Assembly: GCA_002838815.1 (NCBI GenBank)
Contig: LQGW01000025.1
Location: 1 to 57,313, forward strand
Reading direction: 5' to 3'
From: Clostridiaceae bacterium JG1575
GTDB lineage: Bacteria > Bacillota > Clostridia > Clostridiales > Clostridiaceae
Length of the DNA: 57,313 bases
Shown here: positions 1-57,313 of the stretch, in pieces
Position numbering within the stretch: position 1 is the stretch's first letter
Layout: the number at the start of each line of letters is the position of its first letter
Position numbers and translations under genes: made by a program
The notes under the pieces: generated by a model
What the model was told of the DNA's origin: nothing
What the model saw: only the letters and a program-made list of their open reading frames with translations
Databases searched by the model: none

Positions 1-37
1 ACCTTTTATACTTTTACACAATTATATGGACTTTATC
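1..37. repeat. Left 37-bp inverted end repeat, IS256-family-like terminus
   Basis: These bases are the exact reverse complement of positions 57277-57313, and identity stops abruptly at base 38. Read outward from the window, the element end begins GATAAAGTCCATATAATTGT, close to the terminal inverted repeat I remember for IS256 (GATAAAGTCCGTATAATTGT). The rest of the element would lie to the left, outside the window. Identity of the repeat is seen directly; the IS256 assignment is from memory of the family. Confidence 0.75.
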
Positions 38-108
38 GTTTGCAATGTAGAAACGTCTAGGGGGGGTCTTTGTTACTTGATTGTCACCAAGTCTTTTGAG
101 GCTGCTTT

Positions 109-114
109 TATAAT
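109..114 (+). promoter_or_regulatory. Probable -10 element for the GerMN lipoprotein gene
   Basis: A perfect TATAAT lies about 145 bases before the lipoprotein start codon. TTGTCA at 81-86 is the best -35 look-alike, but the 22-base spacer is too long, so the -35 is uncertain. The stretch 38-257 otherwise shows no convincing gene and would be a long 5' leader. Confidence 0.45.
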
Positions 115-257
115 GACCCATAGGTTCTGCGAGTAGATAGAGAAAGCCGCCGCAGAAAAGACATCACCGCACCCCTTTATATTTACGTTCTCACACCATT
201 GGCGCTTCCTAAGGAAGCCCCCAGTGAATCCCAGTGATTGAAAGGCAAGGTCATTTC

Positions 258-1562
258 ATGAAACGCTTCGTTGTCCTGTCGCTGATACTCCTGTTGACCG
301 TGGGCTGCTCCGCCAACAGGCCCGTGTATCAAACGGAAAAGAGCAGCGCGAAAGCGACCAAGTCGATTCCAGAGCGAAACGATGGCGGGGGAAGCCTCTT
401 CATCAATCAGGCGCAGGTTCCAGCTTCGAACCTTTCGGACGAAGAGTCCGCAACGCCTGAACCTGAGGGGTCCCCACAAACCGTCAAAACCGTCCCGGAA
501 CCTTCAGTTTCGGGCAAAGCCCCAAAAACCATCTCCTTGGTGGGATTGACGCCCGCCAAAACCCAACCCCTTAGCCCGCTGCATCAGTCCATCATGGGCA
601 CCACCGCCTCCAAGCCCGCTTCAGACAAGGTTTCAGCTCATTCCATCTCGGAGTACTATCCCCTCCAAGAAGGGCGAATGATGGTTCGGGAAAATGAGGC
701 CGGGGAGCAGTCGGAGTACTTGATGCAGTACCTGCGAAAAGATCGCGCCTCCACCAAGGCACAGATTAAAATCCGTCAGCGCGACGCCGAGCAGATCTAC
801 GGCGTCTTTGTCTCAGATACAGAACTTTCAGAGCTTTACTTTAATTCCCCCGCCACCTATCGGGTCAACCTTTTGGGCACCAAGGAAAAAGAGCGCTTCA
901 CGCTCTTAAAGGCGCCCTTGGTGAAGGGCAATACCTGGACCTCGGCTGGAGTGAGCTTTGAAATCACCGCGGTGGATGTGCCTCGGCGCCTCTTTGGCGA
1001 AGTGAGGAACACCCTGCAGGTCGTTTATCGCTCCTCCGTCTACCAAACCACGCTGACCTTTGCAAAAGGTCTGGGTCTTGTTGAAGAAACCACCACGCGC
1101 TCGGACGGCACTCGAGGCACCAAGGATCAACTGGTGGAGTTCAAGCCGATGCCCCCAGACGCCTATGAGGTGTTCTTTTACTTGCCCAAGGACGCTACTC
1201 ACTTGGTGCCCATCCGGGCAAAATTGGCCTTCAAGGTCAACGAAGCCACCAAGGATGTGCTGGCTTCGGCCTATGGGCGCGCCGCCAAGGACAGCGGCCT
1301 GCCCGAAGTCTTAGGCGAAGAGGGGACCATCCATTACTTGGTGCGTGAGCGCGGCGCCATCCATGTGGATCTCAGCCGCGGCTTTTTAACCTTGATGAAT
1401 CGCGAGCCGGCCTTAGAAAACATCCGCATTCAGGCCCTGGTGGATACGCTTTGCCAGTATTACGGCGTGGAGGCGGTGCGCTTGACCATTGAGGATCAGC
1501 GCTACGAATCCAAGAACCGCACCATCTCCCCGGGAGACCTTCTAAAGCCTGAGCGGCCATAG
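258..1562 (+). CDS. GerMN-domain lipoprotein
   Basis: Predicted secreted lipoprotein of 434 residues. The start at 258 follows an AAGG-type ribosome site and gives a clean lipoprotein signal (MKRFVVLSLILLLTVGCSAN) with the lipobox Cys near residue 17; an in-frame start at 234 would bury the signal. Residues about 20-130 are Ser/Pro/Thr-rich linker. A beta-rich middle part follows, and the last ~110 residues resemble a GerMN domain (VPIRAKLAFKV, VHVDLSRGF-like core IHVDLSRGF, closing VRLTIEDQR). In spore formers GerM-type proteins serve sporulation or germination, but the domain also occurs in non-sporulating bacteria on cell-envelope lipoproteins, so a general envelope role is the safer inference. 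It is a single-gene unit ended by a terminator at 1590. Confidence 0.8.
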   Translation: MKRFVVLSLILLLTVGCSANRPVYQTEKSSAKATKSIPERNDGGGSLFINQAQVPASNLSDEESATPEPEGSPQTVKTVPEPSVSGKAPKTISLVGLTPAKTQPLSPLHQSIMGTTASKPASDKVSAHSISEYYPLQEGRMMVRENEAGEQSEYLMQYLRKDRASTKAQIKIRQRDAEQIYGVFVSDTELSELYFNSPATYRVNLLGTKEKERFTLLKAPLVKGNTWTSAGVSFEITAVDVPRRLFGEVRNTLQVVYRSSVYQTTLTFAKGLGLVEETTTRSDGTRGTKDQLVEFKPMPPDAYEVFFYLPKDATHLVPIRAKLAFKVNEATKDVLASAYGRAAKDSGLPEVLGEEGTIHYLVRERGAIHVDLSRGFLTLMNREPALENIRIQALVDTLCQYYGVEAVRLTIEDQRYESKNRTISPGDLLKPERP

Positions 1563-1589
1563 AATAGAGGGTCGAGCCTAAGGGACAAT

Positions 1590-1636
1590 GCCCCGCTTTA
1601 GAGCTTTAATGCTCTTTGGCGGGGCTTTTGATTTTT
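1590..1636 (+). terminator. Intrinsic terminator after the GerMN lipoprotein
   Basis: Nested hairpin: GCCCCGC (1590-1596) pairs with GCGGGGC (1619-1625) and an inner GAGC/GCTC stem is present, followed by TTTTGATTTTT. Confidence 0.85.
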
Positions 1637-1716
1637 CTAAGAAGAAGGACCTCCCAAGGACTCATGAATGCTTTGGCCCTCTTTTCCAAGGGGCGCAGCA
1701 GCGGGACCGGCTGATG

Positions 1717-1722
1717 TATAAT
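1717..1722 (+). promoter_or_regulatory. Probable -10 element for the DUF4011 helicase gene
   Basis: TATAAT 47 bases ahead of the start codon at 1769. No good -35 is visible at the expected distance. Confidence 0.55.
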
Positions 1723-1768
1723 AAGGAGGACGAGCGTTCCAAATACCCAATCTTAATGAGGTGCAACC

Positions 1769-4700
1769 ATGAACCTAAACCAACAAATTGCCGTGCATGT
1801 TTCGGTGGCCTCCCCCGTGGCGTTCTCTGGCGCCCCCAAAGCGTCCCCCCTCCTCCAGGAGTTGATGCTGGAGAATCTTTGCGAGGAGGATCTTTTGGAC
1901 TTGACGCTTTGCGTCGAGATTGAGCCTTTGGTGGCTGGGGGGTTCACTCAGTCCATTGGACGGCTGCCCGCCGGACGGACGCTGGAGATCCCAACGCAGG
2001 AGACGGCTCTTTTGCCAGACCCTTTTTTGGGGGAGACGGCGCCTTTTCAGGGGACGGTGCGAATCCGCATCACAGATTCTAAGGGAGAGGCGCTGGAGGA
2101 GCGCTCCTTTACGGGGATCCCCTATGAATACCTCCCTGGGGATCGATTGCACCAAGAGGATCTGGTTTCTTTCATCCTCCCGTCCGCCGAGGTCTTGGCG
2201 CCCCTTTTGGCCCAAGCAAAAGGGAGCGTTCGGGTCAGCGGGTCCAAAGACGCTGAGAATCTTGAATTCCCATCCCCTGAGGAGCGCATGAACCTTGCGG
2301 CGGCTCTTTACGCGGCCTTGGCCCAAGAGGGGATTCGCCTTGTGCCAAGAGCGCCCGAGCAGGACTTTGGGCGAATCCGTCCCGTCGATGAGGTGCTGCG
2401 GGATCATCGGGCCACGGATCGGGAGATGGCGTTGACTTATGCGTCTCTTTTGGAGGCGGCGGGCCTTCGTCCCCTGATTGTTCACGCCCAGGAGACCACC
2501 CTTTGCGGCGTCTGGCTCACGGAGGATTCCTTTAGTACCTCCCGGGTGAGCGATGTCGCAGCCCTAACCAAGCGCAGCGCTGCCGGCCTGCAGCAGCTCT
2601 TGGTCGTGGATCCTTCGTTTTCTACGCTTATGCGAACCTTCACTCAGGCCATGACTCATGCGGCCCAGCGGCTGCAAAGCGGGGCCTTTGAAGGCGCCAT
2701 TGATGTGGCCAAGGCCCGTTGGATGGGCTATCTTCCCTTGCCCAAACGGCGTTGGACGGGGACCCACTGGGAGCTTGTGGACGAAGTGAAACCCCAAGAA
2801 GACGGCCAAATCCCTCAGCTCATATCCCTTGCGCAGGCCCCTATGGAGGGGACAACGGGGCTGCCCAAACAAAAGATCTGGGAGCGAAAACTTTTGGATT
2901 TGTCCCTACGCAACAGCCTTCTAAACTATAAGCGGGAACGAAACGCCATGGCACTCCTGCACAGCCCCAATGCGCCAATCCTTAGGTCCTTGGACGAGGG
3001 TGCAGCCTTTTCCATTCTTCCTCGACCGACGGATTGGGAGGGCTTAAAGACCCCTGAAGGAGCGGATTTCAGGCAGGGCGATTCGTTTCGCCGTTGGGCA
3101 GCCGAGGAGTTTAAAAATGGACGCCTCCTTGCGGACCTATCGGCTCAGGTGTTGGAGGAGCGAGGTCAAAAGCTGGTGAAAAGTGCTCGGACGAGCCTGG
3201 AGGAAACGGGCTCTTGCGCACTCTATTTGGCCTTTGGGCTTTTGCGCTGGTACGCCAAGGACGATGGGGAAACCCCGCACTATGCTCCCTTGGTTCTTCT
3301 GCCCGTGGATCTGGAAGCGGGCGCAAGGTTTCAGGGCTTTCGCCTGAAGGGACGCGAGGAGGACCCTCAGTTTAATACAACGCTTTTTGAAGGGCTCAAA
3401 AAAGAGTTTGGCATTGTGCTGCAAGGGGTGGATCCACTGCCTGAGGACGCAAACGGGGTGGATCTTTCGGCGGTTTTTGCCAAGGTGCGCCAAGGGGTCT
3501 TGCTGCAACCGGGCTGGGACGTTTTGGAAGAGGTGCATCTGGGCTTATTCTCCTTTGCGAAGTTTATGATGTGGGCGGATCTTTCGGAAAACTTGGAGAT
3601 CTTTCGACAAAACCCCTTGGTGGAGTCTTTGGTCCAAGGGCAACTGACGCAGGAGTTTCCCAAGGTCTCCAAAACGGCGCGTTTTTTGGAGGAAGAGGCT
3701 GGAGAACAAGAATTGATCTATCCGTTGAGCGCCGATGCCTCTCAAAGCCTTGCGGTGCTCGCCGCCGCCCGCGGGGCCAGCTTTGTTTTGCACGGACCTC
3801 CCGGCACGGGAAAAAGCCAAACCATCACCAACATCATCGCCAATGCCCTCATGCAGGATAAGAGGGTGCTTTTTGTGGCGCAAAAAATGGCGGCCTTAGA
3901 GGTGGTGCAAAAGCGCTTAAAGGATCTTGGGATCGGTTCATTTTGCCTGGAACTGCACGCCAAGGGGGCCAGCAGGCGCAGGGTGCTCGATCAGCTGGAA
4001 GAATCCATGCGCATCACGAAGGTGCCCCGAAAAAAGGAAGCCCCCAAAACCTTGGCGGCGTTGCAAGAGCTCAAGGAAGAGCTCAATGAGGAGATCCGGG
4101 CGCTGTACGACGCCGACGAATCGGGCTACAGCCTCTACGATTTGATCGTGGAGGAGGCCCTCACCAAGGACTTTCCTCGCTCCGTGGAGCCTTCCTCGGC
4201 CGTTGCTTTTACGGATCTTAAGAAAAAAGAAGACCTATTAAAAAATCTCACCGACCTTGGAGCCTACGCCGGGGGCCCCTACCGCAATCCCCTGCGCGGC
4301 ATCGGGCCGGCGATCTATCAGCCGGATTTGAAAGAGCGCATCGCGTCCTTGGTGGAGGAACCCCTCTTACGCATGGAAAAGGCGTTGATCCCACTCGTCC
4401 AAAAGGCGCCTTCCCTTGAACCCAAGTGTTTGGCCGAGGTGTTGGCGCTTCCGAAGCTCCAAGAGTACAGCCAGGCGCTTTATGCGCTCTTCCCAAACAT
4501 GCATTTTGTCGCTGGGGGGATGGCGCACTGGCCCCAGGCCCTGACGCAGGCCAAAGACCTCATGGACGACGCTGTGGCATTGGAGGGCTCTCTTTTGGCA
4601 AACTATCCCCGGGCGCTTTTGTCCGTGGATTCGCGCCGCGTGCGACGGGATCTGGACGCCTGGGAGAGCAAAACCGCCCTCTCCAAGCTTTTTCAGAAAA

Positions 4701-7441
4701 ATCCCGTGGAGCGGGAATTTCAAACCCTCCTCTCCGGAGAGAAGCTTACGGCCCCTGAGATTTTGGATCTTATGAGCCGTCTGGAGCAATTCAAAGAGGC
4801 TCAGGAGCGAGCCCGCAGCGCCCGCATGAGGCTCTCAGGCGCCTTTGGAGCGGAGATCCTTTCCGCCAAAGCACATGAGATGGCCGAGGCGGCTGATCTT
4901 TTGACGAAGCTTTTGACGGTCGCACCCTCTGAGGAAGCCTTGGAGGAATTGGACGAGGCCTTGCAAGACGATTCGAACGCAGACTTAAGGGCATCGTTGG
5001 AGCAGCTGCGCGTTTTGGGCGACGGCTATGGCACGGCGCTGCGCGCCTGGCTGAAGGACACTGCTTTTGAGGAGCGGGAACTAGAGGGACAAGGGCCGAT
5101 CCTAGAAGCCTTTTTGGAGCGCCTGCAGGAAATCAAGGGGCATCTTAGTTCCTTGAAGGACTGGTTGGCTTATCAAAAGGCGCGGGCGGAAGTTTTAGGG
5201 CAGGGACTTAGCGACTTTGCCGATGCCTACGATCAAGGGGAGGTCTCGGAGACCCAGATGAGCGTATTGTTCCGAAAGAGCGTTACGAAGGGCTTGCTGC
5301 GCCAACGCTTGGCAGCCCATCCGACCTTGGCCTCTTCTACGGGGGGGCAAAGCGAGCAAAAAGCCGCTCGCTTGAAGGAGCTCGCTGAGCAGGCGCAGCG
5401 GATTCATCGACTGGAGCTCTACGTTCATTTAGCGCAGAAGGTGCCAAACCTTGTGATGGAGGAGGACACCAGCAAGGAGCTTGGGGTCTTGCAGCGCGCC
5501 CTGCGCTCGGGGGGACGAGCCCTCTCCATTCGTTCACTCTTTGAAAAAACCGACCACCTGCTGCGCCGCATCGCCCCTTGTATGATGATGAGCCCGCAAA
5601 GCGTCGCGCAGTACCTCTCACCCCAGGCGGATCTCTTTGATTTGGTGATTTTCGACGAAGCCTCGCAGATGCCCACAGCGGAGGCGGTGGGCGCCTTGGG
5701 CCGTGCCAAGCAAGCCATCATTGTGGGGGATCCCAAACAACTGCCGCCCACGTCCTTTTTCGCGGCCCAGTCGGGAGAAGAAATGGAGGAGAGAGCGGAC
5801 TTGGACAGCATTCTGGAAGATGCCTTGGCGCTTTCCCTGCCCAACGGGTCTTTGTTGTGGCATTATCGCTCCCGTCACGAGAGCCTCATTGCGTATTCCA
5901 ACCGCGCCTTCTATAACGGCGAGCTTTACACCTATCCATCACCCGACGATCGGGTAAGCCGCGTGCATTATGTGGCCAGCGGCGGCGTCTATGAGCGCGG
6001 CCGGGACCGGGTCAACCGGGAGGAGGCTCGCGCCTTGGTGGAGGAAGTTGTGCGTCGCCTTGGGGAAGCGGACAATCCCCCCACCATGGGCATCGTCACT
6101 TTCAGCGTGGTGCAGCAGGCGCTCATCGAGCGCATTCTCCAGGAGACCTTGGCCAAAGACGAGGCACTGCGGCAAAAGCTGCTGGACCTCCCAGAGCCCC
6201 TTTTCATCAAAAACCTCGAAAACGTTCAGGGGGATGAGCGGGACATCATCCTCTTCTCGGTGGGCTATGGGCCCGATGAGAACGGTCAGCTGTTCATGAA
6301 CTTTGGCCCTTTGAATCAAGAGGGGGGCTGGCGGCGACTGAATGTTGCGGTCTCCCGGGCGCGTCAGGAGATGTGGGTGTTCACCTCCATCAATCCCGAC
6401 GAGTTTGCGGTGCCCCCGGGTGCGCCGCGGGGTGTACTCGCCTTGAAGGAATTCCTAAACTACGCCAAATCCTTTGGCCGGCGCACCACCTTACAAAAGG
6501 TGCAAGAGGAGTCCTCTCAGCTCCAAATAAGCAGCCTCCTAGCGGATCGCTTGCGGGCCAAGGGTTATCAAGTGGAAACCCAGGTGGGCACCTCGGAATT
6601 TCGCGTGGACCTCGCCTTGCTGGATCAGAAGGATCCAACCCGCTTTGCCCTGGGGGTTCAATGCGGGGGAGAAAGCTTTCAAAAATCCGGTTCGGCCTTG
6701 GATCGCGAGGTCCTTTCGCCGTCGGTACTGCGCGGCCTAGGCTGGCGCCTGGAGCGAGTGCACCCCATGGATTTTCTCGATGATGAGGAAGCCGTGGTGG
6801 CGCGCATCCACAACCGCATGAAGGAAGAGGAGACCCCCTCTTTGGGAGCGACTTTTGGAGAGGGGGATGCCAAAGCAGCGGGTCCACATCCCTACACCTT
6901 GGCGCACGTGGAGAACAGGAACTTCTCGGTGAATGATTTTTTGCAGGTGTCATCTGCCGCCGTTATCGGTCCAGATCTTATGAAGATCATTGAGGAAGAA
7001 GGCCCCATTTCCTTGAGGCTTTTGACCCGGCGCCTCCTTAGGGCCTATGGCCTCGAGAAGGCCCATGCCCCCATGCAAGAGCATGTGGAGCGCATCCTCA
7101 ATAAGTTCCGGCCCCACACCACCTTGGGGTTGGCCGGCCCCATTTATTGGAGCCAGACCCTTCGGCCTGAGAATGTGAAGGGCTTTCGACCCACCCTGCC
7201 GGAGGATGCGGAGCGGACCTTGGCGGACTTCGCTGCAGAGGAGCTTTATGCGGCTCTCTTCTATGTCTTGGAGCAGCCGCTGAGGGAGCGAGCCCTGACT
7301 TCAGCGTGGTCGAAGAGTCTTGAGGATCGTCCCTTGACGGTGGAGAAAGAGAAGATCCTTGAAGGGGTATTCCAACAAGCCCTGTTGCAGGGAACCGTGG
7401 TGCGGGATGCCTCGGGGCGGGTGACCCGAGGGTCGAGGTAA
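1769..7441 (+). CDS. DUF4011-type SF1 helicase with C-terminal nuclease-like domain (DUF3320 end)
   Basis: Giant 1890-residue cytoplasmic protein. Order: N-terminal beta-rich region, a transglutaminase/DUF4011-like part (WERKLLDLSLRNSLLNY near 370), then a split superfamily-1 helicase. Walker A GPPGTGKSQT lies at 676-685 (Lys682) and Walker B DLVIFDEASQ at 1291-1300, with a ~600-residue, largely helical insertion between them. GDPKQLPPT, VQGDERD and NVAVSRAR (about 1525) are the remaining SF1 motifs of the Upf1/Dna2-like kind. Residues about 1590-1690 look like a Vsr/REase-fold nuclease (FRVDLALLD), and the tail fits DUF3320. The start at 1769 has GAGGTG at 1757. Proteins of this architecture are widespread and some have been proposed or tested as antiviral factors; here it stands alone between its own promoter and htrA. 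Function in this host is inferred, not shown. Confidence 0.85.
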   Translation: MNLNQQIAVHVSVASPVAFSGAPKASPLLQELMLENLCEEDLLDLTLCVEIEPLVAGGFTQSIGRLPAGRTLEIPTQETALLPDPFLGETAPFQGTVRIRITDSKGEALEERSFTGIPYEYLPGDRLHQEDLVSFILPSAEVLAPLLAQAKGSVRVSGSKDAENLEFPSPEERMNLAAALYAALAQEGIRLVPRAPEQDFGRIRPVDEVLRDHRATDREMALTYASLLEAAGLRPLIVHAQETTLCGVWLTEDSFSTSRVSDVAALTKRSAAGLQQLLVVDPSFSTLMRTFTQAMTHAAQRLQSGAFEGAIDVAKARWMGYLPLPKRRWTGTHWELVDEVKPQEDGQIPQLISLAQAPMEGTTGLPKQKIWERKLLDLSLRNSLLNYKRERNAMALLHSPNAPILRSLDEGAAFSILPRPTDWEGLKTPEGADFRQGDSFRRWAAEEFKNGRLLADLSAQVLEERGQKLVKSARTSLEETGSCALYLAFGLLRWYAKDDGETPHYAPLVLLPVDLEAGARFQGFRLKGREEDPQFNTTLFEGLKKEFGIVLQGVDPLPEDANGVDLSAVFAKVRQGVLLQPGWDVLEEVHLGLFSFAKFMMWADLSENLEIFRQNPLVESLVQGQLTQEFPKVSKTARFLEEEAGEQELIYPLSADASQSLAVLAAARGASFVLHGPPGTGKSQTITNIIANALMQDKRVLFVAQKMAALEVVQKRLKDLGIGSFCLELHAKGASRRRVLDQLEESMRITKVPRKKEAPKTLAALQELKEELNEEIRALYDADESGYSLYDLIVEEALTKDFPRSVEPSSAVAFTDLKKKEDLLKNLTDLGAYAGGPYRNPLRGIGPAIYQPDLKERIASLVEEPLLRMEKALIPLVQKAPSLEPKCLAEVLALPKLQEYSQALYALFPNMHFVAGGMAHWPQALTQAKDLMDDAVALEGSLLANYPRALLSVDSRRVRRDLDAWESKTALSKLFQKNPVEREFQTLLSGEKLTAPEILDLMSRLEQFKEAQERARSARMRLSGAFGAEILSAKAHEMAEAADLLTKLLTVAPSEEALEELDEALQDDSNADLRASLEQLRVLGDGYGTALRAWLKDTAFEERELEGQGPILEAFLERLQEIKGHLSSLKDWLAYQKARAEVLGQGLSDFADAYDQGEVSETQMSVLFRKSVTKGLLRQRLAAHPTLASSTGGQSEQKAARLKELAEQAQRIHRLELYVHLAQKVPNLVMEEDTSKELGVLQRALRSGGRALSIRSLFEKTDHLLRRIAPCMMMSPQSVAQYLSPQADLFDLVIFDEASQMPTAEAVGALGRAKQAIIVGDPKQLPPTSFFAAQSGEEMEERADLDSILEDALALSLPNGSLLWHYRSRHESLIAYSNRAFYNGELYTYPSPDDRVSRVHYVASGGVYERGRDRVNREEARALVEEVVRRLGEADNPPTMGIVTFSVVQQALIERILQETLAKDEALRQKLLDLPEPLFIKNLENVQGDERDIILFSVGYGPDENGQLFMNFGPLNQEGGWRRLNVAVSRARQEMWVFTSINPDEFAVPPGAPRGVLALKEFLNYAKSFGRRTTLQKVQEESSQLQISSLLADRLRAKGYQVETQVGTSEFRVDLALLDQKDPTRFALGVQCGGESFQKSGSALDREVLSPSVLRGLGWRLERVHPMDFLDDEEAVVARIHNRMKEEETPSLGATFGEGDAKAAGPHPYTLAHVENRNFSVNDFLQVSSAAVIGPDLMKIIEEEGPISLRLLTRRLLRAYGLEKAHAPMQEHVERILNKFRPHTTLGLAGPIYWSQTLRPENVKGFRPTLPEDAERTLADFAAEELYAALFYVLEQPLRERALTSAWSKSLEDRPLTVEKEKILEGVFQQALLQGTVVRDASGRVTRGSR

Positions 7442-7616
7442 AGATGGAGGGTTGGTCCAGGGGGCCTTTTCTTTGAAGAGGTTTCATCTATTAGCCTCAA
7501 AGGGGTCAAAAAACCGTCACATTTTTTCGTTAGAATGTTCCAAAAGAGGCTCTTTTTTTCGCCTCGAGCTTACTGCATGCTATAGGGGCGAGGGCCCCGA
7601 GGGAGAGGAGAAGCAT

Positions 7617-8792
7617 ATGAATGGACACAAACAGCGGCGCGCTCGAGGGCTCGCCTGGATCCTTTCGTCCCTTGTCGTTTTGAGCGGGTGCACGATTTTT
7701 GGGGGCTCAAATCCGAACAACCCCTCAGAGCGCGCCCCCTCTGGGGTGCTTTCTCCCTGGACGGGCAGCGCTCAGTCCAAGAGCACTACGGGAGCAACGA
7801 AGGTCAGCGCTCCGGGGAAAAATCAGACCCAGGGCATGGGCATGAAGGACCGTCTGGACATCCCCGACCTTGTGGAGGCCAATGCCCCTGCCGTGGTGAC
7901 GGTGGCCGTGCGCAAGGGATCCGGCGGCGGCATCTTCGGGCTGGGCCAGTATGAAGAGGGCGTGGGGTCGGGCTTTTTCATCGACGCCAGAGGCCTGGTG
8001 GCCACCAACAACCATGTGGTGGCTGGGGCCAGTAAGGTCAATATCATCTTGTCCGACGGCACCCAGGCTCCGGGCAAAGTGCTTTGGACGGATCCGGCCA
8101 ACGATCTGGCCATCGTGCAGGCACAGAACCTTCAGGTTCCCGGAGTGGTGACCATCGGCAATTCCGACACCATCCGTGTGGGGGAGGGGGTGGTGGCCAT
8201 CGGCAATCCCATGAGCGCGGATTTCGCAGGCACCGTGACTTCGGGCATTGTTTCGGCGAAAAATCGCAAGATCCGCACCCGGGAGGGTACCTTTGAGTAT
8301 CTGCAGATCGATGCAGCCATCAACGGCGGAAATTCCGGCGGGCCCCTCTTCAATTTGAAAGGAGAGGTCATCGGCATCAACTCCGCCAAAATTGCTCAAT
8401 CGGGCATCGAGGGTATGGCGTTCTCCATTCCCATCAATGTCTTGATGGAGAAGATCGGCAAGAACCCCACGACGAAGGACCAGGCCAACGAACCTGTATC
8501 CTTGGGCGTTGTAGTCCAGGACATTCCTTTGGAGTTGCGCGAGCGCTACAACGCCCCGGAGGGCATTATGATCATGGAGGTGAAAGGGGGATCCGCAGCC
8601 GAGGCGGCGGGCGTGCGCAAGGGGGATATTTTAACGCAGTTTGGGGGTGAAAAGGTCACGTCCATCGTGCAGCTCAATACCTTGAAATCCAAGTACAAGC
8701 CGGGGGATTCGGTGACCTTTGTCATTTTCCGCGACGCAGAAGGGAAGTTCTATCAAGGGACGATGGTGCTCAAACAAGCCAATTCCCGCTAA
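7617..8792 (+). CDS. HtrA/DegP-type serine protease lipoprotein with one PDZ domain
   Basis: Trypsin-like envelope protease of the HtrA family, 391 residues from the ATG at 7617, which follows GGGAGAGGAG. Upstream in-frame starts from 7452 would put 55 residues before the signal, so they are rejected. A hydrophobic stretch ending in LSGC marks a lipoprotein anchor, unusual because many Gram-positive HtrAs use a transmembrane anchor instead. The catalytic triad is visible: His133 in TNNHVV, Asp163 in ANDLAI and Ser240 in GGNSGGP. Residues about 295-385 form a single PDZ domain (PEGIMIMEVKGGSAAEAAG). Expected role: degrading or refolding misfolded secreted proteins. The linker after the lipobox is Ser/Thr/Gly-rich. 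A weak extended -10 (TGCTATAGG, 7578-7586) sits close upstream. Confidence 0.93.
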   Translation: MNGHKQRRARGLAWILSSLVVLSGCTIFGGSNPNNPSERAPSGVLSPWTGSAQSKSTTGATKVSAPGKNQTQGMGMKDRLDIPDLVEANAPAVVTVAVRKGSGGGIFGLGQYEEGVGSGFFIDARGLVATNNHVVAGASKVNIILSDGTQAPGKVLWTDPANDLAIVQAQNLQVPGVVTIGNSDTIRVGEGVVAIGNPMSADFAGTVTSGIVSAKNRKIRTREGTFEYLQIDAAINGGNSGGPLFNLKGEVIGINSAKIAQSGIEGMAFSIPINVLMEKIGKNPTTKDQANEPVSLGVVVQDIPLELRERYNAPEGIMIMEVKGGSAAEAAGVRKGDILTQFGGEKVTSIVQLNTLKSKYKPGDSVTFVIFRDAEGKFYQGTMVLKQANSR

Positions 8793-8869
8793 GTGCGCTG
8801 CCCCCTCGGGGGGAGAGTGCGAAAGGTCTGAGACTGGGGGCGACAGATGCCACCGGGGGAATCGTGTTG

Positions 8870-8875
8870 TATAAT
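8870..8875 (+). promoter_or_regulatory. Probable -10 element for the murE-like/murG operon
   Basis: TATAAT 45 bases before the start at 8920; no clear -35. A GC-rich hairpin (CCCCCTCGGGGG, near 8801-8813) after htrA lies upstream and may reduce read-through, though it lacks a T tract. Confidence 0.5.
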
Positions 8876-8919
8876 TGGATCGTTGCGAAAAAACGAGCGA
8901 GAGCGTAGGAGGTGCTGGT

Positions 8920-10503
8920 ATGAAACTTGGGGAACTTTTTCAGGAAATTCCCATGGAACGGGTGCATCGGTATGCGCCGGAGCGTTCCTTGGACCTCATC
9001 ACCAATGAGTCCAAGGCATGCCGTCCCGGGGCGCTGTATGTCGCCATTCCCGGTCAGCGCGTGGATGGTCATTGGTTCTTAAAAGAGGTCCTGGAGCGCG
9101 GGGCGGAGGCAGCCATCGTTCAACACATCGATGAGTCGCTTCCCTTATGCCAGATTGAGGTGCCCAACTCCAGAAGAGCTTGGAGCGCCCTCTCCGCGGT
9201 GTATTACGGGCACCCGTCCCGAGGCATGATGGTCTATGGCATCACGGCCACCAACGGAAAAACCACCATCTCCTTCATGCTCGATTCCATTTTGCGCGGG
9301 GCGCATCATAAGCCTGGTCTCATCGGTACCGTGAAGATCCGGTTGGGGGACGAGCTTTTGGCCGCGCAAATGACGACGCCCGAGGCGTTTGTTTTGCAGC
9401 GCTATTTCCGGGAAATGGCGGATCACGGGCTAGACTCTTGCGTCATGGAGGTTTCCTCCTCGGCCTTAGAGCAGGATCGGGCCGCAGACGTTGCATTCGA
9501 CGTGGTGAGCTTTAATAACTTTTCCCGCGAGCACATCGATCAGCACGGCTCCTTGGAGGCTTATTGGCAGGCCAAGGCGTCCTTAATCACGCAGGCGTCC
9601 TCAAAGAGCGTCGCGGTGATCAATTTGGACGACGCCAGGATCCGTACGCTGCAGGGCCAAAGCGCGGCGTCGTTTTTGACCTACGGCATCGCGTCCAAGG
9701 ACGCGGATCTTTTGGCCGTGGATCTTCAGGTGTCGGGGCCCACGGTGTCCTTCACCCTCCTCATCCCCCGGCCCGTTTATTTGGCCGGCGTGGACCGAAC
9801 GGTGCCCGCTGGCGCTTGGCCGATGAAGGTGGGTTCCCCTGGGCAGCACACCGTAGCCAATGCGTTGGCTTGTTGCGCCATGGCGCTGGCGGGGGGGATA
9901 AAACCAATGGATCTTGCACCGGGACTTTTGGCCTACGGCGGCGTGGAGCGGCGCTTTGAGGTGCTCTATCACGGCCCCTTTACCATCTTGGATGATCATT
10001 TTGCCAATCAAAGCAACATCCGGACGACCCTTTCGAGTCTAAGTCAGATGGACTACAATAAGTTGCACATCTGCTACGCCATCCGGGGCAATCGAGGCGT
10101 GATTGTCAATCGGGAAAATGTGGCGGCCATGGCGCCCTTTTTTAAAGACCTACGGGTGGGGCGGTTCATCGCCACGCAGACCTTGGGCGAAGTCACAGAA
10201 AAGGACGTGGTGCATGATGAGGAGCGAGCGGCCTTTTTGGACGAGGCGGTACGCTGCGGCCTGGCGCCGGAACTGATCCCTCCCTTGGATGAAGCCATTG
10301 AAGCGGTGCTGGATGCGGCGGACTCCGGCGATCTGATTCTTTTGGCCGGCTGTCAGGGCATGGACCTTGGCGCCGGAAAAATCCTAACCCTTTTGGCCCA
10401 GCGCCATCCCGAGCAAAAAGCAAAAATTCTTTGGCCTTTGAACGACCGCGTCTGCGGTCAAACGATCCCCCATCCCCCCAACAAAAAGGAGACCCAGCAA
10501 TGA
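8920..10503 (+). CDS. Divergent MurE-like Mur ligase
   Basis: ATP-dependent amide ligase of the Mur family, 527 residues. The start at 8920 has AGGAGGT at 8907; earlier in-frame codons lack a site. The N-terminal domain (DLITNESKACRPGALYVAIPG) and the P-loop GITATNGKTT with the following TTPEAF and VMEVSSSAL match MurE, which adds the third amino acid of the peptidoglycan stem. The C-terminal domain is odd: MurE normally has a DYAHTPD-like motif, where this protein reads LDDHFANQSN, and no DNPR or DNPxxDDP motif is found where the amino-acid-binding loop should be. It ends GCQGMDLGAGK instead of the usual KGRExYQ. It overlaps murG by ATGA, so the two are translationally coupled. It may be a specialised MurE or a ligase with another substrate. 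Confidence 0.75.
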   Translation: MKLGELFQEIPMERVHRYAPERSLDLITNESKACRPGALYVAIPGQRVDGHWFLKEVLERGAEAAIVQHIDESLPLCQIEVPNSRRAWSALSAVYYGHPSRGMMVYGITATNGKTTISFMLDSILRGAHHKPGLIGTVKIRLGDELLAAQMTTPEAFVLQRYFREMADHGLDSCVMEVSSSALEQDRAADVAFDVVSFNNFSREHIDQHGSLEAYWQAKASLITQASSKSVAVINLDDARIRTLQGQSAASFLTYGIASKDADLLAVDLQVSGPTVSFTLLIPRPVYLAGVDRTVPAGAWPMKVGSPGQHTVANALACCAMALAGGIKPMDLAPGLLAYGGVERRFEVLYHGPFTILDDHFANQSNIRTTLSSLSQMDYNKLHICYAIRGNRGVIVNRENVAAMAPFFKDLRVGRFIATQTLGEVTEKDVVHDEERAAFLDEAVRCGLAPELIPPLDEAIEAVLDAADSGDLILLAGCQGMDLGAGKILTLLAQRHPEQKAKILWPLNDRVCGQTIPHPPNKKETQQ

Positions 10504-11654
10504 AAAAAATCATTCTCACCGGTGGCGGCACCGCCGGACACGTCATGGGCAATTTTGCTCTGTTGCCCGGTCTTCGGGAACGGGGCTTTGAGGTGGTTTA
10601 TGTGGGGTCTTACGACGGCATCGAGCGCGATTTGGCTAAGGAGGAGGGGCTGACCTACCGGGCCATCTCCTCTGGCATGCTGCGGCGCTTTGCAAGTTTT
10701 GAGAACGTCACGGATATGTTCCGCGTGGTAAAGGGGATTGGGGACGCCTTGCGGGTGTTGCGCCAGGAGCGTCCGGATGTGATTTTCAGCAAAGGCGGCT
10801 ATGTGACGGTTCCGGTGGCGGTGGCGGCGGCCCTCTTGCACATTCCCTTCATCGCCCATGAATCGGACCTATCCCCGGGTCTTGCCAATCGCCTGGCGGC
10901 GCGTTTTGCCAAGAAGATGCTCGTAACCTTCCCAGAGACCGCCGCGGCGTTCGGCGCCAAGGGACAAGCCGTGGGCTCTCCTTTGCGCCAGGAGCTCCTT
11001 GAAGGGGATCGGGTGCGGGGGCTCGAGCACTTGGGCTTTTCGGGGGACAAGCCCGTGCTTTTGGCCATGGGGGGCTCTTTAGGCTCCAAGGTCATCAACG
11101 AAGCCATCTGGTCGAATCTTTCCGAGCTTTTGTGCGAATACGACCTCATTCACCTCACGGGCAAGGGCCACTTGCGCCAGGATCTTTTGGGCCGGCCGGG
11201 GTATCGCCAGATGGAGTATGCGGGGGAGGAGATGAAGGATCTTTTGGCGGCCTGCGACCTGGTAGTGTCTCGAGCGGGATCCAATTCCATTTTTGAATTT
11301 TTGGTCCTCAAAAAACCCCACTTACTGATTCCCTTAGGGCTCAACCAAAGCCGGGGCGATCAGATCCTCAATGCCCGCTCCTTTCAAAAGGCCGGATATT
11401 CCATGGTCTTGCAGGAGGAAGAAGTGACGCAGCAAGCATTTTTGGCCCATCTTCGATCCCTGCGCGAAGAACGGGGGGAATACATCGAGCGCATGGGGCA
11501 GGCAGAGCTCGCCCATACCTTGCCGGTGATCCTCGATCTTTTGGAGGCGGCGGTAAAGGAAAATAAGCGCCCGAAGCTTCGTTCGCCGCAACAAAAGCCC
11601 CCTTGCTTAAACTTTCAAAAAACTCACGCCGAGGACCCCAAGCATCGTTCGTAG
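10500..11654 (+). CDS. murG: MurG, UDP-GlcNAc--lipid I N-acetylglucosaminyltransferase
   Basis: Glycosyltransferase that converts lipid I to lipid II on the inner face of the membrane; 384 residues. The start ATG at 10500 overlaps the preceding stop as ATGA and has AAAAGGAG about 10 bases upstream. GGGTAGHVMGN is the N-terminal glycine-rich loop, KGGYVTVPVAVAA and HESDLSPGLANRLA follow, and SRAGSNSIFEFLVL is the donor-binding segment. HESDxxPGLAN and the SRGDQILNA region match the Staphylococcus-type MurG better than the HExNxxxGxxN type of Proteobacteria. The last ~25 residues are a basic, low-complexity tail. Pairing with a MurE-like ligase points to the same wall pathway. Confidence 0.92.
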   Translation: MKKIILTGGGTAGHVMGNFALLPGLRERGFEVVYVGSYDGIERDLAKEEGLTYRAISSGMLRRFASFENVTDMFRVVKGIGDALRVLRQERPDVIFSKGGYVTVPVAVAAALLHIPFIAHESDLSPGLANRLAARFAKKMLVTFPETAAAFGAKGQAVGSPLRQELLEGDRVRGLEHLGFSGDKPVLLAMGGSLGSKVINEAIWSNLSELLCEYDLIHLTGKGHLRQDLLGRPGYRQMEYAGEEMKDLLAACDLVVSRAGSNSIFEFLVLKKPHLLIPLGLNQSRGDQILNARSFQKAGYSMVLQEEEVTQQAFLAHLRSLREERGEYIERMGQAELAHTLPVILDLLEAAVKENKRPKLRSPQQKPPCLNFQKTHAEDPKHRS

Positions 11655-11716
11655 CGGATCCAGGCGATTGGCCTTTGCGAAGGATGCAACGCCGATCTGA
11701 ATTTTTGATGAACTAT

Positions 11717-11755
11717 GGCCCGCCCCGCAGTAGGGGGCGGGCCTTGTACTATAAT
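11717..11755 (+). promoter_or_regulatory. Hairpin fused to a promoter ahead of the beta-CASP hydrolase gene
   Basis: A perfect 10-bp stem, GGCCCGCCCC (11717-11726) with GGGGCGGGCC (11734-11743), ends only six bases before TATAAT (11750-11755). The stem can end the murG transcript, although the T tract is short. The -35 position of the next promoter would fall in its loop. Confidence 0.6.
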
Positions 11756-11825
11756 GGGGGTAATAAGATTCCAAGCTTTGGTGGTCGCTTGGACCGCCTA
11801 TTTTTGGGGAGCCTAGGAGGAAGCT

Positions 11826-13400
11826 ATGAATTTGGAATTTTCAGGAGCCGCCGGATGCGTCACAGGTTCGGCCCACCTTGTGGAGGTGGGGGGACGAAAG
11901 GTGCTGCTGGATTGCGGACTTTATCAGGGTGCGGACGCCAAGGGGGGCGGAAACGAGGAATTCTCCTTTGATCCCGCCTCCATTGACCTTCTGATTTTAT
12001 CGCACGCACACATCGATCATTCCGGACGCATTCCTTTGCTTTATCAAAAAGGGTTTCGCGGACGGATTCTCTGTACGCCGCCCACGAAGGATCTTTGCGA
12101 CATCATGCTGCGCGATTCCGCCTACATTCAAGAGCAGGATGCGGAGCGGGATAACCGAAAGCGTCTTCGCCACAATGAGGCTCCCTTGAAGCCCCTTTAC
12201 ACCATTGAGGATGCCGCGGGAAGCTTAGCGCTTTTTGAAGCCCAAGAATACGGGAAAATCTCCCAGCCGCTGCCCGGGGTGTCCGTGCGGTTTTCCGATG
12301 CCGGTCACATGCTGGGCTCGGCCTTTGTGGAGCTTTTTCTGAAAGAGGAGGGAGAAGAGGAGATTCGTTTCGTGTTCTCCGGAGACATCGGCAACCGCAA
12401 TGTGCCGCTGATGACGGATCCCACCACCATTGATGAGGCGGATGTGGTGCTGATGGAATCCACCTACGGCGATCGGTTGCACGAAGCTCAGGAGAGCGAA
12501 AATGAGCGTCTCTTGGAAATCATCAACAGCACCGTCGCTCGAGGCGGCAACGTCGTCATCCCATCTTTTGCCGTGGGGCGCACCCAAGAGATACTATACG
12601 TGCTCAACCGCTTTTCCTTGGAGGGACGGCTGGATTCCCGCGTCAACGTTTTTGTGGATTCTCCCCTTGCCAGTAAGGCCACCGCGGTCTTTGATCGTCA
12701 CAGCGCTTATTTTGACGAAGAGGCTCAGGAAATGATGCGCCATGGGGACAACGTCCTTTCGTTCCCGCAACTGCACTTCACGGAAACGGTGGAGGACAGC
12801 CGCAAACTCAACCACACCTCGTCGGGTCTTGTGATCTTGTCCGCCTCAGGCATGGCGGAGGCCGGGCGAGTGCGCCATCACTTAAAGCACAACCTATGGC
12901 GACCGGAGTGTTCCGTGGTCTTCGTGGGCTATCAGGCCCAGCAAACCCTCGGACGCATCCTTTTGGACGGCGCCAAGGAAGTAAAAATCTTTGGGGAGCC
13001 CATTGCCGTCTTGGCCCGGATTACTCAGATTCACGGGCTTTCGGGGCATGCGGATCAAAAGGGGCTCCTGGAATTTGCTCAGGGCTTTCATAAAAAAGTG
13101 CCCAAGAAGATCTTTTTGATTCACGGCGATGACACCGCTCGCCAGGTTCTGGCCGCAAAGCTTCGGGAGATGGGGCTGACGGTGTCCCTGCCCATGCCCA
13201 AAGAGCGGTTTGAAATCCGAGATCTCAAAGACCTGGCTCGTCCGGATGCCACGCGGGTGATATCGGCTTCGAAAATTGAACAAAGCGCCCATTTAAAAGA
13301 AAAGCTCATCAATGAAATTCACACCATGGATCTTTATCACTTGACGCAAAAAGAAATTTTAGACCGATTGCAATCCGTGTTGTCGGATCACGCCCTGTAG
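11826..13400 (+). CDS. MBL-fold/beta-CASP RNA-processing-type hydrolase
   Basis: 524-residue metallo-beta-lactamase-fold hydrolase of the beta-CASP group related to CPSF-73/Ysh1. It opens with FSGAAGCVTGSAHLVEV, has the zinc motif HAHIDH at 60-65, and continues with MLGSAFVEL, FSGDIGNRNVPL and MESTYGDR. The beta-CASP insert and C-terminal metal ligands appear in ILSASGMAEAGRVRHHL and IHGLSGHADQ. Family members are mostly ribonucleases acting on 5' or 3' RNA ends; the substrate here is unknown. AGGAGGAAGCT precedes the ATG. It is followed after 30 bases by a GNAT gene on the same strand with no terminator between, so the two are probably co-transcribed. Confidence 0.9.
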   Translation: MNLEFSGAAGCVTGSAHLVEVGGRKVLLDCGLYQGADAKGGGNEEFSFDPASIDLLILSHAHIDHSGRIPLLYQKGFRGRILCTPPTKDLCDIMLRDSAYIQEQDAERDNRKRLRHNEAPLKPLYTIEDAAGSLALFEAQEYGKISQPLPGVSVRFSDAGHMLGSAFVELFLKEEGEEEIRFVFSGDIGNRNVPLMTDPTTIDEADVVLMESTYGDRLHEAQESENERLLEIINSTVARGGNVVIPSFAVGRTQEILYVLNRFSLEGRLDSRVNVFVDSPLASKATAVFDRHSAYFDEEAQEMMRHGDNVLSFPQLHFTETVEDSRKLNHTSSGLVILSASGMAEAGRVRHHLKHNLWRPECSVVFVGYQAQQTLGRILLDGAKEVKIFGEPIAVLARITQIHGLSGHADQKGLLEFAQGFHKKVPKKIFLIHGDDTARQVLAAKLREMGLTVSLPMPKERFEIRDLKDLARPDATRVISASKIEQSAHLKEKLINEIHTMDLYHLTQKEILDRLQSVLSDHAL

Positions 13401-13430
13401 GGTCGGGGAAAAGGAGTGGAACAATACTTC

Positions 13431-13949
13431 ATGAATTCACATCTAAAAAAAACAAGCATACGGCGCTTGTTGCCGAAAGAAGGCATGCGGCTCAAGCCCT
13501 TGCGGTTGCGCATGCTCCAGGAAATGCCCAAGGCCTTCAACGAGCACATGGCTAAGTTTCAAGAAAAAAACGACGACTACTGGATCGGCCGCGCTGAGAA
13601 AATCGAAACCTTTATTCTATCGGTGGGATCCATGGATGTCGGCACCATCGGCGTGGAGCCCTTGGGGGAAGAGGGCGTGCGATTGATCACTCTTTGGGTG
13701 GATCCGACCCATCGCCACAAAGGCTATGGCCGGGCACTGATTCGAGAGGCTTTGACCGTGGCCATGGCGCGAGGCGCAGAGGTGGCGGTGGTTGAGGTGC
13801 TGCGGGAAAACCACAATGCCGTGACCTGCTATGAAGAGGAGGGATTCCGCTACGTCGGAGAAACCAAAGAAGGGGTCATTACCATGGAAAAGTATTTGGA
13901 TCGGGATCCGATGCCCTTGGAAATGCAGCCGCTGACCTTTAATCCCTAA
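13431..13949 (+). CDS. GNAT family N-acetyltransferase
   Basis: 172-residue acetyltransferase using acetyl-CoA. The GNAT core is clear: RPLRLRMLQEMPKAF-like N-terminus, then LITLWVDPTHRHKGYGRALI (acetyl-CoA pyrophosphate loop HRHKGYGRAL) and the C-terminal ENHNAVTCYEEEGFRYVGE. The ATG at 13431 is chosen with AAGGAG at 13411-13416, a rather long 14-base gap; GTG at 13416 overlaps the ribosome site, so it is unlikely, and ATG at 13485 is a second alternative. The substrate cannot be predicted. It shares a likely transcript with the beta-CASP hydrolase and ends at the terminator near 14000. Confidence 0.85.
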   Translation: MNSHLKKTSIRRLLPKEGMRLKPLRLRMLQEMPKAFNEHMAKFQEKNDDYWIGRAEKIETFILSVGSMDVGTIGVEPLGEEGVRLITLWVDPTHRHKGYGRALIREALTVAMARGAEVAVVEVLRENHNAVTCYEEEGFRYVGETKEGVITMEKYLDRDPMPLEMQPLTFNP

Positions 13950-13994
13950 TCTGTACCAATCCACTCTGATTTCTATATTAAATCTAAACTCTGT

Positions 13995-14040
13995 CAATGG
14001 GCCACCTTCTCCTTGGGAAGGCGGTCCATTATTTTGGTTG
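13995..14040 (+). terminator. Intrinsic terminator after the GNAT gene
   Basis: AATGGGCCACCTTC pairs with GAAGGCGGTCCATT through two G-U pairs, with a TCCTTGG loop and a T-rich tail. The gap 13950-14338 holds this terminator, the PFOR promoter and a ~150-base PFOR leader; no gene is seen. Confidence 0.75.
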
Positions 14041-14154
14041 TTCCCCCGAATGGCCCGCGGTGTAGTAAAAAAAAGTTCTCCTCAGCCGTCTCTTTTTTTT
14101 TGGGAAGTCCGGATCCAGGCGGGTTTGCCCATTTTTAAGGGGCATTCGATTCTG

Positions 14155-14182
14155 TTGCATTTTCGAAAAGATGTTATATAAT
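14155..14182 (+). promoter_or_regulatory. PFOR promoter
   Basis: TTGCAT (14155-14160), 16-base spacer, TATAAT (14177-14182). The predicted transcript has a leader of about 150 bases before the start at 14339. Confidence 0.65.
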
Positions 14183-14338
14183 TGAGGGGTAAAGGACAGT
14201 GTGCGCCTTCCCATCCGGCGGATGAGGGGGTCGGATTGTTCCAGCGACTGACCAAGTCCTACAATTTTTATTCGGGGCGGAAATTCGGCATCGGGTCGGA
14301 TTTCAAAGTAAAAATCAATGTAAGGAGAGAGTTCCATC

Positions 14339-17300
14339 ATGAGAATGATCAAAACCATGGATGGCAACAACGCTGCGGCTTATGTGTCTTACGCATTTTC
14401 CGAAGTAGCTGCCATCTACCCCATCACGCCTTCTTCCCCCATGCCGGAGTCCATCGACGAATGGGCTTCCGCCGGGAGAAAGAATTTATTCGGCACCACC
14501 GTTAAGGTGGTGGAAATGCAGTCCGAGGCCGGCGCTGCCGGAGCCGTCCACGGATCCTTGCAGGCTGGTTCCTTGACCAGCACCTACACGGCCTCCCAGG
14601 GGCTTCTTCTGATGCTGCCCAACATGTACAAAATCGCCGGTGAATTGCTGCCGGGCGTTTTCCATGTGGCTGCTCGCGCCTTGGCCGCCCATGCCTTGTC
14701 GATCTTCGGGGATCACCAGGACGTGATGGCCGCACGGGCCACGGGCTTTGTCATGCTCGCCGAGTCTTCCGTTCAGGAAGTCATGGACTTATCCGCGGTG
14801 GCTCATTTGACCGCCATCCGGGCAAGCCTCCCCGTGCTGAACTTCTTTGATGGATTCCGGACCTCCCATGAGGTTCAAAAAATCGAAGTCTGGTCCGATG
14901 AAGAATTGGCCAAGATGGTCGATTGGGACAAGGTGCAGGAATTCCGCTCCAAATCCCTCAACCCCGAGCGTCCCGTCACCCGCGGAACGGCTCAAAACCC
15001 CGACATCTACTTCCAAGGCCGCGAAGCCAGCAACAAATTCTATTTGGAAGTTCCCGGCATTGTCGAGCACTACATGCATGAAGTCAGCGGCGTAACGGGC
15101 AGAAACTACAGCCTCTTTAATTATCACGGCGCAGAGGATGCAGAGTACGTGATCGTGGCCATGGGGTCTGTGTGCGATGCCATGGAAGAAGTTGTGGACT
15201 ACCTTAACGCCAAGGGCGAGAAAGTCGGTATGGTCAACGTCCACCTTTTCCGGCCCTTCTCCATTTCCCATTTCTTGGAGGCCATTCCCAAGAGCTGCAA
15301 AAAGATTGCTGTTTTGGATCGTACGAAAGAACCCGGATCCCTCGGAGAGCCCCTATATCAAGACGTCCGCACGGCATTTTATGATCTTGAGGAGCGTCCC
15401 GTCATCGTGGGCGGCCGCTACGGCTTAGGCTCCAAGGACGTGACCCCCGGACAGATCATCGCCGTCTACGAAAACCTCAAGCGCGAAGAAGTGAAGAACG
15501 CCTTCACCTTGGGTATTGTGGACGATGTGACCTTCACCTCCCTACCCAATGCAGAGGAAGTCAACATCACGCCGGAAGGAACCGTTCAGTGCAAATTCTG
15601 GGGTCTTGGCTCCGATGGTACGGTGGGCGCCAATAAATCCGCCATCAAGATCATCGGCGACCACACGGACCTTTACGCGCAAGGATACTTCTCCTACGAC
15701 TCGAAGAAGTCCGGCGGAATCACCGTATCCCACCTGCGCTTTGGAAAGCATCGCATTCGGGCACCGTATCTTGTGCAATCCGCCGATTTCATTGCTTGCC
15801 ACAATCCGTCCTATGTCAATAAGTACGACCTGTTAAAGGGCATCAAGGATGGAGGAACCTTCCTCTTGAACGCACCTTGGCCTGCCGAAGAAGTGGCGGC
15901 TCACCTGCCGGCTTCTTTGAAAAAGACCTTGGCGGAAAAGAACATCAAGTTCTACGTCATTGACGCTCAGCACATCGCTCAGGAAATCGGATTGGGAACG
16001 CGCATCAATATGATCATGCAGGCTGGCTTCTTTAAGCTCGCTAACGTAATCCCCGTAGAGGATGCCGTGAAGTACCTAAAAGAATCCGTTGTGAAAAGCT
16101 ATGGCAAGAAGGGCGAGAAGGTCGTCAACATGAATAATGAAGCCATCGATAAGGGCGTCAATGCCTTGGTGGCCGTGGATGTGAAGAAAGAATGGGCTTC
16201 CCTTGGCAAAGAAGAAGCAGTGGGTGCTAAGGTGCCGGAATTCATTTCGAAGATCCTCATGCCCATGAACGCTCAAGAAGGGGACAGCCTGCCCGTATCC
16301 GCTTTTGTGGATGCTGCAGACGGAACCTTCCCGCAGGGCACCTCCGCTTATGAAAAACGCGGCATCGCCGTCAACGTGCCTGAGTGGCAGTTGGATGCCT
16401 GCATTCAGTGCAACCAGTGCGCTTATGTCTGCCCCCACGCCGTCATTCGTCCCTTCCTCTTGAATGAAGAAGAGGTTCAAAAGGCGCCGGAAGGATTCCA
16501 GACGAAAAAAGCCATGGGCGGCAAGACGTTTGCCGGCATGGACTTCAAAATCCAGGTTTCTGTGTTGGATTGTACGGGATGCGGAAACTGTGCCCAAGTC
16601 TGCCCGGCTCCGAAGAAGGCCCTCATCATGAAGCCCATCGAAAGCCAGATGCACGAGACCGAAAACTGGGATTACGCCATGAGCCTCAAACCCAAGGCGA
16701 ACCCGATGAACAAGTTCACCTTAAAGGGATCGCAGTTTGAGCAGCCGCTGCTTGAATTCTCCGGCGCTTGCGCTGGTTGTGGCGAGACCCCATACGCAAA
16801 GCTCATCACACAGCTCTACGGAGACCGCATGATGATCGCCAACGCCACGGGCTGCTCCTCCATCTGGGGCGCATCCGCTCCGGCAACGCCGTACACCGTC
16901 AATCACTTGGGAGAAGGTCCTTCCTGGGCCAACTCGCTCTTTGAAGACAACGCAGAGTTCGGTCTTGGCATGTACCTCGGCCACAACGCTCAAAGAGAGC
17001 GTCTGCGCGGTATGATGGAAGGCTACCTCAAGGACGGCAAGGCTCAGGGCGATTTGAAGGCAGCCATGGAGAACTACCTGGATCATTACGACAAGAGCGA
17101 AGAGAGCAAGGCCGCTAAGAACGCTTTGGTTCCGCTTTTGAAAGACAGCCAAAATGAAACCCTTGCGTTCCTTTATAAGAACAAAGAGTACCTCTCGAAG
17201 AAGAGCCAATGGATCATCGGTGGCGACGGCTGGGCCTATGACATCGGATACGGCGGCTTAGACCACGTGCTGGCTTCTGGAGAAGACGTCAATGTCCTCG

Positions 17301-18052
17301 TTTTGGATACTGAAGTATACTCCAATACCGGCGGACAGTCCTCCAAGTCCACCCCGACGGCGGCCATTGCTAAATTTGCCGCAGCTGGTAAGCGCACAAA
17401 GAAAAAGGACCTTGGCATGATGGCCATGAGTTATGGCTACGTCTATGTGGCTCAGATCGGTATGGGGGCAGACAAGAACCAAGCCATGAAGGCCATTACC
17501 GAGGCCGAGAGCTACAACGGCCCGTCCCTCATCATCGCTTATGCCCCCTGCATCAACCAGGGCTTGAAGAACGGCATGGGCATGAGCCAAGAGGAGACCA
17601 AGCGTGCGGTGGAATCCGGATACTGGACCCTCTATCGTTACAACCCGCTGCTCAAAGAAGAAGGCAAGAACCCCTTCACCTTGGATTCCAAGGAACCCAA
17701 GATGAACTTCAGAGAATTCCTCATGGGCGAGGTTCGTTATGCCTCCTTGCTCAAGGCCTTCCCCGAGGAAGCCGAGGGCTTGTTCGAAAAGACCGAGCAG
17801 GATGCCAGAGAGCGTCGTGAGAGCTACGTCCGTCTGGCTCAGATGGACTACTCCGACAAGCGCATCACCGCCAAGGATGTGAAACTTGGTGAAGACCAGA
17901 AAGTGGACCAAAACATCCAGGTCTCTGCTGTGGCCACTTCTGAATCTGCGCCCCGCGCTGGAGAAGATACCCCCAAAGCGGAGAACAACGACGATTTAAC
18001 CACCGGTACTGACGTACCCACCCGTGAAGGCAAAAAGTCCATCGAAGACTAA
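14339..18052 (+). CDS. nifJ: Pyruvate:ferredoxin (flavodoxin) oxidoreductase, single chain
   Basis: Converts pyruvate and CoA to acetyl-CoA and CO2 while reducing ferredoxin; 1237 residues, cytoplasmic. The start follows AAGGAGAGAG. All fused domains of the homodimeric enzyme are present. The ferredoxin-like domain has Cys688/691/694/698 and Cys745/748/751/755 for two [4Fe-4S] clusters. The proximal cluster ligands are Cys811, Cys814, Cys839 and Cys1071. GDGWAYDIGYGG from 962 and DTEVYSNTGGQSSKSTPTAA bind thiamine diphosphate. About 55 residues beyond the usual C-terminus are Lys/Glu/Thr-rich and have no Cys. It is a single-gene unit with its own promoter and terminator, and is the main source of reduced ferredoxin for a hydrogenase matured by the hydEGF products encoded at 37-41 kb. 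Confidence 0.97.
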   Translation: MRMIKTMDGNNAAAYVSYAFSEVAAIYPITPSSPMPESIDEWASAGRKNLFGTTVKVVEMQSEAGAAGAVHGSLQAGSLTSTYTASQGLLLMLPNMYKIAGELLPGVFHVAARALAAHALSIFGDHQDVMAARATGFVMLAESSVQEVMDLSAVAHLTAIRASLPVLNFFDGFRTSHEVQKIEVWSDEELAKMVDWDKVQEFRSKSLNPERPVTRGTAQNPDIYFQGREASNKFYLEVPGIVEHYMHEVSGVTGRNYSLFNYHGAEDAEYVIVAMGSVCDAMEEVVDYLNAKGEKVGMVNVHLFRPFSISHFLEAIPKSCKKIAVLDRTKEPGSLGEPLYQDVRTAFYDLEERPVIVGGRYGLGSKDVTPGQIIAVYENLKREEVKNAFTLGIVDDVTFTSLPNAEEVNITPEGTVQCKFWGLGSDGTVGANKSAIKIIGDHTDLYAQGYFSYDSKKSGGITVSHLRFGKHRIRAPYLVQSADFIACHNPSYVNKYDLLKGIKDGGTFLLNAPWPAEEVAAHLPASLKKTLAEKNIKFYVIDAQHIAQEIGLGTRINMIMQAGFFKLANVIPVEDAVKYLKESVVKSYGKKGEKVVNMNNEAIDKGVNALVAVDVKKEWASLGKEEAVGAKVPEFISKILMPMNAQEGDSLPVSAFVDAADGTFPQGTSAYEKRGIAVNVPEWQLDACIQCNQCAYVCPHAVIRPFLLNEEEVQKAPEGFQTKKAMGGKTFAGMDFKIQVSVLDCTGCGNCAQVCPAPKKALIMKPIESQMHETENWDYAMSLKPKANPMNKFTLKGSQFEQPLLEFSGACAGCGETPYAKLITQLYGDRMMIANATGCSSIWGASAPATPYTVNHLGEGPSWANSLFEDNAEFGLGMYLGHNAQRERLRGMMEGYLKDGKAQGDLKAAMENYLDHYDKSEESKAAKNALVPLLKDSQNETLAFLYKNKEYLSKKSQWIIGGDGWAYDIGYGGLDHVLASGEDVNVLVLDTEVYSNTGGQSSKSTPTAAIAKFAAAGKRTKKKDLGMMAMSYGYVYVAQIGMGADKNQAMKAITEAESYNGPSLIIAYAPCINQGLKNGMGMSQEETKRAVESGYWTLYRYNPLLKEEGKNPFTLDSKEPKMNFREFLMGEVRYASLLKAFPEEAEGLFEKTEQDARERRESYVRLAQMDYSDKRITAKDVKLGEDQKVDQNIQVSAVATSESAPRAGEDTPKAENNDDLTTGTDVPTREGKKSIED

Positions 18053-18076
18053 TTGCTGAGCGTACCCGAGGGTTTG

Positions 18077-18122
18077 GCCCGAGGGCTCTTCTTGAAGAAG
18101 AAGGGTCCTCGGGCTCTTTCTT
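18077..18122 (+). terminator. PFOR terminator
   Basis: GCCCGAGG (18077-18084) pairs with CCTCGGGC (18107-18114); an inner CTTCTT/AAGAAG stem fills the loop, and TCTTTCTT follows. A second small GGGG/CCCC hairpin with a T5 loop lies at 18123-18137. Confidence 0.85.
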
Positions 18123-18199
18123 GGGGTTTTTCGCCCCGTGGTCGAGAGAAAAAGGAGCCAGGGAAGGGCCAAGGCAAGGGGGACGCTGTGCGGGATTCG

Positions 18200-18208
18200 T
18201 GATAGAAT
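18200..18208 (+). promoter_or_regulatory. Extended -10 ahead of the transaldolase gene
   Basis: TGA followed by TAGAAT (18203-18208), about 50 bases before the start at 18259. No good -35 is present. Confidence 0.4.
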
Positions 18209-18258
18209 GAAAGGGATTGAGATTATAAAACCCAAAGGTTTATTTTAGGAGGTAGCAC

Positions 18259-18918
18259 ATGAAGTATTTCATCGACACAGCAAATATTGAGGAAATCAAG
18301 GATGCCAACGAGCTGGGACTCATCTCGGGCGTCACCACCAACCCGTCGTTGATCGCCAAAGAGGGTCGGGTTTTTGAAGAAGTGATCCAGGAAATCACTC
18401 AAATTGTGGATGGCCCCATTTCCGCCGAGGTCGTCTCTTTGGAGGCTGACGGCATGGTGGAAGAGGGCAGAGCCCTTGCCGCTCTCCATCCCAACATCAT
18501 CATCAAGGTGCCCATGACGGCCCAAGGACTCAAGGCCGTTCATCGTCTGGCCCAAGAAAACATCCGCACCAACGTCACCCTCGTCTTCAGCGCAGAGCAA
18601 GCCCTAGCTGCAGCCCGTGCAGGAGCCGCTTATGTGTCTCCCTTCGTAGGTCGCATGGACGACATGGGCGTCGATGGCATTGCCTTGATCGAAGAAATTG
18701 CCACGATCTTCGCACTCTTTGACATCGACACGGAAATCATTTCGGCTTCCATCCGCAACCGCCGACACATCGCTCAATCCGCTCTGGCTGGGGCCGATAT
18801 TGCCACCGTTCCCTATAAAGTGCTGATGGCTTCCTTGGATCATCCCCTGACCACTTCCGGCATTGAGCGCTTTTTGAAGGATTGGGAAGGCGTGGCGCAG
18901 CGTAAGGCCAACCAATAG
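18259..18918 (+). CDS. tal: Transaldolase, TalC/fructose-6-phosphate aldolase subfamily
   Basis: 219-residue TIM-barrel enzyme of the short transaldolase class, moving a dihydroxyacetone unit in the non-oxidative pentose phosphate pathway. [27 protein letters not shown] and the Schiff-base lysine Lys83 in IIIKVPM match the family; [18 protein letters not shown] and SPFVGRMDD follow. TTAGGAGGT lies seven bases before the ATG. The short length and closeness to TalC leave open a fructose-6-phosphate aldolase activity, which differs by few active-site residues. It is a single-gene unit between two terminators. Confidence 0.93.
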
Positions 18919-18975
18919 CCACTGCTTGGCTTGTTGCGTTTTTTGTAAAAAAATCCAGAGGAAGAACTTTTTTGG

Positions 18976-19001
18976 AAAACGGATGGGGCCCCATCCGTTT
19001 T
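18976..19001. terminator. 26-bp perfect palindrome after transaldolase
   Basis: The arms AAAACGGATGGGG and CCCCATCCGTTTT form a self-complementary stem with a GGCC tip. Short T runs lie on both sides, so it can act as a terminator for the plus strand. 19002-19157 contains no recognisable gene. Confidence 0.65.
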
Positions 19002-19157
19002 CTCTTGCCTCTCCTTGTGAAAGGAATCTCAAAAACCCCAAAATATGGCGTTGAAAAAACAAGCGAAACGTTGAGGTGAGCAGGTTCCGGGGAGTTTTAA
19101 ACTTCATGATTAGGGCACCATTTGTAACCATTCCTTAAGATATTTGCAGAGCAACTT

Positions 19158-19166
19158 TGTTATGAT
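19158..19166 (+). promoter_or_regulatory. Extended -10 ahead of the tlpA/ccdA genes
   Basis: TGT followed by TATGAT (19161-19166), 44 bases before the start codon at 19210. Confidence 0.4.
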
Positions 19167-19209
19167 GAATGAAGAAGAATCCATGCGCTGCATGTTTTTA
19201 GGAGGAGTT

Positions 19210-19851
19210 ATGAAAAAGGGAACGAAGATCGTTTTGTCCATCGTCCTATTTGTGGGACTTTTGGTGGGCTTAAGAGCGTTGTATCAGCGAGCGGTCCGGC
19301 CCAATCCCCTCGCGCCCATTGCTGCGGGTGAGGGTGAGGGCAAGGGCAAAACCACCGCGGCCAAAGCCAGCGACACGGGAAGCACAGCGCCCACCGCAAC
19401 GGCGGCGTCGAAGCCTGCCGCGCCCAAGACCTTGCCATTACCGGATCTAAAGGTGTATGATTCCAAGGGTCAGCCCGTTCGGATTTCCACCTTTTACGGC
19501 AAACCCATGGTGCTCAACGTCTGGGCCAGCTGGTGCGGACCTTGCAAGGCGGAGATGCCAGAATTTTTGCAGTTGGACCAAGAGATTGGTCAAGATGTAA
19601 ACATCGTCATGGTCAACATGACGGGGGGCTTTGAGACCCGGGAGCAAAGCGATGCCTTCTTAAAGAGCCAGAAGCTGAACTTCCAAACCATGCTCTACGA
19701 CAACGACCAGGATCTTGCGACCAAACTGGGGATCCAAAGCATTCCCACGACGATTTTTGTGGATGCCAAGGGTCAGGTCCATTTTTACCACACGGGAACC
19801 CTCTCTAAGGATCAAGTACGCGAGGTTCTTGGACGGATGAAGCAACAATGA
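19210..19851 (+). CDS. TlpA/ResA-like thioredoxin-fold protein, membrane anchored
   Basis: 213-residue extracytoplasmic thiol-disulfide oxidoreductase. The start at 19210 follows AGGAGGAG and gives an N-terminal membrane helix (IVLSIVLFVGLLVGL). An Ala/Thr/Lys-rich linker to about residue 75 follows. The thioredoxin fold carries the active site Trp108-Cys109-Gly110-Pro111-Cys112 and the cis-Pro loop SIPTTIFVD. TlpA/ResA proteins reduce selected exported proteins and draw electrons from CcdA, whose gene overlaps by ATGA directly downstream. No cytochrome c genes are visible here, so the target may be another exported thiol protein. Confidence 0.9.
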   Translation: MKKGTKIVLSIVLFVGLLVGLRALYQRAVRPNPLAPIAAGEGEGKGKTTAAKASDTGSTAPTATAASKPAAPKTLPLPDLKVYDSKGQPVRISTFYGKPMVLNVWASWCGPCKAEMPEFLQLDQEIGQDVNIVMVNMTGGFETREQSDAFLKSQKLNFQTMLYDNDQDLATKLGIQSIPTTIFVDAKGQVHFYHTGTLSKDQVREVLGRMKQQ

Positions 19852-20528
19852 ATCCAGCCAACGACATCTTCCTTTTCATCGAAGGCATTCTTGCGTTCAT
19901 CTCCCCATGCTTTTTGCCTATGATTCCAGTCTACTTGACCTACCTTGTGGGACAGGATCAGGAAACGACACAGATGAAGCTCTTGGTGCGCAACGCCCTG
20001 GGCTTTGTTTTGGGCTTTACCGTGGTGTTTGTGCTTTTGGGGATGACGGCTACGACCATCTCACGCTTCTTGATCCATCAACGACTGCTCATTGAGCGCA
20101 TCGGCGGGGTGTTGCTGATTCTCTTTGGGCTCAATATGATGGGCAAGCTGAACATTCCCTTTTTAAATCGGGACTTTCGCAAAGCCCTGCCGCAGGCGAA
20201 GCGCGGCATGGCCTCGAGTTTTCTCTTTGGCGTGATCATCGCCTTTGGCTGGAGTCCTTGTCTTGGAGCCTTCCTCGGCGCCGCGCTGTTGCAGGCCTCT
20301 CAAGCCGACACCGTGCTTTTGGGCGGCTGGAAACTTTTGATCTTCAGCTTGGGGCTGGGGGTCCCGTTCTTCATTACGGCCCTTTTATTCCATCAGCTGA
20401 CTCATGTGTTTGCGGCCATTAAACGCCACTACGGCGTCATCTCCCTCGTGTCGGGCCTCTTTTTGATCCTCATGGGTATTTTGATGGCCTTGGGTAAATT
20501 TTCCCTTTATACCAATATTTTTTATTAG
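19848..20528 (+). CDS. ccdA: CcdA-type thiol-reductant membrane transporter
   Basis: 226-residue polytopic membrane protein with about six hydrophobic helices. The two redox Cys-Pro motifs of the CcdA/DsbD transmembrane family are visible: ISPCFLPMIPVYL in helix 1 and WSPCLGAFLGAAL in the second half. It passes electrons from cytoplasmic thioredoxin to an outer thiol protein, here almost certainly the TlpA-like product of the overlapping upstream gene (shared ATGA). A hairpin at 20530-20552 separates it from the VanW gene. Confidence 0.9.
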   Translation: MNPANDIFLFIEGILAFISPCFLPMIPVYLTYLVGQDQETTQMKLLVRNALGFVLGFTVVFVLLGMTATTISRFLIHQRLLIERIGGVLLILFGLNMMGKLNIPFLNRDFRKALPQAKRGMASSFLFGVIIAFGWSPCLGAFLGAALLQASQADTVLLGGWKLLIFSLGLGVPFFITALLFHQLTHVFAAIKRHYGVISLVSGLFLILMGILMALGKFSLYTNIFY

Positions 20529-20529
20529 T

Positions 20530-20552
20530 GAGAGCCTCTCCCGGGGCTCTCC
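20530..20552 (+). terminator. Hairpin between ccdA and the VanW gene
   Basis: GAGAGCC pairs with GGGCTCTC around a short C-rich loop. There is no T tract, so it may only slow or trim the transcript that continues into the VanW gene. Confidence 0.4.
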
Positions 20553-20567
20553 AAAGGAGACAGTGCA

Positions 20568-22226
20568 TTGCGTAATATCAAATTGTTCCTGATTCCTGCA
20601 TTGGTGATCGGCCTTGCGGGATGCTCCCTTTTGCCACAAAAACCCGGCGGAGGGACCAACGGATCTTCCCGGATTCTAACGGCCGGGAGTCCATCGACGA
20701 CCTTGGGCCCCAGCACCCCCGCCACTAAGGATGCAGCGGAAAAAGATCGTCAACTCTTAAAGCAGTACGAAAATCGGATGGTTCCTGGAACCCTCATCCA
20801 AGGCGTGGATGTGGCGGGGATGACTAAGGAGGAAGCCAAAGCGGCGGTGACCCAAAAGGTCATGGATCCTTTGAAGGATCGGAAGATCCTCTTTCGCTAC
20901 AACAATGAGGATGATTACTTCAGCTATAAACGACTGAAGGTTCAGGTAAAGGAGTCGGTCTTTGAGGAAGCCTTGGCCAACGGGACCTCTAACAATCCCG
21001 CCGAGCGCCTGAAGTGGCTCAAAGAAGGGCGACCGTTGAATGTGCCCATTGTCTTAGATTATGACGCGGCCTATATTGACCAATTGGCCAAAGAGGTTCA
21101 AGGCGCTTCCGTTCAATCGGACCGTCTCCACATCGCCAAACGCGTAGACGGCCGCATCATCTTGCGGGACAACAATCAGCGTAAAGCCATCGATCTTGAG
21201 GCCTTTCGCAAGAAAGTGATCTCCGCCATGACCCTTAGCCCGCAGGATCCGGCGCGCTTTGAAGCCCCCATCAAAGAGGTGTCGGTGGGCATCGATCAAA
21301 ACATGCTCGACCAAATCGACACCAGGCTTGTCAGTGTGACCACCGACTACAGCTGGTCGGTCGCGCCCCGTAAGTTCAATGTGAAGCTTGCGGCGGACCG
21401 CATTGACAACAGCCCGCTGTTGCCCGGGGATGAATTTTCTTTCAATCGGACCATCGGAGGGGCCGCATCCACAGCCAATGGCTTTGCTCAGTCCATGGTT
21501 TACTTCGGCACGGATTCGGTTCTTTCGGCCGGCGGAGGCGTCTGTCAGGTATCGTCCACGCTATACACCGCCTCGCTGCGCTTGGGGCTTTTGCCCACCC
21601 AGCGCTCCAATCACTCCCAGACCGTCGGCTACCTGCCCTTTGGCATGGATGCCACAATTTACGCTCCGGACATTGATTTTCGTTTTAAGAACACCTACGA
21701 AAAGCCGATTTTTATCACGACGTATGCCGATGGTGATGAACTGACCATCAACATCTATGGCCCTGAAGACCTTATGGGGGGGTACACCTATGAGTATGAG
21801 AGCGAAAAATATCGCACCTTCCCGTATAAAACCCGGGAGATTACCGATAGCTCCATTCCCAAGGGAGCCGTGGTTGCCGAAGCCGGTCACCCGAAAAACG
21901 GCTACGCCGTGCGCTTGCATAAGCTGACGCTGAAAAACGGATCCGTGGTGAAACGCGAAGTCCTCAACGACGACATCTACGATCCCGTGGATATCGTGCA
22001 CCGCTTAGGAACGGGCGTGGGCAGCCAGATCGACCCCAAATGGGAAGAAGGCCGGGAAGTGATTAAATATCCTCCCCAGGACCCCACGAAACCGACGCCC
22101 CCACCGACGCCCACAAAACCCGAGACCAAACCTGTGACAAAACCCGTCACGAAACCTCAAACCAAGCCCATGACCAAGCCTGAGACCAAGCCCGTGACGA
22201 AGCCCGATAATGGGTCCAAACCCTAA
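20568..22226 (+). CDS. VanW-family lipoprotein with Lys-Pro-Thr tail
   Basis: 552-residue exported lipoprotein. The start is a TTG at 20568 after AAAGGAG; no ATG fits upstream of the signal MRNIKLFLIPALVIGLAGCS, whose Cys is the lipobox residue. Residues about 75-270 are a peptidoglycan-binding-like region (YENRMVPGTLIQGVDVAGM start). The VanW domain covers about 285-400, with FSFNRTIGG, GGGVCQVSSTLYTASL and RSNHSQTVGYLPFG. A G5-like beta segment follows, and the last ~40 residues repeat TKP/VTKP/ETKP, typical of a wall-spanning tail. VanW domains are found near glycopeptide resistance genes but most have no known function; a cell-wall role is inferred. Confidence 0.88.
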   Translation: MRNIKLFLIPALVIGLAGCSLLPQKPGGGTNGSSRILTAGSPSTTLGPSTPATKDAAEKDRQLLKQYENRMVPGTLIQGVDVAGMTKEEAKAAVTQKVMDPLKDRKILFRYNNEDDYFSYKRLKVQVKESVFEEALANGTSNNPAERLKWLKEGRPLNVPIVLDYDAAYIDQLAKEVQGASVQSDRLHIAKRVDGRIILRDNNQRKAIDLEAFRKKVISAMTLSPQDPARFEAPIKEVSVGIDQNMLDQIDTRLVSVTTDYSWSVAPRKFNVKLAADRIDNSPLLPGDEFSFNRTIGGAASTANGFAQSMVYFGTDSVLSAGGGVCQVSSTLYTASLRLGLLPTQRSNHSQTVGYLPFGMDATIYAPDIDFRFKNTYEKPIFITTYADGDELTINIYGPEDLMGGYTYEYESEKYRTFPYKTREITDSSIPKGAVVAEAGHPKNGYAVRLHKLTLKNGSVVKREVLNDDIYDPVDIVHRLGTGVGSQIDPKWEEGREVIKYPPQDPTKPTPPPTPTKPETKPVTKPVTKPQTKPMTKPETKPVTKPDNGSKP

Positions 22227-22274
22227 GGAGCCACGGCGGTGAGGCCCCTTCGGGACCGTACGGTCCCGAACTAT

Positions 22275-22332
22275 AAAAAACACCTTCTCTTTTTGCCCTC
22301 AAGCGGTGCAAGAAAGAGAAGGTGTTTTTTAT
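22275..22332. terminator. Bidirectional terminator between convergent VanW and ASCH genes
   Basis: AAAAAACACCTTCTCTTT (22275-22292) is complementary to AAAGAGAAGGTGTTTTTT (22313-22330), giving T tracts on both strands. A smaller perfect palindrome CGGGACCGTACGGTCCCG lies just upstream at about 22251-22268. Confidence 0.92.
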
Positions 22333-22365
22333 TGGGTGAGATTTAAGCGCGCCTAAGAGGCTCGG

Positions 22366-23028
22366 TTATTGGTCAAACGGTTTTTTTACACCCCAAGAAT
22401 TGAGAATCGCATGCGCTTCCTTGTGGGAAAGATCCTTCAGTTCAACGTCAGAGGAGTCCCCATAAAAGGCATTTTCATACGCAGAATCCGGTTCAGTGAG
22501 TTTCCATATCCGGTCAGAAGCACTCATATATTCCAAGGCATCTTGGCCCACACGCCACCGTATGAGGGTTCCGGTAGCAGGATCCTGGGAATAGTAGCCG
22601 ATTTTCCCATATTTATAAGTTAGTGGGGCAAAATAAGTGGTATAAATTTCAGAGGATTCCTCGTCGGTTAAGGTGCCATCATCGATAATTTCAATCAATT
22701 CGTCCGATACGTCATAAAAATTGAGCTTCCCCTTGACTGGGAATGGGTTAACGAGACGTAGATTGGAAAGGTGCCACGCATACCAAGTCCCTTCTGGCAT
22801 TTCATCCAGACAAGCCGCGTCCAAATCCTTCTTTGAGAGTGGGGTAACATCCTCCAAGGTGACAATACAAAGAGCGTAACCGGAGATGGTGCCGGGATAC
22901 TTTGGGGAGGCACTGCTGCAGATCAATAAATCCCCACGAAATGCTGTGTTCCAGGTGCGGGCTTCCACTGTTTTTTCGCCCGTTTGAATCAGGGCTGCAT
23001 AAGGATTTTGAACCGATAAAGCTTTCAT
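22366..23028 (-). CDS. ASCH-domain protein
   Basis: 220-residue cytoplasmic protein. The start at 23028 has AAGGAGAAAC just upstream; the longer in-frame extension to 23085 lacks a site. Residues 1-95 match the ASCH fold (MKALSVQNPYAALIQTGEKT, then VEARTW, RGDLLICSSA and YALCIVTLEDV), a PUA-like beta-barrel thought to bind RNA or modified nucleotides. The second half (from about 120) has no recognised domain; it is rich in Tyr/Asp/Glu. Function unknown. It stands alone on the minus strand, ending at the shared terminator. Confidence 0.8.
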   Translation of the reverse strand: MKALSVQNPYAALIQTGEKTVEARTWNTAFRGDLLICSSASPKYPGTISGYALCIVTLEDVTPLSKKDLDAACLDEMPEGTWYAWHLSNLRLVNPFPVKGKLNFYDVSDELIEIIDDGTLTDEESSEIYTTYFAPLTYKYGKIGYYSQDPATGTLIRWRVGQDALEYMSASDRIWKLTEPDSAYENAFYGDSSDVELKDLSHKEAHAILNSWGVKKPFDQ

Positions 23029-23097
23029 TTGTTTCTCCTTTTGGTTTGTATTTTGTTCAGTCGAGGCACCCATTGGTAAGGGCATCGGGGCCCCGCA

Positions 23098-23136
23098 ACC
23101 CCAGTGCGAATCCTTTGTTGGGGTTTTTTAATCAGT
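23098..23136. terminator. AACCCCA/TTGGGGTT hairpin between ASCH and dinB units
   Basis: The AACCCCA and TTGGGGTT arms are followed by T6 on the plus strand only. No plus-strand gene needs it. On the minus strand it lies after the dinB operon but without a T tract. Confidence 0.4.
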
Positions 23137-23174
23137 TCATCAAAGGACCGATGAGCGGGACGTTTTTTCAAAGG

Positions 23175-23438
23175 TCACAGCCGCTGAAGGATCCAAGAGC
23201 CCGTATCCAAGCGATGACGTAGTTCCAGGAAACGAAGGGCGCCCTGAACCTCTCCTTGACAACGGTAGGAATCGACGAAGGAAAGACCTTGTTGACTGCG
23301 CGTTCGAGCCTCAACGCCGCGGATAAAGATGGTGTGGTAAGCGCCATCTTCTCCGATCAGTCGAATGCGTAAAGGGAAAAGCACGCCGTCTTTTGAAAAA
23401 GAGGCCACCACTTCAATGGGTTTCAACAGAAGGTCCAT
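23175..23438 (-). CDS. Small protein coupled to the Y-family polymerase gene
   Basis: 87-residue protein whose ATG begins one base after the stop of the polymerase gene (TAAAATG), so it is almost certainly translated from the same message. The sequence is beta-rich and basic (PIEVVASFSKDGVLFPLRIR, then TIFIRGVEARTRSQQG and a C-terminal YRCQGEVQGALRFLELRH) with no signal or membrane helix. I recall similar small uncharacterised proteins beside dinB in other Bacillota, but no named domain is recognised. A role in binding the polymerase or DNA is only a guess from coupling. Confidence 0.7.
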   Translation of the reverse strand: MDLLLKPIEVVASFSKDGVLFPLRIRLIGEDGAYHTIFIRGVEARTRSQQGLSFVDSYRCQGEVQGALRFLELRHRLDTGSWILQRL

Positions 23439-23439
23439 T

Positions 23440-24633
23440 TTACTGCCTCCGGATGCTGGGAAAAGAATCCCCTTGAGTGATGATCTCTTTGCCGAAACGC
23501 TTTTTTAGGGTTTCCACCGTGAGCTGTGCTCGATCTTTTTTTAAGGAGGCCTGCCAGTCCGATAAACCCAATTGTTGCACCTCATTGGTGGTCAAGTGGC
23601 TGAAGCAGACGCCGATCTTTCGAAGGGGCACGCCGCGCCAGGCTTGTGTTAACAAGGTGTGGGCGATCCGGTGAAGTTCTTCCCAGCTGTCGGTGGGGTG
23701 GGGAAGCATTTTCTGATGGCTGCCTGAAACAAAGGCTGAGGTGGTGTAATGCACGTTGACGCAACCGGTTAAAAACGCTTCGCAGAGTAAGCGGCGGTGC
23801 AAGGGGAGTAGGAGGGTGTCCAGCACGCGGTGCGCTTTTTGGGGGTCTTGAACGTCCTCAGGCAACGTCATGCTGTGGCTCATTCCCTTCGCGTCCATGG
23901 TGCCTTCCACCACCACCGGTGCATCATCCAGGCCTCGGGCATAGCGATACAAAAGGTCGCCCATTTTGCCGAAGCGTTGGCGCAGAAAGGAGGCGTCGCA
24001 GGCCGCGAGATCGCCCACGGTCTGGATGTTGATGTTGTGCAGTTCCCGGGAGAGCACCGGGCCCACCATGAGTAGGCGGCTCACGGGCAGCGGGTGCAGT
24101 TTTTTTTTGATTTCGTCGGGGAAAAGAGTATGAATGCGATTGGGCTTTTCAAAATCCGACGCCATTTTGGCGCAGAGTTTATTTTCGCCGATGCCGATGT
24201 TTACGGTGAAGCCGCGGGAGGTTCGAACGTCAGCGGAAATGGTTTGGGCCAAAGCCACGGCCTGCTTTTTAGTGAGGGAGCCCATATCGAGGTAGCATTC
24301 ATCAATGGAGGCTCGCTCAAGGATTGGCGAGTAGCGCAACAAGATCTCTACGAGGGCCGCGCTCTCGCGGCGGTAAATGTCGCGCTGCGGGGGCACAATC
24401 AAAAGGCCGGGACACTTTTTCAGTGCGGTGTAGAGCGATTCGCCGGTTTGGACGCCGCAGGCTTTAGCGCTGGGGGATTTGGCCAAAACGATGCCTCGGC
24501 GGCTTTTGGGGTCTCCGCCCACGGCAGAAGGGATTTGGCGCAGATCCCGGGTCAGACCTTGTTCTTTTTCCCAAATGGCATTCCAGGATAAATAGGCGGA
24601 ATTGACATCTACATGGAAAATCAGGGATGTCAT
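23440..24633 (-). CDS. dinB: Y-family DNA polymerase, DinB/Pol IV-like
   Basis: 397-residue error-prone translesion polymerase. The start at 24633 follows GGAGGCTGTCCT. The palm begins IFHVDVNSAYLSWNAIW, where HVDVNSAYLSW replaces the HVDMNAFFASVE of classical DinB; this variant defines a Clostridia-type branch. The catalytic pair is in ASIDECYLDM. VNIGIGENKLCAKMASDFEKP and the helix-hairpin-helix-like MVGPVLSRELHNINIQTVGDL follow, then the little-finger domain. No LexA-like operator was recognised upstream. The coupled small gene downstream makes a two-gene unit. Confidence 0.92.
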   Translation of the reverse strand: MTSLIFHVDVNSAYLSWNAIWEKEQGLTRDLRQIPSAVGGDPKSRRGIVLAKSPSAKACGVQTGESLYTALKKCPGLLIVPPQRDIYRRESAALVEILLRYSPILERASIDECYLDMGSLTKKQAVALAQTISADVRTSRGFTVNIGIGENKLCAKMASDFEKPNRIHTLFPDEIKKKLHPLPVSRLLMVGPVLSRELHNINIQTVGDLAACDASFLRQRFGKMGDLLYRYARGLDDAPVVVEGTMDAKGMSHSMTLPEDVQDPQKAHRVLDTLLLPLHRRLLCEAFLTGCVNVHYTTSAFVSGSHQKMLPHPTDSWEELHRIAHTLLTQAWRGVPLRKIGVCFSHLTTNEVQQLGLSDWQASLKKDRAQLTVETLKKRFGKEIITQGDSFPSIRRQ

Positions 24634-24713
24634 AGGACAGCCTCCCTTCACTTTTTCTTACCCTAATTATATCGAACGGATGTTTTGAAAACAAGATGAG
24701 ACCAAGGGATCGA

Positions 24714-25670
24714 CTAAAGATAGCTACGACCCTGAAGGGCGTAAAGTTCCTCAATACGGCTCAAAAAGGAGCGAACGCATTGCTCGTACTCGGCCGTGTG
24801 CTCATAATAACCTAAAAGGTGCGGGGAGTCGGGGGCGATGTAGATTTGGTTGTAGCCGGATTTGAAGCTGGCCAATAGGCGGCTCATCTTGGGCGCAACC
24901 AGTTCATCGCCCCCGGAATGGATGAAGAGAACGGGAACTTCCAGGGCTTGGATCTCCGTGAGGGGGGAAACATCGGCCAAGGAGAAGCCCGCCCGGCGCT
25001 TGACGATCTGATTGATGAGCATCAGCGCTTTTTGCGAGCGGGTCTTTAAGATGCGTTCCTCCAGACCCTGCATCACCATGGTGAGTTCCGAGAAGGAGGA
25101 GTCGGCAATGGCAAAGCTGATGCGCGGATCCTGGGAGAGGGTCATGAGGGAGGTGGCGGCCCCGGCGGATTCGCCGTGGAAGCCTAGAAAATGATGCGCA
25201 CCGTAGCGCTCGAAGAGAAAATCCGCAGCCACCTTAAGGTCCCAGCGTTCAAAAAAGCCGTAGCTATAGGTGGGGCCTCCGGTTTGGCCATGGTAGCGAG
25301 CATCGCAAAGAAGCACATTGTAGCCCAGGGATTGATACATCCGAAGGAATTTATAGGAGGCCATGAGGTTTCGCCCTTCGCGGTGCAAAAGGATGACGCT
25401 TCGCTTCGCCCCCAAATCAAAGAGACGTCCCCGAATGTTGTAATTGTAATTGGAGCGCAGCATCACCGGCTCATAGGGGAGGCCCAAAAGCTCTTTAAAT
25501 TCTTCAGGGGAGAGCTTCAGCCGTGTCTTGAGATCGTTGATGACGGTTTGGTCGTTGACCTTAGGGGGATGAATGATTCGGCTGGCGATGCGCCAAGCTC
25601 CGAGGAACACAACAAAGAGAATGAAGAGCAAAAGGAAAAGTACAATCAGCCAAAAGAGCTTTTTATCCAC
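24714..25670 (-). CDS. Membrane-anchored alpha/beta hydrolase
   Basis: 318-residue hydrolase with a strong N-terminal membrane helix (LFWLIVLFLLLFILFVVFLG). The GTG at 25670 is preferred because AAAGGA precedes it by nine bases; the ATG at 25700 lacks a ribosome site. The alpha/beta fold is clear: SVILLHREGRN, DARYHGQTGG, nucleophile Ser168 in GFHGESAGAA, Asp255 in HSGGDELV and His284 in SPHLLGYY. These resemble prolyl-oligopeptidase/BAAT-like serine esterases of Bacillota. Substrate unknown. Single-gene unit on the minus strand. Confidence 0.85.
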   Translation of the reverse strand: MDKKLFWLIVLFLLLFILFVVFLGAWRIASRIIHPPKVNDQTVINDLKTRLKLSPEEFKELLGLPYEPVMLRSNYNYNIRGRLFDLGAKRSVILLHREGRNLMASYKFLRMYQSLGYNVLLCDARYHGQTGGPTYSYGFFERWDLKVAADFLFERYGAHHFLGFHGESAGAATSLMTLSQDPRISFAIADSSFSELTMVMQGLEERILKTRSQKALMLINQIVKRRAGFSLADVSPLTEIQALEVPVLFIHSGGDELVAPKMSRLLASFKSGYNQIYIAPDSPHLLGYYEHTAEYEQCVRSFLSRIEELYALQGRSYL

Positions 25671-25811
25671 GGGGGTACGTCCTTTCCCGATGCCGTGCAT
25701 CGGCGAGCGAAGCCATTCTAGGATTTAGTTTAAGTCTACACCAAGGGGTGCGGTTTGGGATATGAAGGAATTCCCCGATTTTAGAAATCTTAGTTAACAA
25801 ATCAGGCAAAG

Positions 25812-25841
25812 TTGTTCGTAAGGCCCCTTTTCCCCTATAAT
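25812..25841 (+). promoter_or_regulatory. Promoter of the LEA-like protein gene
   Basis: TTGTTC (25812-25817), 18-base spacer, TATAAT (25836-25841). The start at 25893 follows AGGAGGAACAGT. Confidence 0.75.
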
Positions 25842-25892
25842 GAGCGTAAGTCGATCCGGTGAATCGGGATACAACCCTTTAGGAGGAACAGT

Positions 25893-27746
25893 ATGAAAAA
25901 AGACGACGGAATTGTCAAAAAAACGCAAGAAGTGATCAATGATAAAGTGGTTCCCGCTGCCAAGGAAGGCTTGGGGGCTGCCGGAGAGCTGCTCGGAAAA
26001 GGGGCAACCGTGGTGGGTGAGTTCCTAAAAGAAGCAGGAAGCAAGACCAAGGACCTGGTATCCCAGGCCGATGATGCCACAAAGGATTTTCGGGAGGACG
26101 CGGGAAAAACCGTGCATGCCGCCGCCGATAAAGTGGTTGAAACCAAAAATGATGCTTTTGATTTTTTCAAGCGAGGCTCCAGGGAAATGACGGAGAAAGC
26201 CCAGGGAACCGTGAAAAAAGCCCATAAAGAAGTGAAAAAGAACGCCGATGAGGCGGTGGATTTTGCCAAAACCAAAGGTCAACAGCTGACCCAGGGGAAA
26301 AAGAGCAACAAAAAAGTCGTTGCGGCCGTGGGGGTTGCCGTGGCTGCCGCCGCAGCCGCCGGGGCTTACGCCTTCTACCGCGCCCGTAAGGAACGCGATG
26401 AATCCGTAAAAGCCGAGTTCTCGGAGAAGATGAAAAAATGGAACGAGCTCGAAGGCGAAGAGCTGGTGATGGTCGACGAAGAAGACATCACCACCATGCA
26501 CGTTCGGCCCTCAAAGATTTACCGCATCGGACAAAACGCGCAGCTTGGGGACGACATCATCGTTCAAATCGGCTGGGGCGATGAGGAGGCAAAAGACTTT
26601 AATCCCGATGACCTGGCCGATCCCGTCAATCCCTTGGAAGAATTTAGAAAAAAGGCCGGCAAGGCCGCAGACCTTGTGGTGGAGAAAACCCGGCAAGCCG
26701 CAGAGGTCGTCACGAGTAAAGCCAAGGAAGTGGCCGGCTCCGTCGGTGAAAAGGCATCGCAAGTCAAGGAGCGTGTGGAAGAGGAAGCATATGAGAGCGG
26801 CTTCACCGACGGGTCCTTGATGGAGGAGCTCAAGGAAGAGGCTTCGGCCAAGGTTGAGGCCGCCAAGGAATCGGCGGAACAGGTCGGAGAAACGATCCAA
26901 AAAGAAACCGACGCAATCAAGGAGGACTTAAAAGAAGCCACGGCCTCTTTGAACGACTCCGTGAAGGAAAACCACTTGATGGGCGAAGGCGACAAAGAGT
27001 TGGATTCAGCGGACGAAGTGGAACCCAAGAGCACCTTCCATCCGGCAGCACGCCGGGAGGTGCGCCCAGAGGAGTCTCATGATCTTCCATGGGAAGAGGA
27101 TGAATCCCTCCTGATGAAGAAAACCGAAGACGTCCGAAAATTGGCCGCCGACGGCATTCAAGCCATCAAAGAAAAGCTGGGCGGCATGAAACGCTCCGTC
27201 AGCGATCGGCAAAAGGCCGAAGAGAATGATTCCAGAGAAGAAGAGGCCCTGGCCTTTGTGGAGGAATTCAACGTAACCATCCACAACCGCGGCAACAAGG
27301 ATTACTTCTTCAGCCCCATGCTCATTCAGCGGTACAATTCCAGCCGCAGAACCACTCGGCCCGTGCCCGGACACGAAAAAGGAACCACCCTTTCGCAGCG
27401 TCTGATCAAGCCCGGGGAAACCTATACGGGGCGCATCGCCGTCAAGAAGACCCTGGAGGATGACGCCCTCATTATGTTCGAAGACATGCTGATGCAAAAT
27501 TCCGTGGCCATCCTTTTAGAAGAGGACGTCAACGACTCCTTCCTCTACGATGAATCCATGGATCTGCGGGATGATCTGCTCTTTGAGGATTCCGAGGACC
27601 TTGACGAATTGGACTTCGAGGGAGACGACCTCGTGGTGGATGAGGCCGAGGAATTGGATTTGGAGCTGGAAGAGGAGGAAAAGCACCCTCAAAAGGAAAC
27701 CGAGGAGAAGGCTTCGAGGGAGTCTAAGGGCGAAAAAAAAGCATAA
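25893..27746 (+). CDS. LEA/apolipoprotein-like anchored protein with beta domain and acidic tail
   Basis: 617-residue protein without a recognised family. Residues 1-135 and about 240-350 are Ala/Lys/Glu-rich amphipathic helices with 11-residue-type repeats (AADKVVETKNDAFDF, VVEKTRQAAEVVTSKAKEVA), the style of LEA, YtxH and apolipoprotein-like proteins. Between them a membrane helix lies at about 142-163 (VVAAVGVAVAAAAAAGAYAF), followed by basic YRARKER. Residues 170-235 are a small acidic beta segment. About 450-555 is a compact beta-rich domain (FNVTIHNRGNKDYFFSPML, then IKPGETYTGRIAVKK), and the end is strongly acidic. Likely a cell-envelope or stress-protection protein with a long helical cytoplasmic or surface part; topology is not certain. 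Single-gene unit, own promoter and terminator. Confidence 0.8.
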   Translation: MKKDDGIVKKTQEVINDKVVPAAKEGLGAAGELLGKGATVVGEFLKEAGSKTKDLVSQADDATKDFREDAGKTVHAAADKVVETKNDAFDFFKRGSREMTEKAQGTVKKAHKEVKKNADEAVDFAKTKGQQLTQGKKSNKKVVAAVGVAVAAAAAAGAYAFYRARKERDESVKAEFSEKMKKWNELEGEELVMVDEEDITTMHVRPSKIYRIGQNAQLGDDIIVQIGWGDEEAKDFNPDDLADPVNPLEEFRKKAGKAADLVVEKTRQAAEVVTSKAKEVAGSVGEKASQVKERVEEEAYESGFTDGSLMEELKEEASAKVEAAKESAEQVGETIQKETDAIKEDLKEATASLNDSVKENHLMGEGDKELDSADEVEPKSTFHPAARREVRPEESHDLPWEEDESLLMKKTEDVRKLAADGIQAIKEKLGGMKRSVSDRQKAEENDSREEEALAFVEEFNVTIHNRGNKDYFFSPMLIQRYNSSRRTTRPVPGHEKGTTLSQRLIKPGETYTGRIAVKKTLEDDALIMFEDMLMQNSVAILLEEDVNDSFLYDESMDLRDDLLFEDSEDLDELDFEGDDLVVDEAEELDLELEEEEKHPQKETEEKASRESKGEKKA

Positions 27747-27831
27747 GACGTTAAAAATCAAAAAAATAATCCGGCAGAGCTTTCGCATCGAATCGCATCG
27801 ATGCTTGAGAAGTTGCCATCGATGACGCAAC

Positions 27832-27869
27832 GAGCAGGGAGGCTTTTATCAGGAAGAGACTCCCTGCTC
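27832..27869 (+). terminator. Terminator after the LEA-like gene
   Basis: GAGCAGGGAG (27832-27841) pairs with CTCCCTGCTC (27860-27869), followed by TTACCTCG. The T tract is weak. Confidence 0.65.
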
Positions 27870-27919
27870 TTACCTCGTCATAGCTCTCTGGCAGTGCATC
27901 CAGAGGATTGGAGGGAAAC

Positions 27920-29293
27920 ATGTCCATAGAAGAACAAGTTCAGCGAGCCCGAGAGCGAGCTCAAAGCGGCATGCCCAAACGACACATGGTGCGTCGGAAC
28001 GCCCTGCTGCGTCTAAAGAAAAACCTTCGACTCGAGCAAAAGGCTTTGGAGGAGGCTTTGTATGAGGACTTGGGCAAAAGCGCCATGGAAGCGTCCTTAA
28101 CGGAATTGGCCATGGTGTATTTGGAAATCGATCATGCCTTGCGCCGAGGAGCCGCCTGGGCGGCGCCCAAATCCATGGGTCGAAGCCTGCTGCTGGGCGG
28201 CTCCAGCCAGTGGCTCCTCAAGGAGCCCTATGGGCTGGTGCTGATCCTCGTGCCCTTTAATTACCCCGTGGGGCTGGCTCTTGCACCCCTGGTATCTGCG
28301 GTGGCTTCGGGCAATGCCGCCGTCGTGAAAACCAGCAGCCTGACGCCCCATGTCAGTCAGGTCTTGGCGCGCCTCATCGAGGCGTCCTTTGCTCCGGGCC
28401 ACGTCACCTTGATTGCAGGAGGTGAGGGGGTGAACGATGCGCTTTTAGCCCAGCGCTTTGATAAGATTCTCTTCACCGGCAGTGCCCTGACGGCAAAAAA
28501 AATCATGGCCAAGGCTAGTGAGACCTTAACGCCGGTGATTTTGGAGCTGGGGGGCAAAAGCCCCGCCATTGTCCTAAAAGACGCGGACCTCACCCGAGCG
28601 GCAAAAAAGATCGTCTGGGGCAAATTCACCAACGCCGGACAAACCTGCATCGCTCCAGATCATGTGCTGGTGCATGAAACGCGTCGTGAGGCGCTGGTGG
28701 AAGCGATGATAAAGGCCATTCAGGAATTTTATGGCAAGGATCCCCATATCTCCAAGGACTTTGGCCGCATCATCTCCAGGGAGGCAACGGATCGACTCAT
28801 GGGGTATTTGGATGAGGCGACGCCCATTCTTTATGGCGGCGGCGCTGTGCGTAGCGAAAAATACATGGAGCCCACCCTCGTGGGGGAGGTGCCTTCGGAT
28901 CATCCTCTGCGCCATGAGGAGATCTTTGGACCCATATTGCCCATCTGGACCTACAAGGACATCAACCAGTGCATTGCTCAGCAAAACCAGCGCGAAAAAC
29001 CCCTGGCTCTTTATGTGTTCAGTAAAAATATGGAGCTCGCGCAAAAGGTTATGGAGCGCATTCCTGCGGGGGGCGGCTGCTTGAACGACTGTTTGGTTCA
29101 TGCCGGCGCCAAGGATCTGCCCTTTGGTGGCGTGGGGTACTCGGGTATGGGGCGCTACCATGGGGCTTTCGGATTCCAGGCCTTTACCCATGAAAAAGGG
29201 GTGGTTCGCTCTTCGCCGCATCGGGTGCTGTCCGTGATGCTGCCGCCCTACAGCAAATGGAAGGAAGTGGTTTTAAAGCGATTGCTGCCATAA
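27920..29293 (+). CDS. Aldehyde dehydrogenase, class 3 (AldH-like)
   Basis: 457-residue NAD(P)-dependent aldehyde oxidising enzyme. The ATG at 27920 follows GGAGG with six bases between. It is shorter than most ALDHs, as expected for the class 3 group that acts on fatty or aromatic aldehydes. VPFNYPVGLALAPLV begins the cofactor fold, ILELGGKSPAIV carries the general base Glu209 and NAGQTCIAPDHVLVH the nucleophile Cys243. FTGSALTAKKIM is the nucleotide-binding loop and EEIFGPILPIW a conserved later motif. The C-terminus is a basic, hydrophobic stretch (VLSVMLPPYSKWKEVVLKRL) that could associate with membranes, as in other class 3 enzymes. Probably a monocistronic detoxification enzyme. Confidence 0.92.
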   Translation: MSIEEQVQRARERAQSGMPKRHMVRRNALLRLKKNLRLEQKALEEALYEDLGKSAMEASLTELAMVYLEIDHALRRGAAWAAPKSMGRSLLLGGSSQWLLKEPYGLVLILVPFNYPVGLALAPLVSAVASGNAAVVKTSSLTPHVSQVLARLIEASFAPGHVTLIAGGEGVNDALLAQRFDKILFTGSALTAKKIMAKASETLTPVILELGGKSPAIVLKDADLTRAAKKIVWGKFTNAGQTCIAPDHVLVHETRREALVEAMIKAIQEFYGKDPHISKDFGRIISREATDRLMGYLDEATPILYGGGAVRSEKYMEPTLVGEVPSDHPLRHEEIFGPILPIWTYKDINQCIAQQNQREKPLALYVFSKNMELAQKVMERIPAGGGCLNDCLVHAGAKDLPFGGVGYSGMGRYHGAFGFQAFTHEKGVVRSSPHRVLSVMLPPYSKWKEVVLKRLLP

Positions 29294-29500
29294 GGGGCAC
29301 CCATTATCTAAAATTTATCAATTTTGAGGCGCAGGGGGCCTCTTGGTTCTTAAAGAACTTCTAGAACAGGATTTACTGCAAAAGAAAAAGGAAAACGCCA
29401 AGAAAACCTGCATTTTCTGCAATGAGGATCCCTTGAACTCATAGGCCGCTTTGATAAGATGAAGGTAGATTCAAACAAACCATCATCGAGGTGAAACGAT
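29294..29500 (+). other. Intergenic region after aldehyde dehydrogenase
   Basis: A weak GAGGC/GCCTC hairpin at about 29324-29341 may end the ALDH transcript. TAAGAT near 29455 is a possible -10 for the next small gene. No gene is seen. Confidence 0.4.
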
Positions 29501-29713
29501 ATGTCTATCAAGGGATTTTCAGCGGCCACTTGCGTACTGGCTCTTGTAGCCCTCGCCGCAGCGGCTTTCTTAGGAATCGATTGGATCGGCTTCCCGCTGA
29601 TGCTCATTGCCGCCATTGCTGCGTGGGCCATCTGGGGCGTCCACGATGCCTGGAAAGAAGAAACTCATTCTATGCACGAAATGCATCGAACCCCCCATCA
29701 AGCCAACGCTTAA
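29501..29713 (+). CDS. Small two-helix membrane protein
   Basis: 70 residues; GAGGTG lies eight bases before the ATG. Two hydrophobic segments (about residues 8-24, ATCVLALVALAAAAFLG, and 30-45, FPLMLIAAIAAWAIWG) are followed by a His/Met-rich tail (HDAWKEETHSMHEMHRTPHQ). A strong terminator follows. No family recognised. The His/Met tail and the adjoining copper operon make a metal link conceivable but unproven. Confidence 0.65.
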   Translation: MSIKGFSAATCVLALVALAAAAFLGIDWIGFPLMLIAAIAAWAIWGVHDAWKEETHSMHEMHRTPHQANA

Positions 29714-29737
29714 TAAAAGATCTAGGAGTTTTTTCTT

Positions 29738-29784
29738 GCCCTATGAGGTCTTGGCCAGTCGGCCGACCTCAAGGGCTTTTTTTA
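29738..29784 (+). terminator. Strong terminator ahead of the copper operon
   Basis: GCCCT-GAGGTC-GGCC pairs with GGCC-GACCTC-AGGGC, followed by T7. A second GCGCCCG/CGGGCGT hairpin with T5 (about 29840-29863) overlaps the following promoter. Confidence 0.92.
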
Positions 29785-29864
29785 TAAAGCAAGATTTCTT
29801 GCAAAAAAGAGGAAAACGGTACGGATTTTATGCAACAGGCGCCCGCAGACCGGGCGTCTTTTTC

Positions 29865-29894
29865 TTGACAAAAACAGCGGCTCGGGCGTATGAT
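29865..29894 (+). promoter_or_regulatory. csoR-copA promoter
   Basis: TTGACA (29865-29870), 18-base spacer, TATGAT (29889-29894). Confidence 0.8.
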
Positions 29895-29907
29895 CAAGAA
29901 AAAAAGG

Positions 29908-29929
29908 ACCCCACCCAGGGGGGGGAGGT
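29908..29929 (+). promoter_or_regulatory. Candidate CsoR operator overlapping the csoR ribosome site
   Basis: A C-tract then G-tract (ACCCCACCC followed by GGGGGGGGAGG) with imperfect dyad symmetry, 14 bases after the -10. CsoR operators in other bacteria are G/C-tract pseudo-palindromes of this kind. The right half includes the ribosome-binding site of csoR at 29925-29930. Confidence 0.55.
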
Positions 29930-29935
29930 ACTGCC

Positions 29936-30235
29936 GTGACGAATGAACCCATTGCCATGAATCCTGAGCGAAAACAAGCGCTCACCCACTTAAAAACTGC
30001 CCGCGGTCAATTGGACGGCATCATCCGTATGGTCGAGCAGGGGCGCTACTGCGTGGACATCGCCCACCAAATCATGGCGTCCCAAGCGCTCCTTAAAAAA
30101 GCGCAGAAGTTGATTTTGATGCAACACCTCTCGCACTGCGTGGCTTCTGCGGTGGAGAATGAGGATCCCAACGAGCGTAGCGAGAAACTCAATGAAATGA
30201 AGGATTTGATCCGCCAATTGATGGAGGTGAAATAG
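29936..30235 (+). CDS. csoR: CsoR-family copper-sensing repressor
   Basis: 99-residue all-helical DUF156 repressor. GTG at 29936 is the chosen start, six bases after GGAGGT; ATG at 29957 is the alternative. The Cu(I) ligands of Mycobacterium CsoR (Cys36, His61, Cys65) appear here with identical spacing as Cys39, His64 and Cys68 (YCVDI and QHLSHC). Copper binding releases the repressor from its operator. It lies first in an operon with copA (six bases apart) and copZ, so it should respond to copper. The fitting operator-like sequence lies just upstream. Confidence 0.92.
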   Translation: MTNEPIAMNPERKQALTHLKTARGQLDGIIRMVEQGRYCVDIAHQIMASQALLKKAQKLILMQHLSHCVASAVENEDPNERSEKLNEMKDLIRQLMEVK

Positions 30236-30241
30236 CATTTG

Positions 30242-32761
30242 ATGAAGAAAACATATAACGTGGAGGGAATGGAGTGCGTCGCCTGCGCCCAATCCATCGA
30301 ACGAGCCTTAGCAAAAAAAGAGGGCGTGATAAAGGCGGTGGTCAACTACAGCAACAATAAGCTCTACGTGACGTGGAACCCAGAGCTCCTCTCGGCCAAG
30401 GATCTTGAAGATCTCGTGAAAAAGGGGGGCTTTACGTTGACGTGCGAGGACTCTTCGGGGGAGCAGGAGACGCTTCGAGGACCCAGGGAGCCCCTTCACA
30501 AGGAGTTTTTGGTCCAAGGAATGGAGTGCGTCGCTTGCGCGCAATCCATTGAACGGGTCCTTAGCCGTCGAGATGGGGTGGAAAAAGCCGTGGTCAATTA
30601 CGCCACGGGCAAGCTCTACCTCACCTACGACCCCAGCCGCATCAAGACGGATGAAGTGATGAGCCAGGTGGCGAAGCTCGGCTTTACTCTTCAAGAAGTG
30701 GTGAAAAAAGAGGGCCTAAGGCCCGTGAAGAATCCCTATGGGCGTCGCCTTTTCTGGTCTGCCGTCTTTACCGTGCCGCTTTTGATTCTCGCCATGGGTC
30801 CGATGCTGGGCATGCCCTTGCCCAAGGGGCTCTCCATGGACCATTCGCCCTTGACCTTTGGCATCGTCCAGCTGCTGCTGACGCTTCCGGTGCTCTTCAT
30901 CGGGCGTCGCTTTTATGTTTCAGGCTTTGCCAATTTATTTCGCGGGCACCCCAACATGGATACCCTCATCGCCCTAGGGACCAGCGCCTCCTTCCTCTTC
31001 TCGCTTTCCCGCTTTCCAAGCCTTGCCCAAGGGTCGCACCATGCGGCTCACGAGTTGTACTTTGAGTCCGCGGTGGTGATTTTAACCTTGATTACTCTGG
31101 GAAAATACCTAGAGAACATCTCCAAGGGTCGCACCAGTGACGCCATTCGAAAGCTCACCAATCTTCGCCCCGAGCGAGCGTTGCTCGTACGGGGGGATGA
31201 GGTTCTGGAGGTGCCCGTAGAAGATTTGGTTCAAGGGGATTTGATTTTACTAAAGCCCGGAGCCTCCGCGCCAGCAGACGGCGTGGTGGAATCAGGATCG
31301 AACTTCATGGATGAAGCCATGCTCACGGGAGAATCCCTCCCAGTGGCGAAAAACGCCGGCGATCTCATCTACACCGCCACCCTATCCAGCGGCGGAACCA
31401 TTCGGTATCGGGCCACCAAGGTGGGGCAGGAGACGGCGCTTTCGGCCATCATCCGACTGGTGGAGGATGCCCAAGCCACCAAAGCGCCCATTGCACGCCT
31501 GGCGGACATCATCTCCGGCTACTTTGTGCCTGTGGTGATGAGCCTTGCCGTCCTTGCGGCCCTATTCTGGCTTTTGATGGGCAAGGAGGCCGCCTTTGCC
31601 TTGACCATTTTGGTTTCCGTACTGGTCATCGCCTGCCCCTGCGCCTTGGGTCTTGCCACCCCCACTGCCATTATGGTGGGGACGGGCAAAGGAGCCGAGC
31701 ACGGCATTCTCATCAAATCTGGCGAAGCCTTGGAGCAGGCCCACAAAATTAATGCGCTGATCTTTGATAAAACCGGAACGTTGACTCAAGGAAAACCTGT
31801 GGTGACCCAGGTACTCCCGGCCCAGGGCGCCAGCGTTTCTGAAAAGGACCTTCTGCGTTACGTCGCAAGCCTTGAAGATCACTCCGAGCACCCTTTGGGT
31901 CGCGCCATCGTTGCAGCGGCGCAGCAACAAGGGGAACCCTTACATCACGTGGAGAATTTTCAAACCCTCACGGGACGTGGCCTTCTTGGAAGGATTCATG
32001 GGGAAGGCTTCGCCATCGGGAACGATAAAATGGTGCAAGAGCGCAGCGCGCTGATTCCCCAAGAATTAGGCGAAGAGGCCCAGGCGCTGGCCGAAGACGG
32101 AAAAACCCCCATGTATGTGTTGCGGGAGAATCGAATCATCGGCCTCATCGCTGTGGCAGATACCGTCAAACCTTCGGCCAAGAGCGCCATTGAGCACTTG
32201 AACGCCATGGGTATTCGCACCATTATGGTTACGGGGGACAACGAGCGCACGGCCAAGGCCATTGCTAGATCGCTCAATATTTCAGAGGTCGTCTCCGAGG
32301 TGCTGCCTGAGGATAAGATCGAAAAGGTGGGGGCGCTCAAAAAAGAAGGCTATCTCACGGCCATGGTGGGCGACGGCATCAACGATGCGCCGGCCTTGGC
32401 GGCGGCCCATGTTGGCATCGCCATTGGCTCGGGCACAGACGTCGCCATGGAATCTGCAGACGTCGTTTTGATGCATGAGGATCTCTTGGACGTGCCCCGG
32501 GCCATTGATTTATCCCGAAAGACCTTGCGAAACATCAAGCAGAATCTCTTTTGGGCCTTCATCTACAACATTGTCGGCATCCCCATCGCCATGGGACTAT
32601 TGTATTGGCTGACGAAAAACCCGGCCCTTTTGCTCAATCCCATGTTTGCGGCAGCCGCCATGAGTTTATCTTCAGTGAGCGTCTTAACCAATGCGCTACG
32701 CCTGCGCGCCTGGAAGCCCTTCCAGGCGCCGGCCCAAGAACCTTCAAAAAAAGGGGAATAG
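30242..32761 (+). CDS. copA: Copper-exporting P1B-type ATPase, two metal-binding domains
   Basis: 839-residue Cu(I) efflux pump. Two HMA domains precede the membrane part, with GMECVACAQS at 9-18 and again at 93-102. The CPC site in helix 6 is Cys465-Pro466-Cys467 (VIACPCALGLATPTA), marking Cu(I) transport. Other motifs are TGES in MLTGESLPV, phosphorylated Asp509 in DKTGTLTQ, HP in SEHPLGRAI, and GDGINDAPALAAAHVG. Helix 7/8 residues YN (FIYNIVG) and MSLSSVSV fit the copper class. ATG at 30242 or TTG at 30239 may serve as start; GGAGGTG of the csoR 3' end is upstream. The two HMA copies are nearly identical in DNA over 38 bases. Confidence 0.96.
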   Translation: MKKTYNVEGMECVACAQSIERALAKKEGVIKAVVNYSNNKLYVTWNPELLSAKDLEDLVKKGGFTLTCEDSSGEQETLRGPREPLHKEFLVQGMECVACAQSIERVLSRRDGVEKAVVNYATGKLYLTYDPSRIKTDEVMSQVAKLGFTLQEVVKKEGLRPVKNPYGRRLFWSAVFTVPLLILAMGPMLGMPLPKGLSMDHSPLTFGIVQLLLTLPVLFIGRRFYVSGFANLFRGHPNMDTLIALGTSASFLFSLSRFPSLAQGSHHAAHELYFESAVVILTLITLGKYLENISKGRTSDAIRKLTNLRPERALLVRGDEVLEVPVEDLVQGDLILLKPGASAPADGVVESGSNFMDEAMLTGESLPVAKNAGDLIYTATLSSGGTIRYRATKVGQETALSAIIRLVEDAQATKAPIARLADIISGYFVPVVMSLAVLAALFWLLMGKEAAFALTILVSVLVIACPCALGLATPTAIMVGTGKGAEHGILIKSGEALEQAHKINALIFDKTGTLTQGKPVVTQVLPAQGASVSEKDLLRYVASLEDHSEHPLGRAIVAAAQQQGEPLHHVENFQTLTGRGLLGRIHGEGFAIGNDKMVQERSALIPQELGEEAQALAEDGKTPMYVLRENRIIGLIAVADTVKPSAKSAIEHLNAMGIRTIMVTGDNERTAKAIARSLNISEVVSEVLPEDKIEKVGALKKEGYLTAMVGDGINDAPALAAAHVGIAIGSGTDVAMESADVVLMHEDLLDVPRAIDLSRKTLRNIKQNLFWAFIYNIVGIPIAMGLLYWLTKNPALLLNPMFAAAAMSLSSVSVLTNALRLRAWKPFQAPAQEPSKKGE

Positions 32762-32808
32762 GCAACGACAAGCAATTCAATCCACTCAACGAGAAAAGGA
32801 GAATCCAT

Positions 32809-33009
32809 ATGAACGTAAAAATTGAAGGTATGATGTGTGAAGGATGCGCCAAAAGAGTTCGCCAGGCGCTCGCTTCGGTCCCAGGCGTTGAATCCTCAAA
32901 GATCTGTGTAGCGGAAGGGTTGGCCCTTATTCAGGGAAGTCCATCCGAAAACGCGGTCCGGGAGGCCATCGAGGGCATCGGCTATGAGGTCTTGGGCATC
33001 GAAGGCTAG
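32809..33009 (+). CDS. copZ: CopZ-like copper chaperone
   Basis: 66-residue HMA-domain protein. AAAAGGAG is seven bases before the ATG. The copper motif is GMMCEGCAKRV (MxCxxC with Cys10 and Cys13), followed by a ferredoxin-like betaalphabeta pattern. It should carry Cu(I) in the cytoplasm to CopA or CsoR. Last gene of csoR-copA-copZ, 47 bases after copA, before a strong terminator. Confidence 0.9.
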   Translation: MNVKIEGMMCEGCAKRVRQALASVPGVESSKICVAEGLALIQGSPSENAVREAIEGIGYEVLGIEG

Positions 33010-33127
33010 CATTTGGCGCCAAGTAGAACGGGTAAAGAGGCTGCAGTGCGCTTCGGGCGTTTCAAAAGACGGACTAAAGTGCATGGTTCGTGAGCCGAAC
33101 GAGGACCAAAGAATTAAAGAACAATAA

Positions 33128-33194
33128 AAAGAAAGGCCCGCCGCCGCCAAACCGCTTCCTATGAGGAGACATTGGCGTTGGTGGGCCTTTCTTT
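33128..33194. terminator. Bidirectional terminator between copZ and thiH
   Basis: AAAGAAAGGCCCGCC pairs with GGTGGGCCTTTCTTT through one G-U pair. T runs lie on both strands. 33010-33127 holds no gene. Confidence 0.88.
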
Positions 33195-33223
33195 GCGGGC
33201 CTCTAGGAGAAGAGTAGGAGGTT

Positions 33224-34411
33224 TTACAGGGCTTGTGGGGGCAGGGAATCTGTAAAGATGGGTTGGAGGCCTTTATGACCAAGGGCGACCACCATTTCCG
33301 CCACGGAGCGCTCATCCGCAGTCACAAACTGCTCTTCGCCCAAGGAGGCTTCGCGCTCCTGGGCCTTTTTTTCATCGGTGCTGTGACCGCCGATGTCGGT
33401 GCGTACGCCGGCCGAGACCTTCGTAACGGCGAGGCCCATCAGGGCATCGCGAAAAATCGGGCGTTCCCTAGAGGAGAGGGTGATGCCGGCATAAGGCAAA
33501 AAGAGGCGATCGGCGAGGAGAATCTGAAGGAGCATCCGCTCCGTCAGGGGATGAGGAATCAGCGCCTCTTGTCCTTTCAAGGGACGAATTCTAGGACAAG
33601 AGAGGCTGATTTCGCTTTGGGGGTACCGCTCTTGCAGCCCTTGGGCATGGAGGCCCACAGCCAGAGCATCCGCCATGGGATCGGCTAAGCCCAGTAAGGC
33701 ACCGAATCCGACCGCAGGAATGCCGGCGCGCAGGGCTCGCTCTTGAGTGTGGAAGCGGTAGGGAAAGCAGCGCTTGGCGCCGTAGGGGTGCATTTTTTGG
33801 TAGCGCGATGGCTGGTAGGTCTCTTGAAATACCGTGATGGAAGTGACGCCCAGTGCCGCCAAGGCGGCGTAGTCGGCACAATTCATGGGATAGACTTCCA
33901 GGCCAATGGTGGGAAAGTAGTTTCGGGCGAGTTTCACCGCTTCCGCAAGGTAGGGGAGGCCCACTTTGTCAGGGCTTTCTCCGGTTAACAGAAGAATTTC
34001 CTCCAGGCCGCTTTGGGCAATGGCTTCCATTTCCCGTTTCATCTGTGTTGGCTCAAGGCAAGCTCGGGCAATGGAGCGGTGGCGGCCAAAGCCGCAATAG
34101 ACACAGCCGTTCTCACAGTAGTTGGATAAATAAAGAGGGGTGAACAGGTGAACGCCGTTGCCGTGGTATTGGCGGGTGAGGCGCTGGGCCTTTTGCGCCA
34201 TCTCTTCTAAAAAAGGGATGGCGGCCGGGGAGAGCAGCGCGGCAAAGTCTTCCGGTGAAAGGGTCTCTTTTTGGAGCGCCGCGAGGACGTCTTCGCGCTG
34301 GTAGGTCGTCTTCGTCAAATCCGCCACACGGGCCAAAAGATCCGTGAGGGGGGCTCGGGGCAACTCTTCCATGTCCTCCTGGTGCGTCCAGATGTCGCAG
34401 GGTTTATTCAT
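33224..34411 (-). CDS. thiH: ThiH, 2-iminoacetate synthase (tyrosine lyase)
   Basis: 395-residue radical-SAM enzyme that cleaves tyrosine to 2-iminoacetate and p-cresol, giving the glycine-derived part of the thiamine thiazole. The radical-SAM cluster is Cys99, Cys103 and Cys106 in SNYCENGCVYCGFGR. VFQETYQPSRYQKMHPYGAK and SCPRIRP match ThiH. It lacks the extra C-terminal Cys cluster of HydG, which separates it from the homologue at 38.2 kb. The start overlaps the thiG end by eight bases; GAGGAG lies upstream. Last gene of thiS-thiF-thiG-thiH. Confidence 0.95.
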   Translation of the reverse strand: MNKPCDIWTHQEDMEELPRAPLTDLLARVADLTKTTYQREDVLAALQKETLSPEDFAALLSPAAIPFLEEMAQKAQRLTRQYHGNGVHLFTPLYLSNYCENGCVYCGFGRHRSIARACLEPTQMKREMEAIAQSGLEEILLLTGESPDKVGLPYLAEAVKLARNYFPTIGLEVYPMNCADYAALAALGVTSITVFQETYQPSRYQKMHPYGAKRCFPYRFHTQERALRAGIPAVGFGALLGLADPMADALAVGLHAQGLQERYPQSEISLSCPRIRPLKGQEALIPHPLTERMLLQILLADRLFLPYAGITLSSRERPIFRDALMGLAVTKVSAGVRTDIGGHSTDEKKAQEREASLGEEQFVTADERSVAEMVVALGHKGLQPIFTDSLPPQAL

Positions 34412-35210
34412 GACGTGGGGTCTCCTCGTACAAAAAATCCGTCAGGGGCGAGGAACTCTCGCCGCCTTGAGAAAGAATGCGTCCTGGGCCGGCCAAATGG
34501 GCCAGGCGTCCAGCTTGAACGGCCAAGGCGAAGGCCTCAGCCATACGGGGGATGTCCTGAGCGGTGGCAATGGCGGTGTTGCACATCACCGCATCCATGC
34601 CCAGCTCCATGGCCTCTGCCGCTTGCGAGGGGCGACCGATGCCCGCATCGACAATAATGGGCACCGAGAAGGCTGCGCGCAGCGCGAGGAGCTGTTCTCT
34701 AGTTTCTAAGCCTCGATTGGATCCGATGGGTGCAGCCAAGGGCATCAAGCAGATGGCCCCAGCCTCCAGTAGGGCGTGGGCATCCGCTACATCAGGCATC
34801 ATGTAAGGCATGACGCTGAAGCCATCCTCCGAGAGAAGACGTGTTGCGCGAATGGTTTCCGCATTGTCGGGCAGGAGGGTTCGGGTGTCCCCGATGAGCT
34901 CCAGTTTGATCAAATCGCCGCAGCCCAGCGCCCGACTCAGTCGGGCAATGCGTAGGGCCTCTTCAGCGCAGCGGGCTCCTGAGGTGTTGGGCAGGCGGGT
35001 GATGTGTTTTGGGATGTAGTCCAAAATATTTTCCTGAGCCCCGTGGGCGCGTCGCAGCGCCAAGGTGACGATCTCCACATCCGCCCGGTCAATGCAGGCA
35101 CGGATCAGCGCTAAGGAGGACTTTCCCGAGCCGAGAATGAGGCGGGAGGTAAAGCGGTGCTTGCCTAGGATTAGGGGATCATTGTCTGGGGTGGGGGTTG
35201 TTGGGTTCAT
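34404..35210 (-). CDS. thiG: ThiG, thiazole synthase
   Basis: 268-residue TIM-barrel enzyme that joins deoxyxylulose phosphate, iminoacetate from ThiH and sulfur from ThiS thiocarboxylate. Catalytic Lys102 is in GDLIKLELIGD; TSRLILGSGK begins the barrel, and PLAAPIGSNRGLE and DAGIGRPSQAAEAMELG form the phosphate-binding end. AAGGAGG lies eight bases before ATG 35210. The start lies inside the 3' end of thiF (32-base overlap), which implies tight coupling. Confidence 0.95.
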   Translation of the reverse strand: MNPTTPTPDNDPLILGKHRFTSRLILGSGKSSLALIRACIDRADVEIVTLALRRAHGAQENILDYIPKHITRLPNTSGARCAEEALRIARLSRALGCGDLIKLELIGDTRTLLPDNAETIRATRLLSEDGFSVMPYMMPDVADAHALLEAGAICLMPLAAPIGSNRGLETREQLLALRAAFSVPIIVDAGIGRPSQAAEAMELGMDAVMCNTAIATAQDIPRMAEAFALAVQAGRLAHLAGPGRILSQGGESSSPLTDFLYEETPRHE

Positions 35211-35916
35211 GACATGGGCCTCCTTGCATGAATTCGTTGGGGTCTTGCGTTGGGGCATCGACGGGCAGGCCAAGAAGCAGCTGCAGGGCACAAAGGGCTT
35301 GGGCCGCAGCGCAGGCTTGCACCCTCGGAGCATAAAGCGCTGCGTTTGGCGAAAGGTGGGAAACACCGTCGCCACAAAGGATCCAGCGGGGTCCCTTTTG
35401 GTGCACACGCAACTGGTTGAAGCTGGAGAGTCCGGCCATTCCGCTGGCGCTGATAAGGGGCGGCCCCTCCTGTGATAAGATCGTTTGCGCGATCCAGGCT
35501 TTGGTTTTCGCCTCATCCACGGCCTCAATGATGAGATCCACCCGGTCGAGGAGCCCCTCGAGCGCTCTGGGGGTTACCGAAGGGCAAAGCGTTAAGTCGC
35601 AGTCTGGATTTAGGGCCAAGAGCTCCTGGCTCAGCGCTTGGGTTTTCAGTTTGCCCACCGCCGCCCAACCGTAGCTTTGGCGGTGAAGATTCGTTTCATC
35701 CACCCGATCGGAGTCCGCCAGATAAAGGATGCGTACCCCTGAGCGCACAAGGGAGAGGGCGATGTGAGAGCCAAGGCCTCCAAGGCCGACGATCAGCACG
35801 CGAGAGCGGGCCAGGCGGGAAGCTGCTTTTCGAGGAATGCGCTGAAGGAGCCCTTGATAAAAGGGGGTGTTGAAAAGGCTCGCCAAGGCATCGCAATCAT
35901 TAACCGCCGCCGACAA
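35179..35916 (-). CDS. thiF: ThiF, ThiS adenylyltransferase
   Basis: 245-residue E1-like enzyme that adenylates the C-terminus of ThiS. The ATP loop is GLGGLGS at 44-50; DSDRVDETNLHRQ is the adenylation motif, and EAVDEAKTK follows. No CxxC zinc pair is visible, as in the short ThiF of Clostridia. The start is taken as TTG at 35916 within the thiS 3' end (17-base overlap), with GGAGGTGGTGAG nine bases upstream; no in-frame ATG exists nearby. Confidence 0.9.
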   Translation of the reverse strand: MSAAVNDCDALASLFNTPFYQGLLQRIPRKAASRLARSRVLIVGLGGLGSHIALSLVRSGVRILYLADSDRVDETNLHRQSYGWAAVGKLKTQALSQELLALNPDCDLTLCPSVTPRALEGLLDRVDLIIEAVDEAKTKAWIAQTILSQEGPPLISASGMAGLSSFNQLRVHQKGPRWILCGDGVSHLSPNAALYAPRVQACAAAQALCALQLLLGLPVDAPTQDPNEFMQGGPCHEPNNPHPRQ

Positions 35917-36094
35917 AGCTCACCACCTCCAAAACATCTTGCGCCAAGAGGACTTCTTCCTCCAGCTCCTGGTCTTTTAAAATCCGTCCGTTCTTTTCCA
36001 CCACGATGACGGAGCGATCGTACCCTTGCTCTTGCAAAAACTGTAAGAGCGGCAGGGGGCTTGCCAAGGGATACGCGACACCATTGCATTTCAT
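35900..36094 (-). CDS. thiS: ThiS, sulfur carrier protein
   Basis: 64-residue ubiquitin-fold carrier. The start at 36094 follows GGAGGTGA. It ends VVSFVGGG, providing the C-terminal Gly-Gly that ThiF adenylates and that carries the thiocarboxylate used by ThiG. The middle (VVVEKNGRILKDQ) matches ThiS. First gene of the operon, about 25 bases after a strong intrinsic terminator-like hairpin. Confidence 0.93.
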   Translation of the reverse strand: MKCNGVAYPLASPLPLLQFLQEQGYDRSVIVVEKNGRILKDQELEEEVLLAQDVLEVVSFVGGG

Positions 36095-36105
36095 AAACAC
36101 GTCAC

Positions 36106-36172
36106 CTCCAAAACAAAAAAAGCACACGAAGGACCTACACCCGTGGTGGTGTACCCCTTCGTGTGCTTCACA
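36106..36172 (-). terminator. Intrinsic terminator-like hairpin before thiS (attenuator candidate)
   Basis: On the minus strand AAGCACACGAAGG pairs with CCTTCGTGTGCTT and inner TACACC/GGTGTA arms, then T7 follows, immediately before the thiS ribosome site. It would stop transcription just ahead of the operon unless an upstream structure prevents it. No conserved TPP riboswitch element (CUGAGA, or ACCUGAUCCGGG) is seen upstream. Confidence 0.75.
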
Positions 36173-36224
36173 CTCTGTCCTCAACTTTAACATAGACTGG
36201 GCGCCCATTCAACCGAGCGGATGA

Positions 36225-36420
36225 AAAAAACCAAGGATTTTGAACGGTTCCCAAGAGTTTTGGGAGAAACGTTCAAAATAAGGGCCCTCCTAAACGGATC
36301 TTGCCGGTTGGCAAAGGAATTGCATCCAGAGCAATCGATCCGGGTATTTTTGCCCGTATGATGGGATCTTAAAGGGAAAATAACTTGTTCTTTCGCGCAA
36401 CCAGAACAAGCCCGGTGCTT
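36225..36420 (-). ncRNA. Candidate structured RNA ending in an intrinsic terminator
   Basis: Several short stems follow each other: CTTGTTCT/AGAACAAG (36384-36410), CGGGTA/TGCCCG (about 36350), ATTGC/GCAAT (about 36319-36335), TTGCC/GGCAA (36301-36313). The last hairpin, with arms TTTTGAACG and CGTTCAAAA (about 36238-36277), is followed on the minus strand by CCTTGGTTTTTTT, a terminator. No gene or known RNA family fits. The 5' end and promoter are not identified. Confidence 0.35.
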
Positions 36421-36814
36421 TTGTCAAAGGGTTGGCTCCTTCTTTGCCGGGGTTATTTGCTTTTGTAGGCTTGGGAGCTGGCTTATTTAGGCTCCTTTGG
36501 GATGCTGAGCCGAAGATCCACCTCTTCGGGTTGAGGCGCACAAGGCCCAGCTTCTTCCCCATGCGCTAACACGCAAAAGAAGGGAGGTCCATGAGCCCAG
36601 TTCCGTTGAACCAAATGTGGATCCGGGCGTTGGTCTGGTGGGTCATGCGCGCGAGCTTGGGCGGGCTTAGTGAGTCAAAGACGCTCCCCTTGGGGCCACC
36701 ATCGGCCAGGCCATTCTCTGATTTTGAGGTTTTCTCATAGTACGTGCCCTGTCGGGGGCGCTTAATGGCATGTAATATGAACATTAGGGCAAGAGTTTTG
36801 GTGTACCGAAAAGA
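36421..36814. other. Gap between thi and hyd operons
   Basis: No convincing gene. A short plus-strand frame from ATG 36591 to TAG 36740 (49 codons) follows AGGGAGGTCC and reads MSPVPLNQMWIRALVWW at its start; it matches nothing I recognise. The rest holds scattered short inverted repeats. Confidence 0.3.
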
Positions 36815-36843
36815 TTGTTAAACGAGAAACGAAGTGTTATAAT
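36815..36843 (+). promoter_or_regulatory. Promoter of the hydrogenase-maturation operon
   Basis: TTGTTA (36815-36820), 17-base spacer, TATAAT (36838-36843) with an extended TGT before it. Start of transcription is expected near 36850. Confidence 0.85.
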
Positions 36844-36849
36844 GAGCCC

Positions 36850-36955
36850 GAAAAAGACCTGAGCCCAAAGAAAAAGGGGAGCGCCCCTTGGTTCTGCGGA
36901 GAAGGTTTCAAGGGGATGTTCAGGGGAACCGGTCTTTTTAAAAGACTGGTTTTTT
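36850..36955 (+). promoter_or_regulatory. Leader with attenuator ahead of the hyd operon
   Basis: AACCGGTCTTTT (36927-36938) and AAAAGACTGGTT form a stem followed by T6: an intrinsic terminator 20 bases before the first gene. GGTCTTTTT (36931-36939) can instead pair with AAAAAGACC (36851-36859) at the very 5' end of the transcript, which would block the terminator. A central AAGGGG/CCCCTT hairpin (36874-36889) lies between. This is the layout of a riboswitch-type or protein-controlled leader; it matches no family I know. Confidence 0.6.
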
Positions 36956-36973
36956 GCATTAAGGAGGAGGAAA

Positions 36974-37240
36974 ATGAGTCAGCGTATCGCAACGCTTTCG
37001 ATTCTTGTGGCGGATCCCGAAGGGGCAAAAGCCGTCAATCAGTTGCTCCATGAGGCGGCTCCGGCCGTGTTGGGGCGCATGGGATTGCCTCGGGTGGCGC
37101 CGGGCCTATCGGTGATTTGTGTGGTCTTGGCGGCGCCCCAAGAAGCGATTGCCACCTTGTCCGGACGCTTGGGTCAGCTCAGCGGGGTTAGCGTCACGGC
37201 ATGTTATGCAAAGAAGGTGTTTGATGAACCCCTTCGATGA
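36974..37240 (+). CDS. TM1266-like [FeFe]-hydrogenase system regulator
   Basis: 88-residue ACT/NikR-C-like small protein. AAGGAGGAGG precedes the ATG. The opening IATLSILVADPEGAKAVNQL and the end VSVTACYAKKVF match the family annotated as iron-only hydrogenase system regulator, named after Thermotoga TM1266. Such proteins usually sit with hydE/hydG/hydF, as here. Whether it binds DNA is unclear: no helix-turn-helix is visible. The stop overlaps hydE by 17 bases. Confidence 0.85.
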   Translation: MSQRIATLSILVADPEGAKAVNQLLHEAAPAVLGRMGLPRVAPGLSVICVVLAAPQEAIATLSGRLGQLSGVSVTACYAKKVFDEPLR

Positions 37241-38261
37241 TCTGTTGGCGGGGCGCCCCTTGACCAGAGCAGGGTTTCTGACGCTCCTTCAAGGGCGAAA
37301 GCAAGAGTCTGTTCGACTGCGGCAGGAGGCCGGGGCTCGCGCTCGGGCGGTATTTGGCTCAAAGGTGTACCTTCGGGCCCTTCTGGAGATATCAAGCTAC
37401 TGCAAAAGGAATTGCTATTACTGCGGTCTGCGCTGCGACAATGCTCAGGCGCGTCGCTACCGTCTCACGAAGGATGAGATCCTTTCCCGAGCGAAATTCG
37501 CCTACGATCTGGGCTTTCGTACGGTGGTCCTGCAGGGTGGGGAGGATCCGGCGCTCACCGATGCCTTCTTGACGGACCTATTGAGCGAACTTCGCCCCTT
37601 GGTGCCCGACGCGGCGATCACCCTGAGCCTTGGGGAACGTTCGCCCTCTTCCTATGAAGCGCTTTATGCGGCGGGTGCGCGGCGCTATCTTTTGCGCCAT
37701 GAGACCCGGGATCCAGAGCACTACCAAAGGCTTCATCCCAAGGCGCAGCGCATCGAGTCGCGCCTGGAGTGCCTGCGTACCTTAAAGACCATCGGCTACC
37801 AAACGGGAGCGGGGATGATGGTGGGGAGCCCCGGACAGACCTTGGCGCACTTAGCCTTGGATCTGGCCTTTCTCCAAGAGCTTCGCCCCGAGATGGTGGG
37901 CATCGGGCCCTTCATCGCGCACCCACAGACTCCCTTGGCTGATTATGCCAATGGGTCGTTGGATTTGACGCTAGACCTCATTGCCATCACCCGGCTATTA
38001 TTGCCTTATGCGCTGATTCCTTCCACCACTGCCGTTGCCACCCTTGATGAGGCGGCGCGCTTTTCGGCCCTGCAAGCCGGCGCGAACGTCCTGATGCCCA
38101 ACGCTTCCTACGAAGAGCATAAAGCGGATTATAACATCTATCCTGGTAAAAAAGCCCAGGCACTGGAAGGAACCGATTCCCTAGAAGCCCTGGAGGCCGC
38201 CTTAACGCGGATCGGGGTTCATTCATCCATGGAAAGAGGCGATTATCATGACCACGTATAA
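37224..38261 (+). CDS. hydE: HydE, [FeFe]-hydrogenase maturation radical-SAM protein
   Basis: 345-residue radical-SAM enzyme acting on the di-iron precursor made by HydG, during assembly of the H-cluster. The radical-SAM cluster ligands are Cys60, Cys64 and Cys67 in SSYCKRNCYYCGLR; QGGEDPALTD, HETRDPEHYQRLHP and MMVGSPGQT follow the HydE/BioB-like barrel. The start at 37224 has AAGGTG upstream and overlaps the TM1266-like gene; an in-frame extension to 37119 lies in the previous gene and is rejected. Confidence 0.95.
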   Translation: MNPFDDLLAGRPLTRAGFLTLLQGRKQESVRLRQEAGARARAVFGSKVYLRALLEISSYCKRNCYYCGLRCDNAQARRYRLTKDEILSRAKFAYDLGFRTVVLQGGEDPALTDAFLTDLLSELRPLVPDAAITLSLGERSPSSYEALYAAGARRYLLRHETRDPEHYQRLHPKAQRIESRLECLRTLKTIGYQTGAGMMVGSPGQTLAHLALDLAFLQELRPEMVGIGPFIAHPQTPLADYANGSLDLTLDLIAITRLLLPYALIPSTTAVATLDEAARFSALQAGANVLMPNASYEEHKADYNIYPGKKAQALEGTDSLEALEAALTRIGVHSSMERGDYHDHV

Positions 38262-39666
38262 CCCCCAAAGCCGGAAGGCGGAGGAATTTATTCATCACGG
38301 AGAGATCCTGGCATCCATTGAAGCGGCCAAAGTAGAGCACGCACCGCAGGTGTATCAGGCGCTGATCGAAAAAGCCGGCGCCTGCAAAGGCTTAAGTCAT
38401 CGGGAGGCACTGGTGCTCTTGCATGCGTCCCAGCCTTGGGTGCGGGAGGCGGTTTTTCAAAAAGCCAAGGAAATCAAGGAGCGCTTCTACGGCAAACGCA
38501 TCGTGCTTTTTGCTCCCCTGTATCTCTCCAACTACTGCATCAACGGCTGCGTGTATTGTCCCTACCATGCTAAAAATAAAGTTATTGAGCGAAAAAAACT
38601 GACGCTGGACGAGGTTCGGGCGGAGGCCGTAGCGTTAATGGATCTTGGGCACAAGCGGTTGGCCTTGGAAATGGGGGAGGACCCGGTACAAAACACCATG
38701 GAGTATCTTTTGGATTGCATCCAAGCCATTTACGACATCCGTCACAAAAATGGGGTGATCCGCCGGGTCAATGTGAATATTGCCGCCACCACCGTGGAAA
38801 ACTACCGTAAGCTTCATGAGGCCGGCATCGGAACCTACATCCTCTTTCAGGAAACCTATCACAAGGAGAACTATGAAGCCCTGCATCCCACGGGCCCCAA
38901 ATCGGACTATGCCTACCATACACAAGCCATGGATCGTGCCATGGCGGGTGGTATTGATGATGTGGGCTGCGGGGTTCTGTTCGGTTTAAAGGATTATGAT
39001 TATGAGTTGGCCGGCCTTTTGATGCACGCAGAGCATTTGGAGGCGGTGTACCATGTGGGCCCCCATACCTTGAGCGTTCCAAGAATCTGCCCGGCTCAGG
39101 ACGTCTCGGTGTCAGATTTTGCCAACGCCTTGAGCGATGATCTTTTCGAATACATCGTGGCGCTTTTACGAATCAGCGTGCCGTATGCGGGCATCATCGT
39201 CTCCACCCGAGAGAGCCAAGAAAGCCGGGAGCGGGCCCTGGAGGTGGGCGTCAGCCAGATCAGCGGGGGATCCAAGACCACCGTGGGCGGCTATGCACAC
39301 CCAGAGGCGGCGAATGAGTCCGCGCAGTTTGACATCAGCGACCAGCGTTCCTTGGATGAGATTGTCCATTGGCTGCTGGCGCGCGAGCACATTCCGAGCT
39401 TTTGCACTGCGTGTTATCGACAGGGCCGTACGGGGGACCGATTTATGCAGCTCGTCAAATCGGGCAAGATTGGCAACATCTGCGGGTCCAATGCCTTGAT
39501 GACCTTAAAGGAGTACCTTGAGGATTACGCCTCGCAGCCCACACGGACCCTGGGGATGGCCGTCATCGACAAGGAACTTCAAGCGATGAATGGGTCGCCG
39601 TTGGCCCAAACGCTGAAAAAAAATCTAAAGGAAATTGAAGGAGGCCGCAGGGATCTGCGCTTTTAA
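38248..39666 (+). CDS. hydG: HydG, tyrosine lyase forming CO and CN for the H-cluster
   Basis: 472-residue radical-SAM enzyme. It cleaves tyrosine as ThiH does but continues to CO and cyanide on a second iron-sulfur site. The first cluster is Cys97, Cys101, Cys104 (SNYCINGCVYCPYH). The HydG-specific C-terminal cluster ligands are Cys386 and Cys389 (SFCTACYRQGRTGDRF) and Cys412 (GNICGSNAL). It overlaps hydE by 14 bases. It is distinguished from ThiH by this extension and the operon. Confidence 0.97.
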   Translation: MTTYNPQSRKAEEFIHHGEILASIEAAKVEHAPQVYQALIEKAGACKGLSHREALVLLHASQPWVREAVFQKAKEIKERFYGKRIVLFAPLYLSNYCINGCVYCPYHAKNKVIERKKLTLDEVRAEAVALMDLGHKRLALEMGEDPVQNTMEYLLDCIQAIYDIRHKNGVIRRVNVNIAATTVENYRKLHEAGIGTYILFQETYHKENYEALHPTGPKSDYAYHTQAMDRAMAGGIDDVGCGVLFGLKDYDYELAGLLMHAEHLEAVYHVGPHTLSVPRICPAQDVSVSDFANALSDDLFEYIVALLRISVPYAGIIVSTRESQESRERALEVGVSQISGGSKTTVGGYAHPEAANESAQFDISDQRSLDEIVHWLLAREHIPSFCTACYRQGRTGDRFMQLVKSGKIGNICGSNALMTLKEYLEDYASQPTRTLGMAVIDKELQAMNGSPLAQTLKKNLKEIEGGRRDLRF

Positions 39667-39701
39667 AAGCACTCCGTTGCTGGGTCTCAAAAAGGAGCCG
39701 C

Positions 39702-40916
39702 ATGATGGAAAAAACCCCTTCGGGTCTTCGGGCCCACATCGGATTTCTGGGCAGAACCAACGCCGGGAAATCCGCCCTGGTCAACGCATTGGCCGGCATT
39801 GAAGCCTCCTTGGTTTCGCCGCAGCCCGGCACCACCACCGATCCTGTACGCATCCCCATGGAATTTCCAGATCTGGGGGCGGTAACACTATTGGACACGG
39901 CGGGCTTGTTGGATGACACGCCCTTGGGGACGCTGCGGGAGGAGCGCACGCGGCAAGCGCTGCGCGAGCTGGATTTGGCGGTGATGTTGCTGACGTCTGC
40001 GGATTGGGCTAAGGAGGGAGAAATGGTCCAGCTGCTTCAAAAGGAGAACATCCCTTGTCTTTTTGTGGTGCCGCAGATGGACCTTCGCTCGCCCGCGCCC
40101 CTTTTGGCCAAGATCCGGGCTGAATTCCATGCCGAAGCAGTCCCTGTGAGCATTTACGACCCGGCATCCTTGGCGGCGCTTCGCGAGCGGATTCGAGAGT
40201 TTCTTCGGCCCGAGGAGCGCTGGATCACCAAGGGGATCGCCTCCGCCGACGATCTTGTGGTTCTCGTGATGCCTCAAGATGCCTCAGCCCCCAAGGGTCG
40301 GCTGATTTTGCCGCAGGTCCAGACGCTTCGGGAATTGTTGGACCGAGGAATCCCTGCGCTCTGCGTGACGCCACAGACCCTCATCAAGACTCTTGAGGCC
40401 CTGCGGGAGCCTCCGGAGGTGATCATCACGGACTCTCAGTGCTTTAACCAAGTCGCCCCTTTGGTTCCTTCAGGAACCAAGCTGACGAGCTTTAGCATTC
40501 TCTTTGCATCTTACAAGGGAGACGCCCAGGAACTCGCTCGTGGCGCCCGCATCCTCGCCACGTTAAAGGAATCCTCCCGCGTGCTCATTGCTGAAGCCTG
40601 CACCCATGCCCCCAAGGAAGAGGACATCGGCACCGTCAAGATCCCCGCGCTCCTTCGACAGCGCATCGGGTCGGGGCTCACCATCGATCACGTTCGGGGC
40701 AGCCAATGGCCGCACCCCTTGGAAGACTATGACCTTATCATCCAGTGCGGCAGCTGCATGTTCAACCGCGCTCATGTGCTTCACCGCATCCAGGAGGCTC
40801 GGCGGGCAAAGGTGCCCATCACCAACTACGGCATGGCGTTGGCTTACCTCACGGGCATCCTCGATCGGGTGGATTTGGGCGAGGGCACGGTGCCTCTCCC
40901 CGACGAAAAAGCATGA
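39702..40916 (+). CDS. hydF: HydF, GTPase scaffold for H-cluster assembly
   Basis: 404-residue GTPase that receives the di-iron subcluster and delivers it to apo-hydrogenase. P-loop GRTNAGKSALV is at about 17-27, switch I in QPGTTTDP and DTAGLLDD after it. The iron-sulfur ligands form the family pattern CxH...CxxC: Cys300 and His302 (EACTHAP), Cys349 and Cys352 (QCGSCMF). AAAGGAG precedes the ATG. Last gene of the operon; no hydrogenase structural gene (hydA) lies in the window. Confidence 0.96.
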   Translation: MMEKTPSGLRAHIGFLGRTNAGKSALVNALAGIEASLVSPQPGTTTDPVRIPMEFPDLGAVTLLDTAGLLDDTPLGTLREERTRQALRELDLAVMLLTSADWAKEGEMVQLLQKENIPCLFVVPQMDLRSPAPLLAKIRAEFHAEAVPVSIYDPASLAALRERIREFLRPEERWITKGIASADDLVVLVMPQDASAPKGRLILPQVQTLRELLDRGIPALCVTPQTLIKTLEALREPPEVIITDSQCFNQVAPLVPSGTKLTSFSILFASYKGDAQELARGARILATLKESSRVLIAEACTHAPKEEDIGTVKIPALLRQRIGSGLTIDHVRGSQWPHPLEDYDLIIQCGSCMFNRAHVLHRIQEARRAKVPITNYGMALAYLTGILDRVDLGEGTVPLPDEKA

Positions 40917-40922
40917 AAAAAA

Positions 40923-40981
40923 GCTCCCGGAGTGAAAAGAGCCCAAGGGCTGTTTACTCCGGGAGCGTTTGTCTTTTGGCG
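40923..40981. terminator. Bidirectional terminator between hydF and the FNT gene
   Basis: GCTCCCGGAGT and ACTCCGGGAGC form the stem; A7/T7 on the hydF side and GTTTGTCTTTT on the other give both strands a T tract. Confidence 0.92.
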
Positions 40982-41019
40982 AAGGGTGGTTCGGTTTCTT
41001 CGATCCGATGCTGCAGCCT

Positions 41020-41889
41020 TTAAGGCCGGTAGAAGGCATGGTGGGCCGCGCCGCTGAGTTCCTGTTCTGATGCCGCGGGGGCAATGTTCGCCTCTGCCTT
41101 CACTGGGGAATCCTGGGCGCGTTCTTGCAACGCGACGTAGGAGTACGCCATGCCCATAAAGACGCACCCCCCGATGATGTTGCCGACGGTGGAAAAGAAA
41201 ATATTGTAAGCAGCGCCCCAAAGGGAGAGGGCGCCACCGCTGCCTTGGATCATCAGCGCCACCGCATGGGTCCCCATGTTGGCGATGCAGTGCTCAAAGC
41301 CTGGGGTGATGAAGGCGAAGAGGCACCAAAAAATCATGATGAGTTTTCCAGATTCGGATTTCATATGGAAGTTGGTCCATACGCTGGCGCATACTAGGAC
41401 GTTGCAAAGCACTCCACGGAAGATGAGGTCGGAGGCGGGCAAAGAGCTTTTGATGGTCGCGGCCTTTATAAAGAAATCACCCGTGGCGCCTTGGGCGAGG
41501 CCCGTGCCCACAAAGAGCCAACCGAGAAGAAGGCTCCCTAGAAGGTTGCCAAGATAGCAAAGGACCAAAAGCTTAGCGCATCCCCTAAGAGAGACCTTGC
41601 GCAGGAGGTATCCGGTACTCATGATGAAGAGGTTTCCGGTGAACAGTTCACTGCCTGCGAAAATAACCAAGGACAATCCGCTGGCAAAACTCAGCCCCAT
41701 GACCAAAGGTCCAAACGTCGAGCCAGCGGTTTGAAAAAGGCCGCCCAAGGTGAAGGTTAAAACGGTGGCAAATCCGATGAAGAGGCCGGCCATTGCAGAG
41801 AGCACCAGAAAAGCTCCCGGGGCGTGCTCCATGCGATGGAGGCGGCTGGCTGCAGAGTCTGAAACTTTTTGAATGGATTCTTGATACAT
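41020..41889 (-). CDS. FNT-family formate/nitrite channel
   Basis: 289-residue membrane protein with six helices, pentameric in known relatives. Conserved FNT segments are SELFTGNLFIMSTG, FRGVLCNVLVCASVW (the central CN loop), and TPGFEHCIANM, the helix-5 motif with its conserved His. GFEHxIANM favours FocA-like formate transport over NirC nitrite transport, which suits a fermenter with PFOR and hydrogenase, but substrate cannot be settled from sequence. A hydrophilic tail of about 30 residues follows. GAGAGGAG lies nine bases before the ATG. Confidence 0.9.
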   Translation of the reverse strand: MYQESIQKVSDSAASRLHRMEHAPGAFLVLSAMAGLFIGFATVLTFTLGGLFQTAGSTFGPLVMGLSFASGLSLVIFAGSELFTGNLFIMSTGYLLRKVSLRGCAKLLVLCYLGNLLGSLLLGWLFVGTGLAQGATGDFFIKAATIKSSLPASDLIFRGVLCNVLVCASVWTNFHMKSESGKLIMIFWCLFAFITPGFEHCIANMGTHAVALMIQGSGGALSLWGAAYNIFFSTVGNIIGGCVFMGMAYSYVALQERAQDSPVKAEANIAPAASEQELSGAAHHAFYRP

Positions 41890-41949
41890 ATGACGGCTCC
41901 TCTCTTGGATGGTCCTTGGTTGGGCGGCACTTTTGCAAAATCCAGTGAT

Positions 41950-42571
41950 GTTACGAAAATGGTACCATGGAGCGAGATGAAAAGAAAACGAGAGGCAATC
42001 GAAAAACGAGAAAGGATTGCTAATTTTATGACAAATTCATTGTATAAGTAATACATATTATAGTTGGGATAGTTTAGAAGGCAATTGAGTCTTGCTATCA
42101 ATTCTTCAATGACCCTTTTGGACCTTTTTTGGAAGAAAAAGCTAAAGATAGCTTAAGTTCAGCCAACAAAACGGGCGGCCTTACAGAACTATTGGTGGCG
42201 TGTCGTTGTAAAACTCATCCCGATAGATTTAAGAGGGATATATAAAAAATAAGATAAAAAAATATCAATACATTTCCGATCGTTCATAAAGTTTCACAAA
42301 TAAGAAGGGATGAGGACAATTTTTAGCGACGCAAGGGAACAAGGCAAAGATGCTACGAAATGACGAAGATTTAAGGGAATTTTTAACAAGGAGTGGAGCT
42401 TGGGACTTTGGAAAATTGTCTCTGAGAGCGGGTTTGCTGAAAAAAGAGATAAGTTTAAGAAAAAAGAGAATGATGATTAAAAAAGAAAAAATAAACAAAT
42501 AAAATAAAAGTCGCTACAAAGTGTAAACTGAGAGAGGACGATTTTAGGGATCTGCCCAGGGTGTTTTGGCG
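41950..42571. other. AT-rich intergenic island
   Basis: About 600 bases are much richer in A/T than the surroundings, with long A and T runs (for example AAAAAAGAAAAAATAAAC near 42479). Only short hydrophobic frames are present (one of 77 codons at 42265-42498 without a ribosome site). The FNT promoter must lie here but no clear one is found. Confidence 0.6.
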
Positions 42572-42605
42572 AAATAAAGACCGGAGGAATTTCGGTTTCC
42601 TCCGG
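42572..42605 (-). terminator. Terminator of the response-regulator gene
   Basis: CCGGAGGAA pairs with TTCCTCCGG (42581-42605); the minus strand continues TCTTTATTTC. Confidence 0.85.
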
Positions 42606-42617
42606 CAAGAGATGGAT

Positions 42618-43298
42618 CTATTCGGTGAGGTCGTCGGGGTCTGGCAATTCAATCTTATACCCTTTGCCCCAGATGGTGATGACCATGTGGCGATAGTCGC
42701 CTAATTTATTGCGCAGGCTTTTCACATGCGTATCAATGGTGCGTGAGTCGCCCAGGAAATCGTACTCCCATACTCTTTGCAAGAGTTGTTCCCGGCTGTA
42801 GTGATTTCCGGAATTGATCAAAAGAAAGACCAAAAGATCGAATTCTTTTGGGGTGAGTTTCATATCCTTGCCGTCAATACGTAGCTTCTTGGCCAAGTAA
42901 TCAATCTCCATGCCTTCCAAGCGAAAGAAGCGGCCGTTGTCGCTGGTTCCATAGTGGTGCACGCGATGGAGATTAACCCGCCGAGCAATTTGATCGGGGC
43001 TTTTCAGGTCGCCGAGCTGGTGAATGAAGGCGAATTGATCCAGGTTCGGGATTTCCTTGCAATCACCGTATACCAAGATGGGACTCATGGAGAGACCACC
43101 AAATCGTCCAAGAAAATTGGGTTCTAAAATAAAGGGAATGTTGGCGCTCACGAGGTAAATGGAAATGGGTTCCCGTTCACTGAGTTCAATGGCTTCAATT
43201 CCGTTGTCTGCCTCATACACTTTGTAGGTGTTTTTGAGGACGTTTTTTAGTTTTTGTCTGAACTCATCGTTTCTGTCTGCAAGTAAAATACTTAGCAC
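42618..43298 (-). CDS. OmpR/PhoB-type regulator with degenerate receiver
   Basis: 226-residue transcription factor. The C-terminal half (from about 125) is a complete winged helix: MKLTPKEFDLLVFLLINSG, RTIDTHVKSLRNKLG and IWGKGYKIE. The N-terminal receiver is present but altered. Asp8 of the acidic pocket remains, the neighbouring acid is Arg9, and the phosphorylated Asp is replaced: IYLVSANIP has Ser51 where the family has Asp. No kinase gene is near. The start is GTG at 43298 with an AGGCGGTGA site. It is therefore likely to act without phosphorylation, like other atypical OmpR-type regulators. It is divergent from a small membrane-protein gene. Confidence 0.88.
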   Translation of the reverse strand: MLSILLADRNDEFRQKLKNVLKNTYKVYEADNGIEAIELSEREPISIYLVSANIPFILEPNFLGRFGGLSMSPILVYGDCKEIPNLDQFAFIHQLGDLKSPDQIARRVNLHRVHHYGTSDNGRFFRLEGMEIDYLAKKLRIDGKDMKLTPKEFDLLVFLLINSGNHYSREQLLQRVWEYDFLGDSRTIDTHVKSLRNKLGDYRHMVITIWGKGYKIELPDPDDLTE

Positions 43299-43369
43299 TT
43301 TTTCACCGCCTGTCTTTGATGTCGTTCGTTCTGGTACTCGCGGTCGTCGCGTTATTATTGTTTGTTACA

Positions 43370-43428
43370 ATTATATACCAGATTGAGCATTGGGTGTTAA
43401 CGTATTGTTTAACGATATATGTTATACT
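43370..43428. promoter_or_regulatory. Divergent promoters with direct-repeat operator candidate
   Basis: Minus strand: TTAACA (43395-43400) and TATATA/TATAAT (43370-43377). Plus strand: extended TGT-TATACT (43423-43428). Between and over them lie TGTTAACGTAT at 43395 and TGTTTAACGATA at 43406, an 11-base direct repeat as expected for an OmpR-type dimer. Confidence 0.6.
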
Positions 43429-43508
43429 AAATCCACAGTATGAACTTCATATAAAGGGACAAGAGTTGAATTTGTTGGAACAAACAATGGTCTAAAGGAG
43501 GATTCAAG

Positions 43509-43670
43509 GTGAAATTAAAAAGCAAATTGCTGATTCTTGGTGGCGCAGTAGCCGCCGGCGTTCTAGCGCATCGGTATGTAAACGCCCACCGCGAGGAGTT
43601 AGACCGCTTTTTGGAAGAATACGGGGAAACGGTCGAAAAACAAGAAGAAGACCCTTTGGTTGAGTCTTAG
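43509..43670 (+). CDS. Small membrane-anchored protein, divergent from the regulator
   Basis: 53-residue product that is easily missed because of its size. AAAGGAGGATTCAA precedes a GTG at 43509. A basic N-terminus (MKLKSKL) is followed by one hydrophobic helix (LLILGGAVAAGVLAH) and an acidic tail (EELDRFLEEYGETVEKQEED). It has its own promoter and a terminator at 43681. No family recognised; it may be the target or partner of the divergent regulator. Confidence 0.7.
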   Translation: MKLKSKLLILGGAVAAGVLAHRYVNAHREELDRFLEEYGETVEKQEEDPLVES

Positions 43671-43680
43671 TATTTTTTAG

Positions 43681-43731
43681 AAAGAATCCTTTGCTTTGGA
43701 TGAAAATTCAAGGGAAGGATTCTTTTTTTAC
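43681..43731. terminator. Terminator between small membrane-protein gene and aminotransferase gene
   Basis: AAAGAATCCTT pairs with AAGGATTCTTT, then T5 on the plus strand; the minus strand has a shorter T run. Confidence 0.88.
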
Positions 43732-43759
43732 CTTTTTGGTCTGAATTGATAGGCTCGTA

Positions 43760-44587
43760 TCATTCCCTTGTTCCTTTTTTTGTTGCGAGGCTTCGCTGTG
43801 CCAAAAGGTCCTCTTGGATGTCTTGGTCGAAGGCGTCCATGAGGCGCCGCAAGAGCGGAGCTGCCGTTACGTCGTAGAAGAGCTCATCCACTTGGCAAAT
43901 GGGCAGGATCTTTGGTGAGGTACCACTGAGGAAGGCGCCCTCCATGTGGGGGAGCTCTTTGCGCTCGATGGGCCGCTCAAAAACCTCGAGGCCCTCTCGC
44001 TCAGCCACGGTTAAAATGCGCGCGCGGGTAACCCCGGGAAGCACTTCATCGGCGGGCGGCGTATAAAGAGCGCCATCCTTGAAGAAAAACACGTTGGAGC
44101 GAGCCCCTTCGGTGATGTGATCCGTGGCGTCCACCAAAAGAAGCTCATAGACGCCTTCTTTTTTGCGGATTTGGGCGGCGGAGTTTGTGAGGGTCGGGTT
44201 GAGGATTTTGGCGTTGGGATCCTGCCGCTCGTAGGAATAGGTCAAGGTCTTGACGCCCTGTTCATATTGCTGGAGGGTGGGGTAGCTGGCGGGGGACTGC
44301 ACGTGCCATACGTCTAAGGTCGCCGGGTCCACTAGGGTCTTTAGGTTGAAGTTATTCTCCTGCAGGGCGAGGACCCATAGTTCGCAGGCCTTGGCGTAAT
44401 CCATCAAGGAAAAATCGACAAAGCTTTGGCGGCTCATGAGGGACCGCATCAGCCGAGCGTGGTGTTCTTTTAAATAAAGCGGGGTGCCATCGATGATGCG
44501 GAGCACTTCGTAAGCAATACCCGGTCCTTGCGGCAAGGGATGGCGAATTGAGTGCGTCCATTCTCCGTTGTACATGATTAAATCCAT
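43760..44587 (-). CDS. Class-IV PLP aminotransferase (BCAT/ADC-lyase/D-amino acid type)
   Basis: 275-residue fold-type IV aminotransferase-like enzyme. Landmarks are PQGPGIAYEVLRIIDG near the N-terminus, a candidate PLP Lys in NAKILNPTLTNSA, and ITEGARSNVFFFKDG and VLPGVTRARIL, which line the cofactor. Family members include branched-chain aminotransferase, aminodeoxychorismate lyase and D-amino acid transaminase; short length and a weakly conserved Lys region do not decide between them. GGAAAGGAGG is just upstream of the ATG. The HAD gene lies 26 bases upstream in the same direction, so a two-gene operon is likely. Confidence 0.82.
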   Translation of the reverse strand: MDLIMYNGEWTHSIRHPLPQGPGIAYEVLRIIDGTPLYLKEHHARLMRSLMSRQSFVDFSLMDYAKACELWVLALQENNFNLKTLVDPATLDVWHVQSPASYPTLQQYEQGVKTLTYSYERQDPNAKILNPTLTNSAAQIRKKEGVYELLLVDATDHITEGARSNVFFFKDGALYTPPADEVLPGVTRARILTVAEREGLEVFERPIERKELPHMEGAFLSGTSPKILPICQVDELFYDVTAAPLLRRLMDAFDQDIQEDLLAQRSLATKKGTRE

Positions 44588-44613
44588 GGTTCCTCCTTTC
44601 CAAGGGGACCTTT

Positions 44614-45246
44614 TTAGGTCCAGGTGAGTACGGGAAAATCTTTATGCCGGCGGTGGTTGATAAGAAATGCCGTGCCCGTGGCTTCTAAAATGGGTCGATC
44701 GCTGAGGGAATCGGAGTAGGCTACGGACCCTCCCCAATCGATGGCGTCTTCCCCGAGGTAGTCCATCAAGCGTCGCATTTTCTCAGCACCTTTATTGTTC
44801 TTTCCCTCCATTTGTCCGGTGAAGATGTCATTTTTCACTTCGAAGCGGGAACCCATGGCTTTTTCCACTAGGGGGGACAGTTCAAAAAAGCGAATATAAA
44901 ATTCGGGCGAGGCCGATAAGAGGATGACTCGATAGCCTTCCCGGTGATGGCGAGAGAGGGTCTGCAATCCATCCAAGTATAGAGAGGGCTTGATTCCTTG
45001 ATGAAAGAACTGGCGACCCAGTTGATCGAGGGCTTCCTGGGAATAGCCGCGCAGCATGTAGAGGTTCAACTGCTTTGCCTGACGCTCATCTAAAAGGCGC
45101 AAGGTCCACCCAAGGCCACCCAGGACGCTTAAGGGCAGGAAACGCAGAAGCTTGGGGTCTTTTCGGATGAGGTGTTTTAATAACGCCACTTGGGTTTCCA
45201 CCCGAGTGAGGGTGTAATCCACATCAAATAAAGCCAAACGATCCAT
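44614..45246 (-). CDS. HAD-IB-type phosphatase
   Basis: 210-residue haloacid-dehalogenase phosphatase similar to SerB-like HAD-IB proteins. Motif I is DVDYTLT with Asp8 and Asp10; motif II is LLSASPEF; motif III/IV Lys and Asp residues are in NNKGAEKM and AYSDSLSDRPIL. An internal basic, hydrophobic cap region (LLRFLPLSVLGGLGWTLRLL) suggests contact with membranes or lipids. Substrate unknown. TAAGGAG lies just upstream of the ATG. Confidence 0.88.
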   Translation of the reverse strand: MDRLALFDVDYTLTRVETQVALLKHLIRKDPKLLRFLPLSVLGGLGWTLRLLDERQAKQLNLYMLRGYSQEALDQLGRQFFHQGIKPSLYLDGLQTLSRHHREGYRVILLSASPEFYIRFFELSPLVEKAMGSRFEVKNDIFTGQMEGKNNKGAEKMRRLMDYLGEDAIDWGGSVAYSDSLSDRPILEATGTAFLINHRRHKDFPVLTWT

Positions 45247-45306
45247 GACAACTCCTTAGGGGGATTGAGGCTTCGCCTAAACCCCTCGTTTTTTCGCTCA
45301 CAAACG

Positions 45307-45337
45307 ATGGCTGCAACAGGAACCCTGATGCAGCCAT
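45307..45337 (-). terminator. Hairpin after the Cys/His-rich DUF1292 gene
   Basis: ATGGCTGCA pairs with TGCAGCCAT; on the minus strand CGTTTGTGAGC follows, so the T tract is poor. Confidence 0.55.
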
Positions 45338-45370
45338 GAGTGAATTATGAGTGGTGTTTTTGAAAATGTG

Positions 45371-45895
45371 CTATTTCTCTTCGATGTCGATCTCGATGTC
45401 TTCTTCCACCAACTCCATGTCATCCTCATCGCTGTAGGCGTCTTCGAATTCATTGTAGGCGTTGGATACTTCGGCGAATTCCTCTTCGGAGAGGAAGGCC
45501 AGTTCGCCGTCTTCTCCATCGGCTCTCAGGGGAGTAACCGTTCCGTCGGCATTTTCTACGAGGACGTAGACGGATCCGTCGTATTCAAACTCATCGACCA
45601 CAGGGTATTCCTCGGTGGTTCCATCTTCATTTTCCATAACGACCACAGCGCCGTGATCTTCCTCTTCGCCATCCTCTTCCAAATCTTCGTCCAAGGTGAC
45701 TTCCTCAGCGGCTTCTTCAGCCTCTTTTTTGTTCTTGCAGCATTCGCCGTTGTGCTCGTGCTTATGTTCGCCACAGCATTCGCCGTCGTGCTCGTGCTTG
45801 TGTTCACCGCAGCAATGGTCTTTATGGGCTTCCTCGTGAGAGCAGCAGGATTCTTCCGCCTTCGCCTCTTCCGTGAATTTCTTCTCTTCGCTCAT
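45371..45895 (-). CDS. DUF1292 protein with Cys/His-rich metal-binding-like repeats
   Basis: 174-residue acidic cytoplasmic protein. Residues 17-53 contain four CC pairs (17-18, 28-29, 40-41, 52-53) and nine His, arranged in two near-exact copies of CCGEHKHEHDGE (28-39, 40-51), very like a metal-binding repeat. From about 80 on it is a DUF1292 domain (VVMENEDGTTEEYPVV, YVLVENADGTVTPLR), the compact domain found alone in many Bacillota, and it ends in an acidic tail. ACGGAGGGAT precedes the ATG; TATACT near 45930 is a possible -10. DUF1292 proteins have no assigned function; the added module suggests metal storage or sensing. Confidence 0.82.
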   Translation of the reverse strand: MSEEKKFTEEAKAEESCCSHEEAHKDHCCGEHKHEHDGECCGEHKHEHNGECCKNKKEAEEAAEEVTLDEDLEEDGEEEDHGAVVVMENEDGTTEEYPVVDEFEYDGSVYVLVENADGTVTPLRADGEDGELAFLSEEEFAEVSNAYNEFEDAYSDEDDMELVEEDIEIDIEEK

Positions 45896-46061
45896 GTCTT
45901 ATCCCTCCGTTATACCTGTGATATCTTCAGTATAGCCTATTTTGTGACTCAAAAAGTTAAATTTATAAGAACACAGGGCCCCGTCCGAGGGCCATGTATC
46001 GGGCTTTGAAGCCTTTTTGGACCGGGTGTCTTGCCTAAAGGAACCAAGAGGCCCTCAAGGG

Positions 46062-46100
46062 GAGCGCCATGGGCCTTGAAGGGGCCCATGGGCGCTCTTT
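46062..46100. terminator. Large hairpin after the pyrophosphatase gene
   Basis: GAGCGCCATGGGCC pairs with GGCCCATGGGCGCTC with one bulged G; TTTTCTT follows on the plus strand. The minus strand, where the pyrophosphatase gene ends, has no T run, so its role there is uncertain. Confidence 0.5.
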
Positions 46101-46117
46101 TCTTGATCCACTGTTTT

Positions 46118-47767
46118 TTAGCTGCGTCGACGCTCTAAGATGACGGAGGTTACCACGGGGATCACTTGCTTTTTGCGCGAGAGCACGCCGGGGAGATCAA
46201 TGGAGTTGTTTTCGATTTTCTTTTTAAAGGCCTTTTCCAAAAGATCCCGATCGGGCCCCGTGACCACAAGCTCTGAAGAATCCTTGAAGATGTCGGTGAT
46301 GAGCAGTCCATAAATGGTGTAGCCGGATTGCTGAGCTCTTTGGTTCATCAGCTCCAAAAGATCTTTCTTCATGCCGCTGAGGGCGGAGGAATCTAGGGAG
46401 TAGACTTGGGAGATGCCGATTTTCTGATCGTCTACGGTGAAGGTCTTAAAGTCTTGACTGAGAAGATCCTCCGGAGTACGTCCCTCTAGGGAGGTTCCGG
46501 CTCGGAACATGTCCATGGCGAAGGGTTCGGGATCCAAATCAGCGATTTTGGCCAGGCGCTCCAGAGTGTAGCGGTCGATGGCGGTGGCGGTGGGGGATTT
46601 GAAATAAAGGGTGTCTGAAATGATGGCTGCGCACAAAAGCCCGGCAATTTTTCGGGAGGGGCGGATGCCATTTTCAAAAAAGATGTTGGCGATGATGGTG
46701 GAGGTGGAGCCTACGGGTTCGTTGCGGAAATAGATGGGGGCTCCGGTGGCCACGTCGGCCACCCGATGGTGGTCGATGATTTCCAAAATGTCCGCGTTGT
46801 CGAGGCCCTCAATGCTTTGGGAACGTTCGTTGTGGTCCACCAGAATGATTTTTTTCTTACGCGAGGAAATCAGGTGATAGCGTGAGAGGGTCCCCACCAC
46901 TTTCTTTTCCTGGTTGAGGATGGGGTAGGAGCGAAAGCGGGTCTCAGCCATGACGGGGGAGACGTCTTCGATGAAGTCCTCTAGGGTAAAATAGATGAGG
47001 TTTTCCCGGGTCATCACATGCTCTATGGGTACGGCTTGGGGTAAAAGCCGTGCGGCGGTGAAGGTATCGTAGGGGGTTTTCAACACCGTGACGCCCCGAG
47101 CTTGGGCTAGGGGTTCCACGCCTTCTTGCATGTCGTGATTGCCGGTGATGATGAGGAGGCTGGCGCCGCCATCAATGGCGGCTTGCTGCAACGTTTTAAG
47201 GTTGCCGGTAATGGCCACATCGCCGGATTCAATAAGGTTTTGTGCTTCAGCGGGGGCCATGTTCACCACCACCATTTTCCCCGTGAAGGGGAGGGGGTCG
47301 GTGGGGATGAGGAGGGGCTGTGCGGAGAGTGTGTCGAGGATATTTTCCAAAGTGGTGCCTGAGGTGGCAAGAACGGTGCTGTCCCAGACGTCCATGTAGT
47401 TTTGGGTGACGTTGGAGATGGAGACGACGCCTTTGAGGTGCTCCTCTTCATCCATGACCACCAAGGCGTTGACGGCGTTGCGGTTCATCAGCGACCAAGC
47501 CATCTTCAAGGAGATGTCCGACTCCACGGGCTGGGTGGTGTCAAAGGCCAGGTCCGCAACGCGCAACTTCATGGTTTCCATGTATTCTGGCTCAGGTACG
47601 CTAAAGTGGTCTAGGATGAATTGGGTTTCCCTGTTGATGGGGCCCAGGCGGATGGGAATGGCGTCCATCTGTCCTTGCTTGTTCTTATACTCCGCATAAG
47701 CGATAGCGGCCACGATGGAGTCGGTGTCCGGATTTTTATGGCCCGTGATGTATACTTTTCGTTTCAT
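46118..47767 (-). CDS. CBS-domain family II (manganese) inorganic pyrophosphatase
   Basis: 549-residue regulated pyrophosphatase. The catalytic DHH core starts with ITGHKNPDTDSI (His10, Asp14, Asp16), resumes in ILVDHNERSQS and DHH at 332-334 (IIDHHRVAD), and ends with the DHHA2 substrate loop SRKKQ at 530-534. Between about 70 and 315 lie inserted CBS motifs and a DRTGG-like segment (NLIESGDVAITGNLKTLQQ), which let adenine nucleotides or diadenosine polyphosphates control activity in known members. Membrane helices are absent. AAAGGAG lies eight bases before the ATG. Confidence 0.94.
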   Translation of the reverse strand: MKRKVYITGHKNPDTDSIVAAIAYAEYKNKQGQMDAIPIRLGPINRETQFILDHFSVPEPEYMETMKLRVADLAFDTTQPVESDISLKMAWSLMNRNAVNALVVMDEEEHLKGVVSISNVTQNYMDVWDSTVLATSGTTLENILDTLSAQPLLIPTDPLPFTGKMVVVNMAPAEAQNLIESGDVAITGNLKTLQQAAIDGGASLLIITGNHDMQEGVEPLAQARGVTVLKTPYDTFTAARLLPQAVPIEHVMTRENLIYFTLEDFIEDVSPVMAETRFRSYPILNQEKKVVGTLSRYHLISSRKKKIILVDHNERSQSIEGLDNADILEIIDHHRVADVATGAPIYFRNEPVGSTSTIIANIFFENGIRPSRKIAGLLCAAIISDTLYFKSPTATAIDRYTLERLAKIADLDPEPFAMDMFRAGTSLEGRTPEDLLSQDFKTFTVDDQKIGISQVYSLDSSALSGMKKDLLELMNQRAQQSGYTIYGLLITDIFKDSSELVVTGPDRDLLEKAFKKKIENNSIDLPGVLSRKKQVIPVVTSVILERRRS

Positions 47768-47815
47768 GGGGGTGCTCCTTTGATGGATCGGGGAATTTTT
47801 CGAGGGGAGGAAGAT

Positions 47816-47846
47816 AAAAAAGTACCTGCCAAGGAGGTACTTTTTG
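47816..47846. terminator. Terminator of the 47.9-kb unknown gene
   Basis: AAAAAAGTACCT and AGGTACTTTTT form a perfect stem; the minus strand continues in T6. Confidence 0.88.
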
Positions 47847-47854
47847 AAGGGGCT

Positions 47855-48274
47855 CTAGACGCGCTGACGCTTGATGTTGCCTTTAACGCTGCGGATGATT
47901 TCATCCACGCTCATATCGCCTTCTACTAATTGGGTGCGATCGGTAATGTTGACCACGTTCATGATGGTAATGGATTCGGCGGCTTCCTTGCCTTTTTCGC
48001 CTTTTAAGCCTTGAACCAGCACCTCATTGCCTTGACGCAGGGAGATAAAGGGCGCTTCCTTAAACCCATTCTTCTTATACTGACAACGGACGACATTGCG
48101 ACTACCCACAGGCTTGACCACCAAATGGACGGTCAGGGTGTTCCAGAGAAAAAATTTCTTTTTCCGGTCGACTTTGACCGAGAGCACATGACCGTACACG
48201 GGCGTCAGCCGATCGCCATGTTGCTCCATGAAATTCTCCAGCTGGTATTCCTCCATTTTTCTTTTGATTCCCAT
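47855..48274 (-). CDS. Unknown basic protein
   Basis: 139-residue cytoplasmic protein of no recognised family. ATG at 48274 is chosen because AAGGAAAGGAT lies upstream; starting at MNKKERIEK (nine residues earlier) lacks a site. The middle is beta-rich (YGHVLSVKVDRKKKFFLW, then LTVHLVVKPVG and VRCQYKKNG) and could form a small barrel such as an OB or PilZ-like fold, but this is a guess. An own promoter with TATAAT at 48320-48325 (minus strand) and a strong terminator support expression. Confidence 0.7.
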   Translation of the reverse strand: MGIKRKMEEYQLENFMEQHGDRLTPVYGHVLSVKVDRKKKFFLWNTLTVHLVVKPVGSRNVVRCQYKKNGFKEAPFISLRQGNEVLVQGLKGEKGKEAAESITIMNVVNITDRTQLVEGDMSVDEIIRSVKGNIKRQRV

Positions 48275-48319
48275 CTTTTCGATCCTTTCCTTCTTGTTCA
48301 TTTCGCTTGTATCATAAAA

Positions 48320-48328
48320 ATTATAGCA
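48320..48328 (-). promoter_or_regulatory. Promoter of the 47.9-kb unknown gene
   Basis: Minus strand TGC-TATAAT (48320-48328), an extended -10 about 50 bases before the start. Confidence 0.65.
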
Positions 48329-48538
48329 TAAGATCCCGTCTTTTAGTAATGAGAGGAGGGGCCCGACTGCTTTATTAAAGGCCTTGGGCAAGGCGGATCC
48401 GGTGCCTGGAGTCAAGCGAGGAAATCCAGGAGACAACAGCGGCCCTTTGGGGAAAAGTAGGACTTGAACGCCGGGCGCATTTGGTTCATGATATAAGAGT
48501 AGAATAATCCGAATTCCAAGAGAAGAGAGGTAGAGAAA

Positions 48539-49201
48539 ATGCAATATACGAAACAAGAATTAGCCAAAACCATGGATCATACGCTGCTGCGAGCTGATGC
48601 TACCAAAAAAGAGGTGGAAAAGCTTTGCCAGGAGGCCTTGGAATGGGGCACCTTCAGCGTCTGCATCAACCCTTGCAACATTCCTTTGGCCAAGGAGCTG
48701 TTGGCCGAAAGCCAGGTGGCGGTGTGCACGGTGGTGGGGTTCCCCCTGGGGCAAATGACAACGGAGGCCAAGGCGTTTGAGACGGCGGAGGCCGTCTTTG
48801 CTGGAGCCGATGAAGTGGATATGGTGATCAATGTGGGGCGGCTGAAAGATGGAGATTTCGACTACGTTCGGGACGACATCCAGTCCGTGGTGCAGTCCGC
48901 CAACGGCAAGCTGACTAAAGTGATTTTGGAGACCTGCCTTTTGACGCCGGAGGAAATCCGCACGGCCAGCAAGCTGGCTCAAGAAGCGGGCGCCGATTTT
49001 GTTAAAACCAGTACGGGCTTTTCCAAGGGGGGCGCTACGGTGGAGGCGGTGCGGATGATGCGGGAGGTCGTCGGTCCTAAGATGGGCGTGAAGGCGTCCG
49101 GCGGCATCCGAACTCTTGCCGATGCAAAGGCAATGTTGGAGGCGGGAGCCACCCGTTTGGGAGTCTCAGCGAGCGGGGCCATCCTTAGTGAACTGAAATG
49201 A
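48539..49201 (+). CDS. deoC: DeoC, deoxyribose-phosphate aldolase
   Basis: 220-residue class-I aldolase splitting deoxyribose 5-phosphate to acetaldehyde and glyceraldehyde 3-phosphate in deoxynucleoside catabolism. The Schiff-base lysine is Lys156 in [13 protein letters not shown]; Lys185 in VKASGGIRT assists, and [11 protein letters not shown] starts the barrel. GAGAGGTAG is the ribosome site. No neighbouring deoxynucleoside genes are present. TGATATAAG near 48490 is a possible extended -10. Confidence 0.95.
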
Positions 49202-49355
49202 TCCAGGGGATTCATCCCCGAAAAGAACTCCTCGAATCCCCCAAAGCTTGGAAGGTTTTTCCCAAAAAAACCATTTAAAGGTCCGCATTGAGGCGGTGGA
49301 TTTCGAGGAAACCCTAGCCAAGGAGCAGGCTCAAGAAGAAGCGATTTTGGGCTGA
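49198..49355 (+). pseudogene. Frameshifted small gene coupled to deoC
   Basis: ATG 49198 overlaps the deoC stop as ATGA. Frame 1 runs 26 codons ([18 protein letters not shown], then KVFPKKTI) to TAA at 49276-49278. From the A7 run at 49264-49270 a second frame (HLKVRIEAVDFEETLAKEQA, ending QEEAILG) continues to TGA at 49353-49355. One extra A would join both into a 52-residue protein. It may be an inactivated gene, a sequence error or a programmed shift. No family recognised. Confidence 0.5.
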
Positions 49356-49602
49356 ATTTTGGCCCCTGGTCAGCGTAAGCTTGCCGGGGATCGCTCCTCA
49401 AAAGATCAATGGGGTTTTGACCCTGAAGCGTATACGCTTAAAGAATGCGCCTTCTTGACGCGGCGACTCCAAAGAGCGGTTCTTTTGCCGTAGTTCCTCG
49501 TGAGGCGTCTCGCCTGGTCCTTCATATCCATAAGTGGTTGGCTTAGTGTAACGAGGGGAAGCGTAGGGGCCTAAAGGTCTCCACGGCTTGCCTCTAGAGA
49601 AC
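49356..49602. other. Intergenic region before the lipocalin-like gene
   Basis: No gene is recognised. It contains a perfect 14-bp palindrome AAGCGTATACGCTT at 49426-49439, possibly an operator, and no clear terminator or promoter. Confidence 0.4.
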
Positions 49603-49620
49603 GAGGAGATGAAACTCTTT

Positions 49621-50085
49621 ATGTCCGATGAAGTTTTATTGAAGATGGAAGGCCGATGGTATCTGCAGTATTCCGGCTGTCCCCTATGGACGCGTCCGGA
49701 TGTTTCCACGGTTTCGTTCTATTATAAAGTGCAACACAAAGGGGAAGTACTCATCGTTGGGGATCGGGTGGAATATAAAAAAAAGGGGCGCATGCGCTTT
49801 CGCCTGGGCTATGATACGCCAGTTCAGGGCATTGCCGCGACCTTTCGCTGGCGAGGCAAGGGTGTGAACCGCACCTTTCGCAAGCATTTTGAGGTGACGA
49901 TCCTCAAAGAGGAGTATATGGTGCTCTTTTTTGAGAAGACCCTGACGAGTCCTACTTCCATTGACGTGGTGACTCGAAAGCGCAATCTAAGTGCTGGGGA
50001 GGTGCAAGAGATCTTTGCGATGTTGCGGGAGGATCCCACCGTTAAAGATTACGTGAAGGATCTGCTGCCGGTGCGGCAAAGTTAA
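49621..50085 (+). CDS. Lipocalin-like protein without signal peptide
   Basis: 154 residues from ATG 49621; GAGGAG at 49603 is rather far (12 bases), and in-frame ATG 49609 is directly on the site, so the start is uncertain. The pattern MEGRWYLQYS (GxWY-type start of the barrel), a series of beta strands (VLIVGDRVEYKKKGRMRFR), then YMVLFFEKTLTSPTSIDVVTR-like strand and the final helix SAGEVQEIFAMLRE resemble bacterial lipocalins. The order fits but similarity is weak. No signal or lipobox is seen, so a cytoplasmic binding protein is inferred. Confidence 0.5.
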   Translation: MSDEVLLKMEGRWYLQYSGCPLWTRPDVSTVSFYYKVQHKGEVLIVGDRVEYKKKGRMRFRLGYDTPVQGIAATFRWRGKGVNRTFRKHFEVTILKEEYMVLFFEKTLTSPTSIDVVTRKRNLSAGEVQEIFAMLREDPTVKDYVKDLLPVRQS

Positions 50086-50118
50086 AAGCTTGGACACAAA
50101 ACGCTGACATCCTTTCCA

Positions 50119-50147
50119 TTGTGTTCCCGGGCCGAAACAGGTAAAAT
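50119..50147 (+). promoter_or_regulatory. hpf promoter
   Basis: TTGTGT (50119-50124), 17-base spacer, TAAAAT (50142-50147). Confidence 0.75.
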
Positions 50148-50184
50148 GAAGGTACCATCAATAATACAAAGAGAGGTGACCCCA

Positions 50185-50736
50185 ATGAACGTATCCATTT
50201 TTGCAAGGGATATGAAACCCGCTGAGGGCATGGAGGATTTGATCGAGAAGAAATTATCTCGCTTGGACAAATACTTCAAGTCTGATGTGGACGCGAAGGT
50301 GACCCTGTCCGCCATCAAGCGCAATCAGAAGGTGGAGGTGTTGATTCCATTTAATGGACTGTATCTTCGGGCGGAGGAAACGACCGATGATATGCATAAA
50401 GCAGTGGATCGCGTGGTCGAAAAGCTCGAGCGGCAATTGAGAAAAAACAAGACCCGCATTGAGAAGCGGCACACCAAAGAGACGCTGCGCAACCCAAGCT
50501 TTAATGCTCAGGCATTTGCAGAACCCGAAGGGGGAATGGACGAGGAGGAGCAGGAGAAGCAGGTGGTTCGCACCAAGACTTTTGAATTAAAGCCCATGAC
50601 TGAGGATGAAGCCATTCTTCAGATGGAACTTTTGGGTCACAACTTCTACGTGTACGATGACCTCTCGGGCAATACCTGCGTATTGTACCGCAGAAACGAC
50701 GGAAATTACGGACTCATCGAGCGCTCCCAAGAATAG
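50185..50736 (+). CDS. hpf: Ribosome hibernation promoting factor, long form
   Basis: 183-residue protein that dimerises 70S ribosomes in stationary phase. The start at 50185 follows GAGAGGTGA. Residues 1-100 are the ribosome-binding betaalphabeta domain (LIEKKLSRLDKYF, EETTDDMHKAVDRVVEKLER); after a linker the C-terminal dimerisation domain begins near 125 (VRTKTFELKPMTEDEAILQM, ending with NDGNYGLIE). Long HPF is typical of Bacillota. Adjacent to secA, the common order in this phylum. Confidence 0.96.
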   Translation: MNVSIFARDMKPAEGMEDLIEKKLSRLDKYFKSDVDAKVTLSAIKRNQKVEVLIPFNGLYLRAEETTDDMHKAVDRVVEKLERQLRKNKTRIEKRHTKETLRNPSFNAQAFAEPEGGMDEEEQEKQVVRTKTFELKPMTEDEAILQMELLGHNFYVYDDLSGNTCVLYRRNDGNYGLIERSQE

Positions 50737-50765
50737 GGACTGGGCTTGGTGAAACGTACCGCTCT

Positions 50766-50812
50766 GGGAGCTCCTGAAAATATTTTTCGGGAGCTCCCGC
50801 ATTGTTTTTTTT
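50766..50812 (+). terminator. hpf terminator
   Basis: GGGAGCTCC (50766-50774) pairs with GGGAGCTCCC (50789-50798), then T8. Confidence 0.88.
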
Positions 50813-50907
50813 GGAAAAATAGCAGGGATTGAGGCACGAGAGGGGCTTTAAGCGCCTGAGAAGCCCCCGAATTGACGGGATGCTTTGTGGGGCAAATGAT
50901 GCATTTT

Positions 50908-50938
50908 TTGAACGAAAGAGGCTGGGAACTGGTATAAT
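50908..50938 (+). promoter_or_regulatory. secA promoter
   Basis: TTGAAC (50908-50913), 19-base spacer, TATAAT (50933-50938) with an extended TGG. Confidence 0.7.
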
Positions 50939-50991
50939 AGAGGTTGAGATGCCCTATGTATGGTTGGGGTTTCGATGAATCGGAGGACATG

Positions 50992-53502
50992 ATGGGATTA
51001 CTAGATAAACTATTTGGCACCTACTCAGAGCGTGAAGTTAATCGCATTCTGCCGACGGTGCAGAAAATTAATGCGCTGGAAGCAAAATACCAGGCCATGA
51101 GCGATGAAGAGCTCCAGGCCATGACCCCACACTTTAAGGAGCGGCTGGCTCAAGGGGAAACCTTGGACGATCTTTTGGTCGATGCGTATGCGCTGGTTCG
51201 GGAGGCTTCCGTGCGGGTGCTGGGGATGCGTCATTTTGATGTTCAGATGATCGGCGGCATCGTCCTTCACCAAGGACGGATCGCTGAAATGAAAACAGGA
51301 GAAGGAAAAACTTTAGTGGCCACCTTGCCCTGTTATTTGAATGGCCTCACGGGTCAAGGCGTCCATGTGGTCACGGTGAATGACTATTTGGCGAAGCTTC
51401 AGGGGGAATGGATGGGGGAACTCTATCAATTCTTGGGCTTGAGCACGGGCATCATTTTGCACGGCTTGACTGCTGAGGAGCGCCGCGAAGCATACGCCAG
51501 CGACATTACCTATGGCACCAACAACGAATTTGGATTTGATTATCTGCGCGACAATATGGTGGTCTACCAAGAAGAGATGGTGCAGCGACCCTTGCAGTTT
51601 GCCATCGTGGATGAGGTGGACTCCATCCTCATTGACGAAGCCAGAACCCCGCTGATCATTTCCGGCGAAGGAGATAAATCCACAGAGATGTATCAGGTAG
51701 CGGATGTCTTTGTGAAGCGTCTGCATGAAACGGATGATTTTACCAAGGATGAAAAGGCTCACTCCGTCATTTTGACCGAAGAAGGCATCGCTAAGGTGGA
51801 GAAGTACTTCAATTTGGAGAACTTCGGGGATACCAGCCACATGGAGCTCCAGCACCACATCAATCAAGCGTTGAAGGCTAATTACTTATTCAAGGCGGAT
51901 AAGGATTATATGGTGAAGGATGGTGAAATCATCATTGTGGATGAATTCACCGGACGACTGATGGAGGGTCGGCGTTACTCGGATGGGTTGCATCAGGCCA
52001 TTGAAGCCAAAGAGCATGTGGATGTCTTAAAAGAATCCAAGACGCTTGCGACGATCACCTTCCAGAATTATTTCCGCATGTACCATAAGCTTTCAGGCAT
52101 GACTGGAACGGCTCTTACGGAAGAGAATGAATTCCGGTCCACCTATAATCTGGACGTCATCGTCATCCCGACGAACCTCCCTGTGGTGCGTAAAGATCAT
52201 CCGGATGTGGTGTATAAAACTGTGGAAGGGAAATATCGTGGGTTGCTTGAAGAAATCGTCGAAACGTACCAAAGGGGTCAGCCGGTGCTCGTGGGTACCA
52301 CTTCAGTGGAAAAATCCGAATTGGTCAGCGAGCTTTTAAAGCGTGCTCACGTGCCGCACCAAGTGCTTAATGCTCGCTATCATGAAAAAGAAGCAGAGAT
52401 CGTCTCTCATGCTGGGGAAAAGGGCATGGTCACCATCGCCACCAATATGGCCGGCCGCGGTACGGATATCAAGCTCGGCGAGGGAGTTCGAGAATTGGGC
52501 GGGCTGAAAATTCTTGGCACCGAGCGCCATGAGGCGCGCCGTATTGACAATCAGCTGCGCGGTCGTTCCGGGCGGCAGGGGGATCCTGGAGAGTCTCGGT
52601 TTTACATTTCTCTCGACGATGATCTTATGCGGATCTTCGGCGGCGATCTTTTGAAGGATCGGGTTTCGCGCCTCGGCTTAAAGGATGACGAAGCCATTGA
52701 GTCCCGCATGGTGTCCGGCGCCATTGAAAATGCTCAAAAGAAAGTGGAAGGCAATAACTTTGATTCTCGAAAAACGTTGTTGGGCTATGACGACGTCATG
52801 AATCAGCAGCGGGAGATCATCTACCGCCAGCGCCGGGAGGTCATGCAGGGGGAGGATCTTAAGGAAAGCATTCAGGGCATGATGGTTCGCGCCATTGACG
52901 CCGCCGTGGATCGTTTTACCCAAGGGGATCAGAACACCGATGAAGATTACCAGAATCTTGCCCGATACATGCAGATTTTGGTGGCACAGGATGCGTCGCT
53001 GTCCATTGAATCCTTAAAAGAGCAGTCGGCCCAGGAGGTTAAAGACTACTATAAAAAGGCCGCCTTTGACCGTTATGAGGCCCAGGAGCAAAAATACCCC
53101 GATCAAATACGGGAATTGGAACGCGTGGTGCTCTTGCGGGTGGTGGACAACAAATGGATGGATCACATTGATAACATGGATCGGCTCAAACGAGGCATCG
53201 GGCTTCGGGCCTACCGTCAGCAGGATCCCGTTCAGGCCTATCAGTTTGAAGGAACGGACATGTTCAATGAAATGATTGAAACGATTGATGAAGAAACCAC
53301 CCGCTTCCTTTTAAATGTGGAGATCCGTACCCATGAGGAAGTGGAGCGAGAGCAGGTTGCTAAGGAAACGGGCACCAATCAAGACGACAGCCTGCCCAAC
53401 CAGCCCGTGGTTCGCAAAGAGCAAAAAGTGGGCCGCAACGACCCTTGTCCGTGTGGATCGGGGAAAAAGTATAAAAACTGCCACGGTCGAGGAAAAAACT
53501 AA
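50992..53502 (+). CDS. secA: SecA, preprotein translocase ATPase
   Basis: 836-residue motor that drives proteins through SecYEG. ATG 50992 is five bases after CGGAGG, better than ATG 50989. Walker A TGEGKT has Lys106; [15 protein letters not shown] is the Walker B/DEVD box; [11 protein letters not shown] and [16 protein letters not shown] are helicase motif V and VI. A helical scaffold and substrate clamp follow. The C-terminal zinc (SEC-C) motif is Cys819, Cys821, Cys830 and His831 ([15 protein letters not shown]), used for SecB-like or ribosome contact. Confidence 0.98.
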
Positions 53503-53520
53503 AGAAAGGGCCAATGGTCC

Positions 53521-53560
53521 AAGCAGCGTCTCCATGGATGGGGGCGCTGCTTTGTCTTGG
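53521..53560 (+). terminator. secA terminator
   Basis: AAGCAGCG (53521-53528) pairs with CGCTGCTT (53545-53552), followed by TGTCTT. Confidence 0.7.
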
Positions 53561-53628
53561 GGCCAAATCCAAGAAAAGGAGCGGATCTGGCGCGCTTTAC
53601 GCCTTTTACGCAGGGTCGCCCCGTATAG

Positions 53629-53634
53629 TATAAT
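53629..53634 (+). promoter_or_regulatory. prfB-tex promoter -10
   Basis: TATAAT (53629-53634), with TTTTAC at 53604-53609 as a weak -35 at 19 bases; a leader of about 95 bases precedes prfB. Confidence 0.6.
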
Positions 53635-53734
53635 AAGGGGAAGAGGGAGCGGAGCAACACTCCATATGGGAGCGGGCCGCCCTTTTTGATGGAATTACCC
53701 CGAAGGGAGCCATTCAATAAAGAGAGGTGAAAGC

Positions 53735-54851
53735 ATGTTTTTAAAGCTGCAAGAAGCAATGCAACAAATCGGCGAAGTGGACGCGAAAATCCAAGCCGTG
53801 AAGGAGAGTCTTTGACGAGGCGAAGTTGACCCTTCGTTTGTCTGAATTGAATGGGAAAATGAGTGAGCCAGGATTTTGGGATCACCCGGAGAAAGCCCGG
53901 GGCATCTCCCAGGAGGCCGTTTCCCTTCAAGACTCGTTGAAAGCCATTGCTCATTTCGAAGAGCGCTGCTCGGATTTGAAGGTTCTTTATGAACTGAGCG
54001 AAGACGATGAATCGGCGGAGCGGGAGCTTTATGCGGAATACCTTCGCTTGAATGCGGATTTGGATGAATATCTCCTGGTGGTGCATTTAAATGGAGAATA
54101 TGATGCCAACAACGCCATCTTGAGTTTGCATGTGGGCGTGGGAGGTAACGATGCTCAGGACTTTACGCAGATGCTTTTACGGATGTACCTTCGCTGGGCC
54201 GAAAAGCGGGGCTTTCGCACCGAGCTTTTAAGTCAGCTGGATGGGGAGGAAGCGGGGATCCGGGAAGCGGTCCTAAAAATCACGGGGCCTTATGCCTATG
54301 GCTATTTAAAAAGCGAGAAGGGCGTTCATCGCTTGGTGCGGATTTCCCCCTTCAACACCAACGGCAAACGTCAGACCTCTTTTGCCTCGGTGGAAGTGAT
54401 GCCGGAGCTCAAAGAGGATCAAGATGTGGTGATCTCTCCTGACGATTTGAAGGTGGATACGTATCGTTCGGGAGGCGCCGGAGGACAGCACGTTAATAAG
54501 ACCGAGTCCGCCGTGCGGATCACACACTTGCCCACGGGGGTAGTGGTGCAGTGCCAGAATGAACGCAGTCAGCACAACAATCGGGAGGTGGCCATGGCCC
54601 TATTAAAATCTCGTTTGGCGGAGCTCAAAGAACGCGCCCACATGGAAAAGGTGGAGGAGTTGGTGGGGGAACAAAAAGACATGGGCTGGGGATCGCAGAT
54701 CCGAAGCTATGTGTTCAACCCGTATCAGCTGGTGAAGGACCATCGAACGCTCGCGGAGACCAGCGACGTTTCGGGGGTGTTGGATGGGGACATTGAGCGG
54801 TTCATCCAAGAATATTTAAAAAAGAAAGTACAGGGGGAACTGACGAAATGA
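53735..54851 (+). CDS. prfB: Peptide chain release factor 2, programmed +1 frameshift
   Basis: Release factor for UGA and UAA codons, 371 residues after frameshift. ATG 53735 follows AGAGAGGTGA. The first 26 codons end with CTT-TGA at 53810-53815; reading continues in the +1 frame from GAC 53814 to the stop at 54851. SPF (RISPFNTNGKRQTSF) reads the stop codon, and GGQ (GGAGGQHVNKTE) drives peptide release. RF2-type SPF, not PAT of RF1, together with the shift, fix identity. It overlaps tex by ATGA. Confidence 0.97.
53801..53816 (+). promoter_or_regulatory. prfB +1 frameshift site
   Basis: AAGGAG (53801-53806), AGT, CTT, in-frame TGA, C: the internal Shine-Dalgarno, three-base spacing, slippery CUU and UGAC context of the known autoregulatory site. 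Low RF2 lets the ribosome slip; high RF2 stops synthesis. Confidence 0.97.
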
Positions 54852-57031
54852 AGACCATCAACGAACAGCTGGCTAAGGAGCTGAATATTGGGGAAGAGCA
54901 GGTTCAAGCGACGGTGGAGCTTTTAGATGAAGGCAATACGGTGCCGTTCATCGCACGTTATCGCAAAGAAAAGACTGGGGCGCTGGACGATGAGGTACTG
55001 CGCCGCCTGTCGGAGCGATTGACGTATCTTCGAAACTTGGACGCTCGTCGCACGGATGTTTCTCGGCTGATTGAGGAGCAGGGGAAAATGACCCCGGAGC
55101 TCCAGGAGGCCATCGGCCAAGCAGAAACCATGACTGAACTGGAGGACTTATACCGCCCCTATCGACCAAAGAAGCGCACTCGGGCGATGTTGGCCCGGGA
55201 GAAGGGCCTAGGTCCCTTGGCGGACTTTATTTTAGCAGGAGAGGGGGATGTTGAGGCAAAAGCCCAGAACTACCTTAGTGAGGAGCAGGGCATCCTTGAT
55301 GGCGCGTCCGCCATCTCCCAAGCGTTGGATATCATTGCGGAGGGGCTCTCAGAGAATGCAGAGCATCGCAAATGGATGCGGGACTACTGTTTGCGCCTTG
55401 GCACGATCAGCACCAAGGGGGAGGGTGAGGATTCGCCCTATGAGATGTATTTTGACTTTCAAGAGAGCGTCAAGACCCTTCCCGGCCATCGAATCTTGGC
55501 CATCAATCGCGGTGAGAAAGAAGGGGTCTTAAAGGTGACCTTGGAGGTGGATCAACAGATCATTGAGGATCATATGATGGACCATCAGCCCAATGTGACT
55601 ACTAAGAACCGGCCTTATATTTTAAAGGCCGTGAAAGATGCGCAAAAACGCCTGATTTGGCCGGCCATTGAGCGGGAAATCCGGAATCTTTTGACCGAAC
55701 GGGCGGAGCGCGGCGCCATTGAAGTGTTTTCGAAGAACCTTGGAGCACTGCTGATGCAAGCGCCGGTCAAGGGGAAGCGAGTGATGGGCTTTGATCCAGG
55801 ATTTCGCACGGGCTGTAAAATTGCGGTGCTGGATGAACGAGGGAGCTACTTGGAGTCCACGGCGGTCTATCCCACCGTGCCAAGGAACGATGTTCGGGGA
55901 ACGATAAAAACCTTGAAAGCGCTGATTGAGAAGCATCAGGTCGACATCATCTCCTTGGGCAACGGCACCGCTTCCCGAGAATCCGAAGAGGTCATTGGCC
56001 AAATGATCTCAGAGATCAAAAAAGAAACGGAGCGGGAGGTTCAGTACGTAATTACCTCAGAATCCGGAGCATCTGTGTATTCGGCGTCGGATCTTGCCAC
56101 TCGGGAATATCCTGATTTGGATGTCACGGTGCGAGGCGCCATTTCCATTGGACGTCGGCTGCAAGATCCCCTGGCGGAGCTGGTAAAAATCGATCCCAAA
56201 AGCATTGGCGTTGGGCAATACCAGCACGATATTGATCAAAAGCGACTGGATGAATCTCTTTGTGGGGTCGTAGAAGACTGTGTGAACTCTGTGGGTGTGG
56301 ACTTAAATACCGCGACCCCGTCGCTTTTGACCTACGTTTCTGGCATCAATAAAACCATCGCAGAAAACATTGTGACCTATCGAAACGAGGTCCAGGGATT
56401 CACCTCAAGAAAAGAACTCAAAAAAGTAAAACGCCTTGGCGATAAAGCCTTTGAGCAGTGTGCTGGCTTTCTTCGAGTCGCGGAGTCCAAAGAGGTCCTG
56501 GATCATACGGCAGTACACCCTGAATCCTACGCCACGGCAAAATCCATTCTGGAGAAGCTGGGCTTTGAAGCTAAGGATCTGCGCAGGGGAGACTTCAAAG
56601 GCCTGCGGGAGCTGGCCAACGGATATGGCATTGCCAAACTCAGTGAAGAGACGGGGGCAGGGGAGCCGACCATTCGGGATATTCTATCCGAATTGGCCAA
56701 GCCCGGTCGCGATCCTCGGGAGGAACTGCCTCCTCCGGTATTCAAAACCGGCGTTTTGGCGCTGGCGGACTTAGAGGAAGGAATGCTCCTAAAAGGAACG
56801 GTCCGTAACGTGTCTGATTTTGGCGCTTTTGTGGACATTGGCGTCCACCAGGACGGTTTGGTGCACATCAGCCAGCTTTCTGACCGCTTCGTTAAAAACC
56901 CCATGGAAGTCGTTAAAGTAGGAGACATTGTAGAGGTTCGTGTTCTTTCCGTAGACCGCAAGCGCAAGCGCATCTCTCTGTCTATGAAAGGACTTGGCCC
57001 CAAAAGTTCGACTCAGAAACACCGCTCATAG
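54848..57031 (+). CDS. tex: Tex-family transcription accessory protein with S1 domain
   Basis: 727-residue nucleic-acid-binding protein. Domains: N-terminal helical Tex part (TVPFIARYRKEKTGALDDE at 30-48, LEDLYRPYRPKKRTRA near 105), YqgF/RNase H-like region around 315-445 (GFDPGFRTGCKIAVLDERG), helix-hairpin-helix repeats (LLTYVSGINKTIAENIV and FTSRKELKKVKRLG), and a C-terminal S1 RNA-binding domain near 640-715 (GTVRNVSDFGAFVDIGVHQD). Tex influences transcription and toxin gene expression in some pathogens; its core role is unsettled. The start overlaps the prfB stop as ATGA, so it is coupled to RF2 synthesis. Confidence 0.96.
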   Translation: MKTINEQLAKELNIGEEQVQATVELLDEGNTVPFIARYRKEKTGALDDEVLRRLSERLTYLRNLDARRTDVSRLIEEQGKMTPELQEAIGQAETMTELEDLYRPYRPKKRTRAMLAREKGLGPLADFILAGEGDVEAKAQNYLSEEQGILDGASAISQALDIIAEGLSENAEHRKWMRDYCLRLGTISTKGEGEDSPYEMYFDFQESVKTLPGHRILAINRGEKEGVLKVTLEVDQQIIEDHMMDHQPNVTTKNRPYILKAVKDAQKRLIWPAIEREIRNLLTERAERGAIEVFSKNLGALLMQAPVKGKRVMGFDPGFRTGCKIAVLDERGSYLESTAVYPTVPRNDVRGTIKTLKALIEKHQVDIISLGNGTASRESEEVIGQMISEIKKETEREVQYVITSESGASVYSASDLATREYPDLDVTVRGAISIGRRLQDPLAELVKIDPKSIGVGQYQHDIDQKRLDESLCGVVEDCVNSVGVDLNTATPSLLTYVSGINKTIAENIVTYRNEVQGFTSRKELKKVKRLGDKAFEQCAGFLRVAESKEVLDHTAVHPESYATAKSILEKLGFEAKDLRRGDFKGLRELANGYGIAKLSEETGAGEPTIRDILSELAKPGRDPREELPPPVFKTGVLALADLEEGMLLKGTVRNVSDFGAFVDIGVHQDGLVHISQLSDRFVKNPMEVVKVGDIVEVRVLSVDRKRKRISLSMKGLGPKSSTQKHRS

Positions 57032-57079
57032 AGACGACGAGTCTCCCTTAACTCCTCGCTTAAAAACCCAAATCAGTAT

Positions 57080-57125
57080 AAAAACAGCCAAGAATCAACG
57101 CCTATGATTCTTGGCTGTTTTTTTC
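57080..57125 (+). terminator. tex terminator
   Basis: AAAACAGCCAAGAATCA pairs with TGATTCTTGGCTGTTTT, followed by T run: a perfect 17-bp stem. Confidence 0.95.
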
Positions 57126-57276
57126 GATCGATCGCATTGGGCAGGCGTTTTTGAAACCAAAGTGGACCCAAGGGGAATAATTTTTATTTGTAATAGGTAA
57201 AAGATAATAATAAAGCTGGCATTACATTATAGCGGTAAATAAAAAGAATAAATCTCGTTTTGACTAATCATATTTA
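57126..57276. other. AT-rich flank before the right inverted repeat
   Basis: No gene. Base composition turns strongly A/T from about 57174, as is common at insertion sites for IS256-type elements. Confidence 0.5.
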
Positions 57277-57313
57277 GATAAAGTCCATATAATTGTGTAA
57301 AAGTATAAAAGGT
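57277..57313. repeat. Right 37-bp inverted end repeat, IS256-family-like terminus
   Basis: Exact reverse complement of positions 1-37. It begins GATAAAGTCCATATAATTGT at the outside edge of the presumed element, which continues beyond the window. Confidence 0.75.

Follow-up and report, generated by a model that had tools for sequence, protein, structure and literature searches.

How the level of the HydE/HydF/HydG machinery is controlled is, to our knowledge, poorly understood, and proteins of the TM1266 family are annotated as putative regulators only, with a structure but without a function. In Clostridiaceae bacterium JG1575 (contig LQGW01000025.1), the genes TM1266, hydE, hydG and hydF follow each other in this order on the plus strand, and all four were confirmed by family models (Table 1). 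The whole stretch of DNA that was analyzed (57,313 nucleotides) is called the window here. The locus raises the question whether the leader of this operon is a regulatory RNA, and to what such an RNA might respond. Judged from sequence comparison, the leader very likely belongs to a widespread class of cis-regulatory RNAs outside Rfam that would control [FeFe]-hydrogenase maturation by transcription attenuation.

The hyd operon and its leader in the window

Promoter, leader and intrinsic terminator were found where the original prediction had placed them, by inspection of the sequence, by a promoter scan and in the minimum-energy fold (terminator at 36925-36955 here). The promoter is the sole sigma-70-like match within positions 36300-38000 (shuffles give 0.4). 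Its spacing predicts G36850 as transcription start, which leaves 124 nt in front of the ATG (36974). In the minimum-energy fold, the terminator has a stem of 13 bp (36925-36953), the right arm of which extends into the U-run. Its core has an energy of -11.1 kcal/mol in our own scan and was missed by a separate pattern scan.

Table 1. Positions of leader elements and genes of the hyd operon in the window
Feature	Position	Strand	Basis or remark
Sigma-70-type promoter TTGTTA-17-TATAAT, extended -10 TG	36815..36843	+	10/12 consensus matches
Antiterminator arm AAAAAGACC	36851..36859	+	Exact complement of GGTCTTTTT (36931-36939); last five bases shared with P1 5' strand
Conserved hairpin (putative sensor element)	36855..36908	+	R2 and R3 matches, minimum-energy fold, sequence-only alignment A6
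P1 of hairpin	36855-36860/36903-36908	+	
CUGA of hairpin	36859-36862	+	
P2 of hairpin (CC/GG)	36864-36865 or 36865-36866 with 36898-36899	+	
Internal loop of hairpin	AA 36867-36868, GC 36896-36897	+	
P3 of hairpin (AGAA/UUCU)	36869-36872/36892-36895	+	
AAGGGG-AGCG-CCCCUU hairpin, P3 extension	36874..36889	+	'Middle hairpin' of the original prediction
AAGG of hairpin	36902-36905	+	
P1 3' strand GGUUUC	36904..36909	+	Complementary to terminator-arm GGAACC (36925-36930); corresponds to AAGG-strand antiterminator of most relatives
Intrinsic terminator with U-run	36925..36955	+	Stem 36925-36937/36941-36953
Shine-Dalgarno AGGAGGAGG	36962..36970	+	Sequence; lies outside terminator
TM1266-family putative regulator of iron-only hydrogenase system, 88 aa	36974..37240	+	TIGR03959 78.2 bits (cut-off 60.8); PF21699
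hydE	37224..38261	+	TIGR03956 419.9 bits; start codon chosen by us
hydG	38248..39666	+	TIGR03955 793.7 bits
hydF	39702..40916	+	TIGR03918 463.7 bits

The complementarity of AAAAAGACC (36851-36859) to GGTCTTTTT in the left terminator arm (36931-36939), on which the proposed antiterminator was based, is exact. Of 5000 dinucleotide shuffles, 25 contained a Watson-Crick run of 9 bp between leader and left arm, and one contained such a run at the 5' end. When G-U pairs were allowed, pairing runs of at least 10 appeared in 1279 of 5000 shuffles, and 261 of 1000 shuffles sequestered the left arm to an equal extent. In view of these mixed results the complementarity in the window is suggestive when considered by itself, and the decision has to come from relatives. 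Taken alone, the sequence of the window leader makes it a plausible attenuator and nothing beyond that.

A close relative of the operon was not found, the best HydE identity among the loci matched being 54%. Neither in 225 genomes of the order nor in 391 of the class did any HydE other than the window's own match at E<=1e-110. The leader DNA matched nowhere but at itself in its own genome or genus, megablast of the leader against plasmids gave no match, and no TM1266 was detected in viral contigs.

Elsewhere in the window, thiS, thiF and thiH (family models) and a gene read by us as thiG-like constitute an operon that runs divergently from the hyd operon (33224-36103, minus strand); its ThiH is a paralogue of HydG. 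A DUF1292 protein (45371-45895, minus strand) has a Cys/His-rich front made up of repeats of the type CCGEHKHEH(D/N)GECC, which give it a metal-binding look. Finally, an 1890-aa protein (1769-7441, plus strand) combines DUF4011, AAA helicase and MTES_1575 nuclease domains in a defence-like make-up.

A conserved hairpin in leaders of maturation genes

Leaders of TM1266 and of further genes for [FeFe]-hydrogenase maturation contain a conserved hairpin of about 45 nt, which occurs in numerous genomes of the window's phylum and in two metagenome-assembled genomes (MAGs) of other phyla. The consensus of this hairpin reads P1-(C)CUGA-P2-[AA or GA]-P3-loop-[GA or GC]-P2'-AAGG-P1'. In the consensus of the broad covariance model R3, the two internal loops represent one CUGA/AAGG motif seen from opposite sides, which makes the hairpin pseudo-twofold.

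In the window's family, 206 genomes were searched, 125 of which had a TM1266 match, and 45 distinct TM1266 leaders were taken. A terminator ends 15-75 nt before the start codon in 37 of the 45, and 26 share a pattern in front of the terminator with the consensus AUCGUUCUGAA-N3-CAU-GA-GGGUUAGUCCC-AA-AUGA-AAGGCGA, on which RNAalifold predicts P1, P2 and P3. Alignment A1 comprises these 26 leaders, picked by sequence pattern without use of pairing. It contains double changes at four of 12 pairs, a number reached by one of 500 shuffles, and its covariation score is 0.171 compared to 0.125 in shuffles (none of 500 as high).

The sample was extended to the phylum in a search with the TM1266 protein of locus L064 (398 genomes, 192 with matches; 30 loci including the window's own), and 80 further leaders from 80 genomes were added. 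A hand-made fold descriptor, written with part of the leaders already in view, was matched by 69 of 192 leaders, the window's included, while ten shuffles gave a mean of 4.6 and a maximum of 7. Alignment A2 consists of 31 diverse cores that were picked by hand and do not include the window; its rows were chosen by the pairing descriptor, which favours pairing in its 67 double-change cells (24.4 when shuffled). Despite these strong pair counts, RNAalifold predicts no pairs on A2, probably because MAFFT misplaces by one column the rows with a different spacing before AAGG and because the short stems contribute little energy. The model built from A2, R2, gave a sense match in 30 of the 65 leaders not in A2 at E<=0.01 (35 at E<=0.05). 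Its one antisense match, L183, falls in the leader of a hydG that is transcribed divergently.

Alignment A3 contains 82 matches from 75 loci, the window's excluded. In this alignment, which was fitted to the structure, 197 double-change cells were counted, compared to 67.6 (sd 6.7) in shuffles (none of 500 as high). The number falls to 79 and 88 when the partner is slid by one column, and all four Watson-Crick types are present at each of the four P2 pairs. Two elements stand in tandem within one leader in three of the 80 leaders at E<=0.01 (L198, L201, L188 and others are examples of tandems) and in eight of 80 at E<=0.05, the second match of L211 being located at the gene start. Conserved leaders with compensatory pairs, the lack of which had been named as refuting the original prediction, were thus found by covariance models and in A1-A3. 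They support its proposal of a new regulatory RNA for H-cluster assembly; iron, SAM or redox state had been suggested there as possible signals.

No riboswitch family had been recognized in the leader, and the Rfam covariance scan was also without a match at gathering score. In the window and 41 loci, no Rfam 15 family exceeded its gathering score at the element, and the whole window had no Rfam match at that score. The five matches in the sampled loci all lie away from the element. A skipping-rope RNA (RF02924, 72 bits) is present in L094 (2435-2515, plus strand) about 220-300 nt upstream of TM1266; downstream of this RNA, the new element is matched weakly. In a spirochaete MAG (L067, 1987-2029, plus strand), R2 matches with 26.5 bits downstream of hydE.

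The window leader was kept out of every covariance model. R2 matched it at 36858-36905 with 11.0 bits (E=0.0034 in 201 nt) and R3 at 36852-36912 with 15.5 bits (E=0.00036 in 201 nt). Over the whole 57-kb window, the element ranks fourth with R2 (E=0.96). The window site is absent from the four matches up to E=10 that R3 gives in its own 2.4-Mb genome, and the narrow model R1, made for one subtype in the window's family, left the leader unmatched (2.4 bits). The window member is divergent, with only two pairs in P2 and an 18-nt insert in P3. Most members have a short loop at this place, and L153, L156 and L197 are also elongated. The AAGGGG/CCCCTT 'middle hairpin' that had been proposed as a ligand or protein site is indeed present at 36874-36889, but as an extension of P3 and not as a separate structure.

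The weak genome-wide score, the failure of R1, the two-pair P2 and an alternative pairing of CCCCUUGG with CAAGGGG would fit a lone attenuator in the window that resembles by chance a class which is real elsewhere. We consider this improbable, as the R3 match (E=0.00036) is at the expected place and strand. When R3 was applied to 34 TM1266 leaders of the phylum outside A3, it found 20 sense matches and one antisense match at E up to 1 (about 10.6 bits); with this 20:1 ratio the sense match of the window at the expected place is very probably real. The sequence-only alignment and the minimum-energy fold also agree with the class. The alignment, made of the window, L063, L064, L185, L193, L198 and L147, has an invariant CUG, the AA before P3, the C-GC ending P3 and the A-G of AAGG. 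P1 (ACCU/AGGU) and the AA/GC loop are common to the window and to L063 and L064, which lead the HydE matches when ranked by E-value. These two loci stem from Anaerolineaceae (Chloroflexota) and Tissierellia (Bacillota), respectively, and L123 from Neomarinimicrobiota; all three are MAGs. A terminator whose arm is complementary to a P1 strand follows the window element. A new attenuator class for H-cluster assembly is the most likely interpretation of the leader RNA.

Terminator coupling and predicted switching

A terminator was found between the A3 element and the gene in 62 of 71 leaders, compared to 12.3 in shuffles (three rounds). The P1 3' strand pairs with the terminator arm of its own leader with a score of 13.5, and with the arms of other leaders with 11.87 (sd 0.31, 200 permutations). 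For the P1 5' strand there is no family-wide enrichment (7.81 for the own arm and 7.67, sd 0.22, for others). High 5'-strand scores were obtained for L063 (17.0), L246 (16.0) and L064, L211 and L228 (13.5 each), a subgroup defined post hoc. A good match of the 5' strand to the terminator arm is present in the window, L063, L064 and a few others (L246, L211, L228). In the window both P1 strands pair with the terminator arm, namely AAAAAGACC with GGUCUUUUU and GGUUUC with GGAACC. The 37 leaders from the other HydE loci (L063-L134) mostly lack a descriptor match, and a terminator close to the gene is present in only nine of them.

A 45-aa ATG reading frame (36916-37053) crosses the terminator out of frame with TM1266, as might be expected if attenuation were coupled to ribosomes on a leader peptide. 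This reading, or that of a small RNA merely ending at the terminator, is very improbable: the conserved hairpin lies upstream of the frame, and the terminator recurs between element and gene in the family as counted above.

Minimum-energy folds (ViennaRNA) were computed for growing transcripts starting at 36850. The fold of 36850-36912 is the consensus hairpin of the family (-21.3 kcal/mol), and the same hairpin is obtained at end 36920. At end 36930 a different fold is the minimum (-24.5). With ends 36936-36948 the antiterminator, formed by 36851-36859 and the left arm, is the minimum (pair probability 0.96-0.996); at ends 36939-36945 it reaches -34.1 and -34.8, compared to -21.3 for the conserved hairpin alone. 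From end 36951 onwards the terminator is the minimum-energy structure, with -39.0 at 36957. The free minimum up to 36957 pairs CCCCUUGG with CAAGGGG (-39.0, compared to -35.8 for element plus terminator). At ends 36960-36966 the minimum combines hairpin and terminator (-39.3 to -40.0), and from end 36969 a different upstream fold comes back as minimum.

By sequence and energy, an alternative pairing that excludes the terminator is therefore present in the window leader. The claim of mutually exclusive terminator and antiterminator stands on both counts, with one change: the conserved hairpin has to be added, and three structures compete. As the 5' arm AAAAAGACC overlaps the P1 5' strand, hairpin, antiterminator and terminator are mutually exclusive. 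From the fold energies, a closed hairpin should favour the terminator and a loose hairpin read-through.

In the mechanism which we propose, the nascent RNA would first form the hairpin with its two GA/AA-type internal loops (P1-CUGA-P2-AA-P3-GC-P2'-AAGG-P1'). An effector that holds it closed would keep the terminator arm free, so that the terminator forms and TM1266-hydE-hydG-hydF would remain untranscribed. Without effector, the P1 strands (in the window chiefly AAAAAGACC) would pair with the left terminator arm and polymerase would read through. Parts, conserved fold, covariation, terminators, P1 complementarity and gene set of the class come from sequence and comparison. We infer that the switch acts in vivo, that it is turned OFF by a hairpin-stabilizing effector, and that it serves as feedback from H-cluster assembly.

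Gene set, candidate effectors and related systems

R3 was run with the stricter filters of Infernal on 59 genomes picked for TM1266; a match at E<=0.05 was found in 47 and none in 12. Matches at E<=0.001 numbered 36 and are located as follows: (i) 30 before TM1266; (ii) three before hydG; (iii) two before an SsuC-like permease; (iv) one at a contig end behind hydA. Many of the 30 TM1266 sites and the hydG site of L183 were part of the training set, and the other five sites are outside it. The 31 matches with 0.001<E<=0.05 include 11 before TM1266 by position, six in other related places and 11 that are chance-like; two matches in G038 and one behind TM1266 in G956 were left out of this sorting. 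The weaker related sites precede hydG (L286, and G026 = L011, which belonged to the training set), hydE (L291), hydA (L287) and a binding protein (L290). A further weaker match (L288) is at a contig end, its sequence continuing into the TM1266 contig of G845. The search of the hydG genomes described below added an element before hydF (L311; TIGR03918 576.6 bits). In G829 and G611, TM1266 and the next gene hydG each have their own element with a hairpin behind it; hydG of G611, truncated at the locus end, does not reach the cut-off for the full-length gene.

Transporter genes also follow the element. It precedes SsuC/TauC-like permeases in L282 (G740) and L272 (G006), both above the Pfam cut-off for BPD_transp_1 and below the NCBIfam equivalog cut-offs, and NMT1/SsuA-like binding proteins in L290 (G952) and L315 (G023). 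In L316 (G091, 1501-3045), it is followed by an ECF-type S component and then a HydE-like radical SAM gene, which is cut by the locus end and reaches 156.6 bits (HydE cut-off 254.6). Two of the four ABC-transporter matches and the ECF match have E values of only 0.016-0.022. The transporter sites hint at a small molecule that is imported under shared control. On our reading of the translation, a membrane gene after TM1266 in L281 resembles the S component of L316.

The R3 matches L283, L284, L285, L289 and L292-L298 were rejected since on our reading they lie in coding sequence, in repeats or far from related genes, and L313, L327, L328 and L329 likewise lie in coding sequence or repeats or have no related gene nearby. 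In L329 (G002, from 235), a repeat array of CCTGATT-GAGG-like units imitates the element, with no hyd gene recognized nearby. Quinolinate synthase was discarded as the downstream gene of L272, since this element, being encoded on the minus strand, points towards the ABC permease.

The class would act like a terminator-coupled riboswitch, and it could be either a riboswitch or a switch read by a protein. A tentative first candidate for the effector is the TM1266 protein with a bound ligand: loaded with a metal or an assembly product, it might bind the hairpin and repress its own operon and other hyd genes. Of 39 genomes in the window's family that match HydG at E<=1e-100, 25 have TM1266 above cut-off; the remaining 14 form the TM1266-free set and include G109 with a match below cut-off. 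At E<=0.01, an element at hyd genes was found in 12 of the 25 and in none of the 14 (hypergeometric p 0.0013, kinship ignored), the only raw match in the TM1266-free set being inside the coding sequence of another gene. A threshold of E<=0.05 adds two genomes with TM1266 (G023 and G091, before transporter genes) and one without (G002, the repeat array). This co-occurrence is partly built in, given that TM1266 is the gene led by the element in most genomes; also, the genera are not independent. Moreover, 13 of the 25 TM1266 genomes are without a match at E<=0.01, and with the limited sensitivity of the search 0/14 is no proof of absence.

The predicted structure of the window TM1266 (pLDDT 93.5) is closest to 2nzc, which is TM1266 itself, and to the nickel-binding domain of NikR, with ACT-type domains lower; this argues for the TM1266 candidate, as does the pseudo-twofold hairpin with its CUGA/AAGG motif occurring twice, as a dimer might read it. 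NikR carries a DNA-binding part besides its metal-binding domain. According to the model, TM1266 shares the fold of this regulatory domain; in contrast to NikR, the 88-aa protein is that domain alone and would act on something other than DNA. As the DNA-binding part is absent, an RNA target is attractive as an idea, not as a result.

A possible but somewhat less favoured effector is a metal or small molecule that relates to H-cluster supply and is bound by the hairpin directly, no protein being needed. Such a classical riboswitch would be consistent with the element standing before transporters (L282, L272, L290, L315, L316), with tandem copies in some leaders, and with the riboswitch-like terminator coupling via P1. 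However, about 45 nt is small for an aptamer, the element was not found at hyd genes in the 14 hydG genomes without TM1266, and three of the transporter matches have the modest E values given above. That the effector is something else is rather unlikely. As a speculative wider view, the element could be an H-cluster feedback RNA across the phylum and beyond, with TM1266 as a NikR-type sensor that grips the twofold hairpin in place of DNA; a single RNA-protein pair would then set the supply of maturases, hydrogenase and a precursor transporter.

Among the titles and abstracts listed, none connects TM1266, hydG or [FeFe] hydrogenase with an RNA of this kind, though an earlier description is possible, and no paper was found on TM1266 together with a riboswitch. 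Besides titles and abstracts, the literature covered consisted of passages of PMC2965389, PMC11109978, PMC8632094, PMC9481103 and PMC10418091. An element that links TM1266, maturases, hydrogenase and transporters provides a candidate regulon and a simple assay, i.e., binding of TM1266 or small molecules to the 45-nt RNA. Its outcome would tell what the signal is, might reveal an imported H-cluster precursor, and would provide a natural switch for strains that produce hydrogen.

With terminator-coupled riboswitches and related leaders (TPP, T-box) the class shares a structured 5' sensor, a P1 strand that competes with the terminator, a location before a biosynthesis operon and some tandems. It differs from them in its own fold and conserved bases, and it may need a protein. 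The L10 leader and the PyrR site are leader structures that are read by a protein and coupled to a terminator. They were the top matches below threshold for the leader of L058 (RF00557, 25.1 bits, and RF00515, 22 bits); as the gathering scores are 44 and 54, respectively, this leader is no member of either family, and the genes concerned are others. In PMC9481103, tandem Wco riboswitches are described before genes such as ferredoxin hydrogenase. Unlike the Moco/Wco riboswitch, to which no match at gathering score was obtained, the element described here has about 45 nt and is tied to TM1266 and the hyd maturation genes.
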